Shown here: in pieces, positions 1-64,000 of the stretch
Layout: every line of letters starts with the position of its first letter
How positions within the stretch are numbered: the first letter of the stretch is position 1
Assembly: GCF_947258355.1 (NCBI RefSeq)
Contig: NZ_CAMYIC010000012.1
Location: 1 to 64,000, forward strand
Origin: an uncultured Allomuricauda sp.
Lineage (GTDB): Bacteria > Bacteroidota > Bacteroidia > Flavobacteriales > Flavobacteriaceae
DNA: 64,000 bases
Reading direction: 5' to 3'
Position numbers and translations under genes: made by a program
Notes under the pieces: generated by a model
The model's input: the letters and a program-made list of their open reading frames with translations, nothing else
Database searches by the model: none
Told to the model about the DNA's origin: nothing

Positions 1-40
1 AATAAATCTCTTCCTGATCCATTGTATCTTTCTGGCCCAT
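1..40 (-). CDS. Possible 5' end of a minus-strand gene cut by the window edge
   Basis: On the minus strand an ATG at 40 opens a frame reading MGQKDTMDQEEIY up to the window edge; a second in-frame ATG lies at 22. It follows the exporter gene on the same strand by about 75 bases. Thirteen codons are too few to recognise a family, and no consensus promoter element sits directly in front of it. Confidence 0.25.
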   Translation of the reverse strand, partial: MGQKDTMDQEEIY

Positions 41-83
41 ATGGTATAGTGTATTTAGTACTATGTTGAATTATGTTACCAAA

Positions 84-118
84 AATGTAAAAAAAAAGCT
101 AATTCAGCAACTTTTTTA
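84..118 (-). terminator. Possible terminator after the ABC exporter
   Basis: Read on the minus strand, an A-rich stretch, a short GCT/AGC stem with loop GAATT and a run of nine T follow the exporter's stop codon. The paired core is short, so this is a weak call. Confidence 0.35.
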
Positions 119-1870
119 TGATTCTTTGCCCGAGAGTTGGTCGATGTAGAGTTCTTTATAATACCCTTCCGTGTTGTTCAATTCTTCGTGCGTACCCTCT
201 TGTATGATTTTTCCGTTGTCGAGTACAATGATTTTATCCGCGTTCTTTGCCGAGGACACCCTGTGGCTCACAATAAGGGTGGTTTTGCTTTCGGAAACGG
301 CTTTCAAATTATTTAGTATTTCTTCCTCGGTTTCGGTATCCACTGCCGATAGGCAATCATCAAAAAGATAGATTTTTGGATCTTTTAAAAGTGCGCGCGC
401 AATAGAGACCCTTTGTTTTTGCCCTCCACTTAGGGTAATCCCGCGTTCTCCCAAAATGGTGTCGTACTTTTTGGCAAAGCCCTCAATGTTTTTATGCACA
501 ACAGCTTTTTTTGCGACTTCCACAATCTCGTCATGTGTCGCATTTTCGTTACCAAAACGAATGTTGTTTTCAATCGTATCCGAAAACAGGAAGGCATCTT
601 GGGGCACGGCGCCGATAGCGCTCCTTAAACTATCCAGGTTCAATTGTTGTATGGGCACTCCATCGATTAAAACCTCGCCCGAGGTCGTGTCATACAATCT
701 AGCTACCAAATCCAATATCGTGGATTTTCCCGACCCGGTTTTACCTAAAATAGCAACTGTTTGCCCTGCTTTTACGGTAAAGGAGACATCTTTTAAAGCG
801 GTTATGTCAGTGTCTTCATAGGTAAAGGTTACATTCTTGAACTCGATATCACCTTTAATCGGGGTAGGTGTTTCAACTTTGTTTTGAATGGAAGGTTCTT
901 CTTTCAAAAATTCATTGATACGCTTTTGGGAAGCCTCAGCTCTTTGTACAATCGATGTTAGCCAACCCACAACGGCAACAGGCCAGGTAAGCATGTTTAC
1001 ATAAAGAATGAACTCTGCAATAATACCAATGGTTTCAATTTCTCCGTTGATATATTGCCGTCCGCCAATGTAAATCACAAAAACATTACTGATTCCGATC
1101 AATAAGATCATTAATGGAAAAAACCAGGCATTCACTTTGGCCAAAGCCATACTGGTGTCTTTTCCCTCTTGTGCCAAATCACGTAACTCTGAGTTTACCC
1201 TAGGTTCAATACTATAGGCCTTGATTACGGATATCCCCGAAAAAGACTCTTGGGTAAAAGTGGAAAGCGCGGATAAGAACTCTTGTACTTTGGTACTTCG
1301 TTTATGGATAATTTTACTGATCTGATAAATCAAGACAGACAAAATTGGCAGTGGCAGCAAAGTATAGGCCGCTAATGTAGGGGCTTTTATGAACATTAAG
1401 GGAATAAGGCACACAAAAAGGGTCAAGGTCTGTATGCCGTACATAATGGCGGGTCCGCCATACAAACGTACTTGGTTAATGTCCTCACTGATACGGTTCA
1501 TCAGATCACCAATCCTGTTTTTCTTGTAAAAATTAAGGCTGAGCAATTGGTAATGGTCGAACACCTCATTTTTTAAGTCATATTCAATATATCGGGATAC
1601 GTTAATAATGGTCTGGCGCATTAAAAAAGTAAAAAGCCCGGAAAGTATGGCCGCCCCAACAATAATCAAAATGTATTGAAGCAATAACCCCTTGGCATCC
1701 GAAAGCGTAATCACATCCGATGTAAAATCCTCCACGGCCTGTATGGACTTGTTCACATACGAAGGCATAACCAAGGAAAAAACACGGGCAATTATGGTGA
1801 TTATGATCCCCAACAGCAGTTTGAGCCAATATTTTTTAAAGTATTTATTTAGGTGTTTTAGCTCCTTCAT
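116..1870 (-). CDS. ABC exporter, fused membrane and ATP-binding domains
   Basis: Half-size ABC exporter (584 aa from this start) of the multidrug/lipid type, predicted to pump a hydrophobic substrate across the inner membrane as a dimer. The first ~320 residues hold six membrane segments (ABC_membrane); the rest is the nucleotide-binding domain with Walker A GKTGSGKST, signature LSGGQKQR and Walker B IYLFDD. The residue after the Walker B aspartate is Asp, not the usual catalytic Glu (DDCLSAVD), as in MdlA/YheI-type subunits. The frame extends to a TTG at 1912, but a promoter -7 element at 1918-1925 puts the transcript start at about 1912, so the ATG at 1870 is preferred. Substrate unknown. 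Confidence 0.92.
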   Translation of the reverse strand: MKELKHLNKYFKKYWLKLLLGIIITIIARVFSLVMPSYVNKSIQAVEDFTSDVITLSDAKGLLLQYILIIVGAAILSGLFTFLMRQTIINVSRYIEYDLKNEVFDHYQLLSLNFYKKNRIGDLMNRISEDINQVRLYGGPAIMYGIQTLTLFVCLIPLMFIKAPTLAAYTLLPLPILSVLIYQISKIIHKRSTKVQEFLSALSTFTQESFSGISVIKAYSIEPRVNSELRDLAQEGKDTSMALAKVNAWFFPLMILLIGISNVFVIYIGGRQYINGEIETIGIIAEFILYVNMLTWPVAVVGWLTSIVQRAEASQKRINEFLKEEPSIQNKVETPTPIKGDIEFKNVTFTYEDTDITALKDVSFTVKAGQTVAILGKTGSGKSTILDLVARLYDTTSGEVLIDGVPIQQLNLDSLRSAIGAVPQDAFLFSDTIENNIRFGNENATHDEIVEVAKKAVVHKNIEGFAKKYDTILGERGITLSGGQKQRVSIARALLKDPKIYLFDDCLSAVDTETEEEILNNLKAVSESKTTLIVSHRVSSAKNADKIIVLDNGKIIQEGTHEELNNTEGYYKELYIDQLSGKES

Positions 1871-1917
1871 AAAGGGATGAGGTGGTTTTTTAGCGACGAT
1901 GTCCGTGGACAATCCCG

Positions 1918-1925
1918 CAAATATA
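1918..1925 (-). promoter_or_regulatory. -7 promoter element of the ABC exporter
   Basis: TATATTTG on the minus strand matches the Bacteroidota -7 consensus TAnnTTTG. Transcription would begin about 6 bases downstream, near 1912, giving a leader of about 40 bases before the ATG at 1870. Confidence 0.5.
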
Positions 1926-2000
1926 TACCATACCGCACAAAGTAAATGTTATAAAACTGATAAGAAAACAAGTTTGATAGGTAAGATTCAAATATAAGAT

Positions 2001-2008
2001 TACTTTTG
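2001..2008 (+). promoter_or_regulatory. -7 promoter element of nusB
   Basis: TACTTTTG matches TAnnTTTG; a TTTG at 1973-1976 may be the -33 element (24-base spacer, slightly long). The start codon is 41 bases downstream. Confidence 0.5.
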
Positions 2009-2048
2009 CGGAGTGAAAGCCAAACAATGACTTTAAAAGTTCTTAAAC

Positions 2049-2996
2049 ATGCTTACCCGAAGGCACATTAGAGTAAAAGTAATGCAGTGTATTTATGCAT
2101 TGGTGCAATCCAAGGACGATTCTTTGCAAAAACAAGAAAAGTTCCTGCGAGTCAGTATAGAAAACATGTATGTTCTATACCTTTTGATTTTAAGCCTATT
2201 GGCCGAACTCCATCGTTTGGCCGACAAGCACGTGAGCCACGCTTCCAAAAAATATGTGGCCACCGAAGAAGATAAATATCCTGATCCCGAAAAGTTTGTG
2301 AAAAACCGATTGTTGTTGCAATTGGTGAACAACGAGGCTTTGAAGAATGAGCTCTCCAATCGCAAGTTGGATAATTGGTATATGAATGATGAGTATGTGA
2401 AAATCATACATAAAGCAGTGGTTTCCAGTGATATTTACAAAGAATATATGATGAACGGTGAGGATGATTATGCAGATGACCGTAATTTTGTGATCCAACT
2501 TTTTAAAGAAATTATTGCGCCCAACGAAAAAATCTACGATTACTTCGAGGACGACAAGCTTACATGGGTAGATGATTTTCCAATCGTGAACACTTTTTTG
2601 GTGAAGCGACTCAAAAAAGCCAAGCCAGATTCCGGGGACCGTTTCTTTTTGCCCGCTTTGCTGAAAGATCAGCAGGATATGGATTTTGCCAATGAACTGC
2701 TGACCAAGACCCTGCTCAACGATTCCAAGTGGGAGAAGGAAATTGAAGGGAAAACCCCGAATTGGGACAATGACCGTATTGCGGAGATTGATTCCATTAT
2801 TCTGAAAATGGCCATTTGTGAATTATTGAACTTCGCATCCATTCCAGAAAAAGTAACCTTGAACGAGTATTTGGAAATTGCCAAAGAATACTCCACACCC
2901 AAGAGCAGTATCTTTATTAATGGGGTTTTGGACAAGTTGGCCAAAGAATATAAATCTGATGGAAGACTCCAAAAAATAGGTAGGGGTTTACAATAA
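2049..2996 (+). CDS. nusB: Transcription antitermination factor NusB, long Bacteroidota form
   Basis: NusB binds boxA RNA together with ribosomal protein S10 (NusE) and promotes processive transcription of rRNA operons. The N-terminus MLTRRHIRVKVMQCIYA is the NusB RNA-binding start, and the C-terminal ~130 residues (from about 185) carry the helical NusB domain, including IAEIDSIILKMAICEL and FINGVLDKL. At 315 aa it is about twice the proteobacterial length because of a charged middle insertion (about residues 45-185), which is normal for Flavobacteriia. It heads a same-strand run with the DUF1573 lipoprotein and yajC. Confidence 0.95.
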   Translation: MLTRRHIRVKVMQCIYALVQSKDDSLQKQEKFLRVSIENMYVLYLLILSLLAELHRLADKHVSHASKKYVATEEDKYPDPEKFVKNRLLLQLVNNEALKNELSNRKLDNWYMNDEYVKIIHKAVVSSDIYKEYMMNGEDDYADDRNFVIQLFKEIIAPNEKIYDYFEDDKLTWVDDFPIVNTFLVKRLKKAKPDSGDRFFLPALLKDQQDMDFANELLTKTLLNDSKWEKEIEGKTPNWDNDRIAEIDSIILKMAICELLNFASIPEKVTLNEYLEIAKEYSTPKSSIFINGVLDKLAKEYKSDGRLQKIGRGLQ

Positions 2997-3034
2997 ACAT
3001 TATTTCCTTAATTTTGGAAAAACAAATTTTAATC

Positions 3035-3514
3035 ATGAAAAGAATAACGACAATTTTTAGTTTGATCATGGTGGTTGCCTTTATGGGTGTATCATGTAAG
3101 GACAAAGCATCTAAGAAAATAGTTGCTGACAATGTAGAAAGTGCTGTGAACAGAGATCAATCAGATAAATTGGTTCCTGTAATGACATTTGAGAAAACCG
3201 AGCACGATTTTGGTACTATCGAAAGAGGTACGCCACAAGAAACCGTATTTAAATTTACCAATACAGGAAATGCACCTTTACTTATCACAAGTGCTAAAAG
3301 TAGCTGTGGATGTACTGTTCCCAATCCACCAAAGGACCCTATCGCTCCTGGTGAAACTGGAGAGTTGTTGGTAAAGTTCAATGGTTCTGGACAAAATCAA
3401 GTCTCCAAGACCATTACGGTGAATGCAAATACGGCCAAAGGTTCTGAAATCCTTAAGATCAGGGCTTTTGTTAATTCGGAGAATGCACCACTGGCCATTC
3501 CCATGAAAAAATAA
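3035..3514 (+). CDS. DUF1573 domain lipoprotein
   Basis: Exported lipoprotein of 159 aa with lipobox VAFMGVSC (Cys about residue 21) and a DUF1573 domain at about 50-150 (EKTEHDFGTIERG; SSCGCTVP; IAPGETGEL). DUF1573 is an immunoglobulin-like ASPM/SPD-2/Hydin-type fold common in Bacteroidota envelope proteins; its biochemical role is not established. The frame could begin at a TTG at 3014, but the ATG at 3035 places the signal peptide at the N-terminus. It lies 39 bases after nusB and 10 before yajC. Confidence 0.85.
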   Translation: MKRITTIFSLIMVVAFMGVSCKDKASKKIVADNVESAVNRDQSDKLVPVMTFEKTEHDFGTIERGTPQETVFKFTNTGNAPLLITSAKSSCGCTVPNPPKDPIAPGETGELLVKFNGSGQNQVSKTITVNANTAKGSEILKIRAFVNSENAPLAIPMKK

Positions 3515-3524
3515 GATACTTTAA

Positions 3525-3815
3525 ATGGAAAACCTAGGACAGTTTTTACCTCTGATTTTGATTTTCGCTGTGGCGTACTTTTTTATGATCCGACCACAAA
3601 TCAAGCGTCAGAAGGATGAGAAAAAATTCGCTTCAGAATTAAAAAAAGGCGATAAGATTATCACCAAAAGCGGATTGCACGGCAAAATCGTGGAATTGAA
3701 TGACAAAGATTTCTCTTGTGTTATCGAAACCATGGCCGGGCGTTTAAAGTTCGACCGCTCTGCCATTTCCATGGAAATGAGCAAAAAGTTGAATGCTCCC
3801 GCTGAAAAGAAGTAG
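3525..3815 (+). CDS. yajC: Preprotein translocase accessory subunit YajC
   Basis: Small single-span inner-membrane protein (96 aa) associated with SecDF and the SecYEG translocon. An N-terminal hydrophobic segment (about 7-23) ends in the family motif FFMIRPQ, followed by a basic stretch and a small cytoplasmic beta domain (GDKIITKSGLHGKIVEL). It closes the nusB-DUF1573-yajC run, and a strong terminator follows. Confidence 0.95.
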   Translation: MENLGQFLPLILIFAVAYFFMIRPQIKRQKDEKKFASELKKGDKIITKSGLHGKIVELNDKDFSCVIETMAGRLKFDRSAISMEMSKKLNAPAEKK

Positions 3816-3838
3816 CGAAAAAATATACTTTATAATGG

Positions 3839-3875
3839 CGTCCCTTGAATATCAAATTTCAAGGGACGTTTTTTT
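3839..3875 (+). terminator. Intrinsic terminator after yajC
   Basis: Perfect 11-bp stem (3839-3849 with 3858-3868), 8-base loop, followed by seven T residues. Confidence 0.9.
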
Positions 3876-3901
3876 GTATCTTATTCCAAATTTGAAAAAT
3901 T

Positions 3902-5254
3902 ATGGGAACAACTAGAAGACAGTTTGTAAAACGTTGTGGAATGGGTGTAGCAGGATTGGGAGCATCCATGATGATTCCTACCGAATTATTGGCATCTGTA
4001 CGAAGAAACATCAGTCCTAACGATAAAATACAGGTTGGTCTTATCGGTTGTAACGGCATGGGCTTTTCCAATTTAAGCTCCATGCTCCAAAACAGTGAGG
4101 TTGATGTGGTGGCCCTTTGCGATGTGGATGAAAATGTTCTTCGTGAAAAAACAGCAGAGCTGGAAAAAGGCGGTATCAAAAAACCAAAATGGTATTCGGA
4201 TTATAGAAAACTTCTGGAGGACAAAGATGTACATATTGCCATTATTGGTACACCGGACCACTGGCATTGTCTTCAGCTCACCGATGCCATAGATGCAGGT
4301 AAAGATGTGTATTGCGAAAAACCCATTGCCAATTCCGTAGCAGAGAGCGAAGCAATGCTTGCCAAAGTAAATAAGAGCGACAGAATGGTGCAAATAGGAC
4401 AATGGCAACGTAGTGAGCCCCATTTTGTGGATGCTATCAATTATGTGCATTCTGGAAAATTAGGTCAGATACGCTTGGTGAAAACCTGGGCATACCAAGG
4501 TTGGATGCAATCCGTGCCCTTGGTCCCCAACAGTGCTGTGCCAGCAGGTGTCGATTATGATATGTGGCTGGGCCCGGCCGAGCACAGACCTTTCAATAAA
4601 AACAGGTTCCACTTCAATTTTAGATGGTTCTGGGACTACGCAGGAGGTTTAATGACGGATTGGGGCGTACACTTGATTGATTATGCCCTATTTGGAATGA
4701 AAGCCTCTACTCCTAAATCTGTAATGGCCATGGGGGGTAAGTTTGCTTACCCCGATGATGCAGCCGAAACCCCGGATACATTACAGACCATTTACGATTT
4801 TGGTGAATTTTCACTGCTTTGGGAACACGCTACCGGTATAGATGGCGGTAACTATGGGAGAAACCATGGTATTGCGTTCATTGGCAACAATGGAACTTTG
4901 GTTCTGGATCGTGGTGGATGGGAAGTGATTCCGGAACACGACCGTCCGCATTGGAGTCAGGATTTGGGGGCCAAAATAGAAGCTGTACCCTTGCAAGAAG
5001 GGGTGGGGCAAGGTTTGGGGCTGCACACCCAGAATTTTTTGGAAGCTGTTAAAACCAGGGATGAATCCATATTGAAGGCTCCAATAAAAATCGGTTACGA
5101 TGCCGCTGTTGTGAGTCATTTGGGTAATGTTGCCTACAAAACGGGTGAAAGACTGTTCTGGGATGCGGAAAATAAAAAGTTTAACCATTCCAAAGCAGAT
5201 GCCCTGTTGATGAACGAATACCACAATGGGTGGGAGTTTCCTAAAATGGGATAA
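3902..5254 (+). CDS. Tat-exported Gfo/Idh/MocA family oxidoreductase
   Basis: NAD(P)-dependent sugar or inositol-type dehydrogenase (450 aa). The N-terminus has a twin-arginine signal (TTRRQFVKR, then a hydrophobic stretch to about residue 32), so the folded enzyme should go to the periplasm. The Rossmann part begins at about 43 (IQVGLIGCNGMG); the family motif EKPIANS at about 139 holds the conserved lysine; the C-terminal alpha/beta domain includes WGVHLIDYALFG. It stands alone between a terminator and a minus-strand gene, with no carbohydrate genes next to it, so the substrate is unknown. Exported members with a tightly bound cofactor are common in Bacteroidota. Confidence 0.88.
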   Translation: MGTTRRQFVKRCGMGVAGLGASMMIPTELLASVRRNISPNDKIQVGLIGCNGMGFSNLSSMLQNSEVDVVALCDVDENVLREKTAELEKGGIKKPKWYSDYRKLLEDKDVHIAIIGTPDHWHCLQLTDAIDAGKDVYCEKPIANSVAESEAMLAKVNKSDRMVQIGQWQRSEPHFVDAINYVHSGKLGQIRLVKTWAYQGWMQSVPLVPNSAVPAGVDYDMWLGPAEHRPFNKNRFHFNFRWFWDYAGGLMTDWGVHLIDYALFGMKASTPKSVMAMGGKFAYPDDAAETPDTLQTIYDFGEFSLLWEHATGIDGGNYGRNHGIAFIGNNGTLVLDRGGWEVIPEHDRPHWSQDLGAKIEAVPLQEGVGQGLGLHTQNFLEAVKTRDESILKAPIKIGYDAAVVSHLGNVAYKTGERLFWDAENKKFNHSKADALLMNEYHNGWEFPKMG

Positions 5255-5339
5255 ACTTTATCAATAGGCCATAGTTTATTTTAAGGTAGCACCTGTAGAG
5301 TCCAATAATGCATCCTTTAGTTTGAAAAAAATTAAATAA

Positions 5340-5819
5340 TTACGAGCGAACAAAAATGAAATGGATGGAACAAGGTTCCAAATCCCCATCATTGTCAAAG
5401 TCGTAGTCTCCGGAATCGGTACCTCCATTTATGGAAAGGGTAGTTCCGTCATACGTATGGCCGTACGTATCCCAATCATCCGGTTCATCGTCCCATGCAA
5501 CGGCAAAGTAGTAACTGCCCTGCCATTCTTCCCAGAATATTTCTCCGGTCACCGCATAGGCATCCCGGTCTATGGGATCTAAGGTCAAGGTAAAACGACC
5601 ACTCGATTGTACGGACATACTTGCCGTTCCACCATCTTCGACAATGTCGACCGATGTGGTGCTTACACTAAATTGAGCTTTTGTAGCTTCCCAGTTTCCA
5701 CTAAGTTCACTGATTGGAAACGGGCCATCCTTGGTCAACCCATCATCGTCATCCTCCTTGCTGCAGGACAGATTCAGGGAAACCAATGCGATCAAAAAAA
5801 TATACACAAATGTTTTCAT
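5340..5819 (-). CDS. Small lipoprotein of unknown function
   Basis: 159-aa predicted lipoprotein: signal MKTFVYIFLIALVSLNLSC with lipobox Cys at about 19, followed by an acidic linker (KEDDDD). The mature part looks like a small beta-sandwich or lipocalin-like domain (SELSGNWEAT near the start, SGRFTLTLDP in the middle), resembling the many flavobacterial 'lipocalin-like' lipoproteins, but I cannot place it in a named family. Monocistronic and convergent with the oxidoreductase gene. Confidence 0.7.
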   Translation of the reverse strand: MKTFVYIFLIALVSLNLSCSKEDDDDGLTKDGPFPISELSGNWEATKAQFSVSTTSVDIVEDGGTASMSVQSSGRFTLTLDPIDRDAYAVTGEIFWEEWQGSYYFAVAWDDEPDDWDTYGHTYDGTTLSINGGTDSGDYDFDNDGDLEPCSIHFIFVRS

Positions 5820-6157
5820 GGCAATAAGTTTTGGAAAATAGGATAAACCTACTTTCTATTATTACCATAATTTATTTTGATATTAAAGGGTACACAATGA
5901 CGCCTGTCAGTTAGTTGGGGTTATTTAAGGTAAGGCAACTGCTCGGAACGCATTTTAGAATGGACTAAATCAACTACTCCCTAGATGGGATGTTTTGTTC
6001 GGTCAGTATTTTTAGAGATTACACTTATCGGTTTTGTGTATGGCTCGTTGCGGAAAATCAGCTATGATTTTCCGCCATAACCCAAAGATAGCGAATAAGC
6101 GTTGAATTCCGATTAGGAATTCAGCCGCAATGAGTTATACACGGTGTTGTGCTTTCG
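5820..6157. other. Intergenic stretch holding a cloverleaf repeat
   Basis: 338 bases without a coding frame. Bases 5820-6020 show nothing recognisable. From 6022 begins the structured left end of the DUF6090 cassette: an 11-base inverted-repeat end (6022-6032), a cloverleaf-forming segment (6036-6142) and a second inverted-repeat word (6146-6154). Confidence 0.6.
6036..6142. repeat. Cloverleaf-forming palindromic element
   Basis: An outer stem pairs 6036-6053 with 6125-6142 (15 of 18 Watson-Crick pairs, the other three G-T wobbles). Inside it lie an 11-bp hairpin with loop gcta (6050-6060 with 6065-6075, sharing four bases with the outer stem) and an 8-bp hairpin with loop gatta (6103-6110 with 6116-6123). 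Mismatches that keep G-T pairing suggest selection on structure. It has the look of a dispersed flavobacterial repeat, but no second copy occurs in this window. Confidence 0.6.
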
Positions 6158-6883
6158 TTATTTTTTTATTTCTGATTCGATTGAAATATTGACTTTTTTA
6201 AGAAATTTCAATAAATCATTCTCTTCCTCCAATCCTGATTGCCTTACAGTTGTTATGAAATCAACCCAAAAAATAAATTCAGGATTCCGAAAAGATTTTT
6301 TGTTGTCCCTTGAGAGCTTGTTATAATCAACTATTTCTCTTTTTGATGCAATCATTGGCCAATAATATTCTCCTCTTAATTTTTCTATAACTTTAGTATC
6401 TTCATTTGCGTCAATAATAAATTCATTTATTGAGGATAACATATATCTAATTTCTTTATTCTGTATTAAGTTAATTCTCCCTGAATTTATTACTGAATTT
6501 AAAATACCCAGTTTCGGGTCATAAGTGTAGTTGTAATTCATTATAGTTAAGATAGACTTTAAGCTATCATTTGAAATACTATTTAGTTTATTGGTGTCAG
6601 TTATCATAGATTTAATTTCCTGTCCTGCAGCCAAAGATTTCTTATGTTCATCTATTATTATTTCCAATGCTTTAATATTAGATTTTAACTCTGTGTTTAA
6701 ATCAAATAGAGCTTCTTGTTCAGAATCAAAATCTATTCTTTTTTTGTTCCAATTACTAACTTGCAATGCAATTAATATTCCTATAACAACAAGGATTATT
6801 TCTCCAATTGCATAAATTAGGTACTTACTGAACTTATTTTCAGAGAGCAATTTTTGTCTAATTTTTCTAAAGAATTTTATCAT
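6158..6883 (-). CDS. DUF6090 family membrane-anchored protein
   Basis: 241-aa protein with a basic N-terminus (MIKFFRKIRQKLL), one membrane segment at about 23-43 (YAIGEIILVVIGILIALQV followed by SNWNKKR) and a helical, asparagine- and lysine-rich remainder. This N-terminal pattern defines the DUF6090 family, which is abundant and often multi-copy in Bacteroidota; its function is unknown. The soluble part probably lies outside the inner membrane. Base composition is more A+T-rich than its neighbours, and nested inverted repeats and a cloverleaf element surround the gene, suggesting recent arrival as a cassette. Confidence 0.8.
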   Translation of the reverse strand: MIKFFRKIRQKLLSENKFSKYLIYAIGEIILVVIGILIALQVSNWNKKRIDFDSEQEALFDLNTELKSNIKALEIIIDEHKKSLAAGQEIKSMITDTNKLNSISNDSLKSILTIMNYNYTYDPKLGILNSVINSGRINLIQNKEIRYMLSSINEFIIDANEDTKVIEKLRGEYYWPMIASKREIVDYNKLSRDNKKSFRNPEFIFWVDFITTVRQSGLEEENDLLKFLKKVNISIESEIKK

Positions 6884-7034
6884 TGGTTAGCGGTTTGTAG
6901 TAATGAAGCACAACGTTAAAGATATGATTCGTTTTAATGAATTATATCGACCGATAAGTGAAGTTAAAGATTAAAAATTGGAAATTCCACGGTTAATTTA
7001 TGAATGCTGTCTGTGAATTGACGGATTCTTAAAC

Positions 7035-7625
7035 CTACCGATAGGCATCATTCAAACCAATACCCTCCTTGATCATAGGGAGAATTTTTTCCAATCTTCG
7101 AAGTTTGGTTCTCTCCTGTTTGGCCTCTGCAATGTATTCGCAGAACTCTTTTTGTTTATAGGGCGTAAATTTTTCAAACGTAGATTTTAAGAAAGTATCC
7201 TGCTCCAATGCTTTTTGTAATAATTCGGGAATGGATATCTTTTTGGTTCTGTCGGCTTTGATTTCCAACCCCTTTTTTTGGTTATCCAAAGCTTCTTTCA
7301 TGTAGGCCAAGACCGACTTTTTGTCCACTTCTTCCAAATTTTGGAATTTCCAGTGGCGCATTCCTTTGGTCTTGCCTTCCTGTGCATTTTCCAGCACTTT
7401 TTCAGAATCTTTTAAAAACACCCCATTAAAAAACCAAACACCAAAATGTGTTTTGAACTTACAAATACCGAATACATTTTTACCATTTACGGTATAAACG
7501 GGAATACTCCATTTAAAATCCTCATCAGCCTCTGTTGTTAGGGCAATTTCCCTAAGTAATGCAATCCCGTCCCTAAAGGGATGTTCCTTTTTATAATAGG
7601 CCTCTATTTTTTCAGATTTGTCCAC
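7035..7625 (-). CDS. YdeI/OmdA-type protein with DUF1801-like N-terminal domain
   Basis: 196-aa cytoplasmic protein. Residues ~1-120 match the DUF1801/YdhG-like fold (FKWSIPVYTVNGKNVFGICKF; FFNGVFLKD), and ~135-196 are the helical OmdA/YdeI tail (FEKFTPYKQKEFCEYIAEAK, then EKILPMIKEG), whose usual motif is 'S.r.eYv.wI..Ak....R..Ri......l'. Members are annotated as YdeI/OmpD-associated; the mechanism is unknown. It starts with GTG two bases after the pepT stop codon, so the two are probably co-transcribed. Confidence 0.85.
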   Translation of the reverse strand: MDKSEKIEAYYKKEHPFRDGIALLREIALTTEADEDFKWSIPVYTVNGKNVFGICKFKTHFGVWFFNGVFLKDSEKVLENAQEGKTKGMRHWKFQNLEEVDKKSVLAYMKEALDNQKKGLEIKADRTKKISIPELLQKALEQDTFLKSTFEKFTPYKQKEFCEYIAEAKQERTKLRRLEKILPMIKEGIGLNDAYR

Positions 7626-7627
7626 GA

Positions 7628-8857
7628 CTATTTGATTTGTATAGCGGTAAGTTCGGCAATTTTCACAATCACCTTTACGGCCTTTTCCATACTTTCCAAA
7701 GGAACGTACTCGTATTTGCCATGGAAATTATGCCCTCCTGCAAAAATATTTGGGCAGGGCAGTCCCATAAAACTGAGCTGGGAGCCGTCCGTTCCTCCTC
7801 TAATGGGTTTTATGATTGGCTCTATTTGCAGGGACTTCATCGCTTCTTCTGCTATTTCCACAATGTGGTACATCGGCTCCACCTTCTCTCGCATATTCTT
7901 GTATTGGTCCTCAATGACCAGGTTTACGTATTCCCCGTGTTTTTTGTTGAGTTTTTCTTTGATGTCGTTTAAAAGGTCTTTACGAGCTTGGAAATGAATA
8001 GCATCGTGGTCGCGGATAATGAGTTCAATCTCCGCTTTTTCGATTTCACCTTTTATTTTGTGCACATGGAAAAAACCTTCCCGTCCTGTGGTATGCTCGG
8101 GAACCTCGCTTGGGGGTAGGTGGGTGAGAAAGTCGTTCGCAATACCAATGGCGTTTACCATTTTATTCTTGGCGTAGCCTGGGTGCACACTCTTTCCGGT
8201 AATGGTGATCCTGGCCTTGGCTGCATTGAAATTTTCATATTCCAGTTCGCCCACTTGGCTGCCATCCATAGTGTAGGCCCATTCCGCCACGAACTTTTCC
8301 ACATCAAACTTATGTGCACCTCTACCAATTTCTTCATCCGGGGTAAAGGCAATACGTATTTTCCCGTGCTTGATCTCCGGGTGGTCAATAAGGTACTCCA
8401 TAGCGGTGATTATCTCCGCAATACCAGCCTTGTCATCGGCTCCCAACAAGGTGGTTCCATCGGTGGTGATCAAGGTCTGTCCTTCGTATGCCTTTAAATC
8501 TTCAAAATAATCTGGAGAAAGCACTATGTTTTGGAGTTTGTTCAGCACAATATCTTTTCCATCGTAATTTTTTATGATCTGTGGTTTTACGTTTCTCCCT
8601 GAAAAATCAGGAGAGGTGTCAAAATGGGAAATAAAACCGATCGTAGGTACTTTTTTGTCCGTATTGCTCGGAAGGGTGGCCATAATATAGGCGTTCTCAT
8701 CTATGGATACTTCCTGCATCCCGATCTGGTGGAGTTCCATTACCAATTTTTTGGCAAGGTTCCACTGTTTTTCTGTACTGGGCGTGCTCTTTGAATAAGG
8801 ATCGCTCTGTGTATCGGTTTTTACATATTCCAAAAATCGGGGCAGTAATTTTTCCAT
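7628..8857 (-). CDS. pepT: Peptidase T (tripeptide aminopeptidase)
   Basis: Zinc-dependent M20B peptidase (409 aa) that removes the N-terminal residue from tripeptides in the cytoplasm. Visible motifs are [11 protein letters not shown] (first zinc ligand His), [17 protein letters not shown] (bridging Asp), [12 protein letters not shown] (catalytic Glu) and the C-terminal [10 protein letters not shown] and [12 protein letters not shown]. Full length for the family. First gene of a two-gene unit with the YdeI-like gene. Confidence 0.95.
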
Positions 8858-8960
8858 GGTCGGTGCAGCGTTTTTATCAAAAATAATGCTTATTCAAAGT
8901 AATATTGCAATCCAACGGCATTAATACCTATCTTTCGTAAACGAATAATAACAACCTCAA

Positions 8961-9380
8961 TTGAGATCAATACTATTTTACCTTTTTCTTATTTCCGGTT
9001 TTTCTGGACTAGCCCAAATGGATTGTATTTTGGGCGTTGGTGGGCGAGACAATGAAACCATAACCAAAGTTTTTGAGCTGACCGAAGATCAAAGGGAAAA
9101 CCTCAAGAACTGGAGTGCAGAACTAAAAGTTCGAAACGATATTTTAAAGGACAAGGCAAAATTCCTGATGAAAAAGAATGAGGGAAGTTCACCCGAGGTA
9201 CTGATTACCGTGTCCAAGGAATATGCTTCAATAATTGACAGCATGAAACAAAATGTACGGATGATGGACAGACGTTTACTACTTAGTTTCGATAAAGTTC
9301 AGTACGAAAAATACCTTAAATTCTGTGCTCAACTTACTTTGCTTCCTATCTATGTAAACAAGCCAGTTGACGAAAATTGA
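8961..9380 (+). CDS. Small secreted protein of unknown function
   Basis: 139-aa protein with a signal peptide (RSILFYLFLISGFSGLAQ, cleavage after about residue 19) and a helical charged mature region (FELTEDQRENLKNWSAEL, then VRNDILKDKAKFLMKK) reminiscent of Spy/CpxP-like or other flavobacterial periplasmic helical proteins; the similarity is general, not diagnostic. It starts at a TTG. The next ATG at about 9018 would remove the signal peptide, so the TTG is preferred. It ends 57 bases before pyrD, which has its own promoter element. Confidence 0.6.
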   Translation: MRSILFYLFLISGFSGLAQMDCILGVGGRDNETITKVFELTEDQRENLKNWSAELKVRNDILKDKAKFLMKKNEGSSPEVLITVSKEYASIIDSMKQNVRMMDRRLLLSFDKVQYEKYLKFCAQLTLLPIYVNKPVDEN

Positions 9381-9411
9381 CCGAATTGTAAAGAACTGTT
9401 TCAAGAGTTGT

Positions 9412-9419
9412 TATTTTTG
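9412..9419 (+). promoter_or_regulatory. -7 promoter element of pyrD
   Basis: TATTTTTG matches TAnnTTTG exactly; a TTG at 9386-9388 lies 23 bases upstream, inside the reported 17-23 spacer range. The pyrD ATG is 18 bases downstream. Confidence 0.55.
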
Positions 9420-9437
9420 TCCAAAATCCATTTTTGA

Positions 9438-10478
9438 ATGTATAAAATCCTTATCCGCCCGGTACTTTTTTTATTTGACCCGGAAGCCGTGCACCACTTT
9501 TCTTTTAAGGCCATTAAATTTTTATCAAGATTGGGTTTTGGCGGTCTTTTCAGGAAAATATTTGTTGTGAACGATCCAAAATTGGAGCGGGAGGTTTTTG
9601 GGGTAAAGTTCAAGAACCCTGTGGGACTTGCAGCTGGTTTTGACAAGGACGCCATGTTATATAACGAATTCTCAGATTTTGGTTTTGGATTTGTTGAAAT
9701 AGGAACGGTAACCCCCAAACCCCAACCGGGAAACCCCAAAAAACGTTTGTTCAGGCTGAAGAAGGATAAAGCCATAATCAACCGTATGGGTTTTAACAAC
9801 CAAGGTGTGTTTGAAGCTGTGGAACAACTGAAAAAGAGGCACCGAGTGATTGTTGGGGGGAATATTGGCAAGAATAAGGTAACTCCGAACAAAGATGCCA
9901 TCAAGGATTACCTTATTTGTTTTGAGGGTTTGTTCGAGCATGTGGATTACTTTGTGGTGAATGTTAGTTCACCCAATACACCAGGGTTGCGGGAGCTCCA
10001 GGATAAAGAACCACTGACCAAGTTGTTAAAAAAGCTCAAAAACCAGAACAGCAAATTGGCTAAAAGCACCAAGTTGAAGGAGAAGCCCATTTTGTTAAAA
10101 ATAGCCCCGGATTTAACAGACAATCAATTAATGGATATCATTGATATTGTTTCGGATACAAATATCGATGGTGTAATAGCCACCAATACTACTATTGAAC
10201 GGAAAGACCTGAAATCGGACATGTACTTAACCGAGGAGAATGGTGGTCTAAGTGGAAAACCGTTGACTAAAAGAAGCACTGAGGTAATTCGTTTCTTATC
10301 GGAAAAAAGCAAAAAGGCATTTCCAATTGTGGGAGTGGGTGGGGTTCATTCCCCAGAGGATGCTTTGGAAAAATTGGATGCAGGGGCCGATTTAATACAA
10401 CTCTACACTGGGTTTATATATGAGGGGCCTGTGCTTATCAAGAAAATCAATAAGGCCATTTTGGAAAAAATGGGCTAA
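9438..10478 (+). CDS. pyrD: Dihydroorotate dehydrogenase (quinone), class 2
   Basis: Fourth step of pyrimidine synthesis: FMN-dependent oxidation of dihydroorotate to orotate with transfer of electrons to the quinone pool. 346 aa with the class 2 N-terminal membrane-associating helices ([18 protein letters not shown]), FMN/substrate motifs [12 protein letters not shown] and [24 protein letters not shown] (catalytic Ser region) and IVGVGGV near the C-terminus. Followed after 5 bases by a LysE gene and then HMG-CoA lyase, so probably the head of a three-gene transcript. Confidence 0.96.
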
Positions 10479-10483
10479 ACCAT

Positions 10484-11140
10484 ATGCACAGTTTATTTTT
10501 ATTTCTGGAAACCGTCAATTATCCCATATTGATCGGGTTTTTTGTATCCTCCCTTGCCCTGGCCATTTCACCTGGACCCGATAATATTTTCGTGCTGACC
10601 CAAAGCATCAGTAATGGTACAAAATCGGGGTTGGCAACCGTTTTTGGACTGGTCTCGGGTTGTTTGGTGCACACCACCTTGTTGGCCTTTGGGGTTTCGG
10701 AAATCATTAAGCGGAGTGACACCTTATTTTTTGCCATCAAGCTTTTTGGAGCCATGTATTTGTTGTACCTGGCTTATCAGGTTTATCGCAGTGATGCTTC
10801 CATTGCAATCGATGATAAAAACAGACCGGCCAAAACACCCATGAAGCTTTTTTGGACCGGGGTGACCATGAATGTACTTAATCCAAAAGTCACCATTTTC
10901 TTTTTGGCTTTTTTTCCGGGGTTTTTGTTTAGCGATGAGCTCAATACCGTTGTTCAATTCTATATTTTGGGTCTCCTTTTTATGCTTTCTGCTCTTATTG
11001 TATTTGGCACGATTGCCGTCTTGGCGGGAAAGATTTCAAAATACCTGACCCGACATAAAAATGCGGGCGTTTATTTAAAATGGGTGCAACTGGTTGTTTT
11101 TGTTGGGATTGCCGTTTATCTATTTCTATCGGACAAATAA
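10484..11140 (+). CDS. LysE family amino-acid exporter
   Basis: 218-aa inner-membrane protein with about six hydrophobic segments and the family signature AISPGPDNIFVLTQS near residue 28, plus GLVSGCLVHT and a downstream MNVLNPKVTIFFLAFFPGF block. LysE/RhtB proteins export amino acids or their derivatives; the substrate cannot be read from the sequence. Its stop codon is followed directly by the HMG-CoA lyase frame. Confidence 0.9.
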   Translation: MHSLFLFLETVNYPILIGFFVSSLALAISPGPDNIFVLTQSISNGTKSGLATVFGLVSGCLVHTTLLAFGVSEIIKRSDTLFFAIKLFGAMYLLYLAYQVYRSDASIAIDDKNRPAKTPMKLFWTGVTMNVLNPKVTIFFLAFFPGFLFSDELNTVVQFYILGLLFMLSALIVFGTIAVLAGKISKYLTRHKNAGVYLKWVQLVVFVGIAVYLFLSDK

Positions 11141-11161
11141 GTGCTATTTTTACGGACGCCT

Positions 11162-12025
11162 ATGCCAAAAGTTAAACTCATAGAATGTCCACGGGACGCC
11201 ATGCAGGGAATAAAAACCTTTATTCCCACGGATGAGAAGGTAAAGTATATCCAATCTTTATTGGGCTGTGGTTTTGATACCATTGATTTTGGAAGTTTTG
11301 TTTCGCCAAAGGCCATACCACAGATGCAAGATACTGCTGAGGTTTTGGCCCGATTGGACCTTTCCCGTACCCAAAGCAAGCTTTTGGCCATTGTTGCCAA
11401 TGTCAGAGGCGCACAGGATGCATGTAAGCACGATGCTATAGATTATTTGGGTTTCCCATTTTCGATTTCAGAAAACTTTCAAATGCGGAATACGCACAAA
11501 ACCATTGATCAATCGGTAGAAACTCTTAAAGGTATTTTGGAGTTGGCCGATGCTCATGGCAAGGAAGTGGTCACCTACATTTCCATGGGCTTTGGGAATC
11601 CATATGGTGACCCTTGGAGTGTTGAGATAGTTGGGGAGTGGACCGAGAAACTGGCAGCCATGGGAACTAGAATCCTTTCGTTATCGGATACTATAGGCAG
11701 TTCTACACCCGAGGTGATAGATTACTTGTTCTCCAACCTGATCCCAAAATATCCAGACATTGAGTTCGGTGCACATTTGCACACCACTCCATCCAAATGG
11801 CACGAGAAAGTGGACGCTGCCTACAAAGCAGGATGTCGTCGATTTGATGGTGCAGTGCAAGGTTTTGGTGGTTGCCCAATGGCCAAAGATGAACTCACTG
11901 GTAATATGCCTACCGAAAGAATGCTTTCCTATTTTACAACAGAAAAAGCAGATACGGGTGTCAATTGGATGGTTTTTGAAGCAGCCTTCAACAAGGCAAC
12001 AGAGCTTTTTTCGGTTTATCATTAA
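11162..12025 (+). CDS. Hydroxymethylglutaryl-CoA lyase
   Basis: Cleaves HMG-CoA to acetyl-CoA and acetoacetate, the last step of leucine breakdown. 287 aa, DRE-TIM barrel. The N-terminus VKLIECPRDAMQG has P-R-D where classical lyases have PRDGLQ; GFDTIDFGSFVSP, LSLSDTIGSSTP, GAHLHTTPSKWHEKVD (metal His pair) and FGGCPMAKDELTGNMPTE (catalytic Cys loop) follow in family order. A GTG at 11141 would add seven residues; the ATG at 11162 fits the family start. Third gene after pyrD and lysE. Confidence 0.92.
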   Translation: MPKVKLIECPRDAMQGIKTFIPTDEKVKYIQSLLGCGFDTIDFGSFVSPKAIPQMQDTAEVLARLDLSRTQSKLLAIVANVRGAQDACKHDAIDYLGFPFSISENFQMRNTHKTIDQSVETLKGILELADAHGKEVVTYISMGFGNPYGDPWSVEIVGEWTEKLAAMGTRILSLSDTIGSSTPEVIDYLFSNLIPKYPDIEFGAHLHTTPSKWHEKVDAAYKAGCRRFDGAVQGFGGCPMAKDELTGNMPTERMLSYFTTEKADTGVNWMVFEAAFNKATELFSVYH

Positions 12026-12050
12026 AAAAGGCACCCCTGAAGAGTGCCCT
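12024..12050 (-). terminator. Terminator after the TonB-dependent receptor
   Basis: A short GC-rich stem (12030-12034 with 12044-12048) is followed on the minus strand by six T residues (12024-12029). It lies 28 bases beyond the receptor stop codon, between convergent genes, and abuts the lyase stop codon. Confidence 0.55.
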
Positions 12051-12077
12051 TATATAGCCCTGCTGCGGTATCACGAA

Positions 12078-14303
12078 TTAATATCTAAGCTCAATACCAG
12101 CATAAATACCAAACGGATGGCCAGGTCGTAACCCTGCTGGTACCCTAGCAACAGCGTATTTTTCGTCCAATAAATTTATGGCGTTGGCGGTTACGGCCAA
12201 GTGATCGTTGAATCTATATCTTCCACCAAGATCTAATATAAAGTTGGAATTTACTTTTTCGCTGGCAGGTATAGGTCCATTTCCAGCCATGGTTCTAAAA
12301 GCACCATTATATCTTCCGCTAAGGTTTAGTTCAAAATTTTGGTGTTCCAGTGATAAGGCTGCGTTGAACTGGTGTTTGGAGATGTACGGCATTTCATCAC
12401 CGGAGGAAACCTCGCCCCAAATGTCGTTTTCACTGCCAAAACTGTTCAAGAACTCGGTATCCGTCAAAGTATACCCAAAAGTAAATGGCAATTGAAGGTC
12501 TTCATTGTTCTCTAGAAAATTATAATTCAACAATACTTCTATTCCTTGAACGCGGACTTCACCAGCATTGAATTGGTCCAAAGAACCGGTTCCACCCGTT
12601 GCGGCAAGATCACTGCCCAACAGGTTCCTGTAATCGTTGTAAAAACCAACAATCTCACCAGAAATACCAGCAAATGAGAAACGACTGCCCAGCTCATAGT
12701 TTACACTTTCCTCAGGATTTTCTCCAGGTTGGTTGCTTGGAGGTGAAAAGCCTTTGTGCACTCCTCCAAAAACAGATAGGTCGTTAAAATTGTAGTTGAA
12801 GCCAATTCCTGGGATAAATACGTCTACGTTATTCTGTCTTTCGGAAAGATCAGAACCAGTACGTTCCACGTCGTTGGTTCCATAGTTCAATCTTTCCAAG
12901 ACAATGTTCTCGTAACGGAGGCCTGGCGTTAATGTTAAGTTGTTGATTTTCAATTTGTACATGGCATAAGAAGCAAAAGCTTTTGCACTGCTCACCCTGT
13001 TGGCGTTTGTGCCTGGAATACCTGGGGTGACCAATTGCATGTCTCCGTTTACCATGGCATAATCATCTATCCACTGAAAGCGGTCTTCTTCATCATAGTG
13101 GTAGCGTAGTCCTATTTCCAGGTCGTGATAGGTGTTCTCTCCGCTCCAATGGTAATCCAATTTTGTTTGAACCCCAGTTGACAAATAATCTCTATTGTTA
13201 TTTCTGGCATTCAGCAGGTCATTCGCTCCACTATTGGTCGAGCCTTTTACTAAATCTATATAGGATGCAAACTGGTTCGGAGCTCCAAAAATGTTACCGA
13301 TACCTTGACGTTCACCATCGATGGTCACATAATCCACTTTATACCAATTTCTACTAAAATCGTTGTAATAGCCAATGGTGGTAATCCTGAATTGATCGCT
13401 GAATTTTAAAGCGTGGGTTCCCATTAATTGGAAGTGTTCAGCATTCATTTGGTCGTTTTGTGATCCAGCATAGCGACGGAAGGGGTCAGCGTCAAAATCT
13501 TCCTGTGTCAATCCCAAGTAGGTTTCATTGGAAGTTTCGTCCGAATACTGCAATTTCACTTCAAACTCCTGTCCTACTGCTGCCTCTGGATTAGTGTTGA
13601 CCTTGAATTTGGCAACCAAGTCATTCTTATCAAACCCTGTATTGTCTCCATTTTCCAAGTTTTTGAATCCATTGGAATTGTAGTTGAGGTATTCTACGGA
13701 ATAACCGAAGTTTTTACGGCTATCGCCCAGTTGGGCATGGATACGGCCACTTTGAAAACTTCCATAGCTGCTGTTCAAAAAGATTCTGAAGTTATCAGGG
13801 ACTTCAGTTGAAATCATATTTATGGCGCCACCTGTAGTATATGGCCCAAATTGCACTTGACTACTTCCCTTTAATATTTCTACAGCTTGCATCCGGGCAA
13901 TGGTAGGAAAATAATAAGCCGATGGGGCACTGTAGGGAGCGGGAGCAATAAGCACACCATCTTCCATTAAGGTAATTTTGGAACTCCTTTCCGGAGAGGT
14001 TCCCCGTAAACTAATGTTCGGTCTAAGGCCAAAGCCATCTTCTTCATAAATATTAACCCCGGGAACCGCACGTAAAGTTCGGTTGACGTCTGTGTAATTG
14101 AATTTTTTGATTTCTTCCGGAGAAAGATAGTATGAAGATCCCGTTCTATTCTTTGCGACAAATTTGCTTCCAAAAATCACTTTGGCAGATAGAACAACTT
14201 CATTGAGTTGTATTAATGTGGAGTCATTGCCCATTGGTTTTTGTTGTGCAGAAAGAAATAGAAAACTGAAAAATGTGATGATGATTAATGATGGTCTGTA
14301 CAT
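12078..14303 (-). CDS. TonB-dependent outer-membrane receptor, FecA-like
   Basis: 741-aa outer-membrane transporter driven by TonB. Signal peptide to about residue 20 (cleaved after FLSAQ), plug domain at about 50-165 (NRTLRAVPGVNIYEEDG; EILKGSSQVQFGPYTTGGAIN), then a 22-strand barrel ending in an aromatic residue (IYAGIELRY). Plug and barrel motifs resemble the FecA branch, so a ferric-siderophore or citrate complex is likely, though no sensor domain, sigma/anti-sigma pair or periplasmic binding gene adjoins it. Its own promoter element is at 14348-14355. It lacks the carboxypeptidase-like extension typical of SusC proteins. Confidence 0.88.
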   Translation of the reverse strand: MYRPSLIIITFFSFLFLSAQQKPMGNDSTLIQLNEVVLSAKVIFGSKFVAKNRTGSSYYLSPEEIKKFNYTDVNRTLRAVPGVNIYEEDGFGLRPNISLRGTSPERSSKITLMEDGVLIAPAPYSAPSAYYFPTIARMQAVEILKGSSQVQFGPYTTGGAINMISTEVPDNFRIFLNSSYGSFQSGRIHAQLGDSRKNFGYSVEYLNYNSNGFKNLENGDNTGFDKNDLVAKFKVNTNPEAAVGQEFEVKLQYSDETSNETYLGLTQEDFDADPFRRYAGSQNDQMNAEHFQLMGTHALKFSDQFRITTIGYYNDFSRNWYKVDYVTIDGERQGIGNIFGAPNQFASYIDLVKGSTNSGANDLLNARNNNRDYLSTGVQTKLDYHWSGENTYHDLEIGLRYHYDEEDRFQWIDDYAMVNGDMQLVTPGIPGTNANRVSSAKAFASYAMYKLKINNLTLTPGLRYENIVLERLNYGTNDVERTGSDLSERQNNVDVFIPGIGFNYNFNDLSVFGGVHKGFSPPSNQPGENPEESVNYELGSRFSFAGISGEIVGFYNDYRNLLGSDLAATGGTGSLDQFNAGEVRVQGIEVLLNYNFLENNEDLQLPFTFGYTLTDTEFLNSFGSENDIWGEVSSGDEMPYISKHQFNAALSLEHQNFELNLSGRYNGAFRTMAGNGPIPASEKVNSNFILDLGGRYRFNDHLAVTANAINLLDEKYAVARVPAGLRPGHPFGIYAGIELRY

Positions 14304-14347
14304 TGTATTAATTAAGACTTATTATAAATAAATTTTAAATGGCGGTG

Positions 14348-14355
14348 CAAATGTA
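14348..14355 (-). promoter_or_regulatory. -7 promoter element of the TonB-dependent receptor
   Basis: TACATTTG on the minus strand matches TAnnTTTG; the start codon is about 45 bases downstream. I did not recognise an iron-regulator operator in the 243-base divergent region shared with guaB. Confidence 0.45.
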
Positions 14356-14515
14356 CATGCTCAGTATCATAAAACAAACCTTATTTAGAACAAATAAATA
14401 TAATTTACCCGTATTTATTCGTCGTTGGTATATCGATACGGATGATTGGAATCGAAAACATATTCAGATAATGCAGAAAGTGTTGGGTATCCCCTTTATT
14501 GATTAAAATTAGTGG

Positions 14516-14523
14516 TATATTTG
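14516..14523 (+). promoter_or_regulatory. -7 promoter element of guaB
   Basis: TATATTTG matches TAnnTTTG. The ATG is 23 bases downstream. A TTG at 14499-14501 is somewhat close to serve as -33 element. Confidence 0.5.
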
Positions 14524-14546
14524 CACGCAATTAATCCGTAATTGCA

Positions 14547-16019
14547 ATGGAAGCTCACCAAAACAAAATTGTTGGCGAAGGACTTACATACGACGACGTT
14601 CTTCTTGTGCCCGCATACTCCGAAGTACTTCCCAGAGAAGTAAATATTCAATCAAAGTTTACCAAGAACATTACCATTAATGTGCCCATTGTTTCTGCAG
14701 CGATGGATACGGTAACCGAATCCCGTATGGCCATTGCCATGGCAAGGGAGGGAGGTATAGGTGTTCTTCATAAAAACATGACAATTGAGCAACAAGCGCT
14801 CAAGGTGAGAAAGGTAAAGCGTGCGGAGAGTGGGATGATTATGGATCCCGTGACCCTTCCATTGGAGTCAGTGGTTCGTGATGCCAAGGCCAGTATGAAA
14901 GAGCATAGCATTGGTGGTATTCCTATTGTGAATGCTGATAAGAAGCTAATTGGAATTGTGACCAATCGTGACCTTCGCTTTGAAAAAAATGATGATAGGC
15001 CCATTGCCGAGGTAATGACCTCCGAAAATTTGGTTACGGTAGGAGAAGGTACTTCGTTGCAACAAGCCGAAGTGATCCTACAAGAAAATAAGATTGAAAA
15101 GCTACCGGTAATCAACGATAAAGATGAACTTGTCGGATTGATTACGTTCAGGGATATAACCAAACTCACACAAAAGCCCATTGCCAATAAAGATCAATAC
15201 GGGCGTTTACGCGTTGCTGCTGCCATTGGTGTAACCGCAGACGCTGTTGATCGTGCAGGTGCATTGGTAAAAGCGGGTGTTGATGCCATAATTATTGACA
15301 CGGCACATGGTCACACCAAAGGTGTGGTAGGTATTTTGAAAGATGTGAAAAGATCCTTTCCGGAATTGGAAGTTGTCGTAGGTAATATTGCTACGGCCGA
15401 AGCAGCAAAATATTTGGTAGAGGCTGGGGCAGATGCCGTAAAAGTTGGAATTGGACCAGGATCTATTTGTACCACACGTGTTGTTGCCGGGGTTGGTTTT
15501 CCACAGTTTTCCGCTGTTTTGGAGGTCTCCGCGGCTTTAAAGGGATCAGGGGTTCCTGTAATTGCAGATGGAGGTATTCGTTATACAGGTGATATTCCAA
15601 AAGCTATTGCAGCTGGAGCAGATACAGTAATGTTAGGTTCTTTATTGGCCGGTACCAAAGAATCTCCAGGGGAAACCATTATTTACGAAGGTCGAAAGTT
15701 TAAGTCCTATCGTGGAATGGGTTCTGTTGAGGCCATGAAAAAAGGTAGTAAGGATAGATATTTCCAAGATGTTGAGGACGATATCAAGAAGTTGGTGCCC
15801 GAAGGTATTGTGGGTCGAGTTCCCTACAAAGGTGAATTGGTGGAGAGTATGCACCAATTTATAGGTGGACTAAGGGCAGGTATGGGCTATTGTGGTGCAG
15901 GTGATATTGAAGCATTGAAGAATAATGCACGATTTGTGAAGATTACATCAAGCGGAATACACGAGAGCCATCCACATAATGTGACCATTACCAAAGAGAG
16001 TCCTAATTATAGTAGGTAG
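14547..16019 (+). CDS. guaB: Inosine-5'-monophosphate dehydrogenase
   Basis: Rate-limiting step of guanine nucleotide synthesis: NAD-dependent oxidation of IMP to XMP. 490 aa, full length. TIM barrel split by two CBS domains at about 95-210 ([31 protein letters not shown]); NAD motif HGHTKGV; catalytic loop [17 protein letters not shown] with the nucleophilic Cys at about 307; flap and C-terminal [13 protein letters not shown]. Monocistronic, divergent from the receptor gene. Confidence 0.97.
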
Positions 16020-16031
16020 ATAAATCACATG

Positions 16032-16055
16032 CGCTGGGGAATTTACTTCCCAGCG
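16032..16055. other. Hairpin between convergent genes
   Basis: A 7-bp stem (16032-16038 with 16049-16055) sits between guaB and the thioredoxin gene and overlaps the end of the latter. Neither side has a T-run, so it is not a classical terminator; it may still act as a bidirectional 3' stabiliser. Confidence 0.3.
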
Positions 16056-16558
16056 TAGCTTTCCCAATCCTTATCCTTGTAGATGTTTTCACCAAAGTAC
16101 TTGGCAATCTGCATAAACGGTTCCACTTGCTGATATCCAGGAACGGGAGATAACATGTTCAATTGCTCATCCAAGAAAACCACGGTAGGGTAGCTCATGC
16201 GACCCTGCAAAAGCGCCGCGGCCAATTCATGATAGCCCCTTCTTCCAGATGGAACGAATTTGAATGTTTTACCTTGGTATTCGATGGGATCTTTGCCTTC
16301 AGCATCCAATTTTACCATGTAAAAATTATCTTGCATGTATTTGGAAACATCTGGATGTTGAAATGTGTTCTTATCCATTTTTTTACACCATCCACACCAA
16401 TCCGTGTAAACATCAACAAAGATCTTTTTGGGTTGTGCATCTGTTTTGGACAATTGTACGGCCTCTTCCCAGGATATCCAATCAATATCTTGAGCTTGGG
16501 CATTAAAGCCTAGAAATACTAGAAAAAGTAAGCTGATTTGGGTGTAAATTGAGCGCAT
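16043..16558 (-). CDS. Exported thioredoxin-fold protein
   Basis: 171-aa periplasmic thioredoxin-like protein with a signal peptide (cleaved after GFNAQAQ, about residue 23) and active site DWCGWCKK (Cys 55 and 58) in a DUF255/thioredoxin-7-type domain; the cis-proline loop is MSYPTVVFLDE. Probably a periplasmic disulfide reductase or chaperone; the partner is not evident. It lies 100 bases downstream of lysA on the same strand and may be read from the lysA transcript. Confidence 0.88.
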   Translation of the reverse strand: MRSIYTQISLLFLVFLGFNAQAQDIDWISWEEAVQLSKTDAQPKKIFVDVYTDWCGWCKKMDKNTFQHPDVSKYMQDNFYMVKLDAEGKDPIEYQGKTFKFVPSGRRGYHELAAALLQGRMSYPTVVFLDEQLNMLSPVPGYQQVEPFMQIAKYFGENIYKDKDWESYAGK

Positions 16559-16657
16559 GGTCTTCGTTTTTGACGTATTTGTCGTCTTGTCAGTACAAAA
16601 CTAACGAAAATTGTGCCAAAATAGTATTGGCTTTAACACTCTGATAAGGCTATGTGT

Positions 16658-17896
16658 CTACTTTACAGCTTGTTTCTTGGGTATATCGAAAAGCTCTTTT
16701 GTATCTACTTGGTTGTGTAAAATATCATCAAAAGTTTCCCTTTTTCTGATCAGATGGGCTTTTCCTTGGTACCAAAGCACCTCGGCGGGTCTGTATCTGG
16801 AATTGTAATTGCTGGCCATGGTGAAGCAATAAGCACCTGCGTTTTTAAAGCAGAGGATATCTCCTTCGGATATTTCGTTGATCCTACGATTACTGCCAAA
16901 TGTATCCGTTTCGCAGATATAGCCGACCACAGAGTAATAGCGTTCCCTACCTTTTGGATTGGAAATATTCTCAATTTGATGGTTGGACCCGTACAACATA
17001 GGTCTTATTAAGTGGTTGAAACCGGAATCCACACTTGCAAAAACAGTGGAAGTGGTTTGCTTTACCACATTTACCTTGGCCAAGAAGTGGCCTGCCTCAC
17101 TCACCAAAAATTTACCGGGTTCAAAAGCTAGGGTGAGTTCCTTGCCATATTCTTCACAGAATTCGTTGAATCTTTTCGTAAGTTTTTTGCCCAATTCATC
17201 CACATTGGTTTGGATATCCCCCTCTTTGTAAGGGACCTTGAATCCACTGCCAAAATCTATAAACTCCAAATCCTTGAAGTTGCTGGCCGTTTCAAAAAGG
17301 ATTTCGGAAGCATACAAGAAAACATCAATATCCAAAATATCACTACCGGTATGCATATGGATTCCGTTGATGTTCATATTGGTGAGCTCCACAATACGAA
17401 GCAAATGAGGTATTTGATGGATGCTTATCCCAAATTTGGAATCGATATGTCCCACAGAAATATTGGAGTTGCCTCCAGCCATTACATGGGGGTTGATACG
17501 GATACAAACGGGAATATCGGGATGCTTGCTCCCAAATTGCTCCAAAATGGAGAGGTTGTCAATATTTACTTGAACCCCAAGTGCCGCAACTTCTTCAATT
17601 TCTTCCAAGGAAACACCATTGGGCGTAAAAATGATGGATTCGGGCTTAAAGCCGGCCAAAAGCCCAAGCTTTACCTCTTGGATGGAAACGGTGTCCAAGC
17701 CGCTGCCCAAACTATTCATCAATCTAAGAATGCTTACATTGGAGAGCGCTTTGGCCGCATAGTTCAATTTTAGATTGGATACACCCTTAAAAGCATTGGT
17801 CAGCTTTTTGTACTGTGAAGTTATTTTGTCTGCATCATACACATAGAGAGGTGCGCCAAATTGTTCTGCAAGCTGAAGTAAGTCCCTAGAGTTCAT
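16658..17896 (-). CDS. lysA: Diaminopimelate decarboxylase
   Basis: PLP-dependent decarboxylation of meso-diaminopimelate to L-lysine, the final lysine step. 412 aa, fold III barrel plus beta domain. LNYAAKALSN carries the PLP lysine (about 47); HMHTGSDI, FIDFGSGFKVPYKEGD, AFEPGKFLV and ICETDTFG are the family's cofactor and substrate blocks, and FKNAGAYCFTMASNYNSRYRP is the C-terminal active-site tyrosine region. dapD, an earlier step of the same pathway, lies about 18 kb away in this window. Confidence 0.95.
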   Translation of the reverse strand: MNSRDLLQLAEQFGAPLYVYDADKITSQYKKLTNAFKGVSNLKLNYAAKALSNVSILRLMNSLGSGLDTVSIQEVKLGLLAGFKPESIIFTPNGVSLEEIEEVAALGVQVNIDNLSILEQFGSKHPDIPVCIRINPHVMAGGNSNISVGHIDSKFGISIHQIPHLLRIVELTNMNINGIHMHTGSDILDIDVFLYASEILFETASNFKDLEFIDFGSGFKVPYKEGDIQTNVDELGKKLTKRFNEFCEEYGKELTLAFEPGKFLVSEAGHFLAKVNVVKQTTSTVFASVDSGFNHLIRPMLYGSNHQIENISNPKGRERYYSVVGYICETDTFGSNRRINEISEGDILCFKNAGAYCFTMASNYNSRYRPAEVLWYQGKAHLIRKRETFDDILHNQVDTKELFDIPKKQAVK

Positions 17897-18059
17897 AATA
17901 AACCTATATTTTATGTAAAACTAGGTTTTGTCTGCGGTACACACAAGAAACCTGACATAATTAATCAAAATATAACAATGTGTTTTATTTATAACATTAA
18001 GGCGATGCAAGGGCTTGTGCCTTTTGGTTTTGATCCGTATTTTTAGACAAATTCATAAT

Positions 18060-18698
18060 ATGAAACTTCCTTTACTTCCCTTGAAATCGGTTTTTTTTCC
18101 TGGAGAGACCGTACCCCTTCATATTTTTGAAGACCGTTACAAACAATTGATCAATGATTGTCGCAAGGAGGCACTAACCTTTGGTATCCCAGTTTTTATT
18201 GACAATTCCATTTCGTATGGAACCGAGGTGCAACTGGTTGAAGTGGTCAACACTTATAAAACAGGGGAAATGGATGTCGTTTGTGTGGCGCGTCAAGTTT
18301 TTAAGGTTTTAAGTTTTGAAAACCAGCTTGAGGGCAAATTGTATGCTGGTGGGGAAGTCGAATTCTTGGAGATGGAAAACGACGCCAATGAAGATTTAAG
18401 AGAAGAAGTACTTCAAAAAGTTGAGAATCTTTATGATATTATGGATGTTCCTTTTACCAAAATATCCCCTAAGCAGTTCAATGGTTATTCTTTGGCCCAT
18501 AAAATGGGACTTTCCTTTGAGCAAGAATACAAATTGTTGCTCATGGCAAAAGAAACGGACCGATTGAATTTTATAAAAAAGCATTTAGAGACAACAGCCA
18601 ATGTTTTGAACGAAGTGAACCGCACCAAAGGTGTTATTGAAATGAACGGTCACTTTAAAAATTTTGATCCATTGGACTTTCAAGATTTCAAGTTGTAG
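18060..18698 (+). CDS. Stand-alone LON substrate-binding domain protein
   Basis: 212-aa protein made only of the N-terminal (LAN/PUA-like) domain of Lon protease: LPLKSVFFPGETVPLHIFEDRY near the start, then DCRKEALTFGIPVF and a helical C-terminal half. It has no ATPase or protease part. Such single-domain proteins are widespread and their role is undefined, possibly as substrate adaptors. The frame opens at 18015, but the ATG at 18060 gives the conserved start; an imperfect TAnnTTTG element (TATTTTTA) lies in front. Confidence 0.88.
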   Translation: MKLPLLPLKSVFFPGETVPLHIFEDRYKQLINDCRKEALTFGIPVFIDNSISYGTEVQLVEVVNTYKTGEMDVVCVARQVFKVLSFENQLEGKLYAGGEVEFLEMENDANEDLREEVLQKVENLYDIMDVPFTKISPKQFNGYSLAHKMGLSFEQEYKLLLMAKETDRLNFIKKHLETTANVLNEVNRTKGVIEMNGHFKNFDPLDFQDFKL

Positions 18699-18783
18699 TG
18701 TTCGGAATAGCTAATCTTACTTTTAATTAAGGTTTAATCGGTAATTATTCATTTAACATCTTCAATTTGTCAGCGGTGTTTTC

Positions 18784-18791
18784 TATTTTTG
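18784..18791 (+). promoter_or_regulatory. -7 promoter element of sucC
   Basis: TATTTTTG matches TAnnTTTG; TTTG at 18766-18769 lies 14 bases upstream, a short spacer. The sucC ATG is 25 bases downstream. Confidence 0.5.
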
Positions 18792-18816
18792 TCAGCAAAC
18801 AAAAGTAAATTCACAG

Positions 18817-20010
18817 ATGAATCTTCACGAATATCAAGGAAAAGAGATTTTAGCCAGTTTTGGGGTTAGAATTCAAAGAGGGATTGTTGCTCACAACGCC
18901 AAGGAAGCGGTAGATGCCGCAAAACAACTTACGCAGGAAACCGGAACCGGATGGCATGTAATCAAAGCACAGGTTCATGCAGGTGGCCGTGGTAAAGGCG
19001 GAGGAGTGAAATTGGCCAAAAACTTGAAAGAAGTGGAAGAGTTGGCAGGTAACATCATAGGAATGAACCTTGTTACCCCACAAACATCTGCTGAAGGTAA
19101 AAAAGTTCACCAAGTTTTGGTCGCTGAAGATGTATATTATCCAGGTGATGGCGAAACAAGCGAATTTTACATGTCTGTTCTTTTGAACAGGGGTACGGGT
19201 AAAAACATGATCATGTATTCTACCGAAGGAGGTATGGATATCGAACAAGTGGCAGAAAAAACACCACATTTGATCTTTACCGAAGAAGTTGATCCTGGAT
19301 TGGGCCTATTGCCTTTTCAAGCGAGAAGAATAGCTTTCAACTTGGGATTATCCGGTACAGCTTTCAAGGAGATGGTAAAGTTTGTAATGTCTTTGTACAA
19401 GGCATATGTTGAAAGTGATTCCAGTCTTTTTGAAATCAACCCGGTTTTGAAGACTTCGGACGATAAAATTATGGCAGTAGATGCCAAAGTTACCATCGAT
19501 GATAATGCTCTGTATAGGAGAAAAGCCTATGCAGAGATGCGTGACCTACGCGAAGAAAACCCTATTGAGGTTGAAGCACGCGAAGTTGGCTTAAACTATG
19601 TGGACCTGGATGGTAACGTGGGTTGTATGGTAAACGGTGCCGGATTGGCCATGGCTACCATGGACTTGATTAAAATGGCTGGTGGGGAACCAGCAAACTT
19701 CTTGGATGTAGGAGGTACCGCAGATGCCAAAAGAGTAGAGGAGGCATTCCGTATTATTCTCAAGGATCCTAACGTTAAAGCCATCCTTATCAATATTTTT
19801 GGTGGTATTGTACGCTGTGATCGAGTGGCGCAGGGTGTTGTGGATGCTTACAAAAATATGGGAGATGCCATTCAAGTGCCGATCATTGTGAGACTGCAGG
19901 GAACCAATGCGGAGTTGGCCAAAGAAATTATTGACAATTCAGGTCTTGCTGTGCACTCTGCTGTACAATTCAAAGAAGCAGCCGATAAGGTAGAAGAAGT
20001 TTTGAGCTAG
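18817..20010 (+). CDS. sucC: Succinyl-CoA ligase (ADP-forming) beta subunit
   Basis: TCA-cycle enzyme subunit coupling succinyl-CoA cleavage to ADP or GDP phosphorylation; partner of SucD, which is not adjacent here. 397 aa, full length. The N-terminal ATP-grasp part starts MNLHEYQGKEIL, with AQVHAGGRGKGGGVKLAK as the nucleotide loop and LFEINPVLKT and AVDAKVTIDDNALYR as metal/nucleotide sites; the C-terminal CoA-ligase domain has NGAGLAMATMD and NIFGGIVRCD. Separate sucC and sucD loci are usual in Flavobacteriia. Confidence 0.97.
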   Translation: MNLHEYQGKEILASFGVRIQRGIVAHNAKEAVDAAKQLTQETGTGWHVIKAQVHAGGRGKGGGVKLAKNLKEVEELAGNIIGMNLVTPQTSAEGKKVHQVLVAEDVYYPGDGETSEFYMSVLLNRGTGKNMIMYSTEGGMDIEQVAEKTPHLIFTEEVDPGLGLLPFQARRIAFNLGLSGTAFKEMVKFVMSLYKAYVESDSSLFEINPVLKTSDDKIMAVDAKVTIDDNALYRRKAYAEMRDLREENPIEVEAREVGLNYVDLDGNVGCMVNGAGLAMATMDLIKMAGGEPANFLDVGGTADAKRVEEAFRIILKDPNVKAILINIFGGIVRCDRVAQGVVDAYKNMGDAIQVPIIVRLQGTNAELAKEIIDNSGLAVHSAVQFKEAADKVEEVLS

Positions 20011-20035
20011 GACTCAAACCTTATAATATTTTTCA

Positions 20036-20064
20036 AGGGCAACGTGCAAACGTTGCCTTTTTTT
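20036..20064 (+). terminator. Intrinsic terminator after sucC
   Basis: A 7-bp perfect stem (20038-20044 with 20051-20057), 6-base loop and seven T. Confidence 0.9.
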
Positions 20065-20355
20065 GTGTTTAAAACTCTTTAAGCCGCATATTTTTTGTCT
20101 TTAAATCACCGGTAATCATAAATAATTCACCTTGAATGAGTTCCGCACAAGAATTTTTTACTGATTCGATTTTTCCAGTTAAATCAGGGTATTAGCCCAA
20201 GGTTAAGGACTTTAAACATTTGTTAAATATCCCCAAACTGTAACAATTTAGTTTTTTAATCGTCTTATTTTTGTAGTGTCATTAAAAAAGACCTTTAATC
20301 AAGTCTGATTTTTGACAAATCATTAATCATCAATTTTTAATCAAAAAACAAAATC
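20065..20355. other. Intergenic stretch upstream of a small secreted protein
   Basis: About 290 bases after the sucC terminator with no coding frame longer than about 20 codons. The only recognisable signal is the -7 element at 20266-20273. The resulting leader of about 75 bases is A+T-rich without an evident stable fold. Confidence 0.5.
20266..20273 (+). promoter_or_regulatory. -7 promoter element of the 111-aa secreted protein gene
   Basis: TATTTTTG matches TAnnTTTG; the start codon is 82 bases further on, an unusually long leader compared with other genes in the window. Confidence 0.5.
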
Positions 20356-20691
20356 ATGAGAAATTTAAAAACTGTTACGGTTGCATTGGCATTGTTCGCA
20401 ACCATGAGTGCATTTGCAACAAAAGGAAAAAAAGCAACAAAAGAGACCAATCTTTCTGGTCAGATCTATGAAATGTTGAAGGAAAATAAATTCAACGTGG
20501 AGAACAATGAGCTAACTGCTGAGGTTCGTTTTATTGTAACTGAAAAAGGAGAATTGGTAGTACTTTCCGTAGAAACAAAAGATGAAATTCTGGAAGGTTT
20601 CGTAAAAAATCGTTTGAACTACAAAAAAGTCCAAATGGACAATGTAGCACCTGGACGAGTTTATGAAATTCCTGTCCGTATTACCGCCTAA
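20356..20691 (+). CDS. Small exported protein, possible TonB-C-like domain
   Basis: 111-aa protein with a clear signal peptide (MRNLKTVTVALALFATMSAFA) and a ~90-residue mature domain. The ending VRFIVTEKGELVVLSVETKD ... LNYKKVQMDNVAPGRVYEIPVRI follows the beta-alpha-beta pattern of the TonB C-terminal fold (strand-G-strand, helix, then 'G..y.iPv.i'), but it lacks the membrane anchor and proline-rich arm of TonB. Function unknown. It has its own promoter and terminator, consistent with a strongly expressed single gene. Confidence 0.75.
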   Translation: MRNLKTVTVALALFATMSAFATKGKKATKETNLSGQIYEMLKENKFNVENNELTAEVRFIVTEKGELVVLSVETKDEILEGFVKNRLNYKKVQMDNVAPGRVYEIPVRITA

Positions 20692-20718
20692 AAAACGGGA
20701 ATTGTTTGAGTTAGTTAG

Positions 20719-20745
20719 AAAAAGCCCTGAATTTCAGGGCTTTTT
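20719..20745 (+). terminator. Intrinsic terminator after the small exported protein
   Basis: A GC-rich 7-bp core (gccctga with its complement) extended by five A-T pairs, ending in five T. The symmetric A/T arms could make it bidirectional. Confidence 0.88.
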
Positions 20746-20809
20746 CATGTACTAAAATCAGGTGTTTTGGAGTTATCTACCTAGGATTGACAACCAAAAC
20801 CTTGCTTTT

Positions 20810-21211
20810 ATGGGTACATATAAGGAAAAATTGAGCATTCTTTCGGAGATGATTGGCTTTGCAAGGGTCGATCATTCCTTAAAGCGATCCGAATATGAGT
20901 TTTTGCTGAAAGTTGCTCGTAATTTAGGAGTGACCAAAGAGGTTTTTGATGGTCTTTTAAAGGAAAAGTCACCCAAAGTTCGATTAAAGACCCAAGCTGA
21001 ACGCATTGTACAGTTCCACCGACTTATCTTGCTTATGAACATTGATCATGAGCAGCATAAAAAAGAAATCAATACCCTTTACAATATAGGTCTTAAAATG
21101 GGGCTACCTCCAGCTGCCATTAGCCAGGTTTTGGAAGTAATGCACCGTTACCCGGACAATATTGTACCTCCAGATGTGCTTATCAATATCTTCAAAGCAT
21201 ATTACAATTAA
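20810..21211 (+). CDS. Helical cytoplasmic protein, TerB-like
   Basis: 133-aa all-helical protein (YKEKLSILSEMIGFARVDHS ... SEYEFLLKVARNLGVTKEVF). The pattern of an early helix pair, a 'd..l...E...l..ia..lgi' segment and a C-terminal helix resembles the TerB/DjlA-N fold, which binds metal or membranes in tellurite resistance proteins, but the acidic metal-ligand pairs are not obvious. The frame extends upstream to a GTG at 20762; the ATG at 20810 gives the natural start MGTYKEKL. Single gene. Function unknown. Confidence 0.7.
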   Translation: MGTYKEKLSILSEMIGFARVDHSLKRSEYEFLLKVARNLGVTKEVFDGLLKEKSPKVRLKTQAERIVQFHRLILLMNIDHEQHKKEINTLYNIGLKMGLPPAAISQVLEVMHRYPDNIVPPDVLINIFKAYYN

Positions 21212-21326
21212 TGCCAAAAAGGCAGTATATTTTCATTGATTCATGTCAAAAAGACATGTAATTTTTAATGGTATAGGTTTTGACTTATACCTGGTGATTT
21301 GAATGTTTAACTAAAATTGAATCGCC

Positions 21327-21752
21327 ATGAGTATAGTAAAAAGAAACAACCTGTTTTTTCCATCCTTGATGAACGATTTTATGGGTCCTGATTGGTTCGG
21401 CGGAACAGAAAAGTGGAATGCTTCCATGCCTGCTGTCAATATAAAGGACAATACCGAAGGATTTGAGTTGGAACTTGCTGTTCCAGGAATGAAAAAAGAT
21501 GATTTCACTGTGGAAATTGACAACGATGTGTTGACCATTTCCAGCGAGGTTAAAACCGAAAACGAAGAAAAAGAGAACAATTACACAAGAAAAGAGTTCT
21601 CCTTTACCTCTTTTAAAAGGGCTTTTACGTTGCCCGAAACCGTAGACGGCTCTAAAATCGATGCCAAGTACGAGGATGGAATATTGAAGTTGACATTGCC
21701 TAAAAAACAAGAGGCATTGCCAAAACCAAAACGAATGATCGAAATAGGATAA
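21327..21752 (+). CDS. Hsp20/alpha-crystallin small heat-shock protein
   Basis: 141-aa ATP-independent chaperone that holds unfolding proteins. The alpha-crystallin domain spans about 33-135 (PAVNIKDNTEGFELELAVPG; VLTISSEV; FTSFKRAFTLPETVDGSKID; YEDGILKLTLPK), where the A.Y.(D/N)G.L.(L/I).(L/I)PK signature closes the domain. Unlike many family members it lacks a clear C-terminal I-x-I motif beyond the final MIEIG. Monocistronic with a terminator at its 3' end. Confidence 0.94.
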   Translation: MSIVKRNNLFFPSLMNDFMGPDWFGGTEKWNASMPAVNIKDNTEGFELELAVPGMKKDDFTVEIDNDVLTISSEVKTENEEKENNYTRKEFSFTSFKRAFTLPETVDGSKIDAKYEDGILKLTLPKKQEALPKPKRMIEIG

Positions 21753-21811
21753 GACATTAGAACACCAACTATAGGTGTTTCATGATGGTTGGATTAGTTG
21801 GTTAGTTGAGG

Positions 21812-21843
21812 CGCGCTCCTGCATTTGCTGGGGCGCGTTTTTT
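21812..21843 (+). terminator. Intrinsic terminator after hsp20
   Basis: An 8-bp very GC-rich stem with one G-T pair (21812-21819 with 21830-21837) followed by six T. The T-run reaches the last codon of the convergent uvrB gene. Confidence 0.82.
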
Positions 21844-23830
21844 ATTCCTTTTCCTGAAGCATTTTTATCTCGTCCCTAAGTTTGGCCGCTTCCATAAAGT
21901 TAAGCTCTTTGGCCGCCTTTTCCATGGCTTTTCTTTTCTCCCTGATCAGTTTTTCCTTTTGGTCTTCAGTGATGTACTTAAGATCTGGTTCCGCTGCACG
22001 CAGCTCTTCTTTCTGGAAGTGATAGGTGGATACAGAGTTTTTGGCCAAAGCACTATCAAGGTTTTTCTTTAGGGCTGTTGGGGTTATATTATTTTCCTTA
22101 TTGTAAGCCATCTGTTTGTCCCTGCGATAATTGGTTTCGTCAATGGTTTTTTGCATGCTTTCGGTAATGGTATCCGCATACATTATGGCTTTTCCGTTCA
22201 AGTTTCGGGCGGCACGACCGACCGTTTGGGTCAAGGAACGGTTACTTCTCAAAAAACCTTCTTTATCCGCATCCAAAATAGCTACAAGCGAAACTTCGGG
22301 CAAATCCAAACCCTCACGCAAAAGGTTTACCCCAATGAGTACATCAAAAAGTCCTTTTCGAAGGTCCTGCATAATCTCTACACGCTCCAGGGTGTCCACA
22401 TCGCTATGTATGTAACGGCAACGGATATCAATTCTCGATAAGTATTTGGTAAGCTCTTCCGCCATGCGTTTGGTAAGTGTGGTCACCAAAGTTCGCTCAT
22501 CCAATTCCACTCTTTGCTGGATTTCCTCAACTAGGTCATCGATTTGGTTTTCGCTGGGGCGAACCTCAATTTCGGGGTCCAACAATCCGGTTGGCCGAAT
22601 AATTTGTTCCACATACACACCTTCACTCAATTCCAATTCGTAATCGGCGGGAGTTGCGCTGACATAAAGTACTTGGTTTTGAAGGGCCTCAAACTCTTCA
22701 AACTTCAATGGGCGGTTGTCCATGGCGGCAGGCAGACGGAAACCGTATTCCACCAAATTTTCTTTTCTGGAGCGATCACCCCCGTACATCGCATGTACTT
22801 GAGGAATGGTCACGTGGCTTTCATCGATTACCATTAAATAATCATCTGGGAAGTAATCCAACAAACAGAAAGGTCGGGTTCCCGGTTTTCTTCCGTCCAA
22901 ATAGCGTGAATAATTCTCGATTCCAGAACAATAACCGAGTTCGCGAATCATTTCCAAGTCAAAATTGGTGCGCTCCTCCAAGCGTTTTGCTTCAAGAGGC
23001 CTACCGATGTCCTTAAAATAATCCACTTGTTTTACCAAGTCATCCTGAATTTCCTTGATTGCATTTTGAAGCACATCCGGAGAGGTTACGAACATATTGG
23101 CGGGGTAAATGTTCAGGGTATCGTAAATCTCGATGACCTTGTTATTATAAGGGTCCAATGCCTCGATTTCTTCTATCTCATCACCAAAAAAATGAATACG
23201 GAAGGCATGGTCGGCATATCCAGGGAAAACATCCACTACATCGCCCTTTACCCTAAAATTTCCGTTCCTAAAATCAGCAGTGGTTCGAGCATAAAGGCTT
23301 TGGACCAACTGTTTTAAAAACTTGGTTCTGGAGATAACTTGATCTCTGTGAATGGTAATCACATTCTTTTGAAACTCGATAGGGTTTCCGATACCGTACA
23401 GACAGGACACTGAGGCTACCACAAGCACATCCCGACGTCCCGAAAGGAGGGAAGAAGTGGCACTCAAACGTAACTTTTCAATATCCTCGTTTATGGAAAG
23501 GTCTTTTTCAATATAAAGTCCACTTGTGGGAATATAAGCCTCTGGCTGGTAGTAATCGTAGTAGGATACAAAATATTCCACTGCATTGTTAGGGAAAAAC
23601 TGCTTAAACTCAGAATACAATTGCGCTGCCAAAGTCTTATTATGGGCCAAAACCAAGGTGGGTCTTTGCACCGATTCAACAACATTGGCAACCGTAAATG
23701 TCTTTCCGGAACCTGTTACACCAAGCAAGGTTTGGTGGCGAGTTTTGGATTCAATGCCCTCCACTAATTGCTTTATGGCTTCGGGCTGATCCCCCGTTGG
23801 TTTAAAGTCAGAAACTACCTGAAATTTCAT
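21842..23830 (-). CDS. uvrB: Excinuclease ABC subunit B
   Basis: Helicase-like damage-verification subunit of UvrABC nucleotide excision repair. 662 aa, full length. Walker A GVTGSGKT at about 39-46; beta-hairpin region YYDYYQPEAYIP; DEADH-equivalent VIDESHVT; helicase motifs V and VI (LLREGLDLPEVSLVAILDADKEGFLRS; QTVGRAARN); the C-terminal UvrC/UvrA-binding UVR motif (AAKELNFMEAAKLRDEI). Downstream of the T9SS repeat gene on the same strand; a near-consensus -7 element (TATTTTTA) precedes it. Confidence 0.97.
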   Translation of the reverse strand: MKFQVVSDFKPTGDQPEAIKQLVEGIESKTRHQTLLGVTGSGKTFTVANVVESVQRPTLVLAHNKTLAAQLYSEFKQFFPNNAVEYFVSYYDYYQPEAYIPTSGLYIEKDLSINEDIEKLRLSATSSLLSGRRDVLVVASVSCLYGIGNPIEFQKNVITIHRDQVISRTKFLKQLVQSLYARTTADFRNGNFRVKGDVVDVFPGYADHAFRIHFFGDEIEEIEALDPYNNKVIEIYDTLNIYPANMFVTSPDVLQNAIKEIQDDLVKQVDYFKDIGRPLEAKRLEERTNFDLEMIRELGYCSGIENYSRYLDGRKPGTRPFCLLDYFPDDYLMVIDESHVTIPQVHAMYGGDRSRKENLVEYGFRLPAAMDNRPLKFEEFEALQNQVLYVSATPADYELELSEGVYVEQIIRPTGLLDPEIEVRPSENQIDDLVEEIQQRVELDERTLVTTLTKRMAEELTKYLSRIDIRCRYIHSDVDTLERVEIMQDLRKGLFDVLIGVNLLREGLDLPEVSLVAILDADKEGFLRSNRSLTQTVGRAARNLNGKAIMYADTITESMQKTIDETNYRRDKQMAYNKENNITPTALKKNLDSALAKNSVSTYHFQKEELRAAEPDLKYITEDQKEKLIREKRKAMEKAAKELNFMEAAKLRDEIKMLQEKE

Positions 23831-23879
23831 TCGATAAAAATACTAAAGGAAGCCTCCAAAAGGAAGTAAAACAACGATA

Positions 23880-25613
23880 TTATCTTTTTAGGGTGAAATG
23901 CCCCTTGATTTCCCGATCGGAATCGTCAATGGCTACGAACCAATAATCGCCAGCGGGGAGAGGTCTGCCCCTAAAGTTGCCGTCCCATCCTAACGAATTC
24001 TGAAAAATCTGTTTCAGGAAATTGCCGTATCGATCAAAGATTCGGATGCTTTTCAATACGACCGGTTCTGATTTTTTGGGTTGGATGAATTGCCAATAAT
24101 CGTTGATGTTATCTCCATTTGGAGTAAAAAACTTTGGGAAACCCTCTACGGTTAGGTCTTGGGTAAATTCTTTTTGTGCGATTCCACAGCCATTTTTGTC
24201 CCGAACATAAATCGTATGACTACCTGGTTCAACATTGTCGAAAACATTGTTATCTGAGTAAGGACCATCAATATTGTCAATAGCATATTCATAACTGCCA
24301 ATGCCCGAAGCAATTACGGTCAATCTGAGTGAAGAAACGGTGGGCTGGGCAATGATGTTTTCTATTGTCGCCATTTCTGATGAAACAACTTCGAATATTT
24401 TATAGGATGGACATTCAATGGTGTTTCCATTTTGACTTACAGTGTTGTAAGCCTCATATCGGTAAAGCCCATTTTCGGTTATGGTAACTTCATTTGTCGA
24501 CGAAATCAATGTTTCATCATCAAACTCATCAATTTGATACCAGCGGTACCCTTCTGCCTCATCTGTTGAGGAGATTTGCAAGGGACCTTCATTTTGACAA
24601 GAAGAAAAAGAATCGGGAAAATCAATTTCCGGATTTATGATGACATATTCCCCCGTATCAAAATCCAGATAGGGGCCACACCCTAGAATTGTGGTAAAAC
24701 TGGTTTGGGTACAACCTTCTGCTTGCCCTGCATCATTGAAAGGAACAATGGTGATAAAAAAGGTTTTGTTCGGTTCAAAATTCACTACTGGAGTAGTGTT
24801 GGTATAAAAAATGGCCCCATCCAAAATATCCGTTTCCGTGGGTGTCGTGCCAATGGTAACGATATAGCCCGTTGCATCCGGAACGGCATACCATTCAAGC
24901 AAAGGAGAGAGCGGGACATTGGTTTCGCCATTTTGCGGATATATAATACTGGTGCAGTCCGGTATTTCCGACTCTGCCTTGGTTGAAAATTGTTGGTACG
25001 CACATCCCATGGCAGAACCCAACGAATTATAAGGGGTAATGGTCACATAAATGGTGGATTCGGAGGGGAGCAGTCCTTCCGGTGGGTTATAGGTCAAGGT
25101 ACTTCCTACATCAAAATTGTTTAAAAGTTCGGTGCCTCCGGGAGTATTGCCCAAGCTGATCAGGTAACCCTCGGCACCATAAACATGATTCCAAGATATA
25201 TTGGTGTTGGGATTGACATCGGTCGCCATATCCGGTGGATTTGCCGTTTGGGTGCAGTTCGGGATTGATGTTAGTGGTTCCGTAGTGAAACTATAGCTAG
25301 GACAAGTAACATTGGGCTGATTGAAAAAGAAAAGGGTAATGGTCACATAAATTGTTGTATTCGCCGGTAGCCCAAGAGGTGGGGTATAAGCAGACCCACT
25401 TGCAAACTGCGAGGTCAAAATATCATTTCCACCAGGAGTGGTGCCCAATGTAATATTGTACGATGGTACCCCATCCACCGTTTCCCAGTCGATGGTAGCA
25501 TCCAACGGAACATTGGTAGCTCCATCTGCTGGATATAGAATATCCGGGCAAACCTGCGCATTTGCTATTAAACCCAAAAATAGGGCTACCCATAAAATGT
25601 GTCTATTCAGCAT
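23880..25613 (-). CDS. T9SS-sorted surface protein with three Fn3-like repeats
   Basis: 577-aa exported protein: signal peptide to about residue 20, three ~98-residue repeats beginning near residues 22, 120 and 220 (each with a C-P/T opening, a 'P..G.T/A..V.....I.W' strand, 'Y.I.LG.TPGG..IL' and 'TIYVTITP'), a cysteine-bearing linker, and a C-terminal gliding-motility-associated (type B sorting) domain from about 490 (FPKFFTPNGDNINDYW; IFDRYGNFLKQI; GDYWFVAIDD). Such proteins are exported by the type IX system and secreted or anchored on the cell surface; binding to glycans or other surfaces is a guess. The DNA of the three repeats is still visibly alike. Confidence 0.88.
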   Translation of the reverse strand: MLNRHILWVALFLGLIANAQVCPDILYPADGATNVPLDATIDWETVDGVPSYNITLGTTPGGNDILTSQFASGSAYTPPLGLPANTTIYVTITLFFFNQPNVTCPSYSFTTEPLTSIPNCTQTANPPDMATDVNPNTNISWNHVYGAEGYLISLGNTPGGTELLNNFDVGSTLTYNPPEGLLPSESTIYVTITPYNSLGSAMGCAYQQFSTKAESEIPDCTSIIYPQNGETNVPLSPLLEWYAVPDATGYIVTIGTTPTETDILDGAIFYTNTTPVVNFEPNKTFFITIVPFNDAGQAEGCTQTSFTTILGCGPYLDFDTGEYVIINPEIDFPDSFSSCQNEGPLQISSTDEAEGYRWYQIDEFDDETLISSTNEVTITENGLYRYEAYNTVSQNGNTIECPSYKIFEVVSSEMATIENIIAQPTVSSLRLTVIASGIGSYEYAIDNIDGPYSDNNVFDNVEPGSHTIYVRDKNGCGIAQKEFTQDLTVEGFPKFFTPNGDNINDYWQFIQPKKSEPVVLKSIRIFDRYGNFLKQIFQNSLGWDGNFRGRPLPAGDYWFVAIDDSDREIKGHFTLKR

Positions 25614-25642
25614 TTACATGATTATGTGCATCTCACAAGATA

Positions 25643-26476
25643 CTATAAATCACGTTTTTTCAATAATGCATAGGATAAATAGATGAAAATGGCTGTCCAA
25701 ATCATAACAATCAAGAACTCATACCAATATACGTGGTAATCGAATTTCATGTTCTCCCCGATCTGTTCACCAATATTCTGCACGGCGGAAAGTCTTGTGA
25801 AAGGTTCTTTGATCAGATTTGACATGGACTCCAAAGGAAAGAAGCGTTTTACCATCTTTGCAGACTCCCAGCTCATAACTTTCCAACCCAATAGTCCAAA
25901 GACAATTTGCTCCAAAATGGTCCATAAGATTAAAAAGCCAAGCGCAAAAGCTGAGCGTTTCACCAAAATGCCCAAGAAGAGACAAAAAGAAAAGAAACCG
26001 ACCAACTTAAAAAAGAAGGCAGGCAAGAACTCCATACCCGAAAATATGATGGAAATCTCATTGTAGTCGGAATAAATCAGTCCAAGAATCATGGATACCA
26101 CAAACACAAAAATGGTGGATATCAAAGCAAATGAAATTACTGTAAGTACTTTGGAAAGAATAAATTCTTTTTTCGACAATCCATCGATCAGGTTTTGTTT
26201 AATGGTCTTGTTGCTGTATTCGTTGGACATCATGGAGACGATGACGATGGCTAAAAAGAGTTTGAACAGAGCAGTAACAAAGGTATTGAAGTGCCAGATA
26301 TAAGGAAAGTTGAAAATTCCCTGATCCGCCAAGTGAAACTGGACCGGGCCTATGTCGAACTTTATGGCTGCAATCAGTGCTATGGATGTCAAAAGCACAA
26401 AATAGGAGATGATCAGCACCTTGCTGGCCCTATTGTTCCAAAGTTTTATGAATTCTATTTGTAGGAGACGTAACAT
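25643..26476 (-). CDS. ABC-2 type transporter permease
   Basis: 277-aa membrane subunit with about six hydrophobic segments and the ABC-2 pattern (N-terminal IEFIKLWNNRASKVL, early large periplasmic loop, SNEYSNKTIKQNLIDGLSKKEFI coupling region). It pairs with the ATPase encoded 11 bases upstream on the same strand. Substrate unknown; this class includes bacitracin- and antibiotic-type exporters and Gld/Nos-like systems. Confidence 0.88.
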   Translation of the reverse strand: MLRLLQIEFIKLWNNRASKVLIISYFVLLTSIALIAAIKFDIGPVQFHLADQGIFNFPYIWHFNTFVTALFKLFLAIVIVSMMSNEYSNKTIKQNLIDGLSKKEFILSKVLTVISFALISTIFVFVVSMILGLIYSDYNEISIIFSGMEFLPAFFFKLVGFFSFCLFLGILVKRSAFALGFLILWTILEQIVFGLLGWKVMSWESAKMVKRFFPLESMSNLIKEPFTRLSAVQNIGEQIGENMKFDYHVYWYEFLIVMIWTAIFIYLSYALLKKRDL

Positions 26477-26487
26477 TCGTTTTTTGA

Positions 26488-27384
26488 TTAGTTGTTGTTG
26501 GTCAAGGTTAAAAATTGTTCTTCAAGGCTCTCTTTTCTTTTCACAAGATGAGAGAGTACAATACCTTTCTCGAAAAGGATTTTGTTCAAGCTCTCCGCAT
26601 CCATTTCTTCTTTGAGGTATGCTGTGATCGTACCATTGAAGTTCTCTATTTTACCAAAGCTGGCATTCTTTTCAAGCAGTTCCTGTAGCTGCTCCATGTC
26701 TGCAGACCGCAGTTCAAAAAAGCCATGGCTCGCCAACATGCTGTCCACCGGACCTGTGTAAAGATTTTCCCCTTTGCGGAGAATAATAACATGTGAGCAT
26801 ACTTTTTCCACTTCATCCAATAAGTGCGATGCCAATAAAATGGTAGTGCCTTGACTTGCTATTATTTTTATGATTTCTCGAATTTGATGAATACCCTGAG
26901 GGTCCAAACCATTGGTAGGTTCGTCCAGAATAAGAATTTCAGGGTCGTTTAGCAGCGCAGAGGCAATGGCCAAGCGCTGTTTCATACCTAAGGAGTATGT
27001 TTTGAACTTGCTGTTCCTGCGCTCCCATAACCCTACCAATTCCAGTTTTTCCTGAATTTTGGTTTCAGGGACATCCTTGATTTTGCACACCAGCCTTAAA
27101 TTTTGAATGGCGTTCATATATGGATAAAAGTTGGGGCGTTCGATAATGGCACCTACTTTTTTCAGGGCGTCATGGGTAGTTGTATTCCCTTCGAACCAGC
27201 TAAAATCCCCGGAGGTACGGTTTACCACATTTAAAATAATGCCCAAAGTAGTGGACTTGCCACTACCATTAGGCCCTAAAATGCCGTAAACATTTCCTTT
27301 TTCTATGGTAAAGGAAAGATCTTTGACGGCTGTGAGGTAACCAAATTTTTTTGTAAGATGGTTAACGGTGAGTATTGTTTCCAA
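26488..27384 (-). CDS. ABC transporter ATP-binding protein
   Basis: 298-aa ATPase of a two-gene ABC-2 exporter. Walker A GPNGSGKST (about 38), Q-loop region, signature YSLGMKQR, Walker B EILILDEPTNGLDPQG, switch His in LLASHLLDE; an ~80-residue C-terminal extension follows. The start is a TTG at 27384 (METILTVNHLTKKFG), and no ATG gives the conserved N-terminus. The gene is divergent from the kinase-like gene, and the 78-base spacer should contain both promoters. Confidence 0.92.
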   Translation of the reverse strand: METILTVNHLTKKFGYLTAVKDLSFTIEKGNVYGILGPNGSGKSTTLGIILNVVNRTSGDFSWFEGNTTTHDALKKVGAIIERPNFYPYMNAIQNLRLVCKIKDVPETKIQEKLELVGLWERRNSKFKTYSLGMKQRLAIASALLNDPEILILDEPTNGLDPQGIHQIREIIKIIASQGTTILLASHLLDEVEKVCSHVIILRKGENLYTGPVDSMLASHGFFELRSADMEQLQELLEKNASFGKIENFNGTITAYLKEEMDAESLNKILFEKGIVLSHLVKRKESLEEQFLTLTNNN

Positions 27385-27462
27385 AAGATACTGTCGTTTT
27401 TTGAATGGTTTATACTAACTTGACGATGTTTATCGCATTTTGTTACAAAATAATCAAATACA

Positions 27463-28539
27463 ATGTCCGAAGAGAAATTAATGTCGAAAAAGAAGCCAGC
27501 CTATCCTATAAGCAAAGAGCTGGATGAATATTTGAATTATTACAACCGAAAAATCGAGATTCCCATTCACTATGAGGACCTGCTCAGGTTTTCGGGAAGT
27601 GTTGCAGTATATGATGCCAACGATGAGGATACACTTTGGGTAAGGGTTTTTTACCCAGAGTTTGATCGAGATGAGATAGACTTGGCACTTAAACGGGTTT
27701 ATTCCAATTTTGTTTCTGATGGTAGTGATTCCATTTTTCAATACCTGAATGTGGATTATGTGGACTATTGCACTTTTGGAAATTCGAAGCCTTTCAGAAT
27801 CAAGGTTCGAAACATATTAAACGATAACTACACTTTGTTTTACGTAAAAAAGACCGATGCATCTAGAGTGTATGGTCTAGAGTTGGAACATATGCTCTCA
27901 CCCTACAATTTAAACTTTGTGATTTATCAGAATACCTTGATTGAGGAGCACATTGTTGGGATACCGGGAGATGTTTTTATGAAGAAGAATCTTCCTGAAT
28001 GCACGGAATTCGAAAAGGCGCAAATTGCCAAGGAGTTTGTAAAGTTCAATGAGAGGTGCATGATTAGACTTTTAGGTGATATGCGCTCTTATAATTACGT
28101 AATTGTCCCTACCCACGATTTTGATAGTGTGGTCTATAAGATCAGGGCAATAGATTTTGACCAACAATCTTACGAGGGAAAAATCAAGGTGTATCGCCCC
28201 CAATTTTTCAAGGAAAATAAGATTATGGTGGACCTGGTTCAGAGTAAATTAACCATAGACTCGGTAAACCAGTACATTGTAGAGGAACGCTCCATAATCG
28301 CAAAAAGGATTCTTAGCTGGGGACGAAGAATAAAAAGATTGTTGGATGCTTGCAAAAAAGACACTATTGCACCCCCGGAAAATATAGAAATGCTAAAAAC
28401 CCAGCTTCAGGAACTTACAGGTGACATTAATTTTAGGGATAGCAAAAACATGGGGGAAATATTGACCCATGCCCTTGATTTTGTGAAACGAAATTACGAA
28501 GATGTGAGTATGAAACAGATTATAGACAAAAAGTTCTAA
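27463..28539 (+). CDS. Unannotated protein with kinase-like (PKL fold) motifs
   Basis: 358-aa cytoplasmic protein that I do not recognise as a named family. Several landmarks follow the order of a protein-kinase/aminoglycoside-phosphotransferase fold: LFYVKK (residues 125-130, strand-3 lysine), LELEHML (139-145, helix-C glutamate), a hinge-like IYQNTLIEEHIVG, then LLGDMRSYNYVI where Asp206 and Asn211 have the exact D-x4-N spacing of the catalytic loop, and RAIDFD (228-233) as metal-binding Asp. The usual His before the catalytic Asp is absent. The C-terminal ~110 residues are helical. It converges on the nucleoid-associated gene with overlapping stop codons (4 bases). The kinase assignment is inference. 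Confidence 0.75.
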   Translation: MSEEKLMSKKKPAYPISKELDEYLNYYNRKIEIPIHYEDLLRFSGSVAVYDANDEDTLWVRVFYPEFDRDEIDLALKRVYSNFVSDGSDSIFQYLNVDYVDYCTFGNSKPFRIKVRNILNDNYTLFYVKKTDASRVYGLELEHMLSPYNLNFVIYQNTLIEEHIVGIPGDVFMKKNLPECTEFEKAQIAKEFVKFNERCMIRLLGDMRSYNYVIVPTHDFDSVVYKIRAIDFDQQSYEGKIKVYRPQFFKENKIMVDLVQSKLTIDSVNQYIVEERSIIAKRILSWGRRIKRLLDACKKDTIAPPENIEMLKTQLQELTGDINFRDSKNMGEILTHALDFVKRNYEDVSMKQIIDKKF

Positions 28540-29594
28540 CTTTTCTGCTCCTTGTTGAAATAGACAAGATAATAGTACATCTGCCGTTCCTCGTCCCAAC
28601 CTTTTTCCACAAATTTCTCCGCGGATTCCGGGTTAATGAAATCCATCTTTATCTGAATGTTGGTGTCCAGGTTTATGACATTCTTGATTTTCTTGCGGGC
28701 ATCACTTACCGCCTTATTCGCAATGTCAAAATTGGAAACGTCCTCAATGCTGTATTTTGGCCCTTTCTCCACTTTGTAGTGCTTAAACTCAGGAATCAGT
28801 TCAGGATTTTCCATTACTTCATTCAAAAATGAAGTTTCCTCAAAATTGTCGTTTTTGGCAAAGTGGTTCACCGCACGGTTCATGAACATTACTTCCTGTT
28901 GCTTGTCCTCGGCGGGTAAAACCACGTCCTTGGCGAAGTTTTGGCAGAACTTAAGGTAATTTTTGGTGTAAAAGTTCTCATCGGTCAATGGGAGAACACC
29001 TAAAAAGTTTTCCAACCAATATTTGGCATCATATCGGTTGCTGTCCACGGAAAGTACTTTGTACCCTTCTTCCTTATTGGTATTGAAAACAATGCAGCCT
29101 TTGTCCAGTTTATTGATGTTGATTCCCTGACGAATTAAAATCTCCAAGTTGTGTTCCTTTTCTTCAAACTGGAGGAAATCGTGTTTTAATTCACTTTTAA
29201 AAATACCAACGGCATCCGTTTTTTGGTTATCGATTACCATATCCGAAAAATGGACCACATAAACCTCCCCGCTTTTAATATGAGGGTGGTTGGACTGCTC
29301 ATACAAATGAGAGGTTATTTTTTTGGACAACCTGTGGTTATCCGATGGATTGTCGAATATCCCCGTAACTGCCATGTACACCTCGTTGAATTCCAAATCC
29401 ACCTCATGGCCGAACTTATAGTAGTTCTCTTCTTTTTCCCTAAAAGGTTTAAAGAAATACTCTTTTAACAGACCAGACATTTCATCGTTAAGGGTAAAAG
29501 GCTCCGCAGATAAAAAGGCAGATTCGTTTTTACTCTTATTGCCAACACGGTGAAGGGATATACTTTCAATTTGGGCGGGATATAGGTTCAGCAT
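28536..29594 (-). CDS. Nucleoid-associated protein, NdpA/YejK family
   Basis: 352-aa cytoplasmic protein of the NdpA (37-kDa nucleoid-associated) family, which localises to DNA. The family pattern is visible throughout: VHFSDMVIDNQKTDAVGIFKSE, INKLDKGCIVFNT, an FLGV-containing middle block and a C-terminal IDMDFIN-like strand (IQIKMDFINPE). Last gene of a same-strand run from the glycosyltransferase at 34 kb. Molecular function is not established for the family. Confidence 0.85.
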   Translation of the reverse strand: MLNLYPAQIESISLHRVGNKSKNESAFLSAEPFTLNDEMSGLLKEYFFKPFREKEENYYKFGHEVDLEFNEVYMAVTGIFDNPSDNHRLSKKITSHLYEQSNHPHIKSGEVYVVHFSDMVIDNQKTDAVGIFKSELKHDFLQFEEKEHNLEILIRQGININKLDKGCIVFNTNKEEGYKVLSVDSNRYDAKYWLENFLGVLPLTDENFYTKNYLKFCQNFAKDVVLPAEDKQQEVMFMNRAVNHFAKNDNFEETSFLNEVMENPELIPEFKHYKVEKGPKYSIEDVSNFDIANKAVSDARKKIKNVINLDTNIQIKMDFINPESAEKFVEKGWDEERQMYYYLVYFNKEQKS

Positions 29595-29639
29595 TTTTAG
29601 GGTGTGTGATTAATGGTTAAAATTTAGGTCAAGTAGTGT

Positions 29640-30143
29640 TTAGTTCCAATTTTCGTCAAAGTCCATATCATCATAACTGTCCAAAAGGTCATCATAATCA
29701 CCTTCATCATCACTGGGCTTTGCCTCGAACTGTTTTTCTGGTGGAGCATCGGGCAGTTCACCAAAGGTGAAAAGCACATTGGGATAAACTCGGCCATCTT
29801 CTTTTTCCACAATATCGGCAAGCTCTACAAAAAATGTCCACATGCTGAAAAAGTCATAGACATAAATCAGCTTAGGACTTTTTTCGTTCATGACATCATC
29901 CAAAGAGGTTTCGTTCATCAAACGGATATCGGAACCGCTTTCACTCATATCAAAAAGGGCAATTTCCTCGTCTTGGTTCCATTCTTCATCACAAGTGTAG
30001 AATGAAGCCATTTCACTCCCCTCAAAACCAAAAGCTTGGGTTATGGCATTGTGGAAATCTTCCAAATTACTTTGGTCCTCAATTTCGATATCACGAAAGA
30101 TATCTTCCTCAGCATCAAGTATTATCCTGATTTTATAAATCAT
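29640..30143 (-). CDS. Plasmid pRiA4b ORF-3-like protein
   Basis: 167-aa acidic protein with the pRiA4b ORF-3 fold (IYKIRIILDAEEDIFRDIEI; LHEAI-like FHNAITQAFGF; YVYDFFSMWTFFVELADI), where the 'Y.YD.GD.W.h.i.l' core is replaced by YDFFSMW. Named after a plasmid/IS passenger gene, but here it sits stably between heme A synthase and the nucleoid-associated gene. Residues ~135-167 form a very acidic tail. Function unknown. Confidence 0.82.
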   Translation of the reverse strand: MIYKIRIILDAEEDIFRDIEIEDQSNLEDFHNAITQAFGFEGSEMASFYTCDEEWNQDEEIALFDMSESGSDIRLMNETSLDDVMNEKSPKLIYVYDFFSMWTFFVELADIVEKEDGRVYPNVLFTFGELPDAPPEKQFEAKPSDDEGDYDDLLDSYDDMDFDENWN

Positions 30144-30186
30144 CCATCAAATTTTAGAGTGGGCACAAAGGTACAATAAATAGGAC

Positions 30187-31200
30187 TTATTTGGAGAACC
30201 TGTGCAAGGTAAAAGTCATGGCGGCCAAAAGGAAAAATGCACCTATTTGATGCGCAATTCCCAACCAAAGTGGCACGGCGTAAATTAAGGTGAGCACACC
30301 CAATAAAAATTGTACAAAAACCAAAGCCAAGAGCGTTTTTAATCCCTTTTCTTGAAGTACCGTGGTCTCCATTTTTCTTGTTCGGTACCAAATCAGGGCG
30401 ATAAATGCAACTACGATATAAGCGAGGTAACGGTGCACAAACTGAACCCCGCTTTTTCCTTCAAAAAAGTTTTTAATAACCGGTTGTTGCTCAATGTAAA
30501 CCGTTTCATGAATCAGCTTGTCGTCGCTCATCAAGGGCCAATGGTTGTGTATAAAACCTGCATCCAAACCAGCCACAAAGGCGCCCCAAATAATTTGGAG
30601 CAACAGCACTATAAGTCCAAACCGAATCAGGTTCCTGATTTTCGTATTGATTTCCTTTCGTTGTGGATAAATGAGGTCCAAGGCCACCCACAAACTGTAG
30701 GCAAATGTGATGAATGCAGTGGTCAAATGCGCTGCCAATCTAAAGTGGGACACATCCGGGCGGTCCACCAAACCACTTTTTACCATATACCAGCCCAGAA
30801 ACCCTTGAAAACCTCCCATAACCAATAATATAATGGCCTTTTTTATGGTGGGTTTGTCCAATTTTTTGGTGATCAAAAAGAAAAGGAATGGTATGATGAA
30901 TACAACTCCAATAAATCTTCCAATGACCCTGTGCAACCATTCCCAGAAGTAGATGTCCTTAAATTCCTCTATCCCGAAATGATAGTTGAGTTTTTGGTAT
31001 TCCGGGTATTGCTTGTATAGTTCAAAGGCCTCTTGCCATTCCTGTTCGTTCATTGGGGGAATAGTACCCTGTATTAATTTATAATCGGAAATAGAAAGTC
31101 CAGAGTGGGTTAGCCGAGTTATGCCTCCCACTAAAACCATGACAAAAATGAGAAAACATCCAGTTAGCAACCAATACACTACATATTTGTTCTTTTTCAT
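30187..31200 (-). CDS. ctaA: Heme A synthase (COX15/CtaA)
   Basis: Inner-membrane mono-oxygenase converting heme O to heme A for aa3/caa3 oxidases. 337 aa with eight hydrophobic segments; conserved block GGITRLTHSGLSISDYK with the following NEQEW/EF region; heme-ligand histidines in WEWLHRVIGRFIG, HFRLAAHLTTAF, VHRYLAY and GIAHQIGAF. Its start overlaps the stop of the CCA-adding enzyme gene by four bases, so translation is probably coupled. No cytochrome oxidase genes adjoin it. Confidence 0.94.
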   Translation of the reverse strand: MKKNKYVVYWLLTGCFLIFVMVLVGGITRLTHSGLSISDYKLIQGTIPPMNEQEWQEAFELYKQYPEYQKLNYHFGIEEFKDIYFWEWLHRVIGRFIGVVFIIPFLFFLITKKLDKPTIKKAIILLVMGGFQGFLGWYMVKSGLVDRPDVSHFRLAAHLTTAFITFAYSLWVALDLIYPQRKEINTKIRNLIRFGLIVLLLQIIWGAFVAGLDAGFIHNHWPLMSDDKLIHETVYIEQQPVIKNFFEGKSGVQFVHRYLAYIVVAFIALIWYRTRKMETTVLQEKGLKTLLALVFVQFLLGVLTLIYAVPLWLGIAHQIGAFFLLAAMTFTLHRFSK

Positions 31201-32627
31201 TCGGAATGGGTTTTTAAATTCATTTTTTTGCCTTTTTCCAACATAAAGTTGTAGGCTGCCTCATATTCGTTGGGAATTTCCCCTTCTAAAATTGCTTCTT
31301 TAATAGCGTCTTTGATAATGCCTATTTCCTTGGAAGGTTTTAGGTTGAAGGTTTTCATGATCTCTTCACCCGATACAGGCGGCTGAAAGTTTCGGATATG
31401 GTCGCGCTCTTCTACCTCCACTATTTTTTGACGAACTATTTTAAAGTTGTTCTTATATTTTTTCTGTTTGCGCGGATTCTTTGTTGTGATGTCGGCCTCG
31501 CATAAGGTCATAAGATCTTCCACAAAATCGCCGGCATCAAAAACCAACCGTCTAACCGCTGAATCGGTCACATGATCTTCGGACAAAATGATGGGCCTAG
31601 AACTCATCAATACCATTTTCTGAACGAATTTCATCTTCTCGTTCAATGGCATCCTGAGCCTTTTAAAGAGTTTATAGACCATTTTTGCACCAACAAATTC
31701 GTGCGCATGGAAGGTCCATCCAATTTTTTTGTGGAACTTTTTGGTGGGTGCTTTGCCGATGTCGTGCAACAGTGCAGCCCAGCGCAACCAAAGGTTGTCC
31801 GTGGTTTCCGCGATATTGTCCACCACTTCCAGGGTGTGCCAAAAGTTATCCTTGTGGCGTTGGCCCTCTATTTCTTCAATGCCTTGCAGCGCTGTAAGTT
31901 CTGGTAGGATCAAGGAAAGCAATCCTGTTTGGTGCATCAGTTTGAAACCGAGCGATGGTTTGGAACTCATCAATATTTTGTTGAGCTCGTCCACGATACG
32001 TTCCTTGGAAACAATTTTGATGCGATCCTTGTTCTCGGTTATGGCCTGAAGTGATTGCAATTCAATGGTAAAATGCAATTGTGTGGCAAATCGGATGGCA
32101 CGCATCATTCGTAATGGGTCATCGGAATAGGTAATGCCTGGTTCCAATGGCGTTCGAATGATTTGTCTGTCCAAATCGGCCAAGCCATCAAAAGGATCCA
32201 GGAGTTCCCCAAAATTGGATGCGTTCAATGCCAAGGCCATGGCGTTGATAGTGAAATCACGACGGTTTTGGTCATCTTCCAAGGTGCCATCCTCAACAAT
32301 GGGCTTACGGCTATCCCGATTGTAGCTTTCTTTTCGGGCACCCACAAACTCCAGTTCCAAATCCTTGTGCTTGATCATGGCCGTACCGAAATTCTTGAAT
32401 ACAGAGATCTCTGGTTTACCCTTTAGTTTGGAGGCTACTTTTTTGGCAAGTTCTATGCCGCTTCCAATGGCGACAATATCAATATCCTTTGGGGTGTTTC
32501 TTTTTAAAAAGTAATCACGCACAAAACCACCGATAACGTAAGCGTCTACGCCCAGCTCATCTGAAGCTTCGCCAATAAGTTTAAAAATAGGATGTTGTAT
32601 TGCTTCCGTATGGAATTCCTTCGCCAT
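31197..32627 (-). CDS. tRNA nucleotidyltransferase (CCA-adding) with HD domain
   Basis: 476-aa class II nucleotidyltransferase of the CCA/poly(A) polymerase family that adds or repairs the tRNA 3' CCA end. Head domain: YVIGGFVRDYFLKR and DIDIVAIG (metal Asp pair), RRDFTINAMAL, YSDDPLRMMRAIRFA; an HD phosphohydrolase domain follows (WAALLHDIGKAP), then a C-terminal arm. Poly(A) polymerase activity cannot be excluded from sequence alone. Starts three bases after tsaC ends. Confidence 0.92.
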   Translation of the reverse strand: MAKEFHTEAIQHPIFKLIGEASDELGVDAYVIGGFVRDYFLKRNTPKDIDIVAIGSGIELAKKVASKLKGKPEISVFKNFGTAMIKHKDLELEFVGARKESYNRDSRKPIVEDGTLEDDQNRRDFTINAMALALNASNFGELLDPFDGLADLDRQIIRTPLEPGITYSDDPLRMMRAIRFATQLHFTIELQSLQAITENKDRIKIVSKERIVDELNKILMSSKPSLGFKLMHQTGLLSLILPELTALQGIEEIEGQRHKDNFWHTLEVVDNIAETTDNLWLRWAALLHDIGKAPTKKFHKKIGWTFHAHEFVGAKMVYKLFKRLRMPLNEKMKFVQKMVLMSSRPIILSEDHVTDSAVRRLVFDAGDFVEDLMTLCEADITTKNPRKQKKYKNNFKIVRQKIVEVEERDHIRNFQPPVSGEEIMKTFNLKPSKEIGIIKDAIKEAILEGEIPNEYEAAYNFMLEKGKKMNLKTHSE

Positions 32628-32629
32628 TG

Positions 32630-33190
32630 TTATTCCCGAATAACCTTCACCTGTCCGTCCGTACTCAATTTAATAATAGAGGAGGGGGAAGGGTTTATAT
32701 TTTCATCTTGCAAATTTACCACATAGTCCACTCCTTTTAAAATTTCTTCCTCAATATCCTTGAATTGTTTTGGGGTGGGATTGCCCGAAATATTGGCAGA
32801 TGTTGACACTATCGGCTTCCGGAATTTATTGATGAGATACTGGCAGAATTTATCCGAAGCCACTCTAATGGCCAAGGTGTTGTCCTCTGCCACTAAATTG
32901 CTTGCCACGCCCATAGGCTCATCGAAAACGATAGTGGTCGGTTTTGTGGCCAAGTCCATAATATCATAGGCAACATCCGGTACTTCTTTTACGTGGCGTT
33001 CCAACATAGCCTGGTTGGCCACCATACAAATTAGAGCCTTGGAATCCTCTCGTTTTTTTAGGGCGTACACTTTTTTTACTGCTTCGGGGTTGGTGGCATC
33101 GCAGCCTATGCCCCAGACCGTATCAGTAGGGTAGAGAATAAGTCCGCCTTCCTGTAGTACTTTATTGCAGTTGTTGATTTCTTCAATCAA
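32630..33190 (-). CDS. tsaC: Threonylcarbamoyl-AMP synthase (Sua5/YrdC/TsaC)
   Basis: First step of the universal tRNA t6A37 modification: makes threonylcarbamoyl-AMP from threonine, bicarbonate and ATP. The YrdC domain is full length (LYPTDTVWGIGCDATN; KKREDSKALICMV; STSANISGNPTP). An ATG at 33235 would extend the protein by 15 residues into the upstream glycosyltransferase gene; the TTG at 33190 overlaps that gene's TGA by four bases (TTGA) and yields a start typical of the family, so it is preferred. It has no C-terminal Sua5 domain. Confidence 0.88.
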   Translation of the reverse strand: MIEEINNCNKVLQEGGLILYPTDTVWGIGCDATNPEAVKKVYALKKREDSKALICMVANQAMLERHVKEVPDVAYDIMDLATKPTTIVFDEPMGVASNLVAEDNTLAIRVASDKFCQYLINKFRKPIVSTSANISGNPTPKQFKDIEEEILKGVDYVVNLQDENINPSPSSIIKLSTDGQVKVIRE

Positions 33191-34011
33191 TGTTTTTTGA
33201 ATTTTAATTGAAAATGGTCGGTCAAAGCCTGCCACTGGGTTCTATTTTTATCCTTTTCAATGTTTCCCTTTTTCAAGGAGACTTTTTGTGATCCCCAAAT
33301 GGGAATGGGTTCTTTTCCTGTATTACTGGCCTGAATGGAAATTGTTCCCTTTAACAGTCCCATAATTTTAAACCATAAGTCGTCAGCATTTGGAGCGAGT
33401 TTTAGGAACAGGTCTTGGTCAAACACCTTTTTATCCATGGTACTGGGTGGATATAGAGTTCCACCAGCTCCTATGGGCAAAGTCAATTTTGGGTTTTTAC
33501 ATCCTGATGCATTGGGCTGCCATTGTTTATAGGGGAGCAAGTCACCTGATTCATTGTAGGCGATACACCGGGTTTGATTGGCAATGATTTTGGTCGGATT
33601 TTCTTGATGTATGTTGTAAAGTTTGGATAGCCAATTTTTCCGATACATCATATCATCGTCGCAGGTGACAATGGTTTTTTCCGGATAGTATTTTAAAGGC
33701 TCTACCAATTTTCTATGTGAACTAAAGTAGTCCGTGAATTCAATACTGAACAAGTCTCCAATTAAATCGTTTAACTGTTTTGGGATTTTATCTTTTAGGT
33801 CTTTATGTAGCCAAAGCACAATTTTTTCTGGAAGTATATCCTGATTGAACAAACTTCTAATAGTGAGGTGTACAATGTTCAGTCTGGAGGGGATTGAAGC
33901 CAAAGATACAATCACTGGTATCTGTTTTTTGTTTGAGATAAGGCTCTCCTTGGATTGCCAAGTCAAATTAGCTTGATTAAAAAGTGAAACAGGGATTTCC
34001 TTGACCTTCAT
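33187..34011 (-). CDS. Glycosyltransferase-like protein with DDD motif
   Basis: 274-aa cytoplasmic GT-A fold protein. IPVIVSLASIPSRLNIVHLTI and TIVTCDDDMMYRKNWL (DDD metal site at about 119-121) mark a glycosyltransferase related to flavobacterial 'glycosyl transferase' and DUF-type GT families; the later block TLPIGAGGTLYPP ... PNADDLWFKI fits acceptor binding. The acceptor is unknown. It is the first gene of the tsaC-CCA-ctaA run and divergent from the GT2 gene at 34078. Confidence 0.78.
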   Translation of the reverse strand: MKVKEIPVSLFNQANLTWQSKESLISNKKQIPVIVSLASIPSRLNIVHLTIRSLFNQDILPEKIVLWLHKDLKDKIPKQLNDLIGDLFSIEFTDYFSSHRKLVEPLKYYPEKTIVTCDDDMMYRKNWLSKLYNIHQENPTKIIANQTRCIAYNESGDLLPYKQWQPNASGCKNPKLTLPIGAGGTLYPPSTMDKKVFDQDLFLKLAPNADDLWFKIMGLLKGTISIQASNTGKEPIPIWGSQKVSLKKGNIEKDKNRTQWQALTDHFQLKFKKH

Positions 34012-34029
34012 TATGGACTTTTAGAATCA

Positions 34030-34037
34030 CAAAATTA
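34030..34037 (-). promoter_or_regulatory. -7 promoter element of the minus-strand glycosyltransferase run
   Basis: TAATTTTG on the minus strand matches TAnnTTTG; the start codon lies about 19 bases downstream. It and the plus-strand element at 34065 share a 66-base divergent spacer. Confidence 0.5.
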
Positions 34038-34064
34038 AGGATATGAGATAACATTTAATATTTC

Positions 34065-34072
34065 TATTTTTG
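34065..34072 (+). promoter_or_regulatory. -7 promoter element abutting a start codon
   Basis: TATTTTTG ends only five bases before the ATG at 34078, so the transcript would begin at or next to the start codon. This predicts a leaderless or nearly leaderless mRNA. Confidence 0.5.
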
Positions 34073-34077
34073 CCAAG

Positions 34078-34911
34078 ATGAATCAAGAAGAGAAAGAATC
34101 ACCGAAAATCTCAGTAATCGTAAGCACTTATAACGCCGAAGAGTGGCTTAAAAAAGTCTTGTGGGGTTTTAATTGCCAAATTTTCAAGGATTTTGAGGTA
34201 GTTATTGCCGATGATGGTTCCGGCCCCAAAACCAAGGAATTATTGGAGGAGATGTCTCAAAAGGTCTTTTACAATGTTGTCCATGTATGGCAGGAGGATG
34301 ACGGATTCCAAAAATCGAGAATTCTCAACAAAGCGGTAGAGGCATGTAATGCCGAGTACATTATTATGACCGATGGTGATTGTATCCCAAGAGAGGATTT
34401 TGTGGAGGTACATTACATTAACAAAGAGCCTGGCTATTTTATTTCTGGTGGTTATTATATGCTTCCGATGAACATTTCCAAGTTGATTACGTTGGAAGAT
34501 ATTGAAAAGCAGAACTGTTTTAATATTCATTGGTTAAAGGAAAAAGGTGTTCCCAAAACCTTTAAAAACAACAAGCTGACCGCAAGTGGAATTGTTTCCA
34601 AATTGTTGAATACATTCACACCGACCAATGCTAGCTGGAATGGTCATAATTCCTCTGGTTGGAAAAAGGATATTTTAAATGTAAATGGTTTTGATGAGCG
34701 GATGCAATACGGCGGTCAGGACCGCGAATTGGGAGAGCGTTTGTTCAATTTTGGCATAAAGTCCAAACAATTGCGCTATAGTGCGGTTTGCGTGCACCTA
34801 GATCACAAGCGCGGTTACAAAACACCGGAATCCATTGCCAAAAATCAAGCGATACGTAAAGAGACAAGGTCCAATAAGTTAGTTTGGACACATTATGGCA
34901 TTACCAAATAA
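34078..34911 (+). CDS. Glycosyltransferase family 2 with GT7-type C-terminal domain
   Basis: 277-aa GT-A enzyme: SVIVSTYNAEEWLKKVLWG, VVIADDGSG (first Asp pair), IIMTDGDCIPRED (DxD metal motif at about 97-99), and a C-terminal glyco_transf_7C block (SSGWKKDILNVNGFDERMQYGGQDRELGERL). Probably adds a sugar to a cell-surface glycan or lipid. Its last 19 bases overlap, tail to tail, with the next glycosyltransferase gene. Confidence 0.9.
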   Translation: MNQEEKESPKISVIVSTYNAEEWLKKVLWGFNCQIFKDFEVVIADDGSGPKTKELLEEMSQKVFYNVVHVWQEDDGFQKSRILNKAVEACNAEYIIMTDGDCIPREDFVEVHYINKEPGYFISGGYYMLPMNISKLITLEDIEKQNCFNIHWLKEKGVPKTFKNNKLTASGIVSKLLNTFTPTNASWNGHNSSGWKKDILNVNGFDERMQYGGQDRELGERLFNFGIKSKQLRYSAVCVHLDHKRGYKTPESIAKNQAIRKETRSNKLVWTHYGITK

Positions 34912-35696
34912 TAGGCAAGTTCATTCTTTTTTTCCAATCTTTTGAGCTCTTTATATCTTTCCAAAACACCAAGGGCATTAAGGTAACAGATGGTCCAGCC
35001 TTTTTTGCCATCCAGAAAACCTAATCGGATAACATAATGGTTGAAGAACTTCCAAATCGGTTTAATCGTCATTAATAAGTAATTAAAGTGCTTTTCTTTA
35101 TAAAAGTCCTCTTTTGCCTTTAGTCTACCGTATTTGAGCATTTTTCCCTTATAGTCCTCATAGTTCTTATAGCAATAATGAATGAGTTTCTCCTGAAGAA
35201 TTCCAGATTTACCATCCACTACCAAAGTTTCATGTACAATTTTCCTGTCGGTAAAATGTACTTTACTTTTTCTAAAAAGGCGATGGTTTTTATCGGTTTG
35301 CCAACCACTGAAGTTCAAGGGTTCGTTCTGGAACATGAACTTTCTATAGAACCAGTAGGCCTCATCTGCTTCTGGTTTGTTAATGGTCTCGATAATTTCT
35401 TTTTGTAGACTTTCGGTGACAATTTCATCCGCATCCAAAAAGAGGACCCAATCATTTGAGGATTGTTTTAGCGTAAACGATTTTTGTGCCGTAAAATTCT
35501 TAAAGGGATTTTGTATCACTTTAACTTTTGGGTGGTCCAAAAGGTATTCGTAAGTGCCATCGGTGCTGTATGAATCAACAACGATAATTTCATCAGCGAA
35601 AGAAACGGAATCGATGCATTTTTCAATGTATCCCATTTCGTTGTAGGTGATAATAAGTGCTGATAATTTTTGCTTTGGGGTGCTCAATCCAGCCAT
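34893..35696 (-). CDS. Glycosyltransferase family 2, WaaE/KdtX-like
   Basis: 267-aa GT2 enzyme resembling the lipopolysaccharide-core beta-glucosyltransferase WaaE: LSALIITYNEMGYIEKCIDS, DEIIVVDSYSTDGT, VLFLDADEIVTESLQKEI (DxD at about 91-93), and the C-terminal KHFNYLLMTIKPIWKFFNHYV membrane-associating region. The acceptor is likely the LPS inner core, but this rests on similarity alone. Convergent and overlapping by 19 bases with the GT2 gene on the other strand. Confidence 0.88.
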   Translation of the reverse strand: MAGLSTPKQKLSALIITYNEMGYIEKCIDSVSFADEIIVVDSYSTDGTYEYLLDHPKVKVIQNPFKNFTAQKSFTLKQSSNDWVLFLDADEIVTESLQKEIIETINKPEADEAYWFYRKFMFQNEPLNFSGWQTDKNHRLFRKSKVHFTDRKIVHETLVVDGKSGILQEKLIHYCYKNYEDYKGKMLKYGRLKAKEDFYKEKHFNYLLMTIKPIWKFFNHYVIRLGFLDGKKGWTICYLNALGVLERYKELKRLEKKNELAYYLVMP

Positions 35697-35863
35697 AATT
35701 TATTGGTGTAGTGTTTGGTATTTTACAAATCTATAACAAAAAAACAGGGTAAAAATTGTTTGACTACTTATTTTTCTTACAACAATCAAGTATTCAATTT
35801 CCCTACTTGTTTTTTGTTAAAATCTTAATGGTTCAACTTGTATGGTATACTATAGAGTCTAAA

Positions 35864-35906
35864 AATGAGATAGGGTTGCTTTGATTTTAAAGAAAAAAGC
35901 AACCCT
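35864..35906 (-). terminator. Hairpin after dapD, probable terminator
   Basis: An 11-bp perfect stem (35872-35882 with 35896-35906, 13-base loop) lies 56 bases beyond the dapD stop. On the minus strand it is followed by TATCTC and then five T; the T-run is displaced, which lowers confidence. Confidence 0.55.
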
Positions 35907-35961
35907 GTCCAAATGTACATCTAGTGTGCTTTTTCAATTTGTAATATGGCCCAAATACGGA

Positions 35962-36777
35962 TTATACGGCTACATTGTGTTCACGCAAAGCATTGTTCAA
36001 AGAAGTCTTCTTGTCCGTACTTTTTTTTCTTTTACCAATAATCAACGCGCAGGGTACTTGATAGTCACCGGCAGGGAACTTTTTAGTGTAGCTGCCGGGA
36101 ATAACAACCGATCTTGCAGGAACCCGACCTTTTAATTCCACAGGTTCGTCGCCAGTAACATCAATAATCTTGGTAGATCCAGTCAAAACCACATTGGCCC
36201 CCAAAACAGCCTCTTTCTCAACTCGTACACCTTCCACAACAATACATCTGGAGCCGATAAAGGCATTATCTTCAATAATTACGGGAGCTGCTTGTAACGG
36301 TTCCAATACACCACCGATACCCACGCCACCACTCAAGTGAACGTTTTTGCCAATCTGTGCACAACTACCTACAGTGGCCCAAGTGTCCACCATGGTTCCT
36401 TCGTCTACATAGGCACCTATATTAACATAGCTGGGCATCAAAATAGTGCCTTTGGAGATATACGCCCCATGCCTGGCCACTGCATGCGGAACCACACGAA
36501 CACCTTTTTCTTTGTAACCTTTTTTCAAAGGGATTTTATCGTGATATTCAAAAATACCGGCCTCGAGTACTTCCATTTTTTGGATCGGGAAATAAAGCAC
36601 AACGGCTTTTTTTACCCATTCATTGATCTGCCAACCATCCTCAGTCGGTTCGGCGCATCGCAATTCTCCCAGGTCGATTAGGTCTATTACTTCTCGTATG
36701 GCGACTTGAGTCTTTTCATCTTCCAACAACGCTCTATTGTCCCACGCTTGTTCTATCAGCGTTCTTAATCCTGTCAT
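35962..36777 (-). CDS. dapD: Tetrahydrodipicolinate N-succinyltransferase
   Basis: Succinyl-CoA-dependent step of the DAP/lysine pathway. 271 aa with an N-terminal helical domain (LRTLIEQAWDNRALL) and a left-handed beta-helix of hexapeptide repeats (GAYVDEGTMVDTWATVGSCAQIGKNV region; GGVGIGGVLEPLQAAPVIIEDN), as in DapD trimers. The frame begins at 36810, but the ATG at 36777 fits the family start and lies 18 bases after a perfect -7 element. Divergent from ruvX. Confidence 0.95.
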   Translation of the reverse strand: MTGLRTLIEQAWDNRALLEDEKTQVAIREVIDLIDLGELRCAEPTEDGWQINEWVKKAVVLYFPIQKMEVLEAGIFEYHDKIPLKKGYKEKGVRVVPHAVARHGAYISKGTILMPSYVNIGAYVDEGTMVDTWATVGSCAQIGKNVHLSGGVGIGGVLEPLQAAPVIIEDNAFIGSRCIVVEGVRVEKEAVLGANVVLTGSTKIIDVTGDEPVELKGRVPARSVVIPGSYTKKFPAGDYQVPCALIIGKRKKSTDKKTSLNNALREHNVAV

Positions 36778-36794
36778 TTTTCTTAAAGTTTTGA

Positions 36795-36802
36795 CAAAGA
36801 TA
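36795..36802 (-). promoter_or_regulatory. -7 promoter element of dapD
   Basis: TATCTTTG on the minus strand matches TAnnTTTG. The predicted transcript start (about 36789) lies downstream of the upstream in-frame start at 36810, which rules that start out and supports the ATG at 36777. Confidence 0.55.
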
Positions 36803-36855
36803 AGCCCCATGGCAGAATTATGGCCCTATTTTTAAGCGCATAACATTTTTAAGGT

Positions 36856-36863
36856 TATTTTTG
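36856..36863 (+). promoter_or_regulatory. -7 promoter element of ruvX
   Basis: TATTTTTG matches TAnnTTTG; the TTG start codon of ruvX lies 13 bases downstream. Confidence 0.5.
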
Positions 36864-36876
36864 CCAAAAAATTATT

Positions 36877-37287
36877 TTGGCTAGAATTTTGGCTTTGGAT
36901 TTTGGGAAAGTAAGGACCGGTATTGCAGTTACCGATGAACTTCAGTTAATTGCTTCCGGACTTACTACGGTTGACACCAAAGACCTTTTGTCCTTTTTAA
37001 AAGAGTATACTGAAAAGGAAGACGTTGAACGCTTTGTGGTTGGACTTCCCAAACAAATGGACAATACGGCCTCCGAATCCGAAGTGTTGATCCAAGACTT
37101 TTTAAAAAAGCTGAAAGCCAAATTACCGTCCATTCCAGTGGAACGCCAAGATGAAAGGTTTACTTCAAAAATGGCGGTACAGACCATGTTGGATAGTGGA
37201 ATTAAAAAGAAGAAGAGGAGGGACAAAGCCCTCGTTGATGAAATAAGTGCCACGCTCATATTGCAGGCCTATTTAAACAGATTTTGA
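36877..37287 (+). CDS. ruvX: Putative pre-16S rRNA nuclease / Holliday-junction resolvase RuvX (YqgF)
   Basis: 136-aa RNase H-fold nuclease; YqgF processes the 5' end of 16S rRNA and was earlier called a Holliday-junction resolvase. Motifs: ILALDFGKVRTGIAVTDE (first catalytic Asp), FVVGLPKQMDNTASE, ERFTSKMA (catalytic Glu region), DEISATLILQAYL (last Asp). It uses a TTG start (LARILALDFG read as M). Def follows after three bases. Confidence 0.94.
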   Translation: MARILALDFGKVRTGIAVTDELQLIASGLTTVDTKDLLSFLKEYTEKEDVERFVVGLPKQMDNTASESEVLIQDFLKKLKAKLPSIPVERQDERFTSKMAVQTMLDSGIKKKKRRDKALVDEISATLILQAYLNRF

Positions 37288-37290
37288 TTT

Positions 37291-37881
37291 ATGATTTTAC
37301 CCATAGTAGCTTACGGAGACCCCGTTTTGCGAAAAAAGGCGAAGGATATCACATCCGACTACCCAAAACTTGACGAGTTGATCACCAATATGTGGGAGAC
37401 CATGTACAATGCCCATGGTGTTGGTTTGGCCGCCCCTCAAGTGGGACTTTCCATTCGCATGTTCATGGTAGACACCACTCCTTTTGCGGATGATGATGAA
37501 TTGACCGAAGCGGAGCAGAAACAGCTCGATGGATTTAAAAAAGTGTTCATCAACGCCAAGATTGAGGAGGAAAACGGCAAGGAGTGGGATTTTAACGAAG
37601 GTTGTTTGAGTATTCCCGACATCCGAGAAGATGTAAAGCGTAAGCCCGAGATCACCATTACCTATTTGGATGAAGATTTCAAGGAGCATACCGAAACCTT
37701 CGATGGACTGTTGGCTCGGGTAATTCAGCACGAATATGACCATATCGAAGGTATTTTATTCACCGACAAGCTTTCGACCCTTAAGAAAAGACTTTTAAAA
37801 AGCCGATTGGAAAAGATTTCCAAAGGAAAAATAAATGTGGATTACCGAATGAGGTTTCCCAATATCAAAAAAGGACGTTAA
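37291..37881 (+). CDS. def: Peptide deformylase
   Basis: Metal-dependent removal of the formyl group from nascent N-terminal methionine. 196 aa with the three family motifs GVGLAAPQVG, EGCLSIPDI (metal Cys; family EGCLS) and QHEYDHIEGILF (HExxH). A 20-residue acidic insertion (DDDELTEAEQKQLDG) between motifs 1 and 2 is typical of Bacteroidota enzymes. Co-transcribed with ruvX (3-base gap). Confidence 0.97.
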   Translation: MILPIVAYGDPVLRKKAKDITSDYPKLDELITNMWETMYNAHGVGLAAPQVGLSIRMFMVDTTPFADDDELTEAEQKQLDGFKKVFINAKIEEENGKEWDFNEGCLSIPDIREDVKRKPEITITYLDEDFKEHTETFDGLLARVIQHEYDHIEGILFTDKLSTLKKRLLKSRLEKISKGKINVDYRMRFPNIKKGR

Positions 37882-37907
37882 AAAAATCGCTGTTTGCGAT
37901 AAAAACA

Positions 37908-37915
37908 TATTTTTG
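37908..37915 (+). promoter_or_regulatory. -7 promoter element of the DUF5606 gene
   Basis: TATTTTTG matches TAnnTTTG; TTTG at 37893-37896 is too close to be a standard -33 element. The start codon lies 21 bases downstream. Confidence 0.5.
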
Positions 37916-37936
37916 CGCCCATAAATTACTATTTGA

Positions 37937-38380
37937 ATGGCATTAGAAAAGATTTTATCTATTGGAGGTAAACCAGGACTTTACAAATTATTGACCCAAA
38001 CCCGAGGTGGCTTTGTTGGCGAATCCCTGTTGGATGGCAAACGTGTAACCGTTGGTTTAAGAAGCAATGTAAGCGTGTTGTCCGAAATAGCCATTTATAC
38101 CTTGGAAGAGGAACTTCCTTTGCGGGAAGTGTTCCAAAAAATCAAGGAAAAAGAAGGAGGCAAAAAAACATCCATAAGCCACAAAGCGGAAAAAATCGAA
38201 TTGGAAGAGTATTTCTTCGAGGTGCTTCCCAATTATGATGAGGACAGAGTGTACGCCAGTGACATTAAAAAAATCATACAGTGGTACAACATCCTTCTCG
38301 ACAACAACATCACTGACTTTGTTGAAGACGAAAAGGATGCTGAAGAACCTACTGTGTCCACCTCTGAAGAGGAAGAATAA
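37937..38380 (+). CDS. DUF5606 protein
   Basis: 147-aa cytoplasmic protein conserved in Bacteroidota: opening LEKILSIGGKPGLYKLLTQT, then RGGFVGESLLDGKRVTVGLRSNVSVLSEIAIYT, a central charged helix and YFFEVLPNYDEDRVYASDIKKIIQWYNIL. The N-terminal half looks like a small SH3/PUA-type barrel; the C-terminal acidic tail (EDAEEPTVSTSEEEE) is likely disordered. Function unknown; its place next to ruvX-def, with mazG beyond, suggests translation- or nucleotide-related housekeeping. Convergent with the GH20 gene, three bases apart. Confidence 0.85.
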   Translation: MALEKILSIGGKPGLYKLLTQTRGGFVGESLLDGKRVTVGLRSNVSVLSEIAIYTLEEELPLREVFQKIKEKEGGKKTSISHKAEKIELEEYFFEVLPNYDEDRVYASDIKKIIQWYNILLDNNITDFVEDEKDAEEPTVSTSEEEE

Positions 38381-38383
38381 ACA

Positions 38384-39961
38384 CTATTCTTTTTTCCAAT
38401 CCACCAATTTTGATGGATAATAATTGATCTGCATCGCTTCCAGATATGGAACCTGGGCGGCAAGACGAACTTTGTAGTCTTCCCAATTCAAGTGTTCGCT
38501 GGGTGACCATCCCAATTCCGCATATCCAATCAATCTTGGGAATGCTAAATATTCCAATTCGGTTCCATTGCTTATGGTTTCCGACCATAGTGGAGCTTCA
38601 ATTCCAAGAATATTTTCTTTGGCAAGTCCTTCAACATAGGTTTCGGGATCCCATTTATATCCCACATCCACTGGGATATATCCGGCCCATTTTAAGCCGT
38701 ACTCGGAAATGGAATCATATTTCATGTCCAGATAGGCCTTTTTTGCAGGCGAAACAATGATTTTGGAACCATTTTCTGAAGCTTTCAAGGCATTTTCAGC
38801 ACTGTTCCATAATTGAACCACCGAGTTAGGGTCAATATCCGCTTGTGCTATTTCGTCCCACCCAATCATTCTTTTGTTGTGCTTTTGTACCAACTCACCT
38901 ACTTTTTCCACAAAAAGAATGTAATCGCTCTTTTTGGTCACATGGCTTTCATCCCCGCCAATATGGAAGTAAGGTCCTGGCGTGATGGCTGCAATTTCTC
39001 CGATGACGTCGTCCAAGAAGCTGTAAACCGTGTCTTTTTGTGCATCAAAAGAACTGTAGCCCACTTTCATGTCAGTTCGAACACGTGGTGTTTCTGCTCC
39101 AGCGTAGTGTAAAAAGGGATAGCTCAAGGATGCTGAATTGGTATGTCCGGGCATGTCAATTTCGGGTACAATGGTTATGTGTCTGTCGGCAGCGTAGGCT
39201 ACAAGGTCTTTGTATTCTTCCTGTGTATAAAAACCGCCTTCGCCACCACCAACTTCACTGGCACCACCGACTTCTGTCAATTTTGGCCATGACTTGATTT
39301 CAATACGCCACCCTTGATCGTCCGATAGGTGCAAGTGCAGGGTATTGAATTTGTAGTATACCAAGGCATCAATATATTTTTTGACTTCATCAACAGTGAA
39401 AAAATGTCGGGCCACGTCTAACATGGAGCTGCGGTAACCGTATTTTGGAGCGTCCGTAATTTTACCGGATGGAATCACCCACAATGGGTGGTCGGTCAAC
39501 GTATCATTGCTTTTTGTTGGAATAAGCTGTTGAAGCGTCTGAATCCCCCTAAAAGCACCTGCCGCAGTTTTGGCATTCAATAGAATTGAATCCTTTTTAA
39601 TGTATAGTTGATAGGACTCCGGATTATCCAAATCCACACTATCCGATTGATTAATGTAGATAAGGCGTTCCAATTTTTCTTCCGATGATGCATTTACAGC
39701 AACATCAAGACCTGTTTTGGATTTAATGTTCTCGGATAAAAATCGTCCCACTTTCTCAAATTCGGGATTCGTGGTCGAAGTGTAAATGACGGTTCCAGCA
39801 TCCAGCCCAAAAGCACTCCCAGTTGGTATGGTTTTAATGGGTTTTGGAATCAAGGAAGCACTCGCTAGGTCGGTTTTCGGAAAATTTATTTCCTCTTTTT
39901 CGGTTTGGCAAGCTGCCATGCAGATAACTGCAACACACAGCAAAATTGATCTGTAAATCAC
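38384..39961 (-). CDS. GH20 beta-N-acetylhexosaminidase lipoprotein
   Basis: 525-aa exported glycosidase releasing terminal beta-linked GlcNAc or GalNAc. Lipobox VICMAAC (Cys about 18) suggests membrane anchoring. An N-terminal GH20b domain (about 40-150) precedes the catalytic barrel starting YRSSMLDVARHFFTVDEVKKY; YFHIGGDES holds the catalytic Asp-Glu pair (about 318-319), and WDEIAQAD and WNSAENA are active-site loops. GTG start. It is 12 bases downstream of an SGNH hydrolase gene. Likely substrates are chitin- or peptidoglycan-derived or glycoprotein sugars. Confidence 0.93.
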   Translation of the reverse strand: MIYRSILLCVAVICMAACQTEKEEINFPKTDLASASLIPKPIKTIPTGSAFGLDAGTVIYTSTTNPEFEKVGRFLSENIKSKTGLDVAVNASSEEKLERLIYINQSDSVDLDNPESYQLYIKKDSILLNAKTAAGAFRGIQTLQQLIPTKSNDTLTDHPLWVIPSGKITDAPKYGYRSSMLDVARHFFTVDEVKKYIDALVYYKFNTLHLHLSDDQGWRIEIKSWPKLTEVGGASEVGGGEGGFYTQEEYKDLVAYAADRHITIVPEIDMPGHTNSASLSYPFLHYAGAETPRVRTDMKVGYSSFDAQKDTVYSFLDDVIGEIAAITPGPYFHIGGDESHVTKKSDYILFVEKVGELVQKHNKRMIGWDEIAQADIDPNSVVQLWNSAENALKASENGSKIIVSPAKKAYLDMKYDSISEYGLKWAGYIPVDVGYKWDPETYVEGLAKENILGIEAPLWSETISNGTELEYLAFPRLIGYAELGWSPSEHLNWEDYKVRLAAQVPYLEAMQINYYPSKLVDWKKE

Positions 39962-39973
39962 GTTTGTTTAGTT

Positions 39974-40618
39974 TTAGTCTATGTAATTTTTAATAACATC
40001 GTACCAGATGTCATAACCTTTATCGTTCATGTGCAGGCCATCTTCAATAAAAATGTCCTGTTTTACCTTTCTTTTATCCAACATGGGATACCAAACATCC
40101 ACAAATTGAATTCCCTCTTGTTGGGACGCAAGTTTATCTAATTTACGGTTCAAGCGTCGATATCTACCTCGGTATTTCCATCTGGATATGCTTGGTTTGG
40201 CGGAAATCAATACAATCTCCATGTTTGCGTTTCTCTGTTGAAGGGTACTCAGTATTTTTTCAGCCCTTTTTACTATTTTTCGAGGTCTCTTTTTAGCAAA
40301 AATGTCGTTGTCGCCCTCATAAATAAAGACTTTTGCCGGCTTGTAGTTTAAAATGAGCTCATCCAGATAAAGCTCTAGGTCGCAAAATTGAGAGCCTCCA
40401 AATCCAGTGTTTAGCACTTGATGTTCTGGAAATCTATCCTGAATATCTTCCCAAAACCGAATACTCGAACTCCCTGTAAAAACAATGGTTGGTTTGGATG
40501 AATCCCAGAGGGAGTCATTTTTTTGCTGGATTGCCTTTACTTCATTTTTAAAAGGATTATCGGTTTGCCCAAGCATCACCCAAGGAAGCAAGATAAACGC
40601 AATAAATAATCGTTTCAT
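39974..40618 (-). CDS. Exported SGNH/GDSL-type hydrolase
   Basis: 214-aa secreted esterase-like hydrolase: signal peptide (MKRLFIAFILLPWVMLGQ), block I FTGSSSIRFWEDI (Ser nucleophile), block II NTGFGGSQ, block III YEGDNDIF (Asn) and block V DGLHMNDKGY (Asp-His). This subgroup acts as acetyl-esterases of glycans or lysophospholipases. The open frame continues upstream to 40894, but that part overlaps mazG on the other strand and lacks a signal peptide, so the start at 40618 is chosen. Pairing with a GH20 enzyme suggests deacetylation plus hexosaminidase action on the same glycan. Confidence 0.88.
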   Translation of the reverse strand: MKRLFIAFILLPWVMLGQTDNPFKNEVKAIQQKNDSLWDSSKPTIVFTGSSSIRFWEDIQDRFPEHQVLNTGFGGSQFCDLELYLDELILNYKPAKVFIYEGDNDIFAKKRPRKIVKRAEKILSTLQQRNANMEIVLISAKPSISRWKYRGRYRRLNRKLDKLASQQEGIQFVDVWYPMLDKRKVKQDIFIEDGLHMNDKGYDIWYDVIKNYID

Positions 40619-40748
40619 TCTACTGAATTTTGCCTGAAAATGACGTTGAATATAGTGATATTTTTCCGTAAGTACGCTTTGTTGAAAAATACCAAAATAC
40701 TTTTCATAAGTAAATATTGATGATGGAACCTCAACCAATGGGAGTTTG

Positions 40749-40756
40749 TATTTTTG
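40749..40756 (+). promoter_or_regulatory. -7 promoter element of mazG
   Basis: TATTTTTG matches TAnnTTTG; it decides the start, since the ATG at 40773 lies 16 bases downstream while a start at 40746 would precede the transcript. Confidence 0.55.
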
Positions 40757-40772
40757 GTCAAAATCCAAAGCC

Positions 40773-41546
40773 ATGAATACAAGATCGGAACAGTTGGCCG
40801 CCTTTGACCGCCTATTGACCATTATGGATGAATTGCGCGAACAATGTCCGTGGGATAAAAAGCAGACCATGCAAACCCTTCGCCATTTGACCATTGAGGA
40901 AACCTACGAACTGGGCGATGCCATTCTGGATAACGATTTGGAGGAAGTAAAAAAAGAATTGGGCGATATCTTGTTGCATATTGTTTTCTATGCAAAAATA
41001 GGTTCTGAGACCCAAGATTTTGATATTGCAGATGTGGCCAATGGCATTTGTGAGAAACTCATCAACAGGCATCCGCATATTTATGGGGATGTGAAAGTGG
41101 AGAATGAAGAGGAGGTGAAGCAAAACTGGGAAAACATCAAATTGAAAGAAGGTAAAAAGAGTGTGCTCGAAGGTGTTCCCAATGGGCTGCCATCTTTGGT
41201 TAAGGCCAACCGCATTCAAGATAAAGTAGCAGGAGTAGGTTTTGATTGGGAAAAGCCTGAACAGGTTTTTGAGAAGTTGAAAGAAGAGCTTGGGGAGTTT
41301 CAAGAAGAAGTGGAAGCCAACAATGCCGATAAAATGGAATCGGAGTTTGGTGATGTGTTGTTTTCTATGGTGAATTATGCCCGTTTCCTGAAAATCAACC
41401 CGGAAAATGCATTGGAACGGACCAACAAAAAATTCATCAAGCGTTTTCAATATTTAGAGCAAAAAGCCAAAGAAGCTGGTAAGCCCATGAAAGATATGAC
41501 CTTGGCAGAAATGGATGTGTTCTGGGAAGAGGCCAAACAGCTTTAA
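40773..41546 (+). CDS. mazG: Nucleoside triphosphate pyrophosphohydrolase
   Basis: Hydrolyses (d)NTPs, including damaged or non-canonical ones, to NMP and PPi. 257 aa with two MazG domains: first CPWDKKQTMQTLRHLTIEETYELGDAI with KKELGDILLHIVFYAK (E-x2-E ... D metal sites), second EELGEFQEEV with SEFGDVLFSMVNYARF. C-terminal helix EMDVFWEEAKQL is family-typical. Full length. Confidence 0.96.
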   Translation: MNTRSEQLAAFDRLLTIMDELREQCPWDKKQTMQTLRHLTIEETYELGDAILDNDLEEVKKELGDILLHIVFYAKIGSETQDFDIADVANGICEKLINRHPHIYGDVKVENEEEVKQNWENIKLKEGKKSVLEGVPNGLPSLVKANRIQDKVAGVGFDWEKPEQVFEKLKEELGEFQEEVEANNADKMESEFGDVLFSMVNYARFLKINPENALERTNKKFIKRFQYLEQKAKEAGKPMKDMTLAEMDVFWEEAKQL

Positions 41547-41598
41547 AATTTATTCTTAAGCTAACGTAAGGTGAGACTATAATTGTCGTCAATCTAGC

Positions 41599-41606
41599 TA
41601 TATTTG
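41599..41606 (+). promoter_or_regulatory. -7 promoter element of the MATE gene
   Basis: TATATTTG matches TAnnTTTG, 22 bases before the GTG start codon. Confidence 0.5.
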
Positions 41607-41628
41607 CCATCCTTTTTAAGTATCCATT

Positions 41629-42996
41629 GTGTTTCAGAACTACACCAAAGAGTTTGCCTATAACCTAAAGTTATCCTATCCCGTTATTTTGGGAATGCTG
41701 GGACACACTTTTGTGGCCTTTGCGGATAACATTATGGTGGGCCAATTGGGTACTGCGGAGTTGGCAGCCGTTTCTCTGGGAAATAGTTTTGTGTTTATCG
41801 CAATGTCACTTGGAATAGGTTTTTCTACCGCTATTACACCTTTGGTGGCCGAAGCAGATGGAGCAAAGGACCAGGCGGCAGGAAAAAGTGCTTTAAAACA
41901 CGGTTTGGTACTTTGTACCTTATTGGGCTTGTCACTTTTTGGACTTATTCAAGTTTCCAAACCCTTGATGTATCACATGGAGCAGCCTCCCGAAGTAGTG
42001 GAACTCGCCATGCCTTATCTGGATTTGGTGGCTTTTTCATTAGTGCCCTTGATTATTTTTCAAGCCTTTAAACAGTTTTCCGAAGGGCTTTCACAGACCA
42101 AATACCCTATGTATGCTACGATTTTAGCCAATGTAGTGAACGTTACGCTTAATTACTTGTTCATTTTTGGTTCTTTTGGATTCCCTAAACTTGGAGTTGT
42201 GGGAGCTGCAGTAGGAACTTTGGCATCACGGGTAATAATGGTTGCCTTTATTTGGTATTTGCTAAAGCGTAAAAAGAAATTTGAATCCTATGTCACCAAT
42301 TTCAATTTTAAGGCAATTGAGAAAAGGGTGATGATGAAGATTATCAGTCTTGGTTTTCCATCCGCTTTGCAAATGTTTTTTGAAGTGGCCATTTTTACTG
42401 CGGCCATTTGGTTGAGTGGAGTTTTGGGGAAAAATGCACAGGCGGCGAACCAAATCGCATTGAATCTGAGCAGTATGACTTTTATGGTAGGTATGGGATT
42501 GAGTGTTGCAGCCATAGTACGCGTGGGAAACCAAAAGGGGCTTCGAAATTATATAGAGTTAAAAAGAATCGCAGAATCGGTTTTTTTCCTAACGCTGCTT
42601 GTAGAAATCGCCTTTGCCGCCATTTTTCTTTTAGGAAGACATTGGTTCCCTACGATTTATTTGGATGTGGACGATATTGCTAACCAAGCCGATAACACCG
42701 AAGTTATCTTTATCGCGGCCAAATTGTTGTTGGTTGCTGCCTTTTTCCAAATTTCTGATGGATTACAAGTGGTGGTTTTGGGAGCCTTACGCGGTTTGCA
42801 AGATGTGAAGATACCTACATTCATCACTTTTATAGCCTACTGGTTGATTGGTTTTCCGATTAGTTATTACTTGGGATTGCACACAAGTTTAGAGAGTACT
42901 GGTATTTGGATCGGATTGTTGTCGGGGCTTACGGCATCGGCTGTAATGTTGTATCTTCGATTCAACTTTTTGACCAAGAAATTGATAACAGATTAG
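41629..42996 (+). CDS. MATE family efflux transporter
   Basis: 455-aa inner-membrane drug/cation or proton antiporter with twelve hydrophobic segments in two homologous halves (first MatE block YPVILGMLGHTFVAFADNIMVGQLG; second begins about residue 240). The GTG start gives MFQNYTKEF. Similar to NorM-type pumps; substrate unknown. A small acidic protein gene follows after 34 bases. Confidence 0.92.
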   Translation: MFQNYTKEFAYNLKLSYPVILGMLGHTFVAFADNIMVGQLGTAELAAVSLGNSFVFIAMSLGIGFSTAITPLVAEADGAKDQAAGKSALKHGLVLCTLLGLSLFGLIQVSKPLMYHMEQPPEVVELAMPYLDLVAFSLVPLIIFQAFKQFSEGLSQTKYPMYATILANVVNVTLNYLFIFGSFGFPKLGVVGAAVGTLASRVIMVAFIWYLLKRKKKFESYVTNFNFKAIEKRVMMKIISLGFPSALQMFFEVAIFTAAIWLSGVLGKNAQAANQIALNLSSMTFMVGMGLSVAAIVRVGNQKGLRNYIELKRIAESVFFLTLLVEIAFAAIFLLGRHWFPTIYLDVDDIANQADNTEVIFIAAKLLLVAAFFQISDGLQVVVLGALRGLQDVKIPTFITFIAYWLIGFPISYYLGLHTSLESTGIWIGLLSGLTASAVMLYLRFNFLTKKLITD

Positions 42997-43030
42997 AGGA
43001 TTTCCAAGATGGGAATCAAAATAAGAACAC

Positions 43031-43258
43031 ATGGAACTACCTAAATTTTTATTGGCTGACAATACCGATCATCCCGAGGCCATTTTTATCGTTCATACCG
43101 AATACCCACGATTCATCATCAATCTTGAAAATGATGAGGTGGAGTGGATGGAAGAATTCTCGAAGCAAGATGAAGAAGATCTCATGGAAGAAACCGAAAA
43201 TTTGATTGAGGCCGCTACTGCTTTTTATGATCGAGAAGTGTCCAGATACGACCAATAA
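43031..43258 (+). CDS. Small acidic protein of unknown function
   Basis: 75-aa cytoplasmic acidic protein (FIVHTEYPRFIINLENDEVEW, then EEFSKQDEEDLMEETENLIEAATAF). No signal or membrane segment; a strand-rich first half and a helical second half. Conserved position between the transporter and the PAP2 gene suggests a real gene; its stop overlaps the PAP2 start codon (TAATG). Function unknown. Confidence 0.75.
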   Translation: MELPKFLLADNTDHPEAIFIVHTEYPRFIINLENDEVEWMEEFSKQDEEDLMEETENLIEAATAFYDREVSRYDQ

Positions 43259-43827
43259 TGCTGGAACAGCTACTACAATACGATAAAGAGCTGTTTTTGT
43301 TCCTCAACGGTTTGGGAACCGAAACTTGGGATGGTTTTTGGATGTTCATGACAACGACCAGAAACTCGGCACCTCTTTATCTGTTATTGCTTTATTTATC
43401 TTATCGAACTTTTGGCTGGAAGGGAACTGGAATAATTTTGGTTTCCATCGCTTTGTTGATTACCTGTACCGATCAACTGTCCAACTTTTTTAAATACGGT
43501 ATTGGCCGTTTGCGACCATGTCACGAACCCGAAGTGAGTAGTGTGATGCGCTTGGTGAAAAGCTATTGTGGAGGTCAATTCGGATATTTTTCTGCCCATG
43601 CAGCCAACTCTTTTGGTCCTGCCATTTTCTTTACGGTGATGTTCAGGAACAAAGTGAAATACATCACTTGGATATTGCTACTTTGGGCATGCGTTGTGGC
43701 TTATAGCCGAATTTATATTGGGGTGCACTATCCGTTGGATGTACTTACAGGAGCCTTGATAGGTTCGCTTTTCGGTTGGTTATGGGCCAAGTTGGCTATA
43801 TTTGCTTTCCAAAAAACAGGGGTATGA
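43258..43827 (+). CDS. PAP2-family membrane phosphatase
   Basis: 189-aa inner-membrane phosphatase of the type 2 PAP family (lipid phosphates or polyprenyl-diphosphate). Motif 1 KYGIGRLRP, motif 2 FSAHAAN (Ser-His, with A-A-N in place of the usual PSGH ending), motif 3 SRIYIGVHYPLD (nucleophilic His). About five membrane segments. Its TGA overlaps the ATG of the GT39 gene by four bases, so the two are translationally coupled. Recycling of polyprenyl-diphosphate or dephosphorylation of lipid A are both plausible. Confidence 0.9.
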   Translation: MLEQLLQYDKELFLFLNGLGTETWDGFWMFMTTTRNSAPLYLLLLYLSYRTFGWKGTGIILVSIALLITCTDQLSNFFKYGIGRLRPCHEPEVSSVMRLVKSYCGGQFGYFSAHAANSFGPAIFFTVMFRNKVKYITWILLLWACVVAYSRIYIGVHYPLDVLTGALIGSLFGWLWAKLAIFAFQKTGV

Positions 43828-45482
43828 TCTCGACTGCCAGATACTGGTTTTACATTGCGCTGATTGTGTTGGTGTACATTATTGGAATGTTCGCCACCCT
43901 GTTCGAAAACGACTCCGCCCAATTTGCCGTTATGGCCATGCGTATGGTGCAGGAAAATGATTTTCTAAGCCTTTTTAAAGGCCCCGAAGAGTATCTGGAC
44001 AAACCTCACATGCATTACTGGTTGGCCGCCCTGTCATATAAAATATTTGGTATTCACGATTGGGCGTATCGTATTCCCGGTATTTTGTCGACATTGTTGG
44101 GTGCCTGCAGTTGCTACGGTCTCGGGAAATTGCTCTACAATAAGGATGTAGGTCGTCTTGCCTCATTGATTTTTATGACGGCACAAACCATGGTTTTGGC
44201 CAACATTGATGTTCGTACCGATGCCGTTTTAACAGGATTTACGATATTCTCCATTTGGCAGTTGGCCACATATATTGAGAAAAATACCTTAAAAAGCATT
44301 GCTTTGGGTGCTTTTGGAGCGGGAATGGCCTTTTCCACCAAAGGGCAGATTGCTTTGGTCGTTATTGGAATTTCCATACTCTGTCATTTGGCCTATACCC
44401 GGAAATGGATACAATTACTGAACTGGAGAGTAGTGGTGGCTATCTTGGTCTTTGGATTGGCCATTGCACCGATGTTGTATGCTTACTATCATCAATTTGA
44501 TTTACACCCCGAGAAGGTAATTCGTGGTAAGGATAACCGCAGTGGCATCTTCTTTATTTTTTGGGAGCAAAGTTTTGAGCGGATGAGTGGCGAAGGCGTT
44601 GGAAAGAACAGTAGTGACTTTTTCTTTTTCTTCCATACCTTTTTATGGGTGTTCTTGCCTTGGACGGTCCTTGCTTTGATTGGTTATTGGACGAAGGTGA
44701 AAGCCTTTTGGGAAGCCAAGTTCACATACAAGCCCAATTTGGAATTTTTGACCGTGGGTGGGATTTCAATTCTGTTTCTGCTAATTAGTTTTGCCCAGTT
44801 TAAGCTGCCGCATTATATGAACGTCCTTATGCCTTTGTACGCGATTTTATCAGCGGGATTCTTGTACGTTTTACATCAGCAGGAAAAATTGAAGATGGCC
44901 AAAGTGATTCTGGGAATCCAATATTTTATATTGGGATTGGTGGTGGTCTTTACGCTTTTGATAAGCTTTTCTGTTTTCCAATTAGGACATTGGTATGGCT
45001 ATTTATTCTTATTGATGGCACTAGGTATGGTGGTTTACTTTGTTCAAAAAAAGGAAGTTGTCTATACCAAGATTGTTACTGTTGCCATTTTTAGCTCGGT
45101 TTTATTGAATGGATATATGAATGCCCATTTTTATCCAAAATTGCTCGAATACCAAGGAGGTTCAAATATGGCGCTACAGGTAAAGGAGAATAATATTCCC
45201 GTGGATGACATTTATAAAATAAACGAAAGACACACATGGGCTTTGGATTTCTATAATCAAAACCCAGTGAACATCGTTTCCACTTCCGATTTGAAGAACA
45301 TGAAGGATGTTTGGGTATATGCTACTGATAAAGAGTTACTACAATTGCAGAAAAAGGGAATTGATTGGGACAATCAAATTACTGTGGACCAATTTCGTAT
45401 TACCAGATTACAGATCAAGTTTTTAAATCCCGATACGCGCAAAGAAAAATTGAACAAAATGCACTTAGTGCATTTGAATTAA
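43824..45482 (+). CDS. ArnT-like glycosyltransferase, GT39/GT83 family
   Basis: 552-aa inner-membrane GT-C enzyme with about 12 membrane segments; first periplasmic loop FENDSAQFAVMAMRM carries the Asp-containing motif of PMT/ArnT enzymes, followed by LDKPHMHYWLAAL (the 'KPPL..Wl' type block). Such enzymes move a sugar from undecaprenyl phosphate to lipid A or protein on the outer face. The start at 43776 is rejected because it overlaps most of the PAP2 C-terminus; the ATG at 43824 overlaps it by four bases only. Convergent by four bases with the UPF0104 gene. Confidence 0.88.
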   Translation: MISTARYWFYIALIVLVYIIGMFATLFENDSAQFAVMAMRMVQENDFLSLFKGPEEYLDKPHMHYWLAALSYKIFGIHDWAYRIPGILSTLLGACSCYGLGKLLYNKDVGRLASLIFMTAQTMVLANIDVRTDAVLTGFTIFSIWQLATYIEKNTLKSIALGAFGAGMAFSTKGQIALVVIGISILCHLAYTRKWIQLLNWRVVVAILVFGLAIAPMLYAYYHQFDLHPEKVIRGKDNRSGIFFIFWEQSFERMSGEGVGKNSSDFFFFFHTFLWVFLPWTVLALIGYWTKVKAFWEAKFTYKPNLEFLTVGGISILFLLISFAQFKLPHYMNVLMPLYAILSAGFLYVLHQQEKLKMAKVILGIQYFILGLVVVFTLLISFSVFQLGHWYGYLFLLMALGMVVYFVQKKEVVYTKIVTVAIFSSVLLNGYMNAHFYPKLLEYQGGSNMALQVKENNIPVDDIYKINERHTWALDFYNQNPVNIVSTSDLKNMKDVWVYATDKELLQLQKKGIDWDNQITVDQFRITRLQIKFLNPDTRKEKLNKMHLVHLN

Positions 45483-46351
45483 TCCACAGATTCCAGCTTT
45501 GGCTTTTTAAAGTGGTAGATCACACCAAAAAGAGAGGTGAGTGCCGTAATCAAAAAGAAGGTGAAGCTGATGCCAATGGAAGTGCTTTCATCCAGTCCCA
45601 GCCATTTTGCTCCGTATAGAAATGTAACCTCTCGACTTCCAATTCCCCCAATGGTTAATGGAATTACGGAAACAATGGAAGATACCAAGAACACAAAAAG
45701 GTATTCAATGGTGTCCAAATCAACGGACAAAGATTTCAAAATAAAAATCACGCAGGCCAACTGTGCCAATTGAACCAGAGCGGAAAACCCGACAGATTTC
45801 CAAAATACAGGAAGGGTAGTGGCAAAAAACATCTTGTTTACAAACCAAAATGCTACGACGCTCAGAGGAATGGCCGCTATAATCAACCAGAAAAAACTTT
45901 GGAAAAATTCATTTTTGGACAGCAGTGCAAGCATACAAGCGTAAACAAAAAGCAACAACATACCACTAAGTCGGTCCAGCAATAAACTGGATACTACTTT
46001 TTTGGTGCCCGGTTGATATTCTTTTTGAATGACATAGCCTTTGTAAGCATCACCACCAATACCGCCAGGTAAAAAGAGATTGTAGAACATACCCAATAAG
46101 TATAATTTCAAATTGCTCAACTGGGAAACCTTGGCGCCAATTTGATGAAAATACAAGTTGGTCCTTATGGCTGCAATGACTTTGGATACCACAAAAAACA
46201 GCAGTGCGAAGAATAAATATAAAGGATCACTCTTTTTAAGGGTTTGGAGTACATCCTTCAGCTCTATTTTGGTGAAAATAAAGTAGATCAGTACCGCACT
46301 AATAATGATTTTTAGGGCAGTGATGAGCTTTTTACGCAGCTTTTCCGTCAC
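45479..46351 (-). CDS. UPF0104/LPG_synthase_TM membrane protein
   Basis: 290-aa protein with about eight membrane segments, of the family that includes the flippase half of MprF and the AglD-like UPF0104 proteins (YLLGMFYNLFLPGGIGGDAYKGYVIQKEY; SGMLLLFVYA; IPLTIGGIGSREV). GTG start, overlapping the end of the upstream GT2 gene by 20 bases. Likely a lipid or lipid-linked-sugar flippase working with the GT2 partner. Related proteins flank polyprenyl-phosphate sugar genes in many bacteria. Confidence 0.88.
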   Translation of the reverse strand: MTEKLRKKLITALKIIISAVLIYFIFTKIELKDVLQTLKKSDPLYLFFALLFFVVSKVIAAIRTNLYFHQIGAKVSQLSNLKLYLLGMFYNLFLPGGIGGDAYKGYVIQKEYQPGTKKVVSSLLLDRLSGMLLLFVYACMLALLSKNEFFQSFFWLIIAAIPLSVVAFWFVNKMFFATTLPVFWKSVGFSALVQLAQLACVIFILKSLSVDLDTIEYLFVFLVSSIVSVIPLTIGGIGSREVTFLYGAKWLGLDESTSIGISFTFFLITALTSLFGVIYHFKKPKLESVD

Positions 46352-47294
46352 CTATGCTTATTTTTTTGATGCGATACGGTCTTTTCTGTTGCGATTCGTA
46401 GTAGGTACGGATCAAGAGTTCCATTACAATCCCGATGGTAAATAATTGGATTCCCCCAACAATGAACATCATACCAAAGATTAGTAAGGGTCGGGTCCCG
46501 ATATCTTGTCCGAATCCAAGTTTTACGATCAGCAAATACACATTGATCAAGATTCCCAAGATTACTAGTAGCACCCCAAAAATCCCAAACAGGTGAATAG
46601 GACGTTGGAAGTATTTTCTAATGAAAAGTAGCAGCATCATATCGGCCACAACTTTAAAAACACGCTCCAAACCATATTTGGAAACCCCGGCGTGTCTTGC
46701 ATGGTGCTTTACAGGGACTTGCTTTATCTGAGCACCTTCCAAATGGGCCAAAAGTGTAATAAAACGGTGCATTTCACCGTACAAATTGAGACTTTTTGCA
46801 ATATCCTTGGTGAAAACCTTGAGCGCACAGCCATTATCTTTAATATCCAATTTGGTAACTCGGCGCACCAGAAAGTTGGCGATTTTCGATGGTATTTTTT
46901 TGGCCAGGGAGTCTTTCCTTTTCTGACGGATACCAGTCACTACGTCGTACTCCTCTGTAATAGCGTATTCCAACATATTTGGAATGTCCGAAGGGTCGTT
47001 TTGAAGGTCACCGTCCATGGTAATAATGTATTCACCTTCGGCATAATCAATTCCTGCGGCAAGTGCCAAACTTTGGCCGTAGTTCTTTTTCAACTCAATC
47101 AAATGGACTCTCTTGTCGTCCATTTCCTTGACCTTGATGCGGGTTTTATCGGTGGAAAAATCATCCACATAAACAATTCGGTAATTGTAACCCTCAAGGC
47201 TTTCATTGATTTTTTCGGTCAAAAGAACCACATTGTCCTCCTCGTTGTACAAAGGAACCACTATGGATAAAAGGGAATCGGTGACGGTGCTCAT
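46332..47294 (-). CDS. Polyprenyl-phosphate glycosyltransferase, DPM1/ArnC-like GT2
   Basis: 320-aa GT2 enzyme with two C-terminal membrane segments (GIFGVLLVILGILINVYLLIV; LLIFGMMFIVGGIQLF). Catalytic half: SIVVPLYNEEDNV, VYVDDFSTD, YIITMDGDLQNDPSDIP (DxD), ALKVFTKD and KYGLERVFKVVADM. It should load a sugar onto undecaprenyl phosphate at the cytoplasmic side. Together with UPF0104 and the convergent ArnT-like enzyme this is a complete load-flip-transfer set by inference. Promoter element at 47312-47319. Confidence 0.92.
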   Translation of the reverse strand: MSTVTDSLLSIVVPLYNEEDNVVLLTEKINESLEGYNYRIVYVDDFSTDKTRIKVKEMDDKRVHLIELKKNYGQSLALAAGIDYAEGEYIITMDGDLQNDPSDIPNMLEYAITEEYDVVTGIRQKRKDSLAKKIPSKIANFLVRRVTKLDIKDNGCALKVFTKDIAKSLNLYGEMHRFITLLAHLEGAQIKQVPVKHHARHAGVSKYGLERVFKVVADMMLLLFIRKYFQRPIHLFGIFGVLLVILGILINVYLLIVKLGFGQDIGTRPLLIFGMMFIVGGIQLFTIGIVMELLIRTYYESQQKRPYRIKKISIGDGKAA

Positions 47295-47311
47295 TCAGTA
47301 TAAAATCTGTG

Positions 47312-47319
47312 CAAATTTA
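47312..47319 (-). promoter_or_regulatory. -7 promoter element of the DPM1-like gene
   Basis: TAAATTTG on the minus strand matches TAnnTTTG, about 18 bases before the ATG. Confidence 0.5.
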
Positions 47320-47329
47320 TTGCTTTTAT

Positions 47330-48373
47330 TTAAAGTTCCTTGGTAATCTTGTCCAATAGGATTTTTGCGGCGTAGAATGGAGAGATTTTATGTTCCTCAA
47401 TCTCTGTCAACAACTTGGCCTGTTCTGTTTTAAAGGTCTCTTTTTGATGGAAAAATTGTTTGATGTATTCGTCCACGGTCTGAAGGAACCAGTTTTTGTT
47501 CTGCTGTTGTCGGTTTTTTTCAAAAAAACCGTTTTCCTTGTTGTGCTTCACAAATTGCTGTACCATCTGCCAGATTTCTTGAATACCCGTTTTTGCCATT
47601 GCCGAACACTTCATCACTTTGGGTGTCCAGCCATTGGCTTTGGGCGGATAAAGATGAAGTGCTCTGGAAAATTCGGTCACTGCTAGCTTGGCATGTTCCA
47701 AATTGCTGCCATCCGCCTTATTGATGGCTATAGCGTCTGCCATTTCCATAATCCCTCTTTTTATGCCTTGGAGCTCGTCGCCGGCCCCCGATAATTTTAG
47801 CAGCAGGAAAAAATCCACCATACTGTGCACGGCAATTTCACTTTGGCCAACACCAACGGTTTCTACCAAAATCACATTATATCCTGCCGCTTCGCAAAGA
47901 ATGATGCTTTCCCGTGTTTTTTGGGCCACACCACCCAAGGAGGTGCCAGAAGGGGAGGGGCGTATAAAGGCATTGGGGTCTTTGGCCAAAGTCTCCATTC
48001 GGGTTTTGTCCCCTAAAATACTTCCCTTGCTCAAGGAACTTGTCGGGTCCACTGCCAGAACGGCTACTTTATTGCCCTGGTCCGTTAATGTTTTGCCCAA
48101 GGTTTCTATAAACGAACTTTTGCCGACACCAGGTACTCCAGTAATTCCCAAACGAATGCTATCCGTAGGTCGCGAAAGACACTTTTCAATAACAGCGTTG
48201 GCTTTTTCAAAATGGGCTGGTTTGGTGCTTTCCAATAGGGTAATGGCCTTGGCTAGCATGGCTTTATTGCCATCAAAAATACCTTGGGCCAAAGCATTTG
48301 CAGAAAGTTCTTGTTTTCTGAGTGCCTTGATTTTAGAAACGGTATCCGAGGGTGTTTTGTTTTCGTCTGCCAA
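47330..48373 (-). CDS. meaB: Methylmalonyl-CoA mutase-associated GTPase MeaB
   Basis: 347-aa G3E GTPase that loads and protects adenosylcobalamin in methylmalonyl-CoA mutase. P-loop GVPGVGKSSFIETLG (about 79-90), VLAVDPTSSLSKGSILGDKTRM (MeaB-specific switch), ILVETVGVGQSE, NKADGSN as base-specificity motif. TTG start; no ATG gives the conserved N-terminus. Its presence with the PduO-type adenosyltransferase at 58.5 kb supports a B12-dependent mutase in this organism. Confidence 0.94.
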   Translation of the reverse strand: MADENKTPSDTVSKIKALRKQELSANALAQGIFDGNKAMLAKAITLLESTKPAHFEKANAVIEKCLSRPTDSIRLGITGVPGVGKSSFIETLGKTLTDQGNKVAVLAVDPTSSLSKGSILGDKTRMETLAKDPNAFIRPSPSGTSLGGVAQKTRESIILCEAAGYNVILVETVGVGQSEIAVHSMVDFFLLLKLSGAGDELQGIKRGIMEMADAIAINKADGSNLEHAKLAVTEFSRALHLYPPKANGWTPKVMKCSAMAKTGIQEIWQMVQQFVKHNKENGFFEKNRQQQNKNWFLQTVDEYIKQFFHQKETFKTEQAKLLTEIEEHKISPFYAAKILLDKITKEL

Positions 48374-48583
48374 GAGTACGGTTCATCAGTTTATACGAAT
48401 TTATGAAGATTTTGCCGGTTTATGGGAACTAGTATGGGAATACAGCTTACTTTTTGATTCATCCATTTCACAAAAATTTAATACCCGTTTAAGCGGACAT
48501 CCGCCTACAAATTGCTACCTTTTGATTAAATAATCGGTTACCGATGAGGTGCTGGTTGATACGAACCTATAAACATTTAAAAG

Positions 48584-49009
48584 ATGAAGACTATTTTTGA
48601 GGCCAAGGCCACTAATACAGGAGGAAGAGCTGGACATGTGAAGAGCGAAGACGGCGTTTTGGATTATGCCATCAGTATGCCCAACGCGAATGGCAAGCCA
48701 GATCCTAAATCCACCAATCCTGAAGAACTTTTTGCCGCAGCCTATTCCACATGTTATGCCGGTGCTGTAGAAGCTGTTGCTAAAAGTCATGATGTTGATG
48801 ACCTTGGAGATTTCAATGTAACCGCAATCGTGGCCTTAAATAAGGAGGAGGAAGGCTTTTTCTTGGAAGTCACCCTCGATACATATTTGCCAACTGTAGA
48901 CAAGTCAATGGGGGAGACCATTATAAAGGAGGCTCATGAAATGTGCCCTTATAGCAAAGCTACACGCGATAATATTACTGTGCACTTAAATTTGTTGATG
49001 GACGAATAA
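48584..49009 (+). CDS. Ohr/OsmC family peroxiredoxin
   Basis: 141-aa thiol peroxidase reducing organic hydroperoxides. Two reactive cysteines at residues 57 (AAYSTCYAGA) and 121 (HEMCPYSKATRDNI), preceded by the Ohr-type 'G.....SEDGVLDYAI' and 'NPEELFAA' motifs. Monocistronic, ending in a strong terminator. Regulation by an OhrR-like protein is not visible nearby. Confidence 0.94.
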   Translation: MKTIFEAKATNTGGRAGHVKSEDGVLDYAISMPNANGKPDPKSTNPEELFAAAYSTCYAGAVEAVAKSHDVDDLGDFNVTAIVALNKEEEGFFLEVTLDTYLPTVDKSMGETIIKEAHEMCPYSKATRDNITVHLNLLMDE

Positions 49010-49031
49010 GTTACGTAACTTTTTAATTATG

Positions 49032-49064
49032 AGCCCCGTTGAAAACATCAACGGGGCTTTTTTT
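49032..49064 (+). terminator. Intrinsic terminator after the Ohr gene
   Basis: An 11-bp perfect GC-rich stem (49032-49042 with 49048-49058) followed by a seven-T run. Confidence 0.92.
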
Positions 49065-49093
49065 GTTAAAAATGCGATAAAAACGCCCTAATT

Positions 49094-49105
49094 TGCAACG
49101 TTGCA
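49094..49105. promoter_or_regulatory. Perfect palindrome upstream of the ECF sigma gene
   Basis: tgcaacgttgca is a 12-base perfect palindrome followed by six T. It overlaps a possible -7-like TAATTTG (49089-49095) and lies about 60 bases upstream of the preferred sigma start. It could be an operator for autoregulation; a terminator is unlikely because the palindrome leaves no loop. Confidence 0.3.
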
Positions 49106-49160
49106 TTTTTTGCATCGTCCTTATTACAGAACAACTAAAAAACCAGACATAGAACCAAGT

Positions 49161-49697
49161 GTGCTCCATATTGAGCTAGTAGAAAAGTGCAAGGCGAACG
49201 ACCGCCAGGCGCAAATGAAACTGTACCGTCAGTATTGTGATGGTATGTTCTGTGTAGCTATGCGGTTTCTTAAGAATACGGATGATGCCGAGGATGTGTT
49301 GCAAGATTCTTTTATAAAGGCCTTTCAACGGATTGAGCAATTTAAAGGAGATGTAACGTTCGGAGCCTGGTTGAAAAGAATTGTTGTGAATGGCAGCATC
49401 GATTTTTTAAAGTCGAAACACCAGAGAACAGTGGAACTCAATGAGAGTTATATGCAGGTGGCAGAGGAGGATGATTGGTCTGTGGATGAAGGTGTTTCCA
49501 TGGAGCAAGTGAAGGAAGCCATCGAGGAACTACCCCAAAAATATAGATATGTTGTGCAATTGTTTTTAGTGGAAGGGTATGATCATTCCGAGATAGCTGG
49601 AATTTTGAGCATCACGGAAACGGCATCGCGGACCCGATTGCTCAGAGGAAAAGCACAATTAAAAGAGAAATTAAAAGATTTGGCTTATGGCACGTGA
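49161..49697 (+). CDS. ECF (sigma-70 family) RNA polymerase sigma factor
   Basis: 178-aa group 4 sigma factor. Region 2: YCDGMFCVAMRFLKNTDDAEDVLQDSFIKAFQRIEQF with the core-binding and -10 recognition helices; region 4: LPQKYRYVVQLFLVEGYDHSEIAGILSITETASRTRLLRG (helix-turn-helix). Possible starts are TTG 49101, TTG 49110 and GTG 49161; the GTG gives the usual flavobacterial opening and leaves the palindrome untranslated. Its end overlaps the next gene by 11 bases, which encodes a likely anti-sigma protein. Confidence 0.9.
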   Translation: MLHIELVEKCKANDRQAQMKLYRQYCDGMFCVAMRFLKNTDDAEDVLQDSFIKAFQRIEQFKGDVTFGAWLKRIVVNGSIDFLKSKHQRTVELNESYMQVAEEDDWSVDEGVSMEQVKEAIEELPQKYRYVVQLFLVEGYDHSEIAGILSITETASRTRLLRGKAQLKEKLKDLAYGT

Positions 49698-50289
49698 TCT
49701 TAGAAAATTGTTTGAAAAGGAAAGAGAGGAGAAGCGCTTTGAAATGAAGAAAGGGCATGAGGGCCGATTTTTCGCCAAGTTGGAAGAAGAGTTGCCCAAA
49801 GATCCGCCCAAGCGAAAGGTTATTTCGCTTTGGATGCAGATTGCAGCCTCTGTTGTTGTGGCCGTTGGATTGTCCTTCTATTATTTCAACAGTAATGGGG
49901 GAACAGTGGACCCAGACGAAAAGATAACCGTGGTCGATAGGAATAATTCGGGTAATGAGGCCCAAGGTATTTCATTGGGTGATCTATCGCCAGACCTAAA
50001 AAAGATTGAAACCTATTATACCACCAATATCAACCTGCAATTATCCGAATTGGCCGATGACCCAGGGAACAAAGAGCTTGTGGACGGCTATATGGACCGA
50101 TTGGCAGAACTGAACAAGGAATATCAACGACTGAACCAAGAGCTGAACGACTTGGGCCCCAATGATCAAACCATAGGTGCTTTGATCAATAACCTACAGC
50201 TACGGTTGCAGTTGTTACAAAAGTTAAAATCAAAGTTGAATCAATTAAAATCATCAAAAAATGAACAGGAATCATCAAATATTGTTTAG
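49687..50289 (+). CDS. Membrane protein, probable anti-sigma factor
   Basis: 200-aa single-span protein: charged N-terminal cytoplasmic part (FEKEREEKRFEMKKGHEGRF, ~50 residues), one membrane segment at about 54-68 (IAASVVVAVGLSFYYF), then an acidic extracytoplasmic helical region (LSELADDPGNKEL, then MDRLAELNKEYQRL) ending in a glutamine-rich coiled coil. Size, topology and overlap with the ECF sigma gene fit a cognate anti-sigma factor, although no zinc-type ZAS motif is seen. It overlaps the next gene by 29 bases. Confidence 0.8.
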   Translation: MARDLRKLFEKEREEKRFEMKKGHEGRFFAKLEEELPKDPPKRKVISLWMQIAASVVVAVGLSFYYFNSNGGTVDPDEKITVVDRNNSGNEAQGISLGDLSPDLKKIETYYTTNINLQLSELADDPGNKELVDGYMDRLAELNKEYQRLNQELNDLGPNDQTIGALINNLQLRLQLLQKLKSKLNQLKSSKNEQESSNIV

Positions 50290-51721
50290 CGGATTGCTTC
50301 TTGCCTTGGTCGGGTTTACTGGCCAAGCGCAGGAGAAGTCCAAAACCTACAAGGAAACCTTCAATGTCAATAAGGAAACGGAGTTGAACATCAATACCAG
50401 TTATGCGGATATAGAGTTCGATACTTGGAACAAAGATGAAGTAGAGATTACGGCGGTAATTGAGCTGGAAGGAGTGGACCAAGAGGAGGCCGATTCTTAT
50501 TTTGAACGGGATTTGGTCAAAATAATGGGCAATAGCAAGGAAATTGAGATAAGTACGGAAGGTGCAGGTCCCAACTATGCTTACGATTTTAGAACGATGA
50601 ACATCGATATTCCCGAAATGCCTTCCGTTGCCGAGATTATTGCCAATGTGGAGATTCCAGAAATCTCTGCTTTTACTATTCCAGAAATCAATATTGTGGC
50701 TTCAATGCCACCTATGCCACCATTGCCTCCAATCGAGTTTGATTACGATGCCTATAAAAAGGATGGTGACAAATACATGAAGGAGTGGCAAAAAAAATTC
50801 GAGAAAACTTTTGATAAAGAATATAAGGAGCGTTTTGAAAAATGGGGCGAAGAGATGGAAAAAATGGCAGAGGAACGTGAAGCAAGAAGAGAGGAGATGA
50901 GGGGAGAACGTGAAAAACTTCGTGAAGAGCGCGAAAAAGTCCGTGAAGAAATGCAAGAGCGAATGAAGGAACAAAGAGAAGAAATCCGTGCTCAGCAAGC
51001 AGAGCTTAGAAAAGAGCAGGCGGAACTTAGGAAACAGCTTCGCGAAGAGGCAAGGACCATTCATAGGAGCCCTAATGTGTTCTACTTTTCTTCAGATGGA
51101 AAACATAAAGAGTATAAGGTCAAAAAACGAATCATCATCAAAATGCCGAAGTACATTAAGGTAAACATGAATGTGCGCCACGGCGAGGTAAAATTGGCGG
51201 AAAATGCCAAAAACATCAATGCAAGCTTGTCCTACGCAAGCTTGCTTGCCTCTACCATTGATGGTGCCAACACCGATATTCGAGTATCGTATTCTCCTGT
51301 TGTGGTTAAAAATTGGAACTATGGTACCTTGAGTACGGATTACTCCGATAAGGTCAACCTAAAAGAGGTGAAGGAACTAAAACTGAATTCAGTATCATCC
51401 AATGTAGTAATAGGTAGAGTGGCCAGTAAGGCAATGGTGACCAATAATTTCGGTGCATTGAGTATTGATGAGGTGGCCAACGGTTTCAATACCATCGATA
51501 TTTCCATGGAAAATGGTGAATTGGATTGTAAACTTCCGGAAACGCCTTATGTTATTTCGGTTAACGAAACAACTTCCGGATTTAAATACCCGGAGACGTT
51601 GAAGTTGACATCCACCAAAAAGCAAGGGTCCAATTTGTACACAGGCTATAACATTAGTAAGAACGATGGTAAAACCATTAAGATCAATTCCAAATTCAGT
51701 GAGGTGGTTCTAAAGAACTAG
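50261..51721 (+). CDS. Exported beta-solenoid protein interrupted by a charged helix
   Basis: 486-aa exported protein (signal peptide to about residue 23, cleaved after GFTGQAQ). Residues ~30-95 and ~290-486 are repetitive short beta strands (LNINTSYADIEFDTWN; NMNVRHGEVKLAENA; IDISMENGELDCKL) like the DUF4097-type adhesin/solenoid. They are split by a ~110-residue highly charged helix rich in E, R and K (165-275; pattern REEMRGEREKLREEREKVRE) with a preceding Pro/Met-rich hinge. Third gene of the sigma operon and presumably its regulated or sensing partner. No named family recognised with certainty. Confidence 0.8.
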   Translation: MNRNHQILFSGLLLALVGFTGQAQEKSKTYKETFNVNKETELNINTSYADIEFDTWNKDEVEITAVIELEGVDQEEADSYFERDLVKIMGNSKEIEISTEGAGPNYAYDFRTMNIDIPEMPSVAEIIANVEIPEISAFTIPEINIVASMPPMPPLPPIEFDYDAYKKDGDKYMKEWQKKFEKTFDKEYKERFEKWGEEMEKMAEEREARREEMRGEREKLREEREKVREEMQERMKEQREEIRAQQAELRKEQAELRKQLREEARTIHRSPNVFYFSSDGKHKEYKVKKRIIIKMPKYIKVNMNVRHGEVKLAENAKNINASLSYASLLASTIDGANTDIRVSYSPVVVKNWNYGTLSTDYSDKVNLKEVKELKLNSVSSNVVIGRVASKAMVTNNFGALSIDEVANGFNTIDISMENGELDCKLPETPYVISVNETTSGFKYPETLKLTSTKKQGSNLYTGYNISKNDGKTIKINSKFSEVVLKN

Positions 51722-51806
51722 CTTAAACTGCCAGTCCCAAGGAACCACCCCCTGAACCTATAGGTCAATATAACTCTTCAACGACCACAACCTACCAAGT
51801 GATTTA

Positions 51807-52502
51807 CTAGTGAGCATCTTCTTTTAGGTAGGACTCAAAATTCTTCTTAAAACGATTCAGTCTTGGAATCGATACATTTCTGATATAACTGTTGTTGGGA
51901 TTTCGTTTTTCGTAGTCCTGATGGTATTCTTCTGCCATGTAGAATTTTTCAAAAGGCGTTACCTCTGTTACAATGGAGCGGTTACCGTAAACATTCTCGG
52001 ATTTCAGAAGGTCAATATAATCCAATATGATTTTCTTCTCACTATCATTCTTATAAAAGGCGATAGATCGGTATTGGGCACCGCGATCGGGTCCCTGTCG
52101 GTTTAGGGTGGTGGGGTCATGCGAACCAAAGAAGACCTGTACCAATTGTTTAAAGGATATTACATCCGGGTCGTAATAAACTTCCACTGCTTCTGCATGA
52201 TTTGTTCTGCCATAGGAAACCTCTTCGTAGGTGGGATTCTTTTCCAAACCACCGGAATAACCCGAATACACTTCTTTAACTCCCTTTACGCTCTCAAAGA
52301 TGGCCTCCACACACCAAAAACAGCCACTGGCAAAATATGCGGTCTCATATTCTTGAAGTTGCTCTGCATTCAATTTAGTTGCCGTATGAGTGTCCGTTAC
52401 TTCCTTTTGGGCAACTTCCTGTTTATCTGATTTGTTTTTGGGTTGGCAACTTACGGATGCCATCAAGAGTAGAATTAAAAATGGAGTTCTCACGGTTTTC
52501 AT
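51807..52502 (-). CDS. msrA: Peptide-methionine (S)-S-oxide reductase, lipoprotein
   Basis: 231-aa repair enzyme reducing (S)-methionine sulfoxide in proteins. Lipobox LLMASVSC (Cys about 19) indicates an exported, membrane-anchored form acting in the envelope. Catalytic GCFWCVEAIFE (nucleophilic Cys at about 61), EVSYGRTNHAEAVEVYYDP and SHDPTTLNRQGPDRGAQYRSIAF follow in family order; EEYHQDY contains substrate-binding acidic residues. No MsrB domain is fused. Confidence 0.94.
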   Translation of the reverse strand: MKTVRTPFLILLLMASVSCQPKNKSDKQEVAQKEVTDTHTATKLNAEQLQEYETAYFASGCFWCVEAIFESVKGVKEVYSGYSGGLEKNPTYEEVSYGRTNHAEAVEVYYDPDVISFKQLVQVFFGSHDPTTLNRQGPDRGAQYRSIAFYKNDSEKKIILDYIDLLKSENVYGNRSIVTEVTPFEKFYMAEEYHQDYEKRNPNNSYIRNVSIPRLNRFKKNFESYLKEDAH

Positions 52503-52902
52503 TTTAGTTTTTTGTTTAGTTGTAATAAGGTACCAACAATTACGTGAATGTTCGTTAAAAAATGTTAATCCAGGTTTTTAAAAGCTAATTCATGAATAAT
52601 GTAGTAACCCTCAATTGCAAGAAAAAATAAGTTTATTCCTACATTGAATTATTGAAAAATAATCTTTTTCCTACAAATAAATTATTGAAGTTCAGTGTGT
52701 TACAAATGTTACATAAGAGAAATTGTCGATGAAATGCACTTGCCTTCGGTATAGTGTTTTTGACCCTGAAAACGTTCGTCGACGATAAAATTCACTTTAT
52801 CCGAAAAAAAATTATTCACCGAAAGAAAAGTGTCATTGGGCGATGGAAATCGAATTGAGCTTGTTTGCGAAAGTAAATTTACATCGTAAAACAATCAGAA
52901 CA
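52503..52902. other. Intergenic stretch between msrA and the small secreted protein
   Basis: 400 bases, A+T-rich, without a credible coding frame. It holds a 19-base imperfect direct repeat spaced 32 bases apart (52638-52656 and 52670-52688, CCTACA ... AATTATTGAA), perhaps binding sites, and a near-consensus promoter element TAAATTTA at 52873-52880 about 23 bases before the next gene. Confidence 0.45.
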
Positions 52903-53139
52903 ATGAAGACAATTTTCACCATCATCGCAATCGCTTTTTTCGGAACCATGGCTTCGGCTCAAGATATTTCCAAAGAAATTAAAGTTGATGTTCTTTCCGA
53001 AGGTGTAGAGTTGAATGTAGAAATCAACAATACCGTTAAGAAAGATACTAGCGTGGCGAGATTGTACAAGTTTAAAAATTCCCGAATCAAAAAAGAGCTT
53101 TCTTTCAAAACTAAAAAGGACAGAGCTAAATTGGCATAA
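52903..53139 (+). CDS. Small secreted protein
   Basis: 78-aa protein with a signal peptide (MKTIFTIIAIAFFGTMASAQ) and a short basic mature region (DISKEIKVDVLSEGVELNVEI; lysine-rich end KKELSFKTKKDRAKLA). The frame extends upstream to 52843, but only this ATG produces the signal peptide. The 31-aa membrane microprotein gene follows after two bases. No known family. Probably an envelope factor. Confidence 0.7.
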   Translation: MKTIFTIIAIAFFGTMASAQDISKEIKVDVLSEGVELNVEINNTVKKDTSVARLYKFKNSRIKKELSFKTKKDRAKLA

Positions 53140-53141
53140 GG

Positions 53142-53237
53142 ATGATTTTTGAAGTTGTGGTACCCTTTGTATTGTTTTTAAGTGTTGCCTTTGTTTTGGC
53201 AAGTATTGCCTTTTCCTTTAGGGAAAAGAAATTTTAG
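53142..53237 (+). CDS. 31-aa single-span membrane microprotein
   Basis: An ATG two bases after the upstream stop opens a 31-codon frame: short N-terminus (MIFEVVV), a hydrophobic span (PFVLFLSVAFVLASIAFSF) and a basic end (REKKF). Length and hydrophobicity fit a one-pass inner-membrane microprotein, translationally coupled to the 78-aa gene, and a terminator follows. Hydrophobic microproteins of this kind often regulate larger membrane proteins; none is indicated here. The frame is short, so chance cannot be excluded. Confidence 0.6.
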   Translation: MIFEVVVPFVLFLSVAFVLASIAFSFREKKF

Positions 53238-53270
53238 AAGTTTAAGTTTCGATTGTAATAGATTTGGAAA

Positions 53271-53300
53271 GGTCGGCTGTAAGCCGGCTTTTCTTTTTTG
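53271..53300 (+). terminator. Intrinsic terminator after the microprotein
   Basis: A GC-rich 7-bp stem with one G-T pair (53272-53278 with 53282-53288) followed by a T-rich run. Confidence 0.75.
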
Positions 53301-53308
53301 AATGGTTT

Positions 53309-54529
53309 TTAAGAGTCAACCGTATTGAACTCCTCGATTACTTCTTCGAACTCGATGCAATAGTGGGTTCCCTTTTTTGCATAATCCCTGCTTATGGACC
53401 CTCTAAGTTGTCGTGCCAGATTGTAAATCAATTTCAGTCCTAGGGAATTGGATGTTTTTGGGTTGATATCCTCTGAGTATCCAATACCGTTATCACCTAG
53501 GTACATTTTGTAACGGTTACCTTCGATTTTTTCAACGGAGACATGTACTTCACCATCATGGCCTTCGGTAATGCCATATTTCAATGCATTGGTGATTGTT
53601 TCATTGATAATCAGCCCCAAAGGAATTACCGTGTCTATACTGAGTTTATAATCAGGGATGTCCAAATTTACCTTAACATTGCGATTGCTTCCCTTTACCG
53701 AACGGACCAAATAATCACAGAGTTCTTTTACATAGGGTTCCAGTTCTATTTTGGATAGATAATCATCTCTTTTATACAACATTTCGTGAACCATGGCCAT
53801 GGATACGACCCGGTTTTGGCTGCTCTTGATGATGTTGCTGATTTTACTGTCGTCAATTGCCCTGGATTGTAGGCTTAAAAGACTGGAAACGGTTTGAAGA
53901 TTGTTTTTCACCCGGTGGTGAACTTCTTTCAAAAGGGTTTCCTTCTCCTCGATACGTTCTTGAATCTCGTTACGGGATTTATATAGCCTATGGTGGGCCC
54001 TTAAAAGGTTTTTACCAAATACACCACCAAGAAGATATACCGCAAATACAGCACTCAGATAGGCAAACCAGCTTCTTGCCTCCAAAGGGACTGTGTTCTC
54101 GGAAATTCTAAAATCACCTATATCATAAAGGAAAAGCAGTGTAAGTACCGCCAAATTGATAATAAGGTATAATTGACCAAAGACCTTTGTGGTCACATAT
54201 CCCGCAAATACGATAATGGCCAGAACAAAAATAAAAGGACTTTTTATTCCACCACTGTACATGGTTATCACAATGGCGCCAATCATCGATAGGATGGAGG
54301 TTAAATTGTAAGTGAGGGTTAAGTTGTTGTGCTTTTGGTAAAGCACGGTATTCAATAGGTTAATGAATGCATAGCCCAAAAAGGTATAGGTGATTACCCC
54401 CTTTATATCCAAAAAGAAAAAACATACCAATCCAAAAATGGCAGCAAAGAACGATGAATTGTAGTTAACCTTTAGTATCAAATCAATCTTATCTTGTAAT
54501 CTATATGTATCCTTGTTAGGAATCTTCAT
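53309..54529 (-). CDS. Membrane sensor histidine kinase (HisKA_2 type)
   Basis: 406-aa kinase: about six membrane segments in residues 25-175 with no large extracellular sensor domain, a coiled-coil linker (NEIQERIEEKETLL), the HisKA_2 dimerisation/phosphoacceptor motif EVHHRVKNNLQTVSSLL (His at 204/205) and a HATPase_c domain (N-box INETITNALKYG; G-box GDNGIGYSED; LGLKLIYNLARQL). HisKA_2 kinases often drive partner-switching or general stress responses. No response-regulator gene lies next to it. Confidence 0.9.
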   Translation of the reverse strand: MKIPNKDTYRLQDKIDLILKVNYNSSFFAAIFGLVCFFFLDIKGVITYTFLGYAFINLLNTVLYQKHNNLTLTYNLTSILSMIGAIVITMYSGGIKSPFIFVLAIIVFAGYVTTKVFGQLYLIINLAVLTLLFLYDIGDFRISENTVPLEARSWFAYLSAVFAVYLLGGVFGKNLLRAHHRLYKSRNEIQERIEEKETLLKEVHHRVKNNLQTVSSLLSLQSRAIDDSKISNIIKSSQNRVVSMAMVHEMLYKRDDYLSKIELEPYVKELCDYLVRSVKGSNRNVKVNLDIPDYKLSIDTVIPLGLIINETITNALKYGITEGHDGEVHVSVEKIEGNRYKMYLGDNGIGYSEDINPKTSNSLGLKLIYNLARQLRGSISRDYAKKGTHYCIEFEEVIEEFNTVDS

Positions 54530-54634
54530 ATGCTGCGCGTGAATGTTGCCCTACTGCAAAAAAAAGAAAAAATAGTGCGGTAGAGCGGCTTAATGGGGTG
54601 TTTAAAGCTGTAAATCTAACTATGTTTTTGATAT

Positions 54635-54667
54635 AAAAAAAGTGGCAGCTTTAATAACTGCCACTTT
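54635..54667 (-). terminator. Intrinsic terminator after secA
   Basis: A 9-bp perfect stem (54640-54648 with 54658-54666) with a seven-T run on the minus strand, lying 22 bases past the secA stop. Confidence 0.9.
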
Positions 54668-54688
54668 AGGAGTCTTATTTGAATGGTT

Positions 54689-57600
54689 TTAGTCGTTTAC
54701 CAAAACCCATTCACCTTTATCAATCAAGGGTTCGGCTTGTTTGTACTTCACGGTTTTACTTTCTCCGGACATTACATTTTTAATGGTAACCCTTTCATTT
54801 CTACCAATTTTCGGTTTTTCACGAACAATGGTTTCGGTTACTTGAGGGCGTTGCCCTTGTGTTTGCCCGGCAGCTCTGTTCTGGGCGGCCAATTCGTCGC
54901 TGTTCGGAATTTCTTCTTTTGTGGTTTGAAGCTTTTCCTTTGGTCTACGGACGTTGCGAGCTTCTTGAATTTGAGCCGTGTTCTCCGAAGGCAATTCCCC
55001 TTTGAACAAGAAAGATATTACTTCTTTGTTCACCTTGTCCATCATCTCCTTAAATAGTTCAAAAGCTTCGAACTTATAAATCAACAAAGGGTCTTTTTGC
55101 TCGTGAACGGCCAATTGAACGGACTGTTTCAATTCGTCCATTTTGCGCAAGTGGGTTTTCCAGGAATCATCAATGATGGCCAAAGTGATGTTTTTCTCAA
55201 AATCCGTTATCAATTGTTTACCATTACTGTTGTAGGCCTTTTCCAAGTTGGTAACAACGTTCAAGGATTTGATGCCATCGGTAAAAGGAACTACAATGCG
55301 TTCAAACTTGTTGGACTCATCTTCGAACACCTTTTTGATGACCTGAAAGGCAACCGTGGCACTACGTTCCATTTTTTCTTTATAGAAACTGTAGGCTGCA
55401 TCGTTGACTTTATTGGCAATTTGCTGAAAGCTCATTTTCTTGAACTCTTCCTCATCGATGGGTGAGGTTATGGAGAAATATTTAATGAGCTCAAACTCAA
55501 AGTTTTTGTAATCATCGGCCATTTTGTTGGTTTCGGCAATGGCTTCAGAAGTATCATAGATCATATTGGCGATGTCCACTTTCAAGCGTTCACCTTCCAA
55601 GGCGTGCCTTCTTCTTTTGTAGATGACCTCACGCTGGGCGTTCATTACATCATCGTATTCCAATAATCGCTTACGGATACCAAAGTTGTTCTCCTCCACT
55701 TTTTTCTGGGCACGTTCAATGGATTTGGTCATCATGGAATGTTGAATAACTTCTCCATCTTCCAAGCCCATACGGTCCATCATTTTGGCTACTCGGTCGG
55801 ATCCAAACAAACGCATCAAGTTATCTTCCAAAGAAACATAGAACTGTGAACTTCCTGGGTCTCCCTGACGCCCTGAACGACCTCTCAACTGTCTATCCAC
55901 ACGTCTGGAATCGTGGCGCTCCGTACCAATAATGGCCAAACCGCCTGCTTCTTTTACTTCTGGGGACAGTTTAATGTCGGTACCCCTACCAGCCATGTTG
56001 GTTGCAATGGTCACTACACCACCTTTACCGGCTTCGGCAACTATATCTGCCTCTTTTTTGTGGAGTTTTGCGTTCAATACGTTATGAGGAACCTTGCGGA
56101 CACTCAACAATTTTGAAAGCAATTCCGAAATTTCAACGGAGGTGGTACCGATCAATACGGGTCTTCCTGCTTGTGAAAGCTTTGTGACCTCGTCGATGAT
56201 GGCATTATATTTTTCACGCTTGGTCTTATAGATCAAATCGTGCCTATCGTCACGGGCAATGGGTCTATTGGTCGGGATTTCCATAACATCCAACTCATAG
56301 ATTTCCCAGAATTCCCCTGCTTCGGTAACCGCTGTACCGGTCATACCGGACAGCTTATTGTACATTCTAAAGTAATTTTGAAGCGTAATGGTCGCAAAAG
56401 TCTGGGTCATGGCCTCGATTTTTACGTTCTCTTTGGCCTCGATAGCTTGGTGGAGACCGTCGGAGTAACGACGACCGTCCATAATACGTCCAGTCTGCTC
56501 ATCCACGATCATTACTTTATTGTTCATGACTACATACTCCACATCTTTTTCAAAGAGAGTATATGCCTTTAATAATTGGGTCATGGTATGGATTCGCTCG
56601 CTTTTTATGGCAAAATCCTTAAATAGTTCTTCCTTGAGCTCCGCTTCTTTTTCTATTTCCAGTCCTTGGTTCTCGATTTTTGCAATCTCGCTACCAATGT
56701 CGGGCATCACAAAAAATTCTTTGTCCTGATCTGTGGAAATGTATTCAACTCCCTTGTCGGTAAGCTCTATCTGGTTGTTTTTTTCATCGATAACGAACAA
56801 TAGGTCCTCGTCCACTTTTGGCATTTCCCTATTGTTGTCCTGCATGTAGAAGTTTTCAGTTTTCTGAAGCAACTGTTTTACCCCTTCTTCACTTAAGAAT
56901 TTGATGAGCGCCTTATTTTTTGGAAGTCCACGGTGAACTCGTAGCAAAAGAAAACCACCTTCTTTGGTATTTCCTTCTTTAATAAGCTTTTTGGCTTCTG
57001 CCAAAACACCTGTCAAATGCTGACGTTGTTGTTGAACAATGTTGGAGACCTGCGGTTTGAGTTCATTGAATTCATGACGGTCACCTTCGGGAACTGGACC
57101 TGAAATAATCAATGGTGTACGGGCATCATCGATCAATACGGAATCCACCTCATCCACGATAGCGTAGTGGTGTGGTCGTTGTACCAAATCGTCGGGAGTG
57201 TGGGCCATGTTGTCTCGCAAATAGTCAAATCCGAATTCGTTGTTGGTTCCATAGGTGATATCTGCGTTGTAAGCAGCTCTTCTTCCATCAGAGTTGGGTG
57301 TGTGCTTATCAATACAATCCACAGATAGTCCATGGAATTCAAATATAGGTGCCATCCAAGCGCTATCCCTTTTGGCCAGATAATCGTTTACCGTTACCAA
57401 GTGGGCTCCTTTGCCTACCAAGGCGTTGAGGTAGAGTGGGAGGGTGGCCACCAAGGTTTTACCCTCACCTGTTTGCATCTCGGCAATTTTACCTTGATGC
57501 AGGGCAATACCTCCAATAAGCTGTACATCGTAATGGATCATATCCCAGGTGACTTCTTTTCCTGCGGCATCCCATGAGTTTTGCCAAACCGCTTTGTCAC

Positions 57601-58051
57601 CTTCCAACGATACATAATCCTTATCACCCGAAAGCACTCTGTCGAATTCACTTGCTGTAACTGTGAGGGTTTCGTTAGCGGCAAATCGCTTGGCGGTTTC
57701 CTTGACCACAGCAAAGGCTTCTGGTAGTATGTCGTTTAATGTTTTCTCGGAAATTTTGTATGCTTCTTCGTTGAGCTTGTCAATTTCGGAGTAGATTTCC
57801 TCGTTGCGATCAATGTCGTTGGAATTTTCGACTTCTGCCTGTAGCTCAGCTATTTTATCATTGACCTCTTTACAATCCTCGGCTATTTTTGCCTTAAAAG
57901 AAGCTGTTTTTTGTCTCAGTTCGTCATGTGACAATCCTTCGAGTGCTTGTTCAAAGGATTTTATCTCTTTCACCAAAGGTTGTAGGGATTTTACATCCTT
58001 CTCCGATTTATCTCCTACAAATACCTTTAGTACGGAATTAATAAAACTCAT
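54689..58051 (-). CDS. secA: Preprotein translocase ATPase SecA, long Bacteroidota form
   Basis: Motor ATPase of the Sec translocon (1120 aa, about 220 longer than E. coli SecA). Walker [16 protein letters not shown]-type [15 protein letters not shown], cross-linking domain, helicase motifs GRGTDIKL and [15 protein letters not shown]. The extra length includes an insertion of ~90 residues after [11 protein letters not shown] (polar helical: [21 protein letters not shown]) and a C-terminal extension. The zinc-binding SecB-binding tail is absent; the end is [19 protein letters not shown] and WVLVND. Confidence 0.97.
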
Positions 58052-58125
58052 GAAATATTTTTTCTTATGATTGTCAAAAGCTGTTCCATTGATGGGATTC
58101 CGATGGAATTCTTTTGCTAGGCTGT

Positions 58126-58133
58126 CAAAATTA
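58126..58133 (-). promoter_or_regulatory. -7 promoter element of secA
   Basis: TAATTTTG on the minus strand matches TAnnTTTG; it sits directly beyond the terminator of the DUF2795 gene and leaves a leader of about 69 bases. Confidence 0.5.
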
Positions 58134-58135
58134 CA

Positions 58136-58163
58136 TAAAAAAAAGCCTCAAATGAGACTTTTT
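58136..58163 (-). terminator. Terminator after the DUF2795 gene
   Basis: Hairpin AAAAGTCTC-ATTT-GAGGCTTTT with one G-T pair, followed on the minus strand by a T-run of up to nine. The A/T arms make it partly symmetrical. Confidence 0.8.
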
Positions 58164-58186
58164 AACGTGGTTTGTGTTTTTCGGAT

Positions 58187-58411
58187 CTAATATTCATCCT
58201 CGTTCCAGAGGTAGTCCTCTTCGGTGGGATAATCGGGCCAGATTTCTTCAATTGACTCGTATATCTCGCCTCCTTCTTCCTCCATCGATTGTAAATTTTC
58301 TACAACTTCCAACGGCGCTCCTGTTCGAATAGCGTAATCTATCAGTTCGTCTTTGGTTGCTGGCCAAGGCGCATCACTTAAATATGAAGCTAATTCTAAA
58401 GTCCAGTACAT
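58187..58411 (-). CDS. DUF2795 protein
   Basis: 74-aa acidic cytoplasmic protein: TLELASYLSDAPWPATKDELIDYAIRTGAPLEVVENLQSM, then an acidic stretch. The WPATKDELIDYA segment is the DUF2795 core, also seen in proteins described as DNA-binding-like. ATG at 58411 preferred over 58441 since the upstream residues are poorly conserved-looking and a -7 element at 58439-58446 lies inside that extension. Function unknown. Own promoter and terminator. Confidence 0.85.
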   Translation of the reverse strand: MYWTLELASYLSDAPWPATKDELIDYAIRTGAPLEVVENLQSMEEEGGEIYESIEEIWPDYPTEEDYLWNEDEY

Positions 58412-58438
58412 AGTAACGGTTTGATTTATAATTTTTTG

Positions 58439-58446
58439 CAAAAATA
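58439..58446 (-). promoter_or_regulatory. -7 promoter element of the DUF2795 gene
   Basis: TATTTTTG on the minus strand matches TAnnTTTG, 27 bases before the ATG at 58411; it excludes the upstream start at 58441. Confidence 0.55.
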
Positions 58447-58536
58447 ATTTTTAAACCCAATTTGCCAAGTAAAAACAGTATTATTTAAAAATTATTTTAT
58501 TGTTGGCAAAACAATTGGGGTTAAAAAGCGATTTTT

Positions 58537-59094
58537 TCAGTCTAATTTCTCGGGAATCCACTTTATCTCATCGGCATTCAGGTCTTTTGACAATTTACGC
58601 GCCAAAACAAACAAATAGTCCGAAAGTCGGTTAATGTACGATAGCACATTGTCTGGAACGGGCTCGTTCTCGTGTAAATAGGAAATCATACGCTCGCCAC
58701 GTCGGCAAACCGTTCTGGCAATATGACAGTATGACACAGTGGTATGCCCGCCGGGAAGTATAAAATGTGTCATTTCAGGAAGCTCCTCATTCATTCGGTC
58801 CATTTCCTGCTCCAAAAATTCAATATCCTCGGTACTTATACGTGGAATTTTGAGTCTATTGTTTTTTTTGGGCTCTGTGGCCAATATGGAACCAACGGTA
58901 AAAAGCTTTTCTTGAATTAAAGTGAGCGTTTTTTTGGAATGCCCGTCCATTTCCTGGTCTCTTAAAAGACCAAGGTGGGAATTAAGCTCGTCTATGGTGC
59001 CGTAACTTTCAATACGGGCGTGGTGCTTGGGTACTCGGGTGCCCGTAAATAACGATGTGGTACCCTTGTCCCCAGTTTTAGTGTATATCTTCAT
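58537..59094 (-). CDS. Cob(I)yrinic acid a,c-diamide adenosyltransferase, PduO type
   Basis: 185-aa ATP:cobalamin adenosyltransferase making adenosylcobalamin. N-terminal MKIYTKTGDKGTTSLFTGTRV is the ATP-binding motif; RIESYGTIDELNSHLG, FILPGGH and ARTVCRRGERM follow, and LNRLSDYLFVLAR-type helix (INRLSDYLFVLARKL) closes the domain. The frame extends to 59163 but the 23 added residues come from low-complexity spacer DNA, so the ATG at 59094 is chosen. Supplies the cofactor of the MeaB-chaperoned mutase. Confidence 0.95.
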   Translation of the reverse strand: MKIYTKTGDKGTTSLFTGTRVPKHHARIESYGTIDELNSHLGLLRDQEMDGHSKKTLTLIQEKLFTVGSILATEPKKNNRLKIPRISTEDIEFLEQEMDRMNEELPEMTHFILPGGHTTVSYCHIARTVCRRGERMISYLHENEPVPDNVLSYINRLSDYLFVLARKLSKDLNADEIKWIPEKLD

Positions 59095-59167
59095 TTTTTC
59101 AGTAGTCAGTAGTCGGTTATCGGAATTGTTCTCAATAATACAGCCACCATTGCTTGTTGTCAATAGT

Positions 59168-59329
59168 TCATTGTTTGTTGTTCTTGTCGTGTTGGCGTTT
59201 CCCCTCCATAAACTTGCGGGATTTTCTGCGTTTTGTCGCTTTCTTGTTTCTGAACAAAATAATCAGATAAATCAATCCTAAAACGGCAAGCACATACCAA
59301 ATGGTGTTATCTGTTGCTACATTTTCCAT
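59168..59329 (-). CDS. 53-aa basic membrane microprotein
   Basis: An ATG at 59329 opens a 53-codon frame: a short acidic N-terminus (MENVATDNT), a hydrophobic span (IWYVLAVLGLIYLIILF) and a strongly basic tail (RNKKATKRRKSRKFMEGKR). One-pass protein with the basic tail in the cytoplasm by the positive-inside rule. It lies 17 bases after the methyltransferase-like gene in the same direction. No family recognised. Confidence 0.6.
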   Translation of the reverse strand: MENVATDNTIWYVLAVLGLIYLIILFRNKKATKRRKSRKFMEGKRQHDKNNKQ

Positions 59330-59346
59330 AACCTAAAATTACCGTT

Positions 59347-59847
59347 TTAAATTCGAATTGTGAAATGTTCCTTTACCTGTTCCCTTCGTATGGAAATAAG
59401 ACCGCAATGGAACATATCTATACTTACTGTGATTTCCGGTAGGGCAATCAAACGGTTCCATTGTTCCAAATTTTTCTCGTTATCATGAATAGAGTCGATT
59501 AAAACAAGACTATCGTTGTGCAACTTTCCATCGGAATATATTTTTTGAAAGATGGTCATATCCATTTCATCCACAAAAAGTAGGTCCAAGGGGTTTTCAT
59601 CAAATCGAACTTTGGGAAAAGTCTGTCTGACCAATTCCTTGACTTCCTCATTATTTTTGATATTGACCTTTTCAAAACCAAAATAATTGATGGTCTTGAG
59701 CAACACATTGATGCTTTTGTTACGATGAAGCTTCTTTTTGGTATAGAGGCATTGTGTAACATATTTAAACACAAAAGGGGAGTGCACCCCATGCTGGTTG
59801 GTGGATTTACCCAAAAACCTTACATATGAAATGAATCGGAACCACAT
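59347..59847 (-). CDS. Methyltransferase-like protein lacking the SAM-binding motif
   Basis: 166-aa protein with both ends of the Bacteroidota class I O-methyltransferase: N-terminal STNQHGVHSPFVF and C-terminal LDLLFVDEMD ... VLIDSIHDNEKNLEQWNRLIALPEITVSIDMFHCGLISIRREQVKEHFTIRI. The central ~90 residues with the glycine-rich SAM site (the GTSLG-type motif I) of full-length relatives (~250 aa) are missing, with no frameshift or stop at the junction. It may be a catalytically dead or non-methylating derivative. Starts three bases after the ABC-F gene. Confidence 0.78.
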   Translation of the reverse strand: MWFRFISYVRFLGKSTNQHGVHSPFVFKYVTQCLYTKKKLHRNKSINVLLKTINYFGFEKVNIKNNEEVKELVRQTFPKVRFDENPLDLLFVDEMDMTIFQKIYSDGKLHNDSLVLIDSIHDNEKNLEQWNRLIALPEITVSIDMFHCGLISIRREQVKEHFTIRI

Positions 59848-59850
59848 GTG

Positions 59851-61722
59851 TTATCCTTCTAAAATGGAAGAAAGTTCGAACCAGCGTTCTGTTTTTTCCT
59901 CAATGGTATCGGACACCTCTTTCAGTTCGATGGAAAGGTCGGCAATTTCTTCACCATCCAACTCAGGGTCCGTGAACTTGTTCTGCAGCACTACTTTCTT
60001 TTCTTCCAGTTTTTGGATGTCTTTTTCCAGTTGTTTGTATTCCTTTTGCTCTGAATAGGAAAGTTTGCCACCACTGGTATCCCGCCAATTGTTCTCCGTT
60101 TTTTCTGAAGAAGTGGTCTTGTTTTCACGTTCCTCGATTACTTTACTGGTCTCGTAGCTTCGGTAATCGGAGTAGTTGCCTGGAAAATCTTCGATAACAC
60201 CTTCCCCACGGAACACAAATAGGTGATCTACAATTTTGTCCATGAAATAACGGTCGTGGGAGACTACGATCAAACAACCAGGAAAATCCAATAGGAAACT
60301 TTCCAAAACATTCAAAGTGACAATATCCAAATCGTTTGTAGGTTCATCCAGAATAAGGAAGTTCGGATTTTGTATGAGCACGGTGCACAAATAGAGTCGT
60401 TTGCGTTCTCCACCGCTCAATTTTTCAACAAAATCGTATTGCTTTTTACGGTCAAAAAGAAAACGCTCCAATAATTGCTGGGCAGAGATTTGCCTTCCTT
60501 TTTTCAAGGGTATGTAATCTCCGAACTCGCGAATCACGTCAATAACTTTTTGGCCTTCTTTATCGGGAATTCCCTTTTGGGTGTAGTAGCCAAATTTTAC
60601 TGTGTCGCCGACCACAACCTTTCCACCTTCCACATCTTCTCTTTGGGTTATGATGTTTAGGAACGTTGATTTTCCCGTTCCATTTTTTCCAATGATGCCC
60701 ACACGTTCACCTTTGGTGAAGTTGTAGTCGAACTTGTCCAAAATGGTTTTGTCCCCATATGATTTTGAAATATTGTGAAGTTCCAGAATCTTACTTCCCA
60801 AACGTTCCATGTTCAACTCCAACTGCACCTCGTGCTCTTGGCGCCTTTGATGGGCACGTTTTTTTATCTCGGCAAAGTCATCAATCCGTGATTTTGATTT
60901 TGTGGTACGGGCCTTGGGTTGCCGGCGCATCCAATCCAACTCCTTTTTGTACAGCATCTTGGTCTTTTGCTGCTCCACGGCCTCGCGCTCCATTCGGGCC
61001 TCTTTTTCGTTCAGATAATAGGAATAATTGCCCTTGTAAGTGTATAGTTGATTGTTGTCCAGTTCCAAAATCTCATTGCAGACTCTATCTAAAAAATAGC
61101 GGTCGTGCGTTACCATGAACAGGGTTATGCTTTCCTTGGCAAAGTATGCTTCCAGCCACTCGATCATCTCTAAGTCCAAGTGGTTGGTGGGCTCATCTAG
61201 AATCAACAGATCGGGTTTGTTTAGCAGCGCGTTGGCCAAGGCCAAACGTTTCTTTTGTCCACCGGATAGCGTACTCACTTTGGCATCAAGCTTGGAAAGC
61301 TGCAGCTGAAAAAGTATTTGTTTGTATTGTGTCTCAAAATCCCAAGCGTTGAGGCGCTCCATGGCCTCGAAGGCTTTTTGGTATTGCTCCGTGTTCTCCG
61401 GATTCTCAACGGCCTTTTCGTAATTGGCAATTACTTTTAGGATTTCGTTGTCAGTAGTAAAAATGGTCTCTTCGACGGTCAAATTTGGGTTCAGGTCTGG
61501 TTCTTGCTCCAAAAATGAAATCTTGATTCCCTTTCGCGTGGTCACTTGACCGGTTTCGGAAGTGTCCTTTCCCGACATAATATTGAGAATGGAGGTTTTG
61601 CCACTTCCATTTTTGGCAATGAGGGCTATCTTTTGGTCTTTGTTGATTCCAAAGGAAATATCCGAGAAAAGCACTAGCTCCCCATACGATTTTGATATGT
61701 TTTCGACCGTTAATAAGTTCAT
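59851..61722 (-). CDS. ABC-F family ATPase, Uup-like
   Basis: 623-aa soluble protein with two nucleotide-binding domains and no membrane part: first GKNGSGKT, LSGGQKKR and LILDEPTNHLD; an inter-domain arginine/glutamate-rich linker (about 245-300); second GKNGTGKS, LSGGERKR and LILDEPTNDLD; C-terminal coiled coil (YKQLEKDIQKLEEKK). The C-terminal coiled coil points to the Uup branch, which acts on ribosomes or branched DNA. ABC-F proteins gate translation or confer antibiotic protection; a resistance role is not implied here. Confidence 0.93.
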   Translation of the reverse strand: MNLLTVENISKSYGELVLFSDISFGINKDQKIALIAKNGSGKTSILNIMSGKDTSETGQVTTRKGIKISFLEQEPDLNPNLTVEETIFTTDNEILKVIANYEKAVENPENTEQYQKAFEAMERLNAWDFETQYKQILFQLQLSKLDAKVSTLSGGQKKRLALANALLNKPDLLILDEPTNHLDLEMIEWLEAYFAKESITLFMVTHDRYFLDRVCNEILELDNNQLYTYKGNYSYYLNEKEARMEREAVEQQKTKMLYKKELDWMRRQPKARTTKSKSRIDDFAEIKKRAHQRRQEHEVQLELNMERLGSKILELHNISKSYGDKTILDKFDYNFTKGERVGIIGKNGTGKSTFLNIITQREDVEGGKVVVGDTVKFGYYTQKGIPDKEGQKVIDVIREFGDYIPLKKGRQISAQQLLERFLFDRKKQYDFVEKLSGGERKRLYLCTVLIQNPNFLILDEPTNDLDIVTLNVLESFLLDFPGCLIVVSHDRYFMDKIVDHLFVFRGEGVIEDFPGNYSDYRSYETSKVIEERENKTTSSEKTENNWRDTSGGKLSYSEQKEYKQLEKDIQKLEEKKVVLQNKFTDPELDGEEIADLSIELKEVSDTIEEKTERWFELSSILEG

Positions 61723-61743
61723 GGATGTTGTTTATGGGCCAAC

Positions 61744-62913
61744 TTATAACTTGGAATGCCTGATCATGTACAGGTATCGAATAGCCAGCGTCAAAAGTAA
61801 CGGAATAACCACAGGAGAAAAAATCTGGACCTTAATTATCCAAAGCAAAAGTGTGACAGCCATCAGCCCCAAAGCTGTCCACAAATATTTCGGGGCCCAT
61901 TGTGGCACTTTATCTTGGAAAACAAAGGCAAAGGCTACAATGGCATTTACTGGGAAAGCCCATAAAATATTGAAATTATACGGAGTGGAAGTATGGTCTG
62001 CAGCGACCCATAGCAGAAATAAAAAGGTTCCTGTCAATCCTGTGATAAATAAGAGCGAAAAGTCCAGCCAGCGGCTGCGTGCTTTATGTTTATAATCGAA
62101 ATAAGTTATAACTCCTGTGAATGCCATAAGCAGAATAAACCAAAAAAAAGGAGAGAGTGGGAAAAAGTTGTTCTGGGTATGTTCGCTATAATCTAAAATA
62201 GTACGTTCCCGCTTTACCAATGGTTTTCCGTTTAAAGTGGTGTTTCGGATTTGTTCCATAGTATAGTACGGCAAAAACATGTGCTCTTGTACTGTGGCCT
62301 TTCTATCTACCGGTGAACCAAAGGCCAAATCAATTCCAAACATGGACCATGTGTTCACATTCATAAATTGACGGACCAACTGGCGGAAGGTATATTGCTT
62401 CTTTAGGTGGGAACCATCAAAAACGATGGCATCACCAAATTGTTCTTTTAAAATATCGCCTGTAATGCTGGAACAGTTGTTCAGCAAGGGGTCGTAAAGG
62501 TAGTCCCTGTTTTCGGGAAGATAGTTTTCCTCAAAAAAAGCCAAGAGTTGATTGCGCTGTTGTAGGCTGAGGTCCAAAATTTGCTCCTTCACCCATCTTT
62601 TTTCCAGTTCGTATTCATACAAGAACGCCTCAAAACTTCTACGGGAAAGGGAATAAATCATTTTACCCTTGGTAAAATTCAAGTAGAAATTGGGTTGATT
62701 AAAATCGAAAGTACCATAATTGTAAACAACATCGATTCCCAAAGCGGAATCTTGCACCCTAAAAGCAGTGTGCCCAAAAGCAGAGTATAGCTCGTCGCCT
62801 GTGGCACAGGTAAGCAAACTCACTTTTGAACTTTCCATGAGCTGTGGGATCTGGGAAAAAAGGAATTTCCCGATGATGAAAAAAAGAAATAAAAGATGGA
62901 GCTTTCGTCTCAT
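61744..62913 (-). CDS. DUF4105 membrane protein
   Basis: 389-aa protein: signal/anchor (LLFLFFIIGKFLFSQ), an extracytoplasmic domain at about 25-250 with the DUF4105 signature (LLTCATGDELYSAFGHTAFRV; YNYGTFDFNQPNFY; LYDPLLNNCSSITGDIL), then about four C-terminal membrane segments. The conserved H and NNCS residues suggest an NlpC/P60-like (cysteine peptidase) active site, in which case Cys in NNCS would be catalytic; that is inference. The frame from 62961 is rejected because the ATG at 62913 starts the signal peptide. Confidence 0.85.
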   Translation of the reverse strand: MRRKLHLLFLFFIIGKFLFSQIPQLMESSKVSLLTCATGDELYSAFGHTAFRVQDSALGIDVVYNYGTFDFNQPNFYLNFTKGKMIYSLSRRSFEAFLYEYELEKRWVKEQILDLSLQQRNQLLAFFEENYLPENRDYLYDPLLNNCSSITGDILKEQFGDAIVFDGSHLKKQYTFRQLVRQFMNVNTWSMFGIDLAFGSPVDRKATVQEHMFLPYYTMEQIRNTTLNGKPLVKRERTILDYSEHTQNNFFPLSPFFWFILLMAFTGVITYFDYKHKARSRWLDFSLLFITGLTGTFLFLLWVAADHTSTPYNFNILWAFPVNAIVAFAFVFQDKVPQWAPKYLWTALGLMAVTLLLWIIKVQIFSPVVIPLLLTLAIRYLYMIRHSKL

Positions 62914-63014
62914 TCTGAATTTTATCAGAACAAATATCAGAATAAAAACGGCTCGGTGCACTATCCCTTGCCCACAGTTTAATTTTTCCGCTATTTTTAC
63001 GGAAACCTAATTTT

Positions 63015-63746
63015 ATGAAGTCCTATATTCCTAATTTTTTAACCCTTCTCAATGTTTTAAGTGGTTGTATTGCTACGGTGTTTGCTGTGCTCAATCATTT
63101 GGAATGGGCCGCGCTTTTTGTGTTTATCGGGATTTTCTTTGACTTTTTTGATGGTCTCGCGGCACGTGCGCTCAATGTACAGAGCGAAATAGGAATTCAA
63201 TTGGATTCCTTGGCCGATGTGATTACCAGCGGCCTTGTACCGGGCGTGGTTATGTTTCAATTGTTGAGTATGGCGGAAAGAGGCGGTTGGAATCTCGGAT
63301 TTATAGGTCACGATACTGAACTCACCCTTTTACCTTTTGTTGGTTTTGCCATTACCTTGGCTTCGGCCTACCGGTTGGCCAAGTTTAATGTGGACGAGGA
63401 TCAAGTTTCTTCTTTTGTAGGCCTTCCTACTCCAGCGAACGCACTTTTGATTCTTTCACTGCCCATGATTTTGTTGTACCAAAACAATGAGGTACTTAAC
63501 AGCATTATTTTGAACCCATGGTTTTTGGTGATATTGACCATTTTGAGCTCCTATTTATTGAACTCACCCATAAAATTGTTCGCATTGAAGTTCAAAAACT
63601 GGAGTTTTAAGGATAACGGAATCCGTTATTTGTTCATTATAGGTAGTTTGGTTTTGTTGTTGACCCTGCGATTTTTGGCCATACCCGTAATCATATTAAT
63701 TTATATTTTGATGTCTCTTATAGATGGAGGGGGAAAAGCAGCATAA
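63015..63746 (+). CDS. pssA: CDP-diacylglycerol-serine O-phosphatidyltransferase
   Basis: 243-aa inner-membrane phosphatidylserine synthase (type II, CDP-alcohol phosphotransferase). The signature D-x2-D-G-x2-A-R-x8-G-x3-D-x3-D is complete in FDFFDGLAARALNVQSEIG followed by QLDSLADVITSG. About eight membrane segments. Phosphatidylserine is the precursor of phosphatidylethanolamine. A near-consensus -7 element (TATTTTTA) lies at 62991-62998. The next gene begins inside its last 23 bases. Confidence 0.96.
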   Translation: MKSYIPNFLTLLNVLSGCIATVFAVLNHLEWAALFVFIGIFFDFFDGLAARALNVQSEIGIQLDSLADVITSGLVPGVVMFQLLSMAERGGWNLGFIGHDTELTLLPFVGFAITLASAYRLAKFNVDEDQVSSFVGLPTPANALLILSLPMILLYQNNEVLNSIILNPWFLVILTILSSYLLNSPIKLFALKFKNWSFKDNGIRYLFIIGSLVLLLTLRFLAIPVIILIYILMSLIDGGGKAA

Positions 63747-64000
63747 CGATAAACATGGGAATGTTTCTGGAGAATGTGTGGTATATCCGTCCAAAGTTGG
63801 GTTGGAATTGCTGATTCCCATTGTTTTGATTTTTGGAATCGGTATTGTCAGTAGCTTTGGGCAAAGTAGTTTAACGGGTGTGATTGTTCAATTTGTGCTC
63901 CTTTTTGTTTTTGTTGCTCTGTTTTTTTCTATTTCTTATGAAGTTACTGATGAAGTTTTAACGGTAACTACCTTTTTCTTTATCAAAAAAAGTGTTTTGA
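63724..64000 (+). CDS. PH-like domain membrane protein, truncated at the window edge
   Basis: An ATG inside the pssA 3' end opens a frame continuing to the window edge (92 codons visible): hydrophilic N-terminus (MEGEKQHNDKHGNVSGE), two hydrophobic spans (LELLIPIVLIFGIGIV; FVLLFVFVALFFSI), then SYEVTDEVLTVTTFFFIK, the pattern of bacterial PH (bPH2/DUF304-type) proteins. The 23-base overlap with pssA suggests coupled translation. Only the first part is visible, so the family is tentative. Confidence 0.7.
   Translation, partial: MEGEKQHNDKHGNVSGECVVYPSKVGLELLIPIVLIFGIGIVSSFGQSSLTGVIVQFVLLFVFVALFFSISYEVTDEVLTVTTFFFIKKSVL

Follow-up and report, generated by a model that had tools for sequence, protein, structure and literature searches.

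Does the A+T-rich DUF6090 gene that lies between two nested inverted repeats in an uncultured Allomuricauda sp. belong to a mobile unit, and if so, where does the unit end? The feature lies within positions 5,820–7,034 of the window, that is, the whole stretch of 64,000 nucleotides that was analysed. A preliminary description had noticed an outer inverted repeat with 11-bp arms (6022–6032 and 6950–6960), an inner one with 9-bp arms (6146–6154 and 6906–6914), and the low G+C content of the gene. These observations were confirmed: both repeats are exact at these positions, and the gene has a G+C content of 26.3%, lower than that of the window (40.6%) and of its neighbours (46.3% and 37.7%). In simulations of the region 5900–7040 (300 first-order Markov sequences), 43% yielded one exact 11-bp inverted repeat or more by chance, and a single repeat of this length is thus weak evidence. 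Counted over the same region, the inverted-repeat seeds were 23 for 9 bp (8.8 expected; P = 0.013) and 5 for 11 bp (0.73 expected; P = 0.010), again by simulation. We judge both repeats to be real because they are conserved and complementary in the relatives. A search of Rfam gave no match. As judged from the comparisons given below, the two repeats belong to two separate things: the outer repeat consists of both arms of a hairpin in the chromosome, an acceptor site hereafter called X, which a cassette interrupts, and the inner repeat belongs to the core of that cassette.

All elements are read on the minus strand. The order begins with a DUF1801/OmdA (YdeI-like) gene (7035–7625), which was used in the orthologous-locus comparison, as was the gene for a lipoprotein-like protein of 159 aa on the other side (5340–5819). 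Then come a conserved stretch (6961–7021; TCAATT..., TGGAATTT..., AACTT), recognised from the column information of 50 X sites at positions −70 to −1, and the left arm of the acceptor hairpin, CACTTATCGGT (6960–6950), which is the right-hand copy of the outer repeat and is paired in the folded empty sites. The inner hairpin of X, hereafter P2, has the form GATATAATTC-ATTAAAAC-GAATCATATC (6948–6921); it rests on pattern matches in the genus and on covariation, and most copies retain one mismatch. After TTTAAC follows the putative core site of the cassette, GTTGTGCTTC (6914–6905), in which the crossover was set at G^T (6914/6913) from the start of homology and the comparison of filled and empty X sites. 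The cargo gene (ATG at 6881–6883, TAA stop at 6158–6160) encodes a protein of 241 aa (6158–6883) that matches the DUF6090 family (PF19578, E = 1.1e-9). Behind it lies an attC-like stretch of 127 bp (6155–6029), which aligns with stretches behind unrelated cargo genes and is laid out as the sites in tandem arrays are. It consists of the inverse core R', AAAGCACAAC (6155–6146), with one mismatch to the complement of the cassette core (its own best pairing); the L' arm, GTGTATAACTCATTGCGG (6142–6125), read from the sequence and sharing its motif with the tandem-array sites; a variable middle; and the L'' arm, CCGCAACGAGCCATACAC (6053–6036), which complements L' save at a few positions, with a similar asymmetry in the relatives' sites. 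The right arm of the acceptor hairpin, ACCGATAAGTG (6032–6022), the left-hand copy of the outer repeat, ends the feature, and the empty sites place the junction near 6029/6028.

The hairpin X recurs widely in the genus. With at most 1 mismatch, the P2 pattern was found at 62 places in 34 of the 71 genus genomes, as compared with 0 for the reversed control, and once in the window genome. A model of X gave matches in 65 of the 71 genomes at E ≤ 0.01 (0 to 18 per genome, two in the window genome) and, at E ≤ 1e-4, in 18 of 199 genomes sampled from the family, window genome included. According to the preliminary description, ends that occur only once in the genome and are not conserved would speak against a mobile unit; the first half of this is nearly met by the single P2 match and the two model matches, and the second half is not. 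In the alignment of fifty X sites, 97.7% of the inner-stem cells are paired (90.9% in shuffles) and 25 are changed on both sides (6.3 in shuffles), with 0 of 500 shuffles as high in either case. Relatedness of the sequences can inflate these two measures; both-sided change occurs at only two of the nine inner-stem pairs, and two of the five covariation measures, the number of both-sided pairs and that of pair types, were not above the shuffles. The empty X sites read ...C|GATAAGTG or, once, GATAAAAGTG. Among four that were folded, three form a clean two-stem hairpin, and the fourth (L352) has pairs in the outer stem, with 10 of 200 shuffles folding as well. Conservation also extends over some 60 bases upstream of the hairpin (e.g., 6961–7021 of the window), where many copies contain TCAATT twice, together with TGGAATTTT; this part may be a promoter or recombinase-binding sites, a function that is only inferred.

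The orthologous loci in relatives bear on the question of the unit's ends. The YdeI-like gene was matched in 62 of the 71 genomes, and 29 orthologous loci were compared, 12 of which were read closely. The comparison with an empty site that the preliminary description had proposed turned out favourably: in G014, an empty X adjoins the same lipoprotein gene, and in G016 and G037, both flanks are retained (80–81% identity, X included) with a RibD-like gene in X instead. The core of this RibD-like gene is GTTTTGATCA, which begins with GTTT and does not fit GTTR, and the best inverse core differs from its complement by 3 mismatches in G016 and by 2 in G037; by its sequence, this cassette looks eroded. 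Empty X sites were also found with other neighbours (G022) and in a degenerate form (G354). In two genomes (G045 and G047), X holds a GTT core and a different sequence; one (G012) has a diverged X-like stretch ahead of another ORF, one (G035) has X about 1 kb away, and one (G002) has both flanks with X not recognisable. This comparison shows X empty, with the window cassette, and with other genes. Over 65 X sites (66 rows minus the reverse reading of one empty site), 7 are empty, 34 hold a cassette whose core finds its own inverse core within 1 mismatch, and in the remaining 24 a GTT core is present without an inverse core of that quality in the sequence seen. The loci were chosen for matching X or the cassette, so that these proportions are biased.

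Such insertions keep both arms of X in place, split at G^A. The outer repeat had been taken for the end of the unit, and this needs correction: the mobile unit extends from the core (6914/6913) to about 6029. DNA homology to other cassette copies starts at the core, which is query base 67, namely at base 67 in G031 and at base 66 in L182. The copy in G031 is the closest to the window gene (84% identity), and its left neighbour is a different hairpin, ATATAGATGTATTTTACATCTATAT (L096/L319, G031:C31 near 55986), possibly an acceptor site of a second type.

In integrons, the core and the inverse core of a cassette meet in the free circle. GTTRNNNNNN opens most of the cassettes read here, and in many the end is formed by the cassette's own complement, NNNNNNYAAC, together with an attC-like stretch: the first 10 bases differ among the cassettes and frequently find a partner in the last 10 ahead of that stretch, following the same logic as an integron cassette. 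Among the units with a GTT core, 40 offered 1,100 bp or more for reading (two reverse-strand readings of palindromic empty sites excluded). In these 40, the pairing of the own core over the 7 variable-side bases was perfect in 14 and within 1 mismatch in 26, as compared with 2 and 77, respectively, of the 1,542 cross-pairings between cassettes; no own complement at ≤ 1 mismatch was found in the other 14 units. The canonical integron core was not met, GTTRRRY fitting only 1 of 47 distinct cores. These comprise 17 from the attI loci described below and 32 typed from X sites (an incomplete selection), with 2 in common; GTTR was imposed by the search itself, and cores outside GTTR exist. The attC-like sites have the layout and the tandem arrangement of attC. 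The naming of core and inverse core, and the size range of 57–141 bp for attC, are those given in the available part of PMC3053210; several of the relatives' sites are longer. As single-stranded DNA, the window stretch folds well (z = −4.3 and −4.5), and the L'/L'' stem is absent from its lowest-energy fold, which has two internal hairpins instead.

When the whole unit was searched against the 71 genus genomes, the gene and its two ends were matched independently of each other. In 40 matching loci taken from these genomes, similar ends were found to enclose unrelated genes, a check that the preliminary description had proposed. Pfam families were matched by 7 of the 10 cargo proteins scanned (chosen, not random), each by a different family: beta-lactamase-family, HNH, RsgA, esterase, PIN, outer-membrane barrel, and RibD_C. 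We interpret the window feature as a single integron-type gene cassette of ~885 bp (6029–6913) with a DUF6090 cargo, inserted at G^A of X. The idea of a discrete, non-autonomous unit resembling an integron cassette, without a recombinase of its own, is thereby supported by the ends, the empty site, and the swapped gene in the relatives. We regard it as highly probable that an integron-type cassette was set into a dedicated landing site by an integrase other than IntI; our confidence was reduced slightly because the core in G016 and G037 is eroded and the L'/L'' stem of the window is missing.

Several attC-like sites run into the GTTR of the next cassette, forming tandem arrays. In F. pacifica, a 272-aa tyrosine recombinase is divergent from an attI-like end, TATCCAGTA|GTTGGCAAAC, and the array proceeds in the order of first cassette, attC, DUF6090 cassette, attC, transposase-like gene, and next core. 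The comparison of the loci places cassettes both in tandem and at an attI-like end beside a divergent tyrosine recombinase. This end (TATCC..TA or close, followed by GTTR) lies 87–89 bp from the recombinases of this group in 18 of 18 loci, which consist of 16 of the 46 recombinase loci (63% identity or more; L258 is broken) and two plasmids, and which are not independent, five having an identical block. At these loci, 17 different first cores were found. The first cassettes have their own inverse core perfectly in 11 and at ≤ 1 mismatch in 16 of the 18, as compared with 1 and 27, respectively, of 304 cross-pairings; in the two that miss it (L237 and L248), only 1,720 and 944 bp were readable. 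A strict array finder gave nothing for three DUF6090 clusters (L320–L322) or for L162. The transposase-like gene of the F. pacifica array (516 aa, recognised by eye; L182, 2640–4280) has an attC-like site on one side and the next core on the other.

Five genomes (F. pacifica, A. nanhaiensis, F. alvinocaridis, [Muricauda] okinawensis, and Arenibacter sp. F20364) share a 908-bp block of integrase and attI without a single difference, and a 750-bp cassette at position 1 in F. pacifica is 100% identical to those at positions 2 and 3 in A. nanhaiensis, with other neighbours. The same integrase protein is also plasmid-borne, in F. marinaquae and in Arenibacter algicola; both plasmids were typed as mobilizable, and the first cores of these plasmid copies differ. 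In the F. marinaquae plasmid (L367; NZ_CP092416.1, 10047–12819), the interval of the first attI cassette holds an annotated erm(F) in the orientation opposite to the cassette; a dihydrofolate-reductase-family gene comes after erm(F), and a Tn3-family transposase adjoins.

Other recombinases were less informative. The attI examination left out 18 of the 46 loci (L264–L281). A GTTR start also stands on the divergent side of a second group, of 277–282 aa (L200, L204, L216–L218, and L220), at a comparable distance, in few loci. For recombinases of about 371–417 aa, attI or a cassette was not convincing, nor was either convincing for 12 relatives at 37–52% identity (L251–L257 and L259–L263); attI candidates with 1 mismatch at other positions in L252 and L253 were read as chance. 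In several genomes, those of 379 aa (L187, L188, L190, and L191) adjoin a stretch that resembles a tRNA by eye, and no cassette was seen there.

The recombinase beside the cassettes passes the XerA-type NCBIfam model 'site-specific tyrosine recombinase/integron integrase' (NF040815; 238.5 against a cut-off of 220) and fails the IntI model TIGR02249 as a whole protein (205.9 for L182 and 196.7 for L245 against a cut-off of 265), the match being split around model positions 180–238; two control IntI sequences (L264 and L269) scored 440 and 358. For four further sequences (L266, L268, L270, and L273), IntI is merely our label, only L264 and L269 having been scanned with the profile. No insertion in the IntI-specific region was found among 8 aligned sequences. 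The spacing from box I to HxLRH is 65 aa in the recombinase group (measurable in 4 of 11 members), as compared with 73 in 4 of 4 host Xer proteins and 107–108 in three IntI-like sequences. By these tests, the additional domain specific to IntI is missing from the cassette-adjacent recombinase. No IntI above the TIGR02249 cut-off was found in any of the 71 genus genomes, with matches scored piecewise. In a tree of 45 sequences, the recombinase joins the 277–282-aa set (99/98), whereas IntI (100/99) and Xer (100/100) form groups of their own. The deep joins are unsure owing to long branches; IntI_L265, IntI_L263, and other_L317 were excluded by choice, and five loci (L250, L316, L269, L271, and L255) gave no full ORF. 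The nearest solved structures by sequence are XerA (5hxy), XerC-like (4a8e), and IntI4 (2a3v), and our own structure model, built with 8 sequences, was too poor (mean pLDDT 68.7, pTM 0.35).

The preliminary description had suggested looking for a Y-transposase or tyrosine recombinase whose distribution matches that of the ends. A tyrosine recombinase stands at the attI-like end in relatives, but it was not found here, and its distribution does not follow X. The window genome has no close copy, the sole match at E ≤ 1e-30 being a 46%-identical enzyme of another group; G363 has 18 X matches and no recombinase match at E ≤ 1e-30, and G049 has the recombinase and no X match. X at E ≤ 0.001 was not found in the sequence around 16 integrase loci.

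The mechanism that we propose is inferred. The attI-associated recombinases, partly plasmid-borne, would excise cassettes as circles in which the complete attC is restored, and G^TT of the circle would recombine with G^AT of X or with attI; folded single strands are probably the substrate. As the enzyme was not found in the window genome, it would have been active at an earlier time or while passing through on a plasmid, and a passing plasmid-borne enzyme would, as a hypothesis, explain the mismatch between the distributions of X and the recombinase. The action of the attI-associated enzyme at X is inferred from the shared attC families and cassettes, the recombination itself not having been observed. 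On slightly better than even terms, we suggest that Flavobacteriaceae harbour a separate integron lineage, whose integrase would lack the I2/IntI domain, reside on mobilizable plasmids, and serve chromosomal landing hairpins, genomes without the enzyme keeping swappable slots.

The observations that could speak for another origin must be weighed against this. The perfect outer repeat, the dispersal of X at different loci, and the conservation of the sequence upstream of X would all suit a single element, either a structured RNA or MITE-like, that has terminal inverted repeats and of which X and the attC-like end are the halves and the gene is in the loop, mobilised whole by a DDE enzyme. However, X stays at one locus across species while its inside changes or is missing; cassettes of the same layout are also found in tandem arrays and at attI ends, and the copy in G031 adjoins a different hairpin. 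Moreover, the inner core is where homology sets in, and the outer repeat persists as the empty site, so that the unit is not bounded by terminal inverted repeats, and we consider such an element very improbable. Mobilisation of REP-type sites by a Y1/RAYT transposase, an alternative raised in the preliminary description, is scarcely credible to us: the palindromes are indeed short, structured, and dispersed, but the enzyme adjacent to the cassettes is a tyrosine recombinase of the phage-integrase family, and both arms of X remain after insertion, split at G^A. No support for it was obtained here, Y1 transposases being outside the search.

The more serious question is whether the cassettes are real but were inserted into X by a recombinase other than the attI-associated one, for example, the host Xer or a further tyrosine recombinase. 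We regard this as unlikely, though by no means negligible. The X counts across genomes do not follow the attI-associated enzyme, X and attI have little sequence in common by eye, and X is lacking near the integrase loci. Against this, an attC of the F. pacifica array aligns at 73–80% and near full length with 6 of the 30 attC of X cassettes and partly matches 2 more, the window attC not being among them. In addition, DUF6090 cassettes with the GTTGTGCTTC core occur both in X and in the array behind attI, their proteins being only 39% identical over 156 aa. 

Returning to insertion by the attI-associated integrase, the system resembles integrons in its divergent tyrosine recombinase, the fixed attI-like end, the tandem single-gene cassettes, the R'/L'/L''/R'' layout of the attC-like sites, and a core that starts from GTT and is complementary to its own inverse core. 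It differs in that the recombinase lacks the IntI-specific region and fails TIGR02249, the cores are mostly GTTR rather than GTTRRRY with pairing of up to 10 bp, and many cassettes are single, in dispersed structured chromosomal sites. Two traits that were tested, the IntI region and the GTTRRRY core, are lacking, and for this reason we do not class it among the standard integrons. Integron cassettes have reportedly been found inserted in the genome at non-classical sites, termed attG (Loot et al. 2024, known to us by title only). The location at non-classical genomic sites is shared, whereas X, ~110 bp long and conserved, is a specific site whose hairpin covaries; it keeps an orthologous position in several species and is reused by different genes. 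With XerA-type and XerC/D recombinases, the enzyme shares the NF040815 match and the nearest PDB entry by sequence; in contrast to them, it adjoins an attI-like end and cassettes, and it is separate from the host Xer in the tree. Clusters of attC lacking an integrase are called CALIN in the portion of PMC11389934 at hand; as in these, the cassette here is in a genome without the integrase, but it is one cassette inside an acceptor hairpin and not a cluster.

The literature searched, which included no preprints and few subscription papers, yielded no account of such a system. In the parts of the sources that were accessible, the IntI domain is called a defining character (PMC9668308), the selection of this domain before attC sites existed is put as a chicken-egg paradox (PMC4792948), Bacteroidota are among the phyla with integrons (PMC8618304), and IntegronFinder 2.0 names Salinibacter ruber for Bacteroidetes proper (PMC9024848). 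If the present reading is true, cassette recombination would not need the domain that defines IntI, and the chicken-egg question would become testable, whether this domain-less system is ancestral-like or convergent. Tools keyed to IntI probably miss it, as we infer. If real, it would also explain the spread of single genes such as DUF6090 in marine Bacteroidota.

Two minor observations remain. A motif guessed for Bacteroidota repeats, GTTATACACAACGTT, was not the key: it is rare in the genus, being met at 1 mismatch in 7 of 60 genomes, in which the reversed control gave more matches, and had no exact match in 295 class genomes. A pattern with a perfect stem gave 0 matches in the genome contigs. 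Elsewhere in the window genome, similarity to the start of the DUF6090 gene was seen at G000:C26:98650–98747 (L002).
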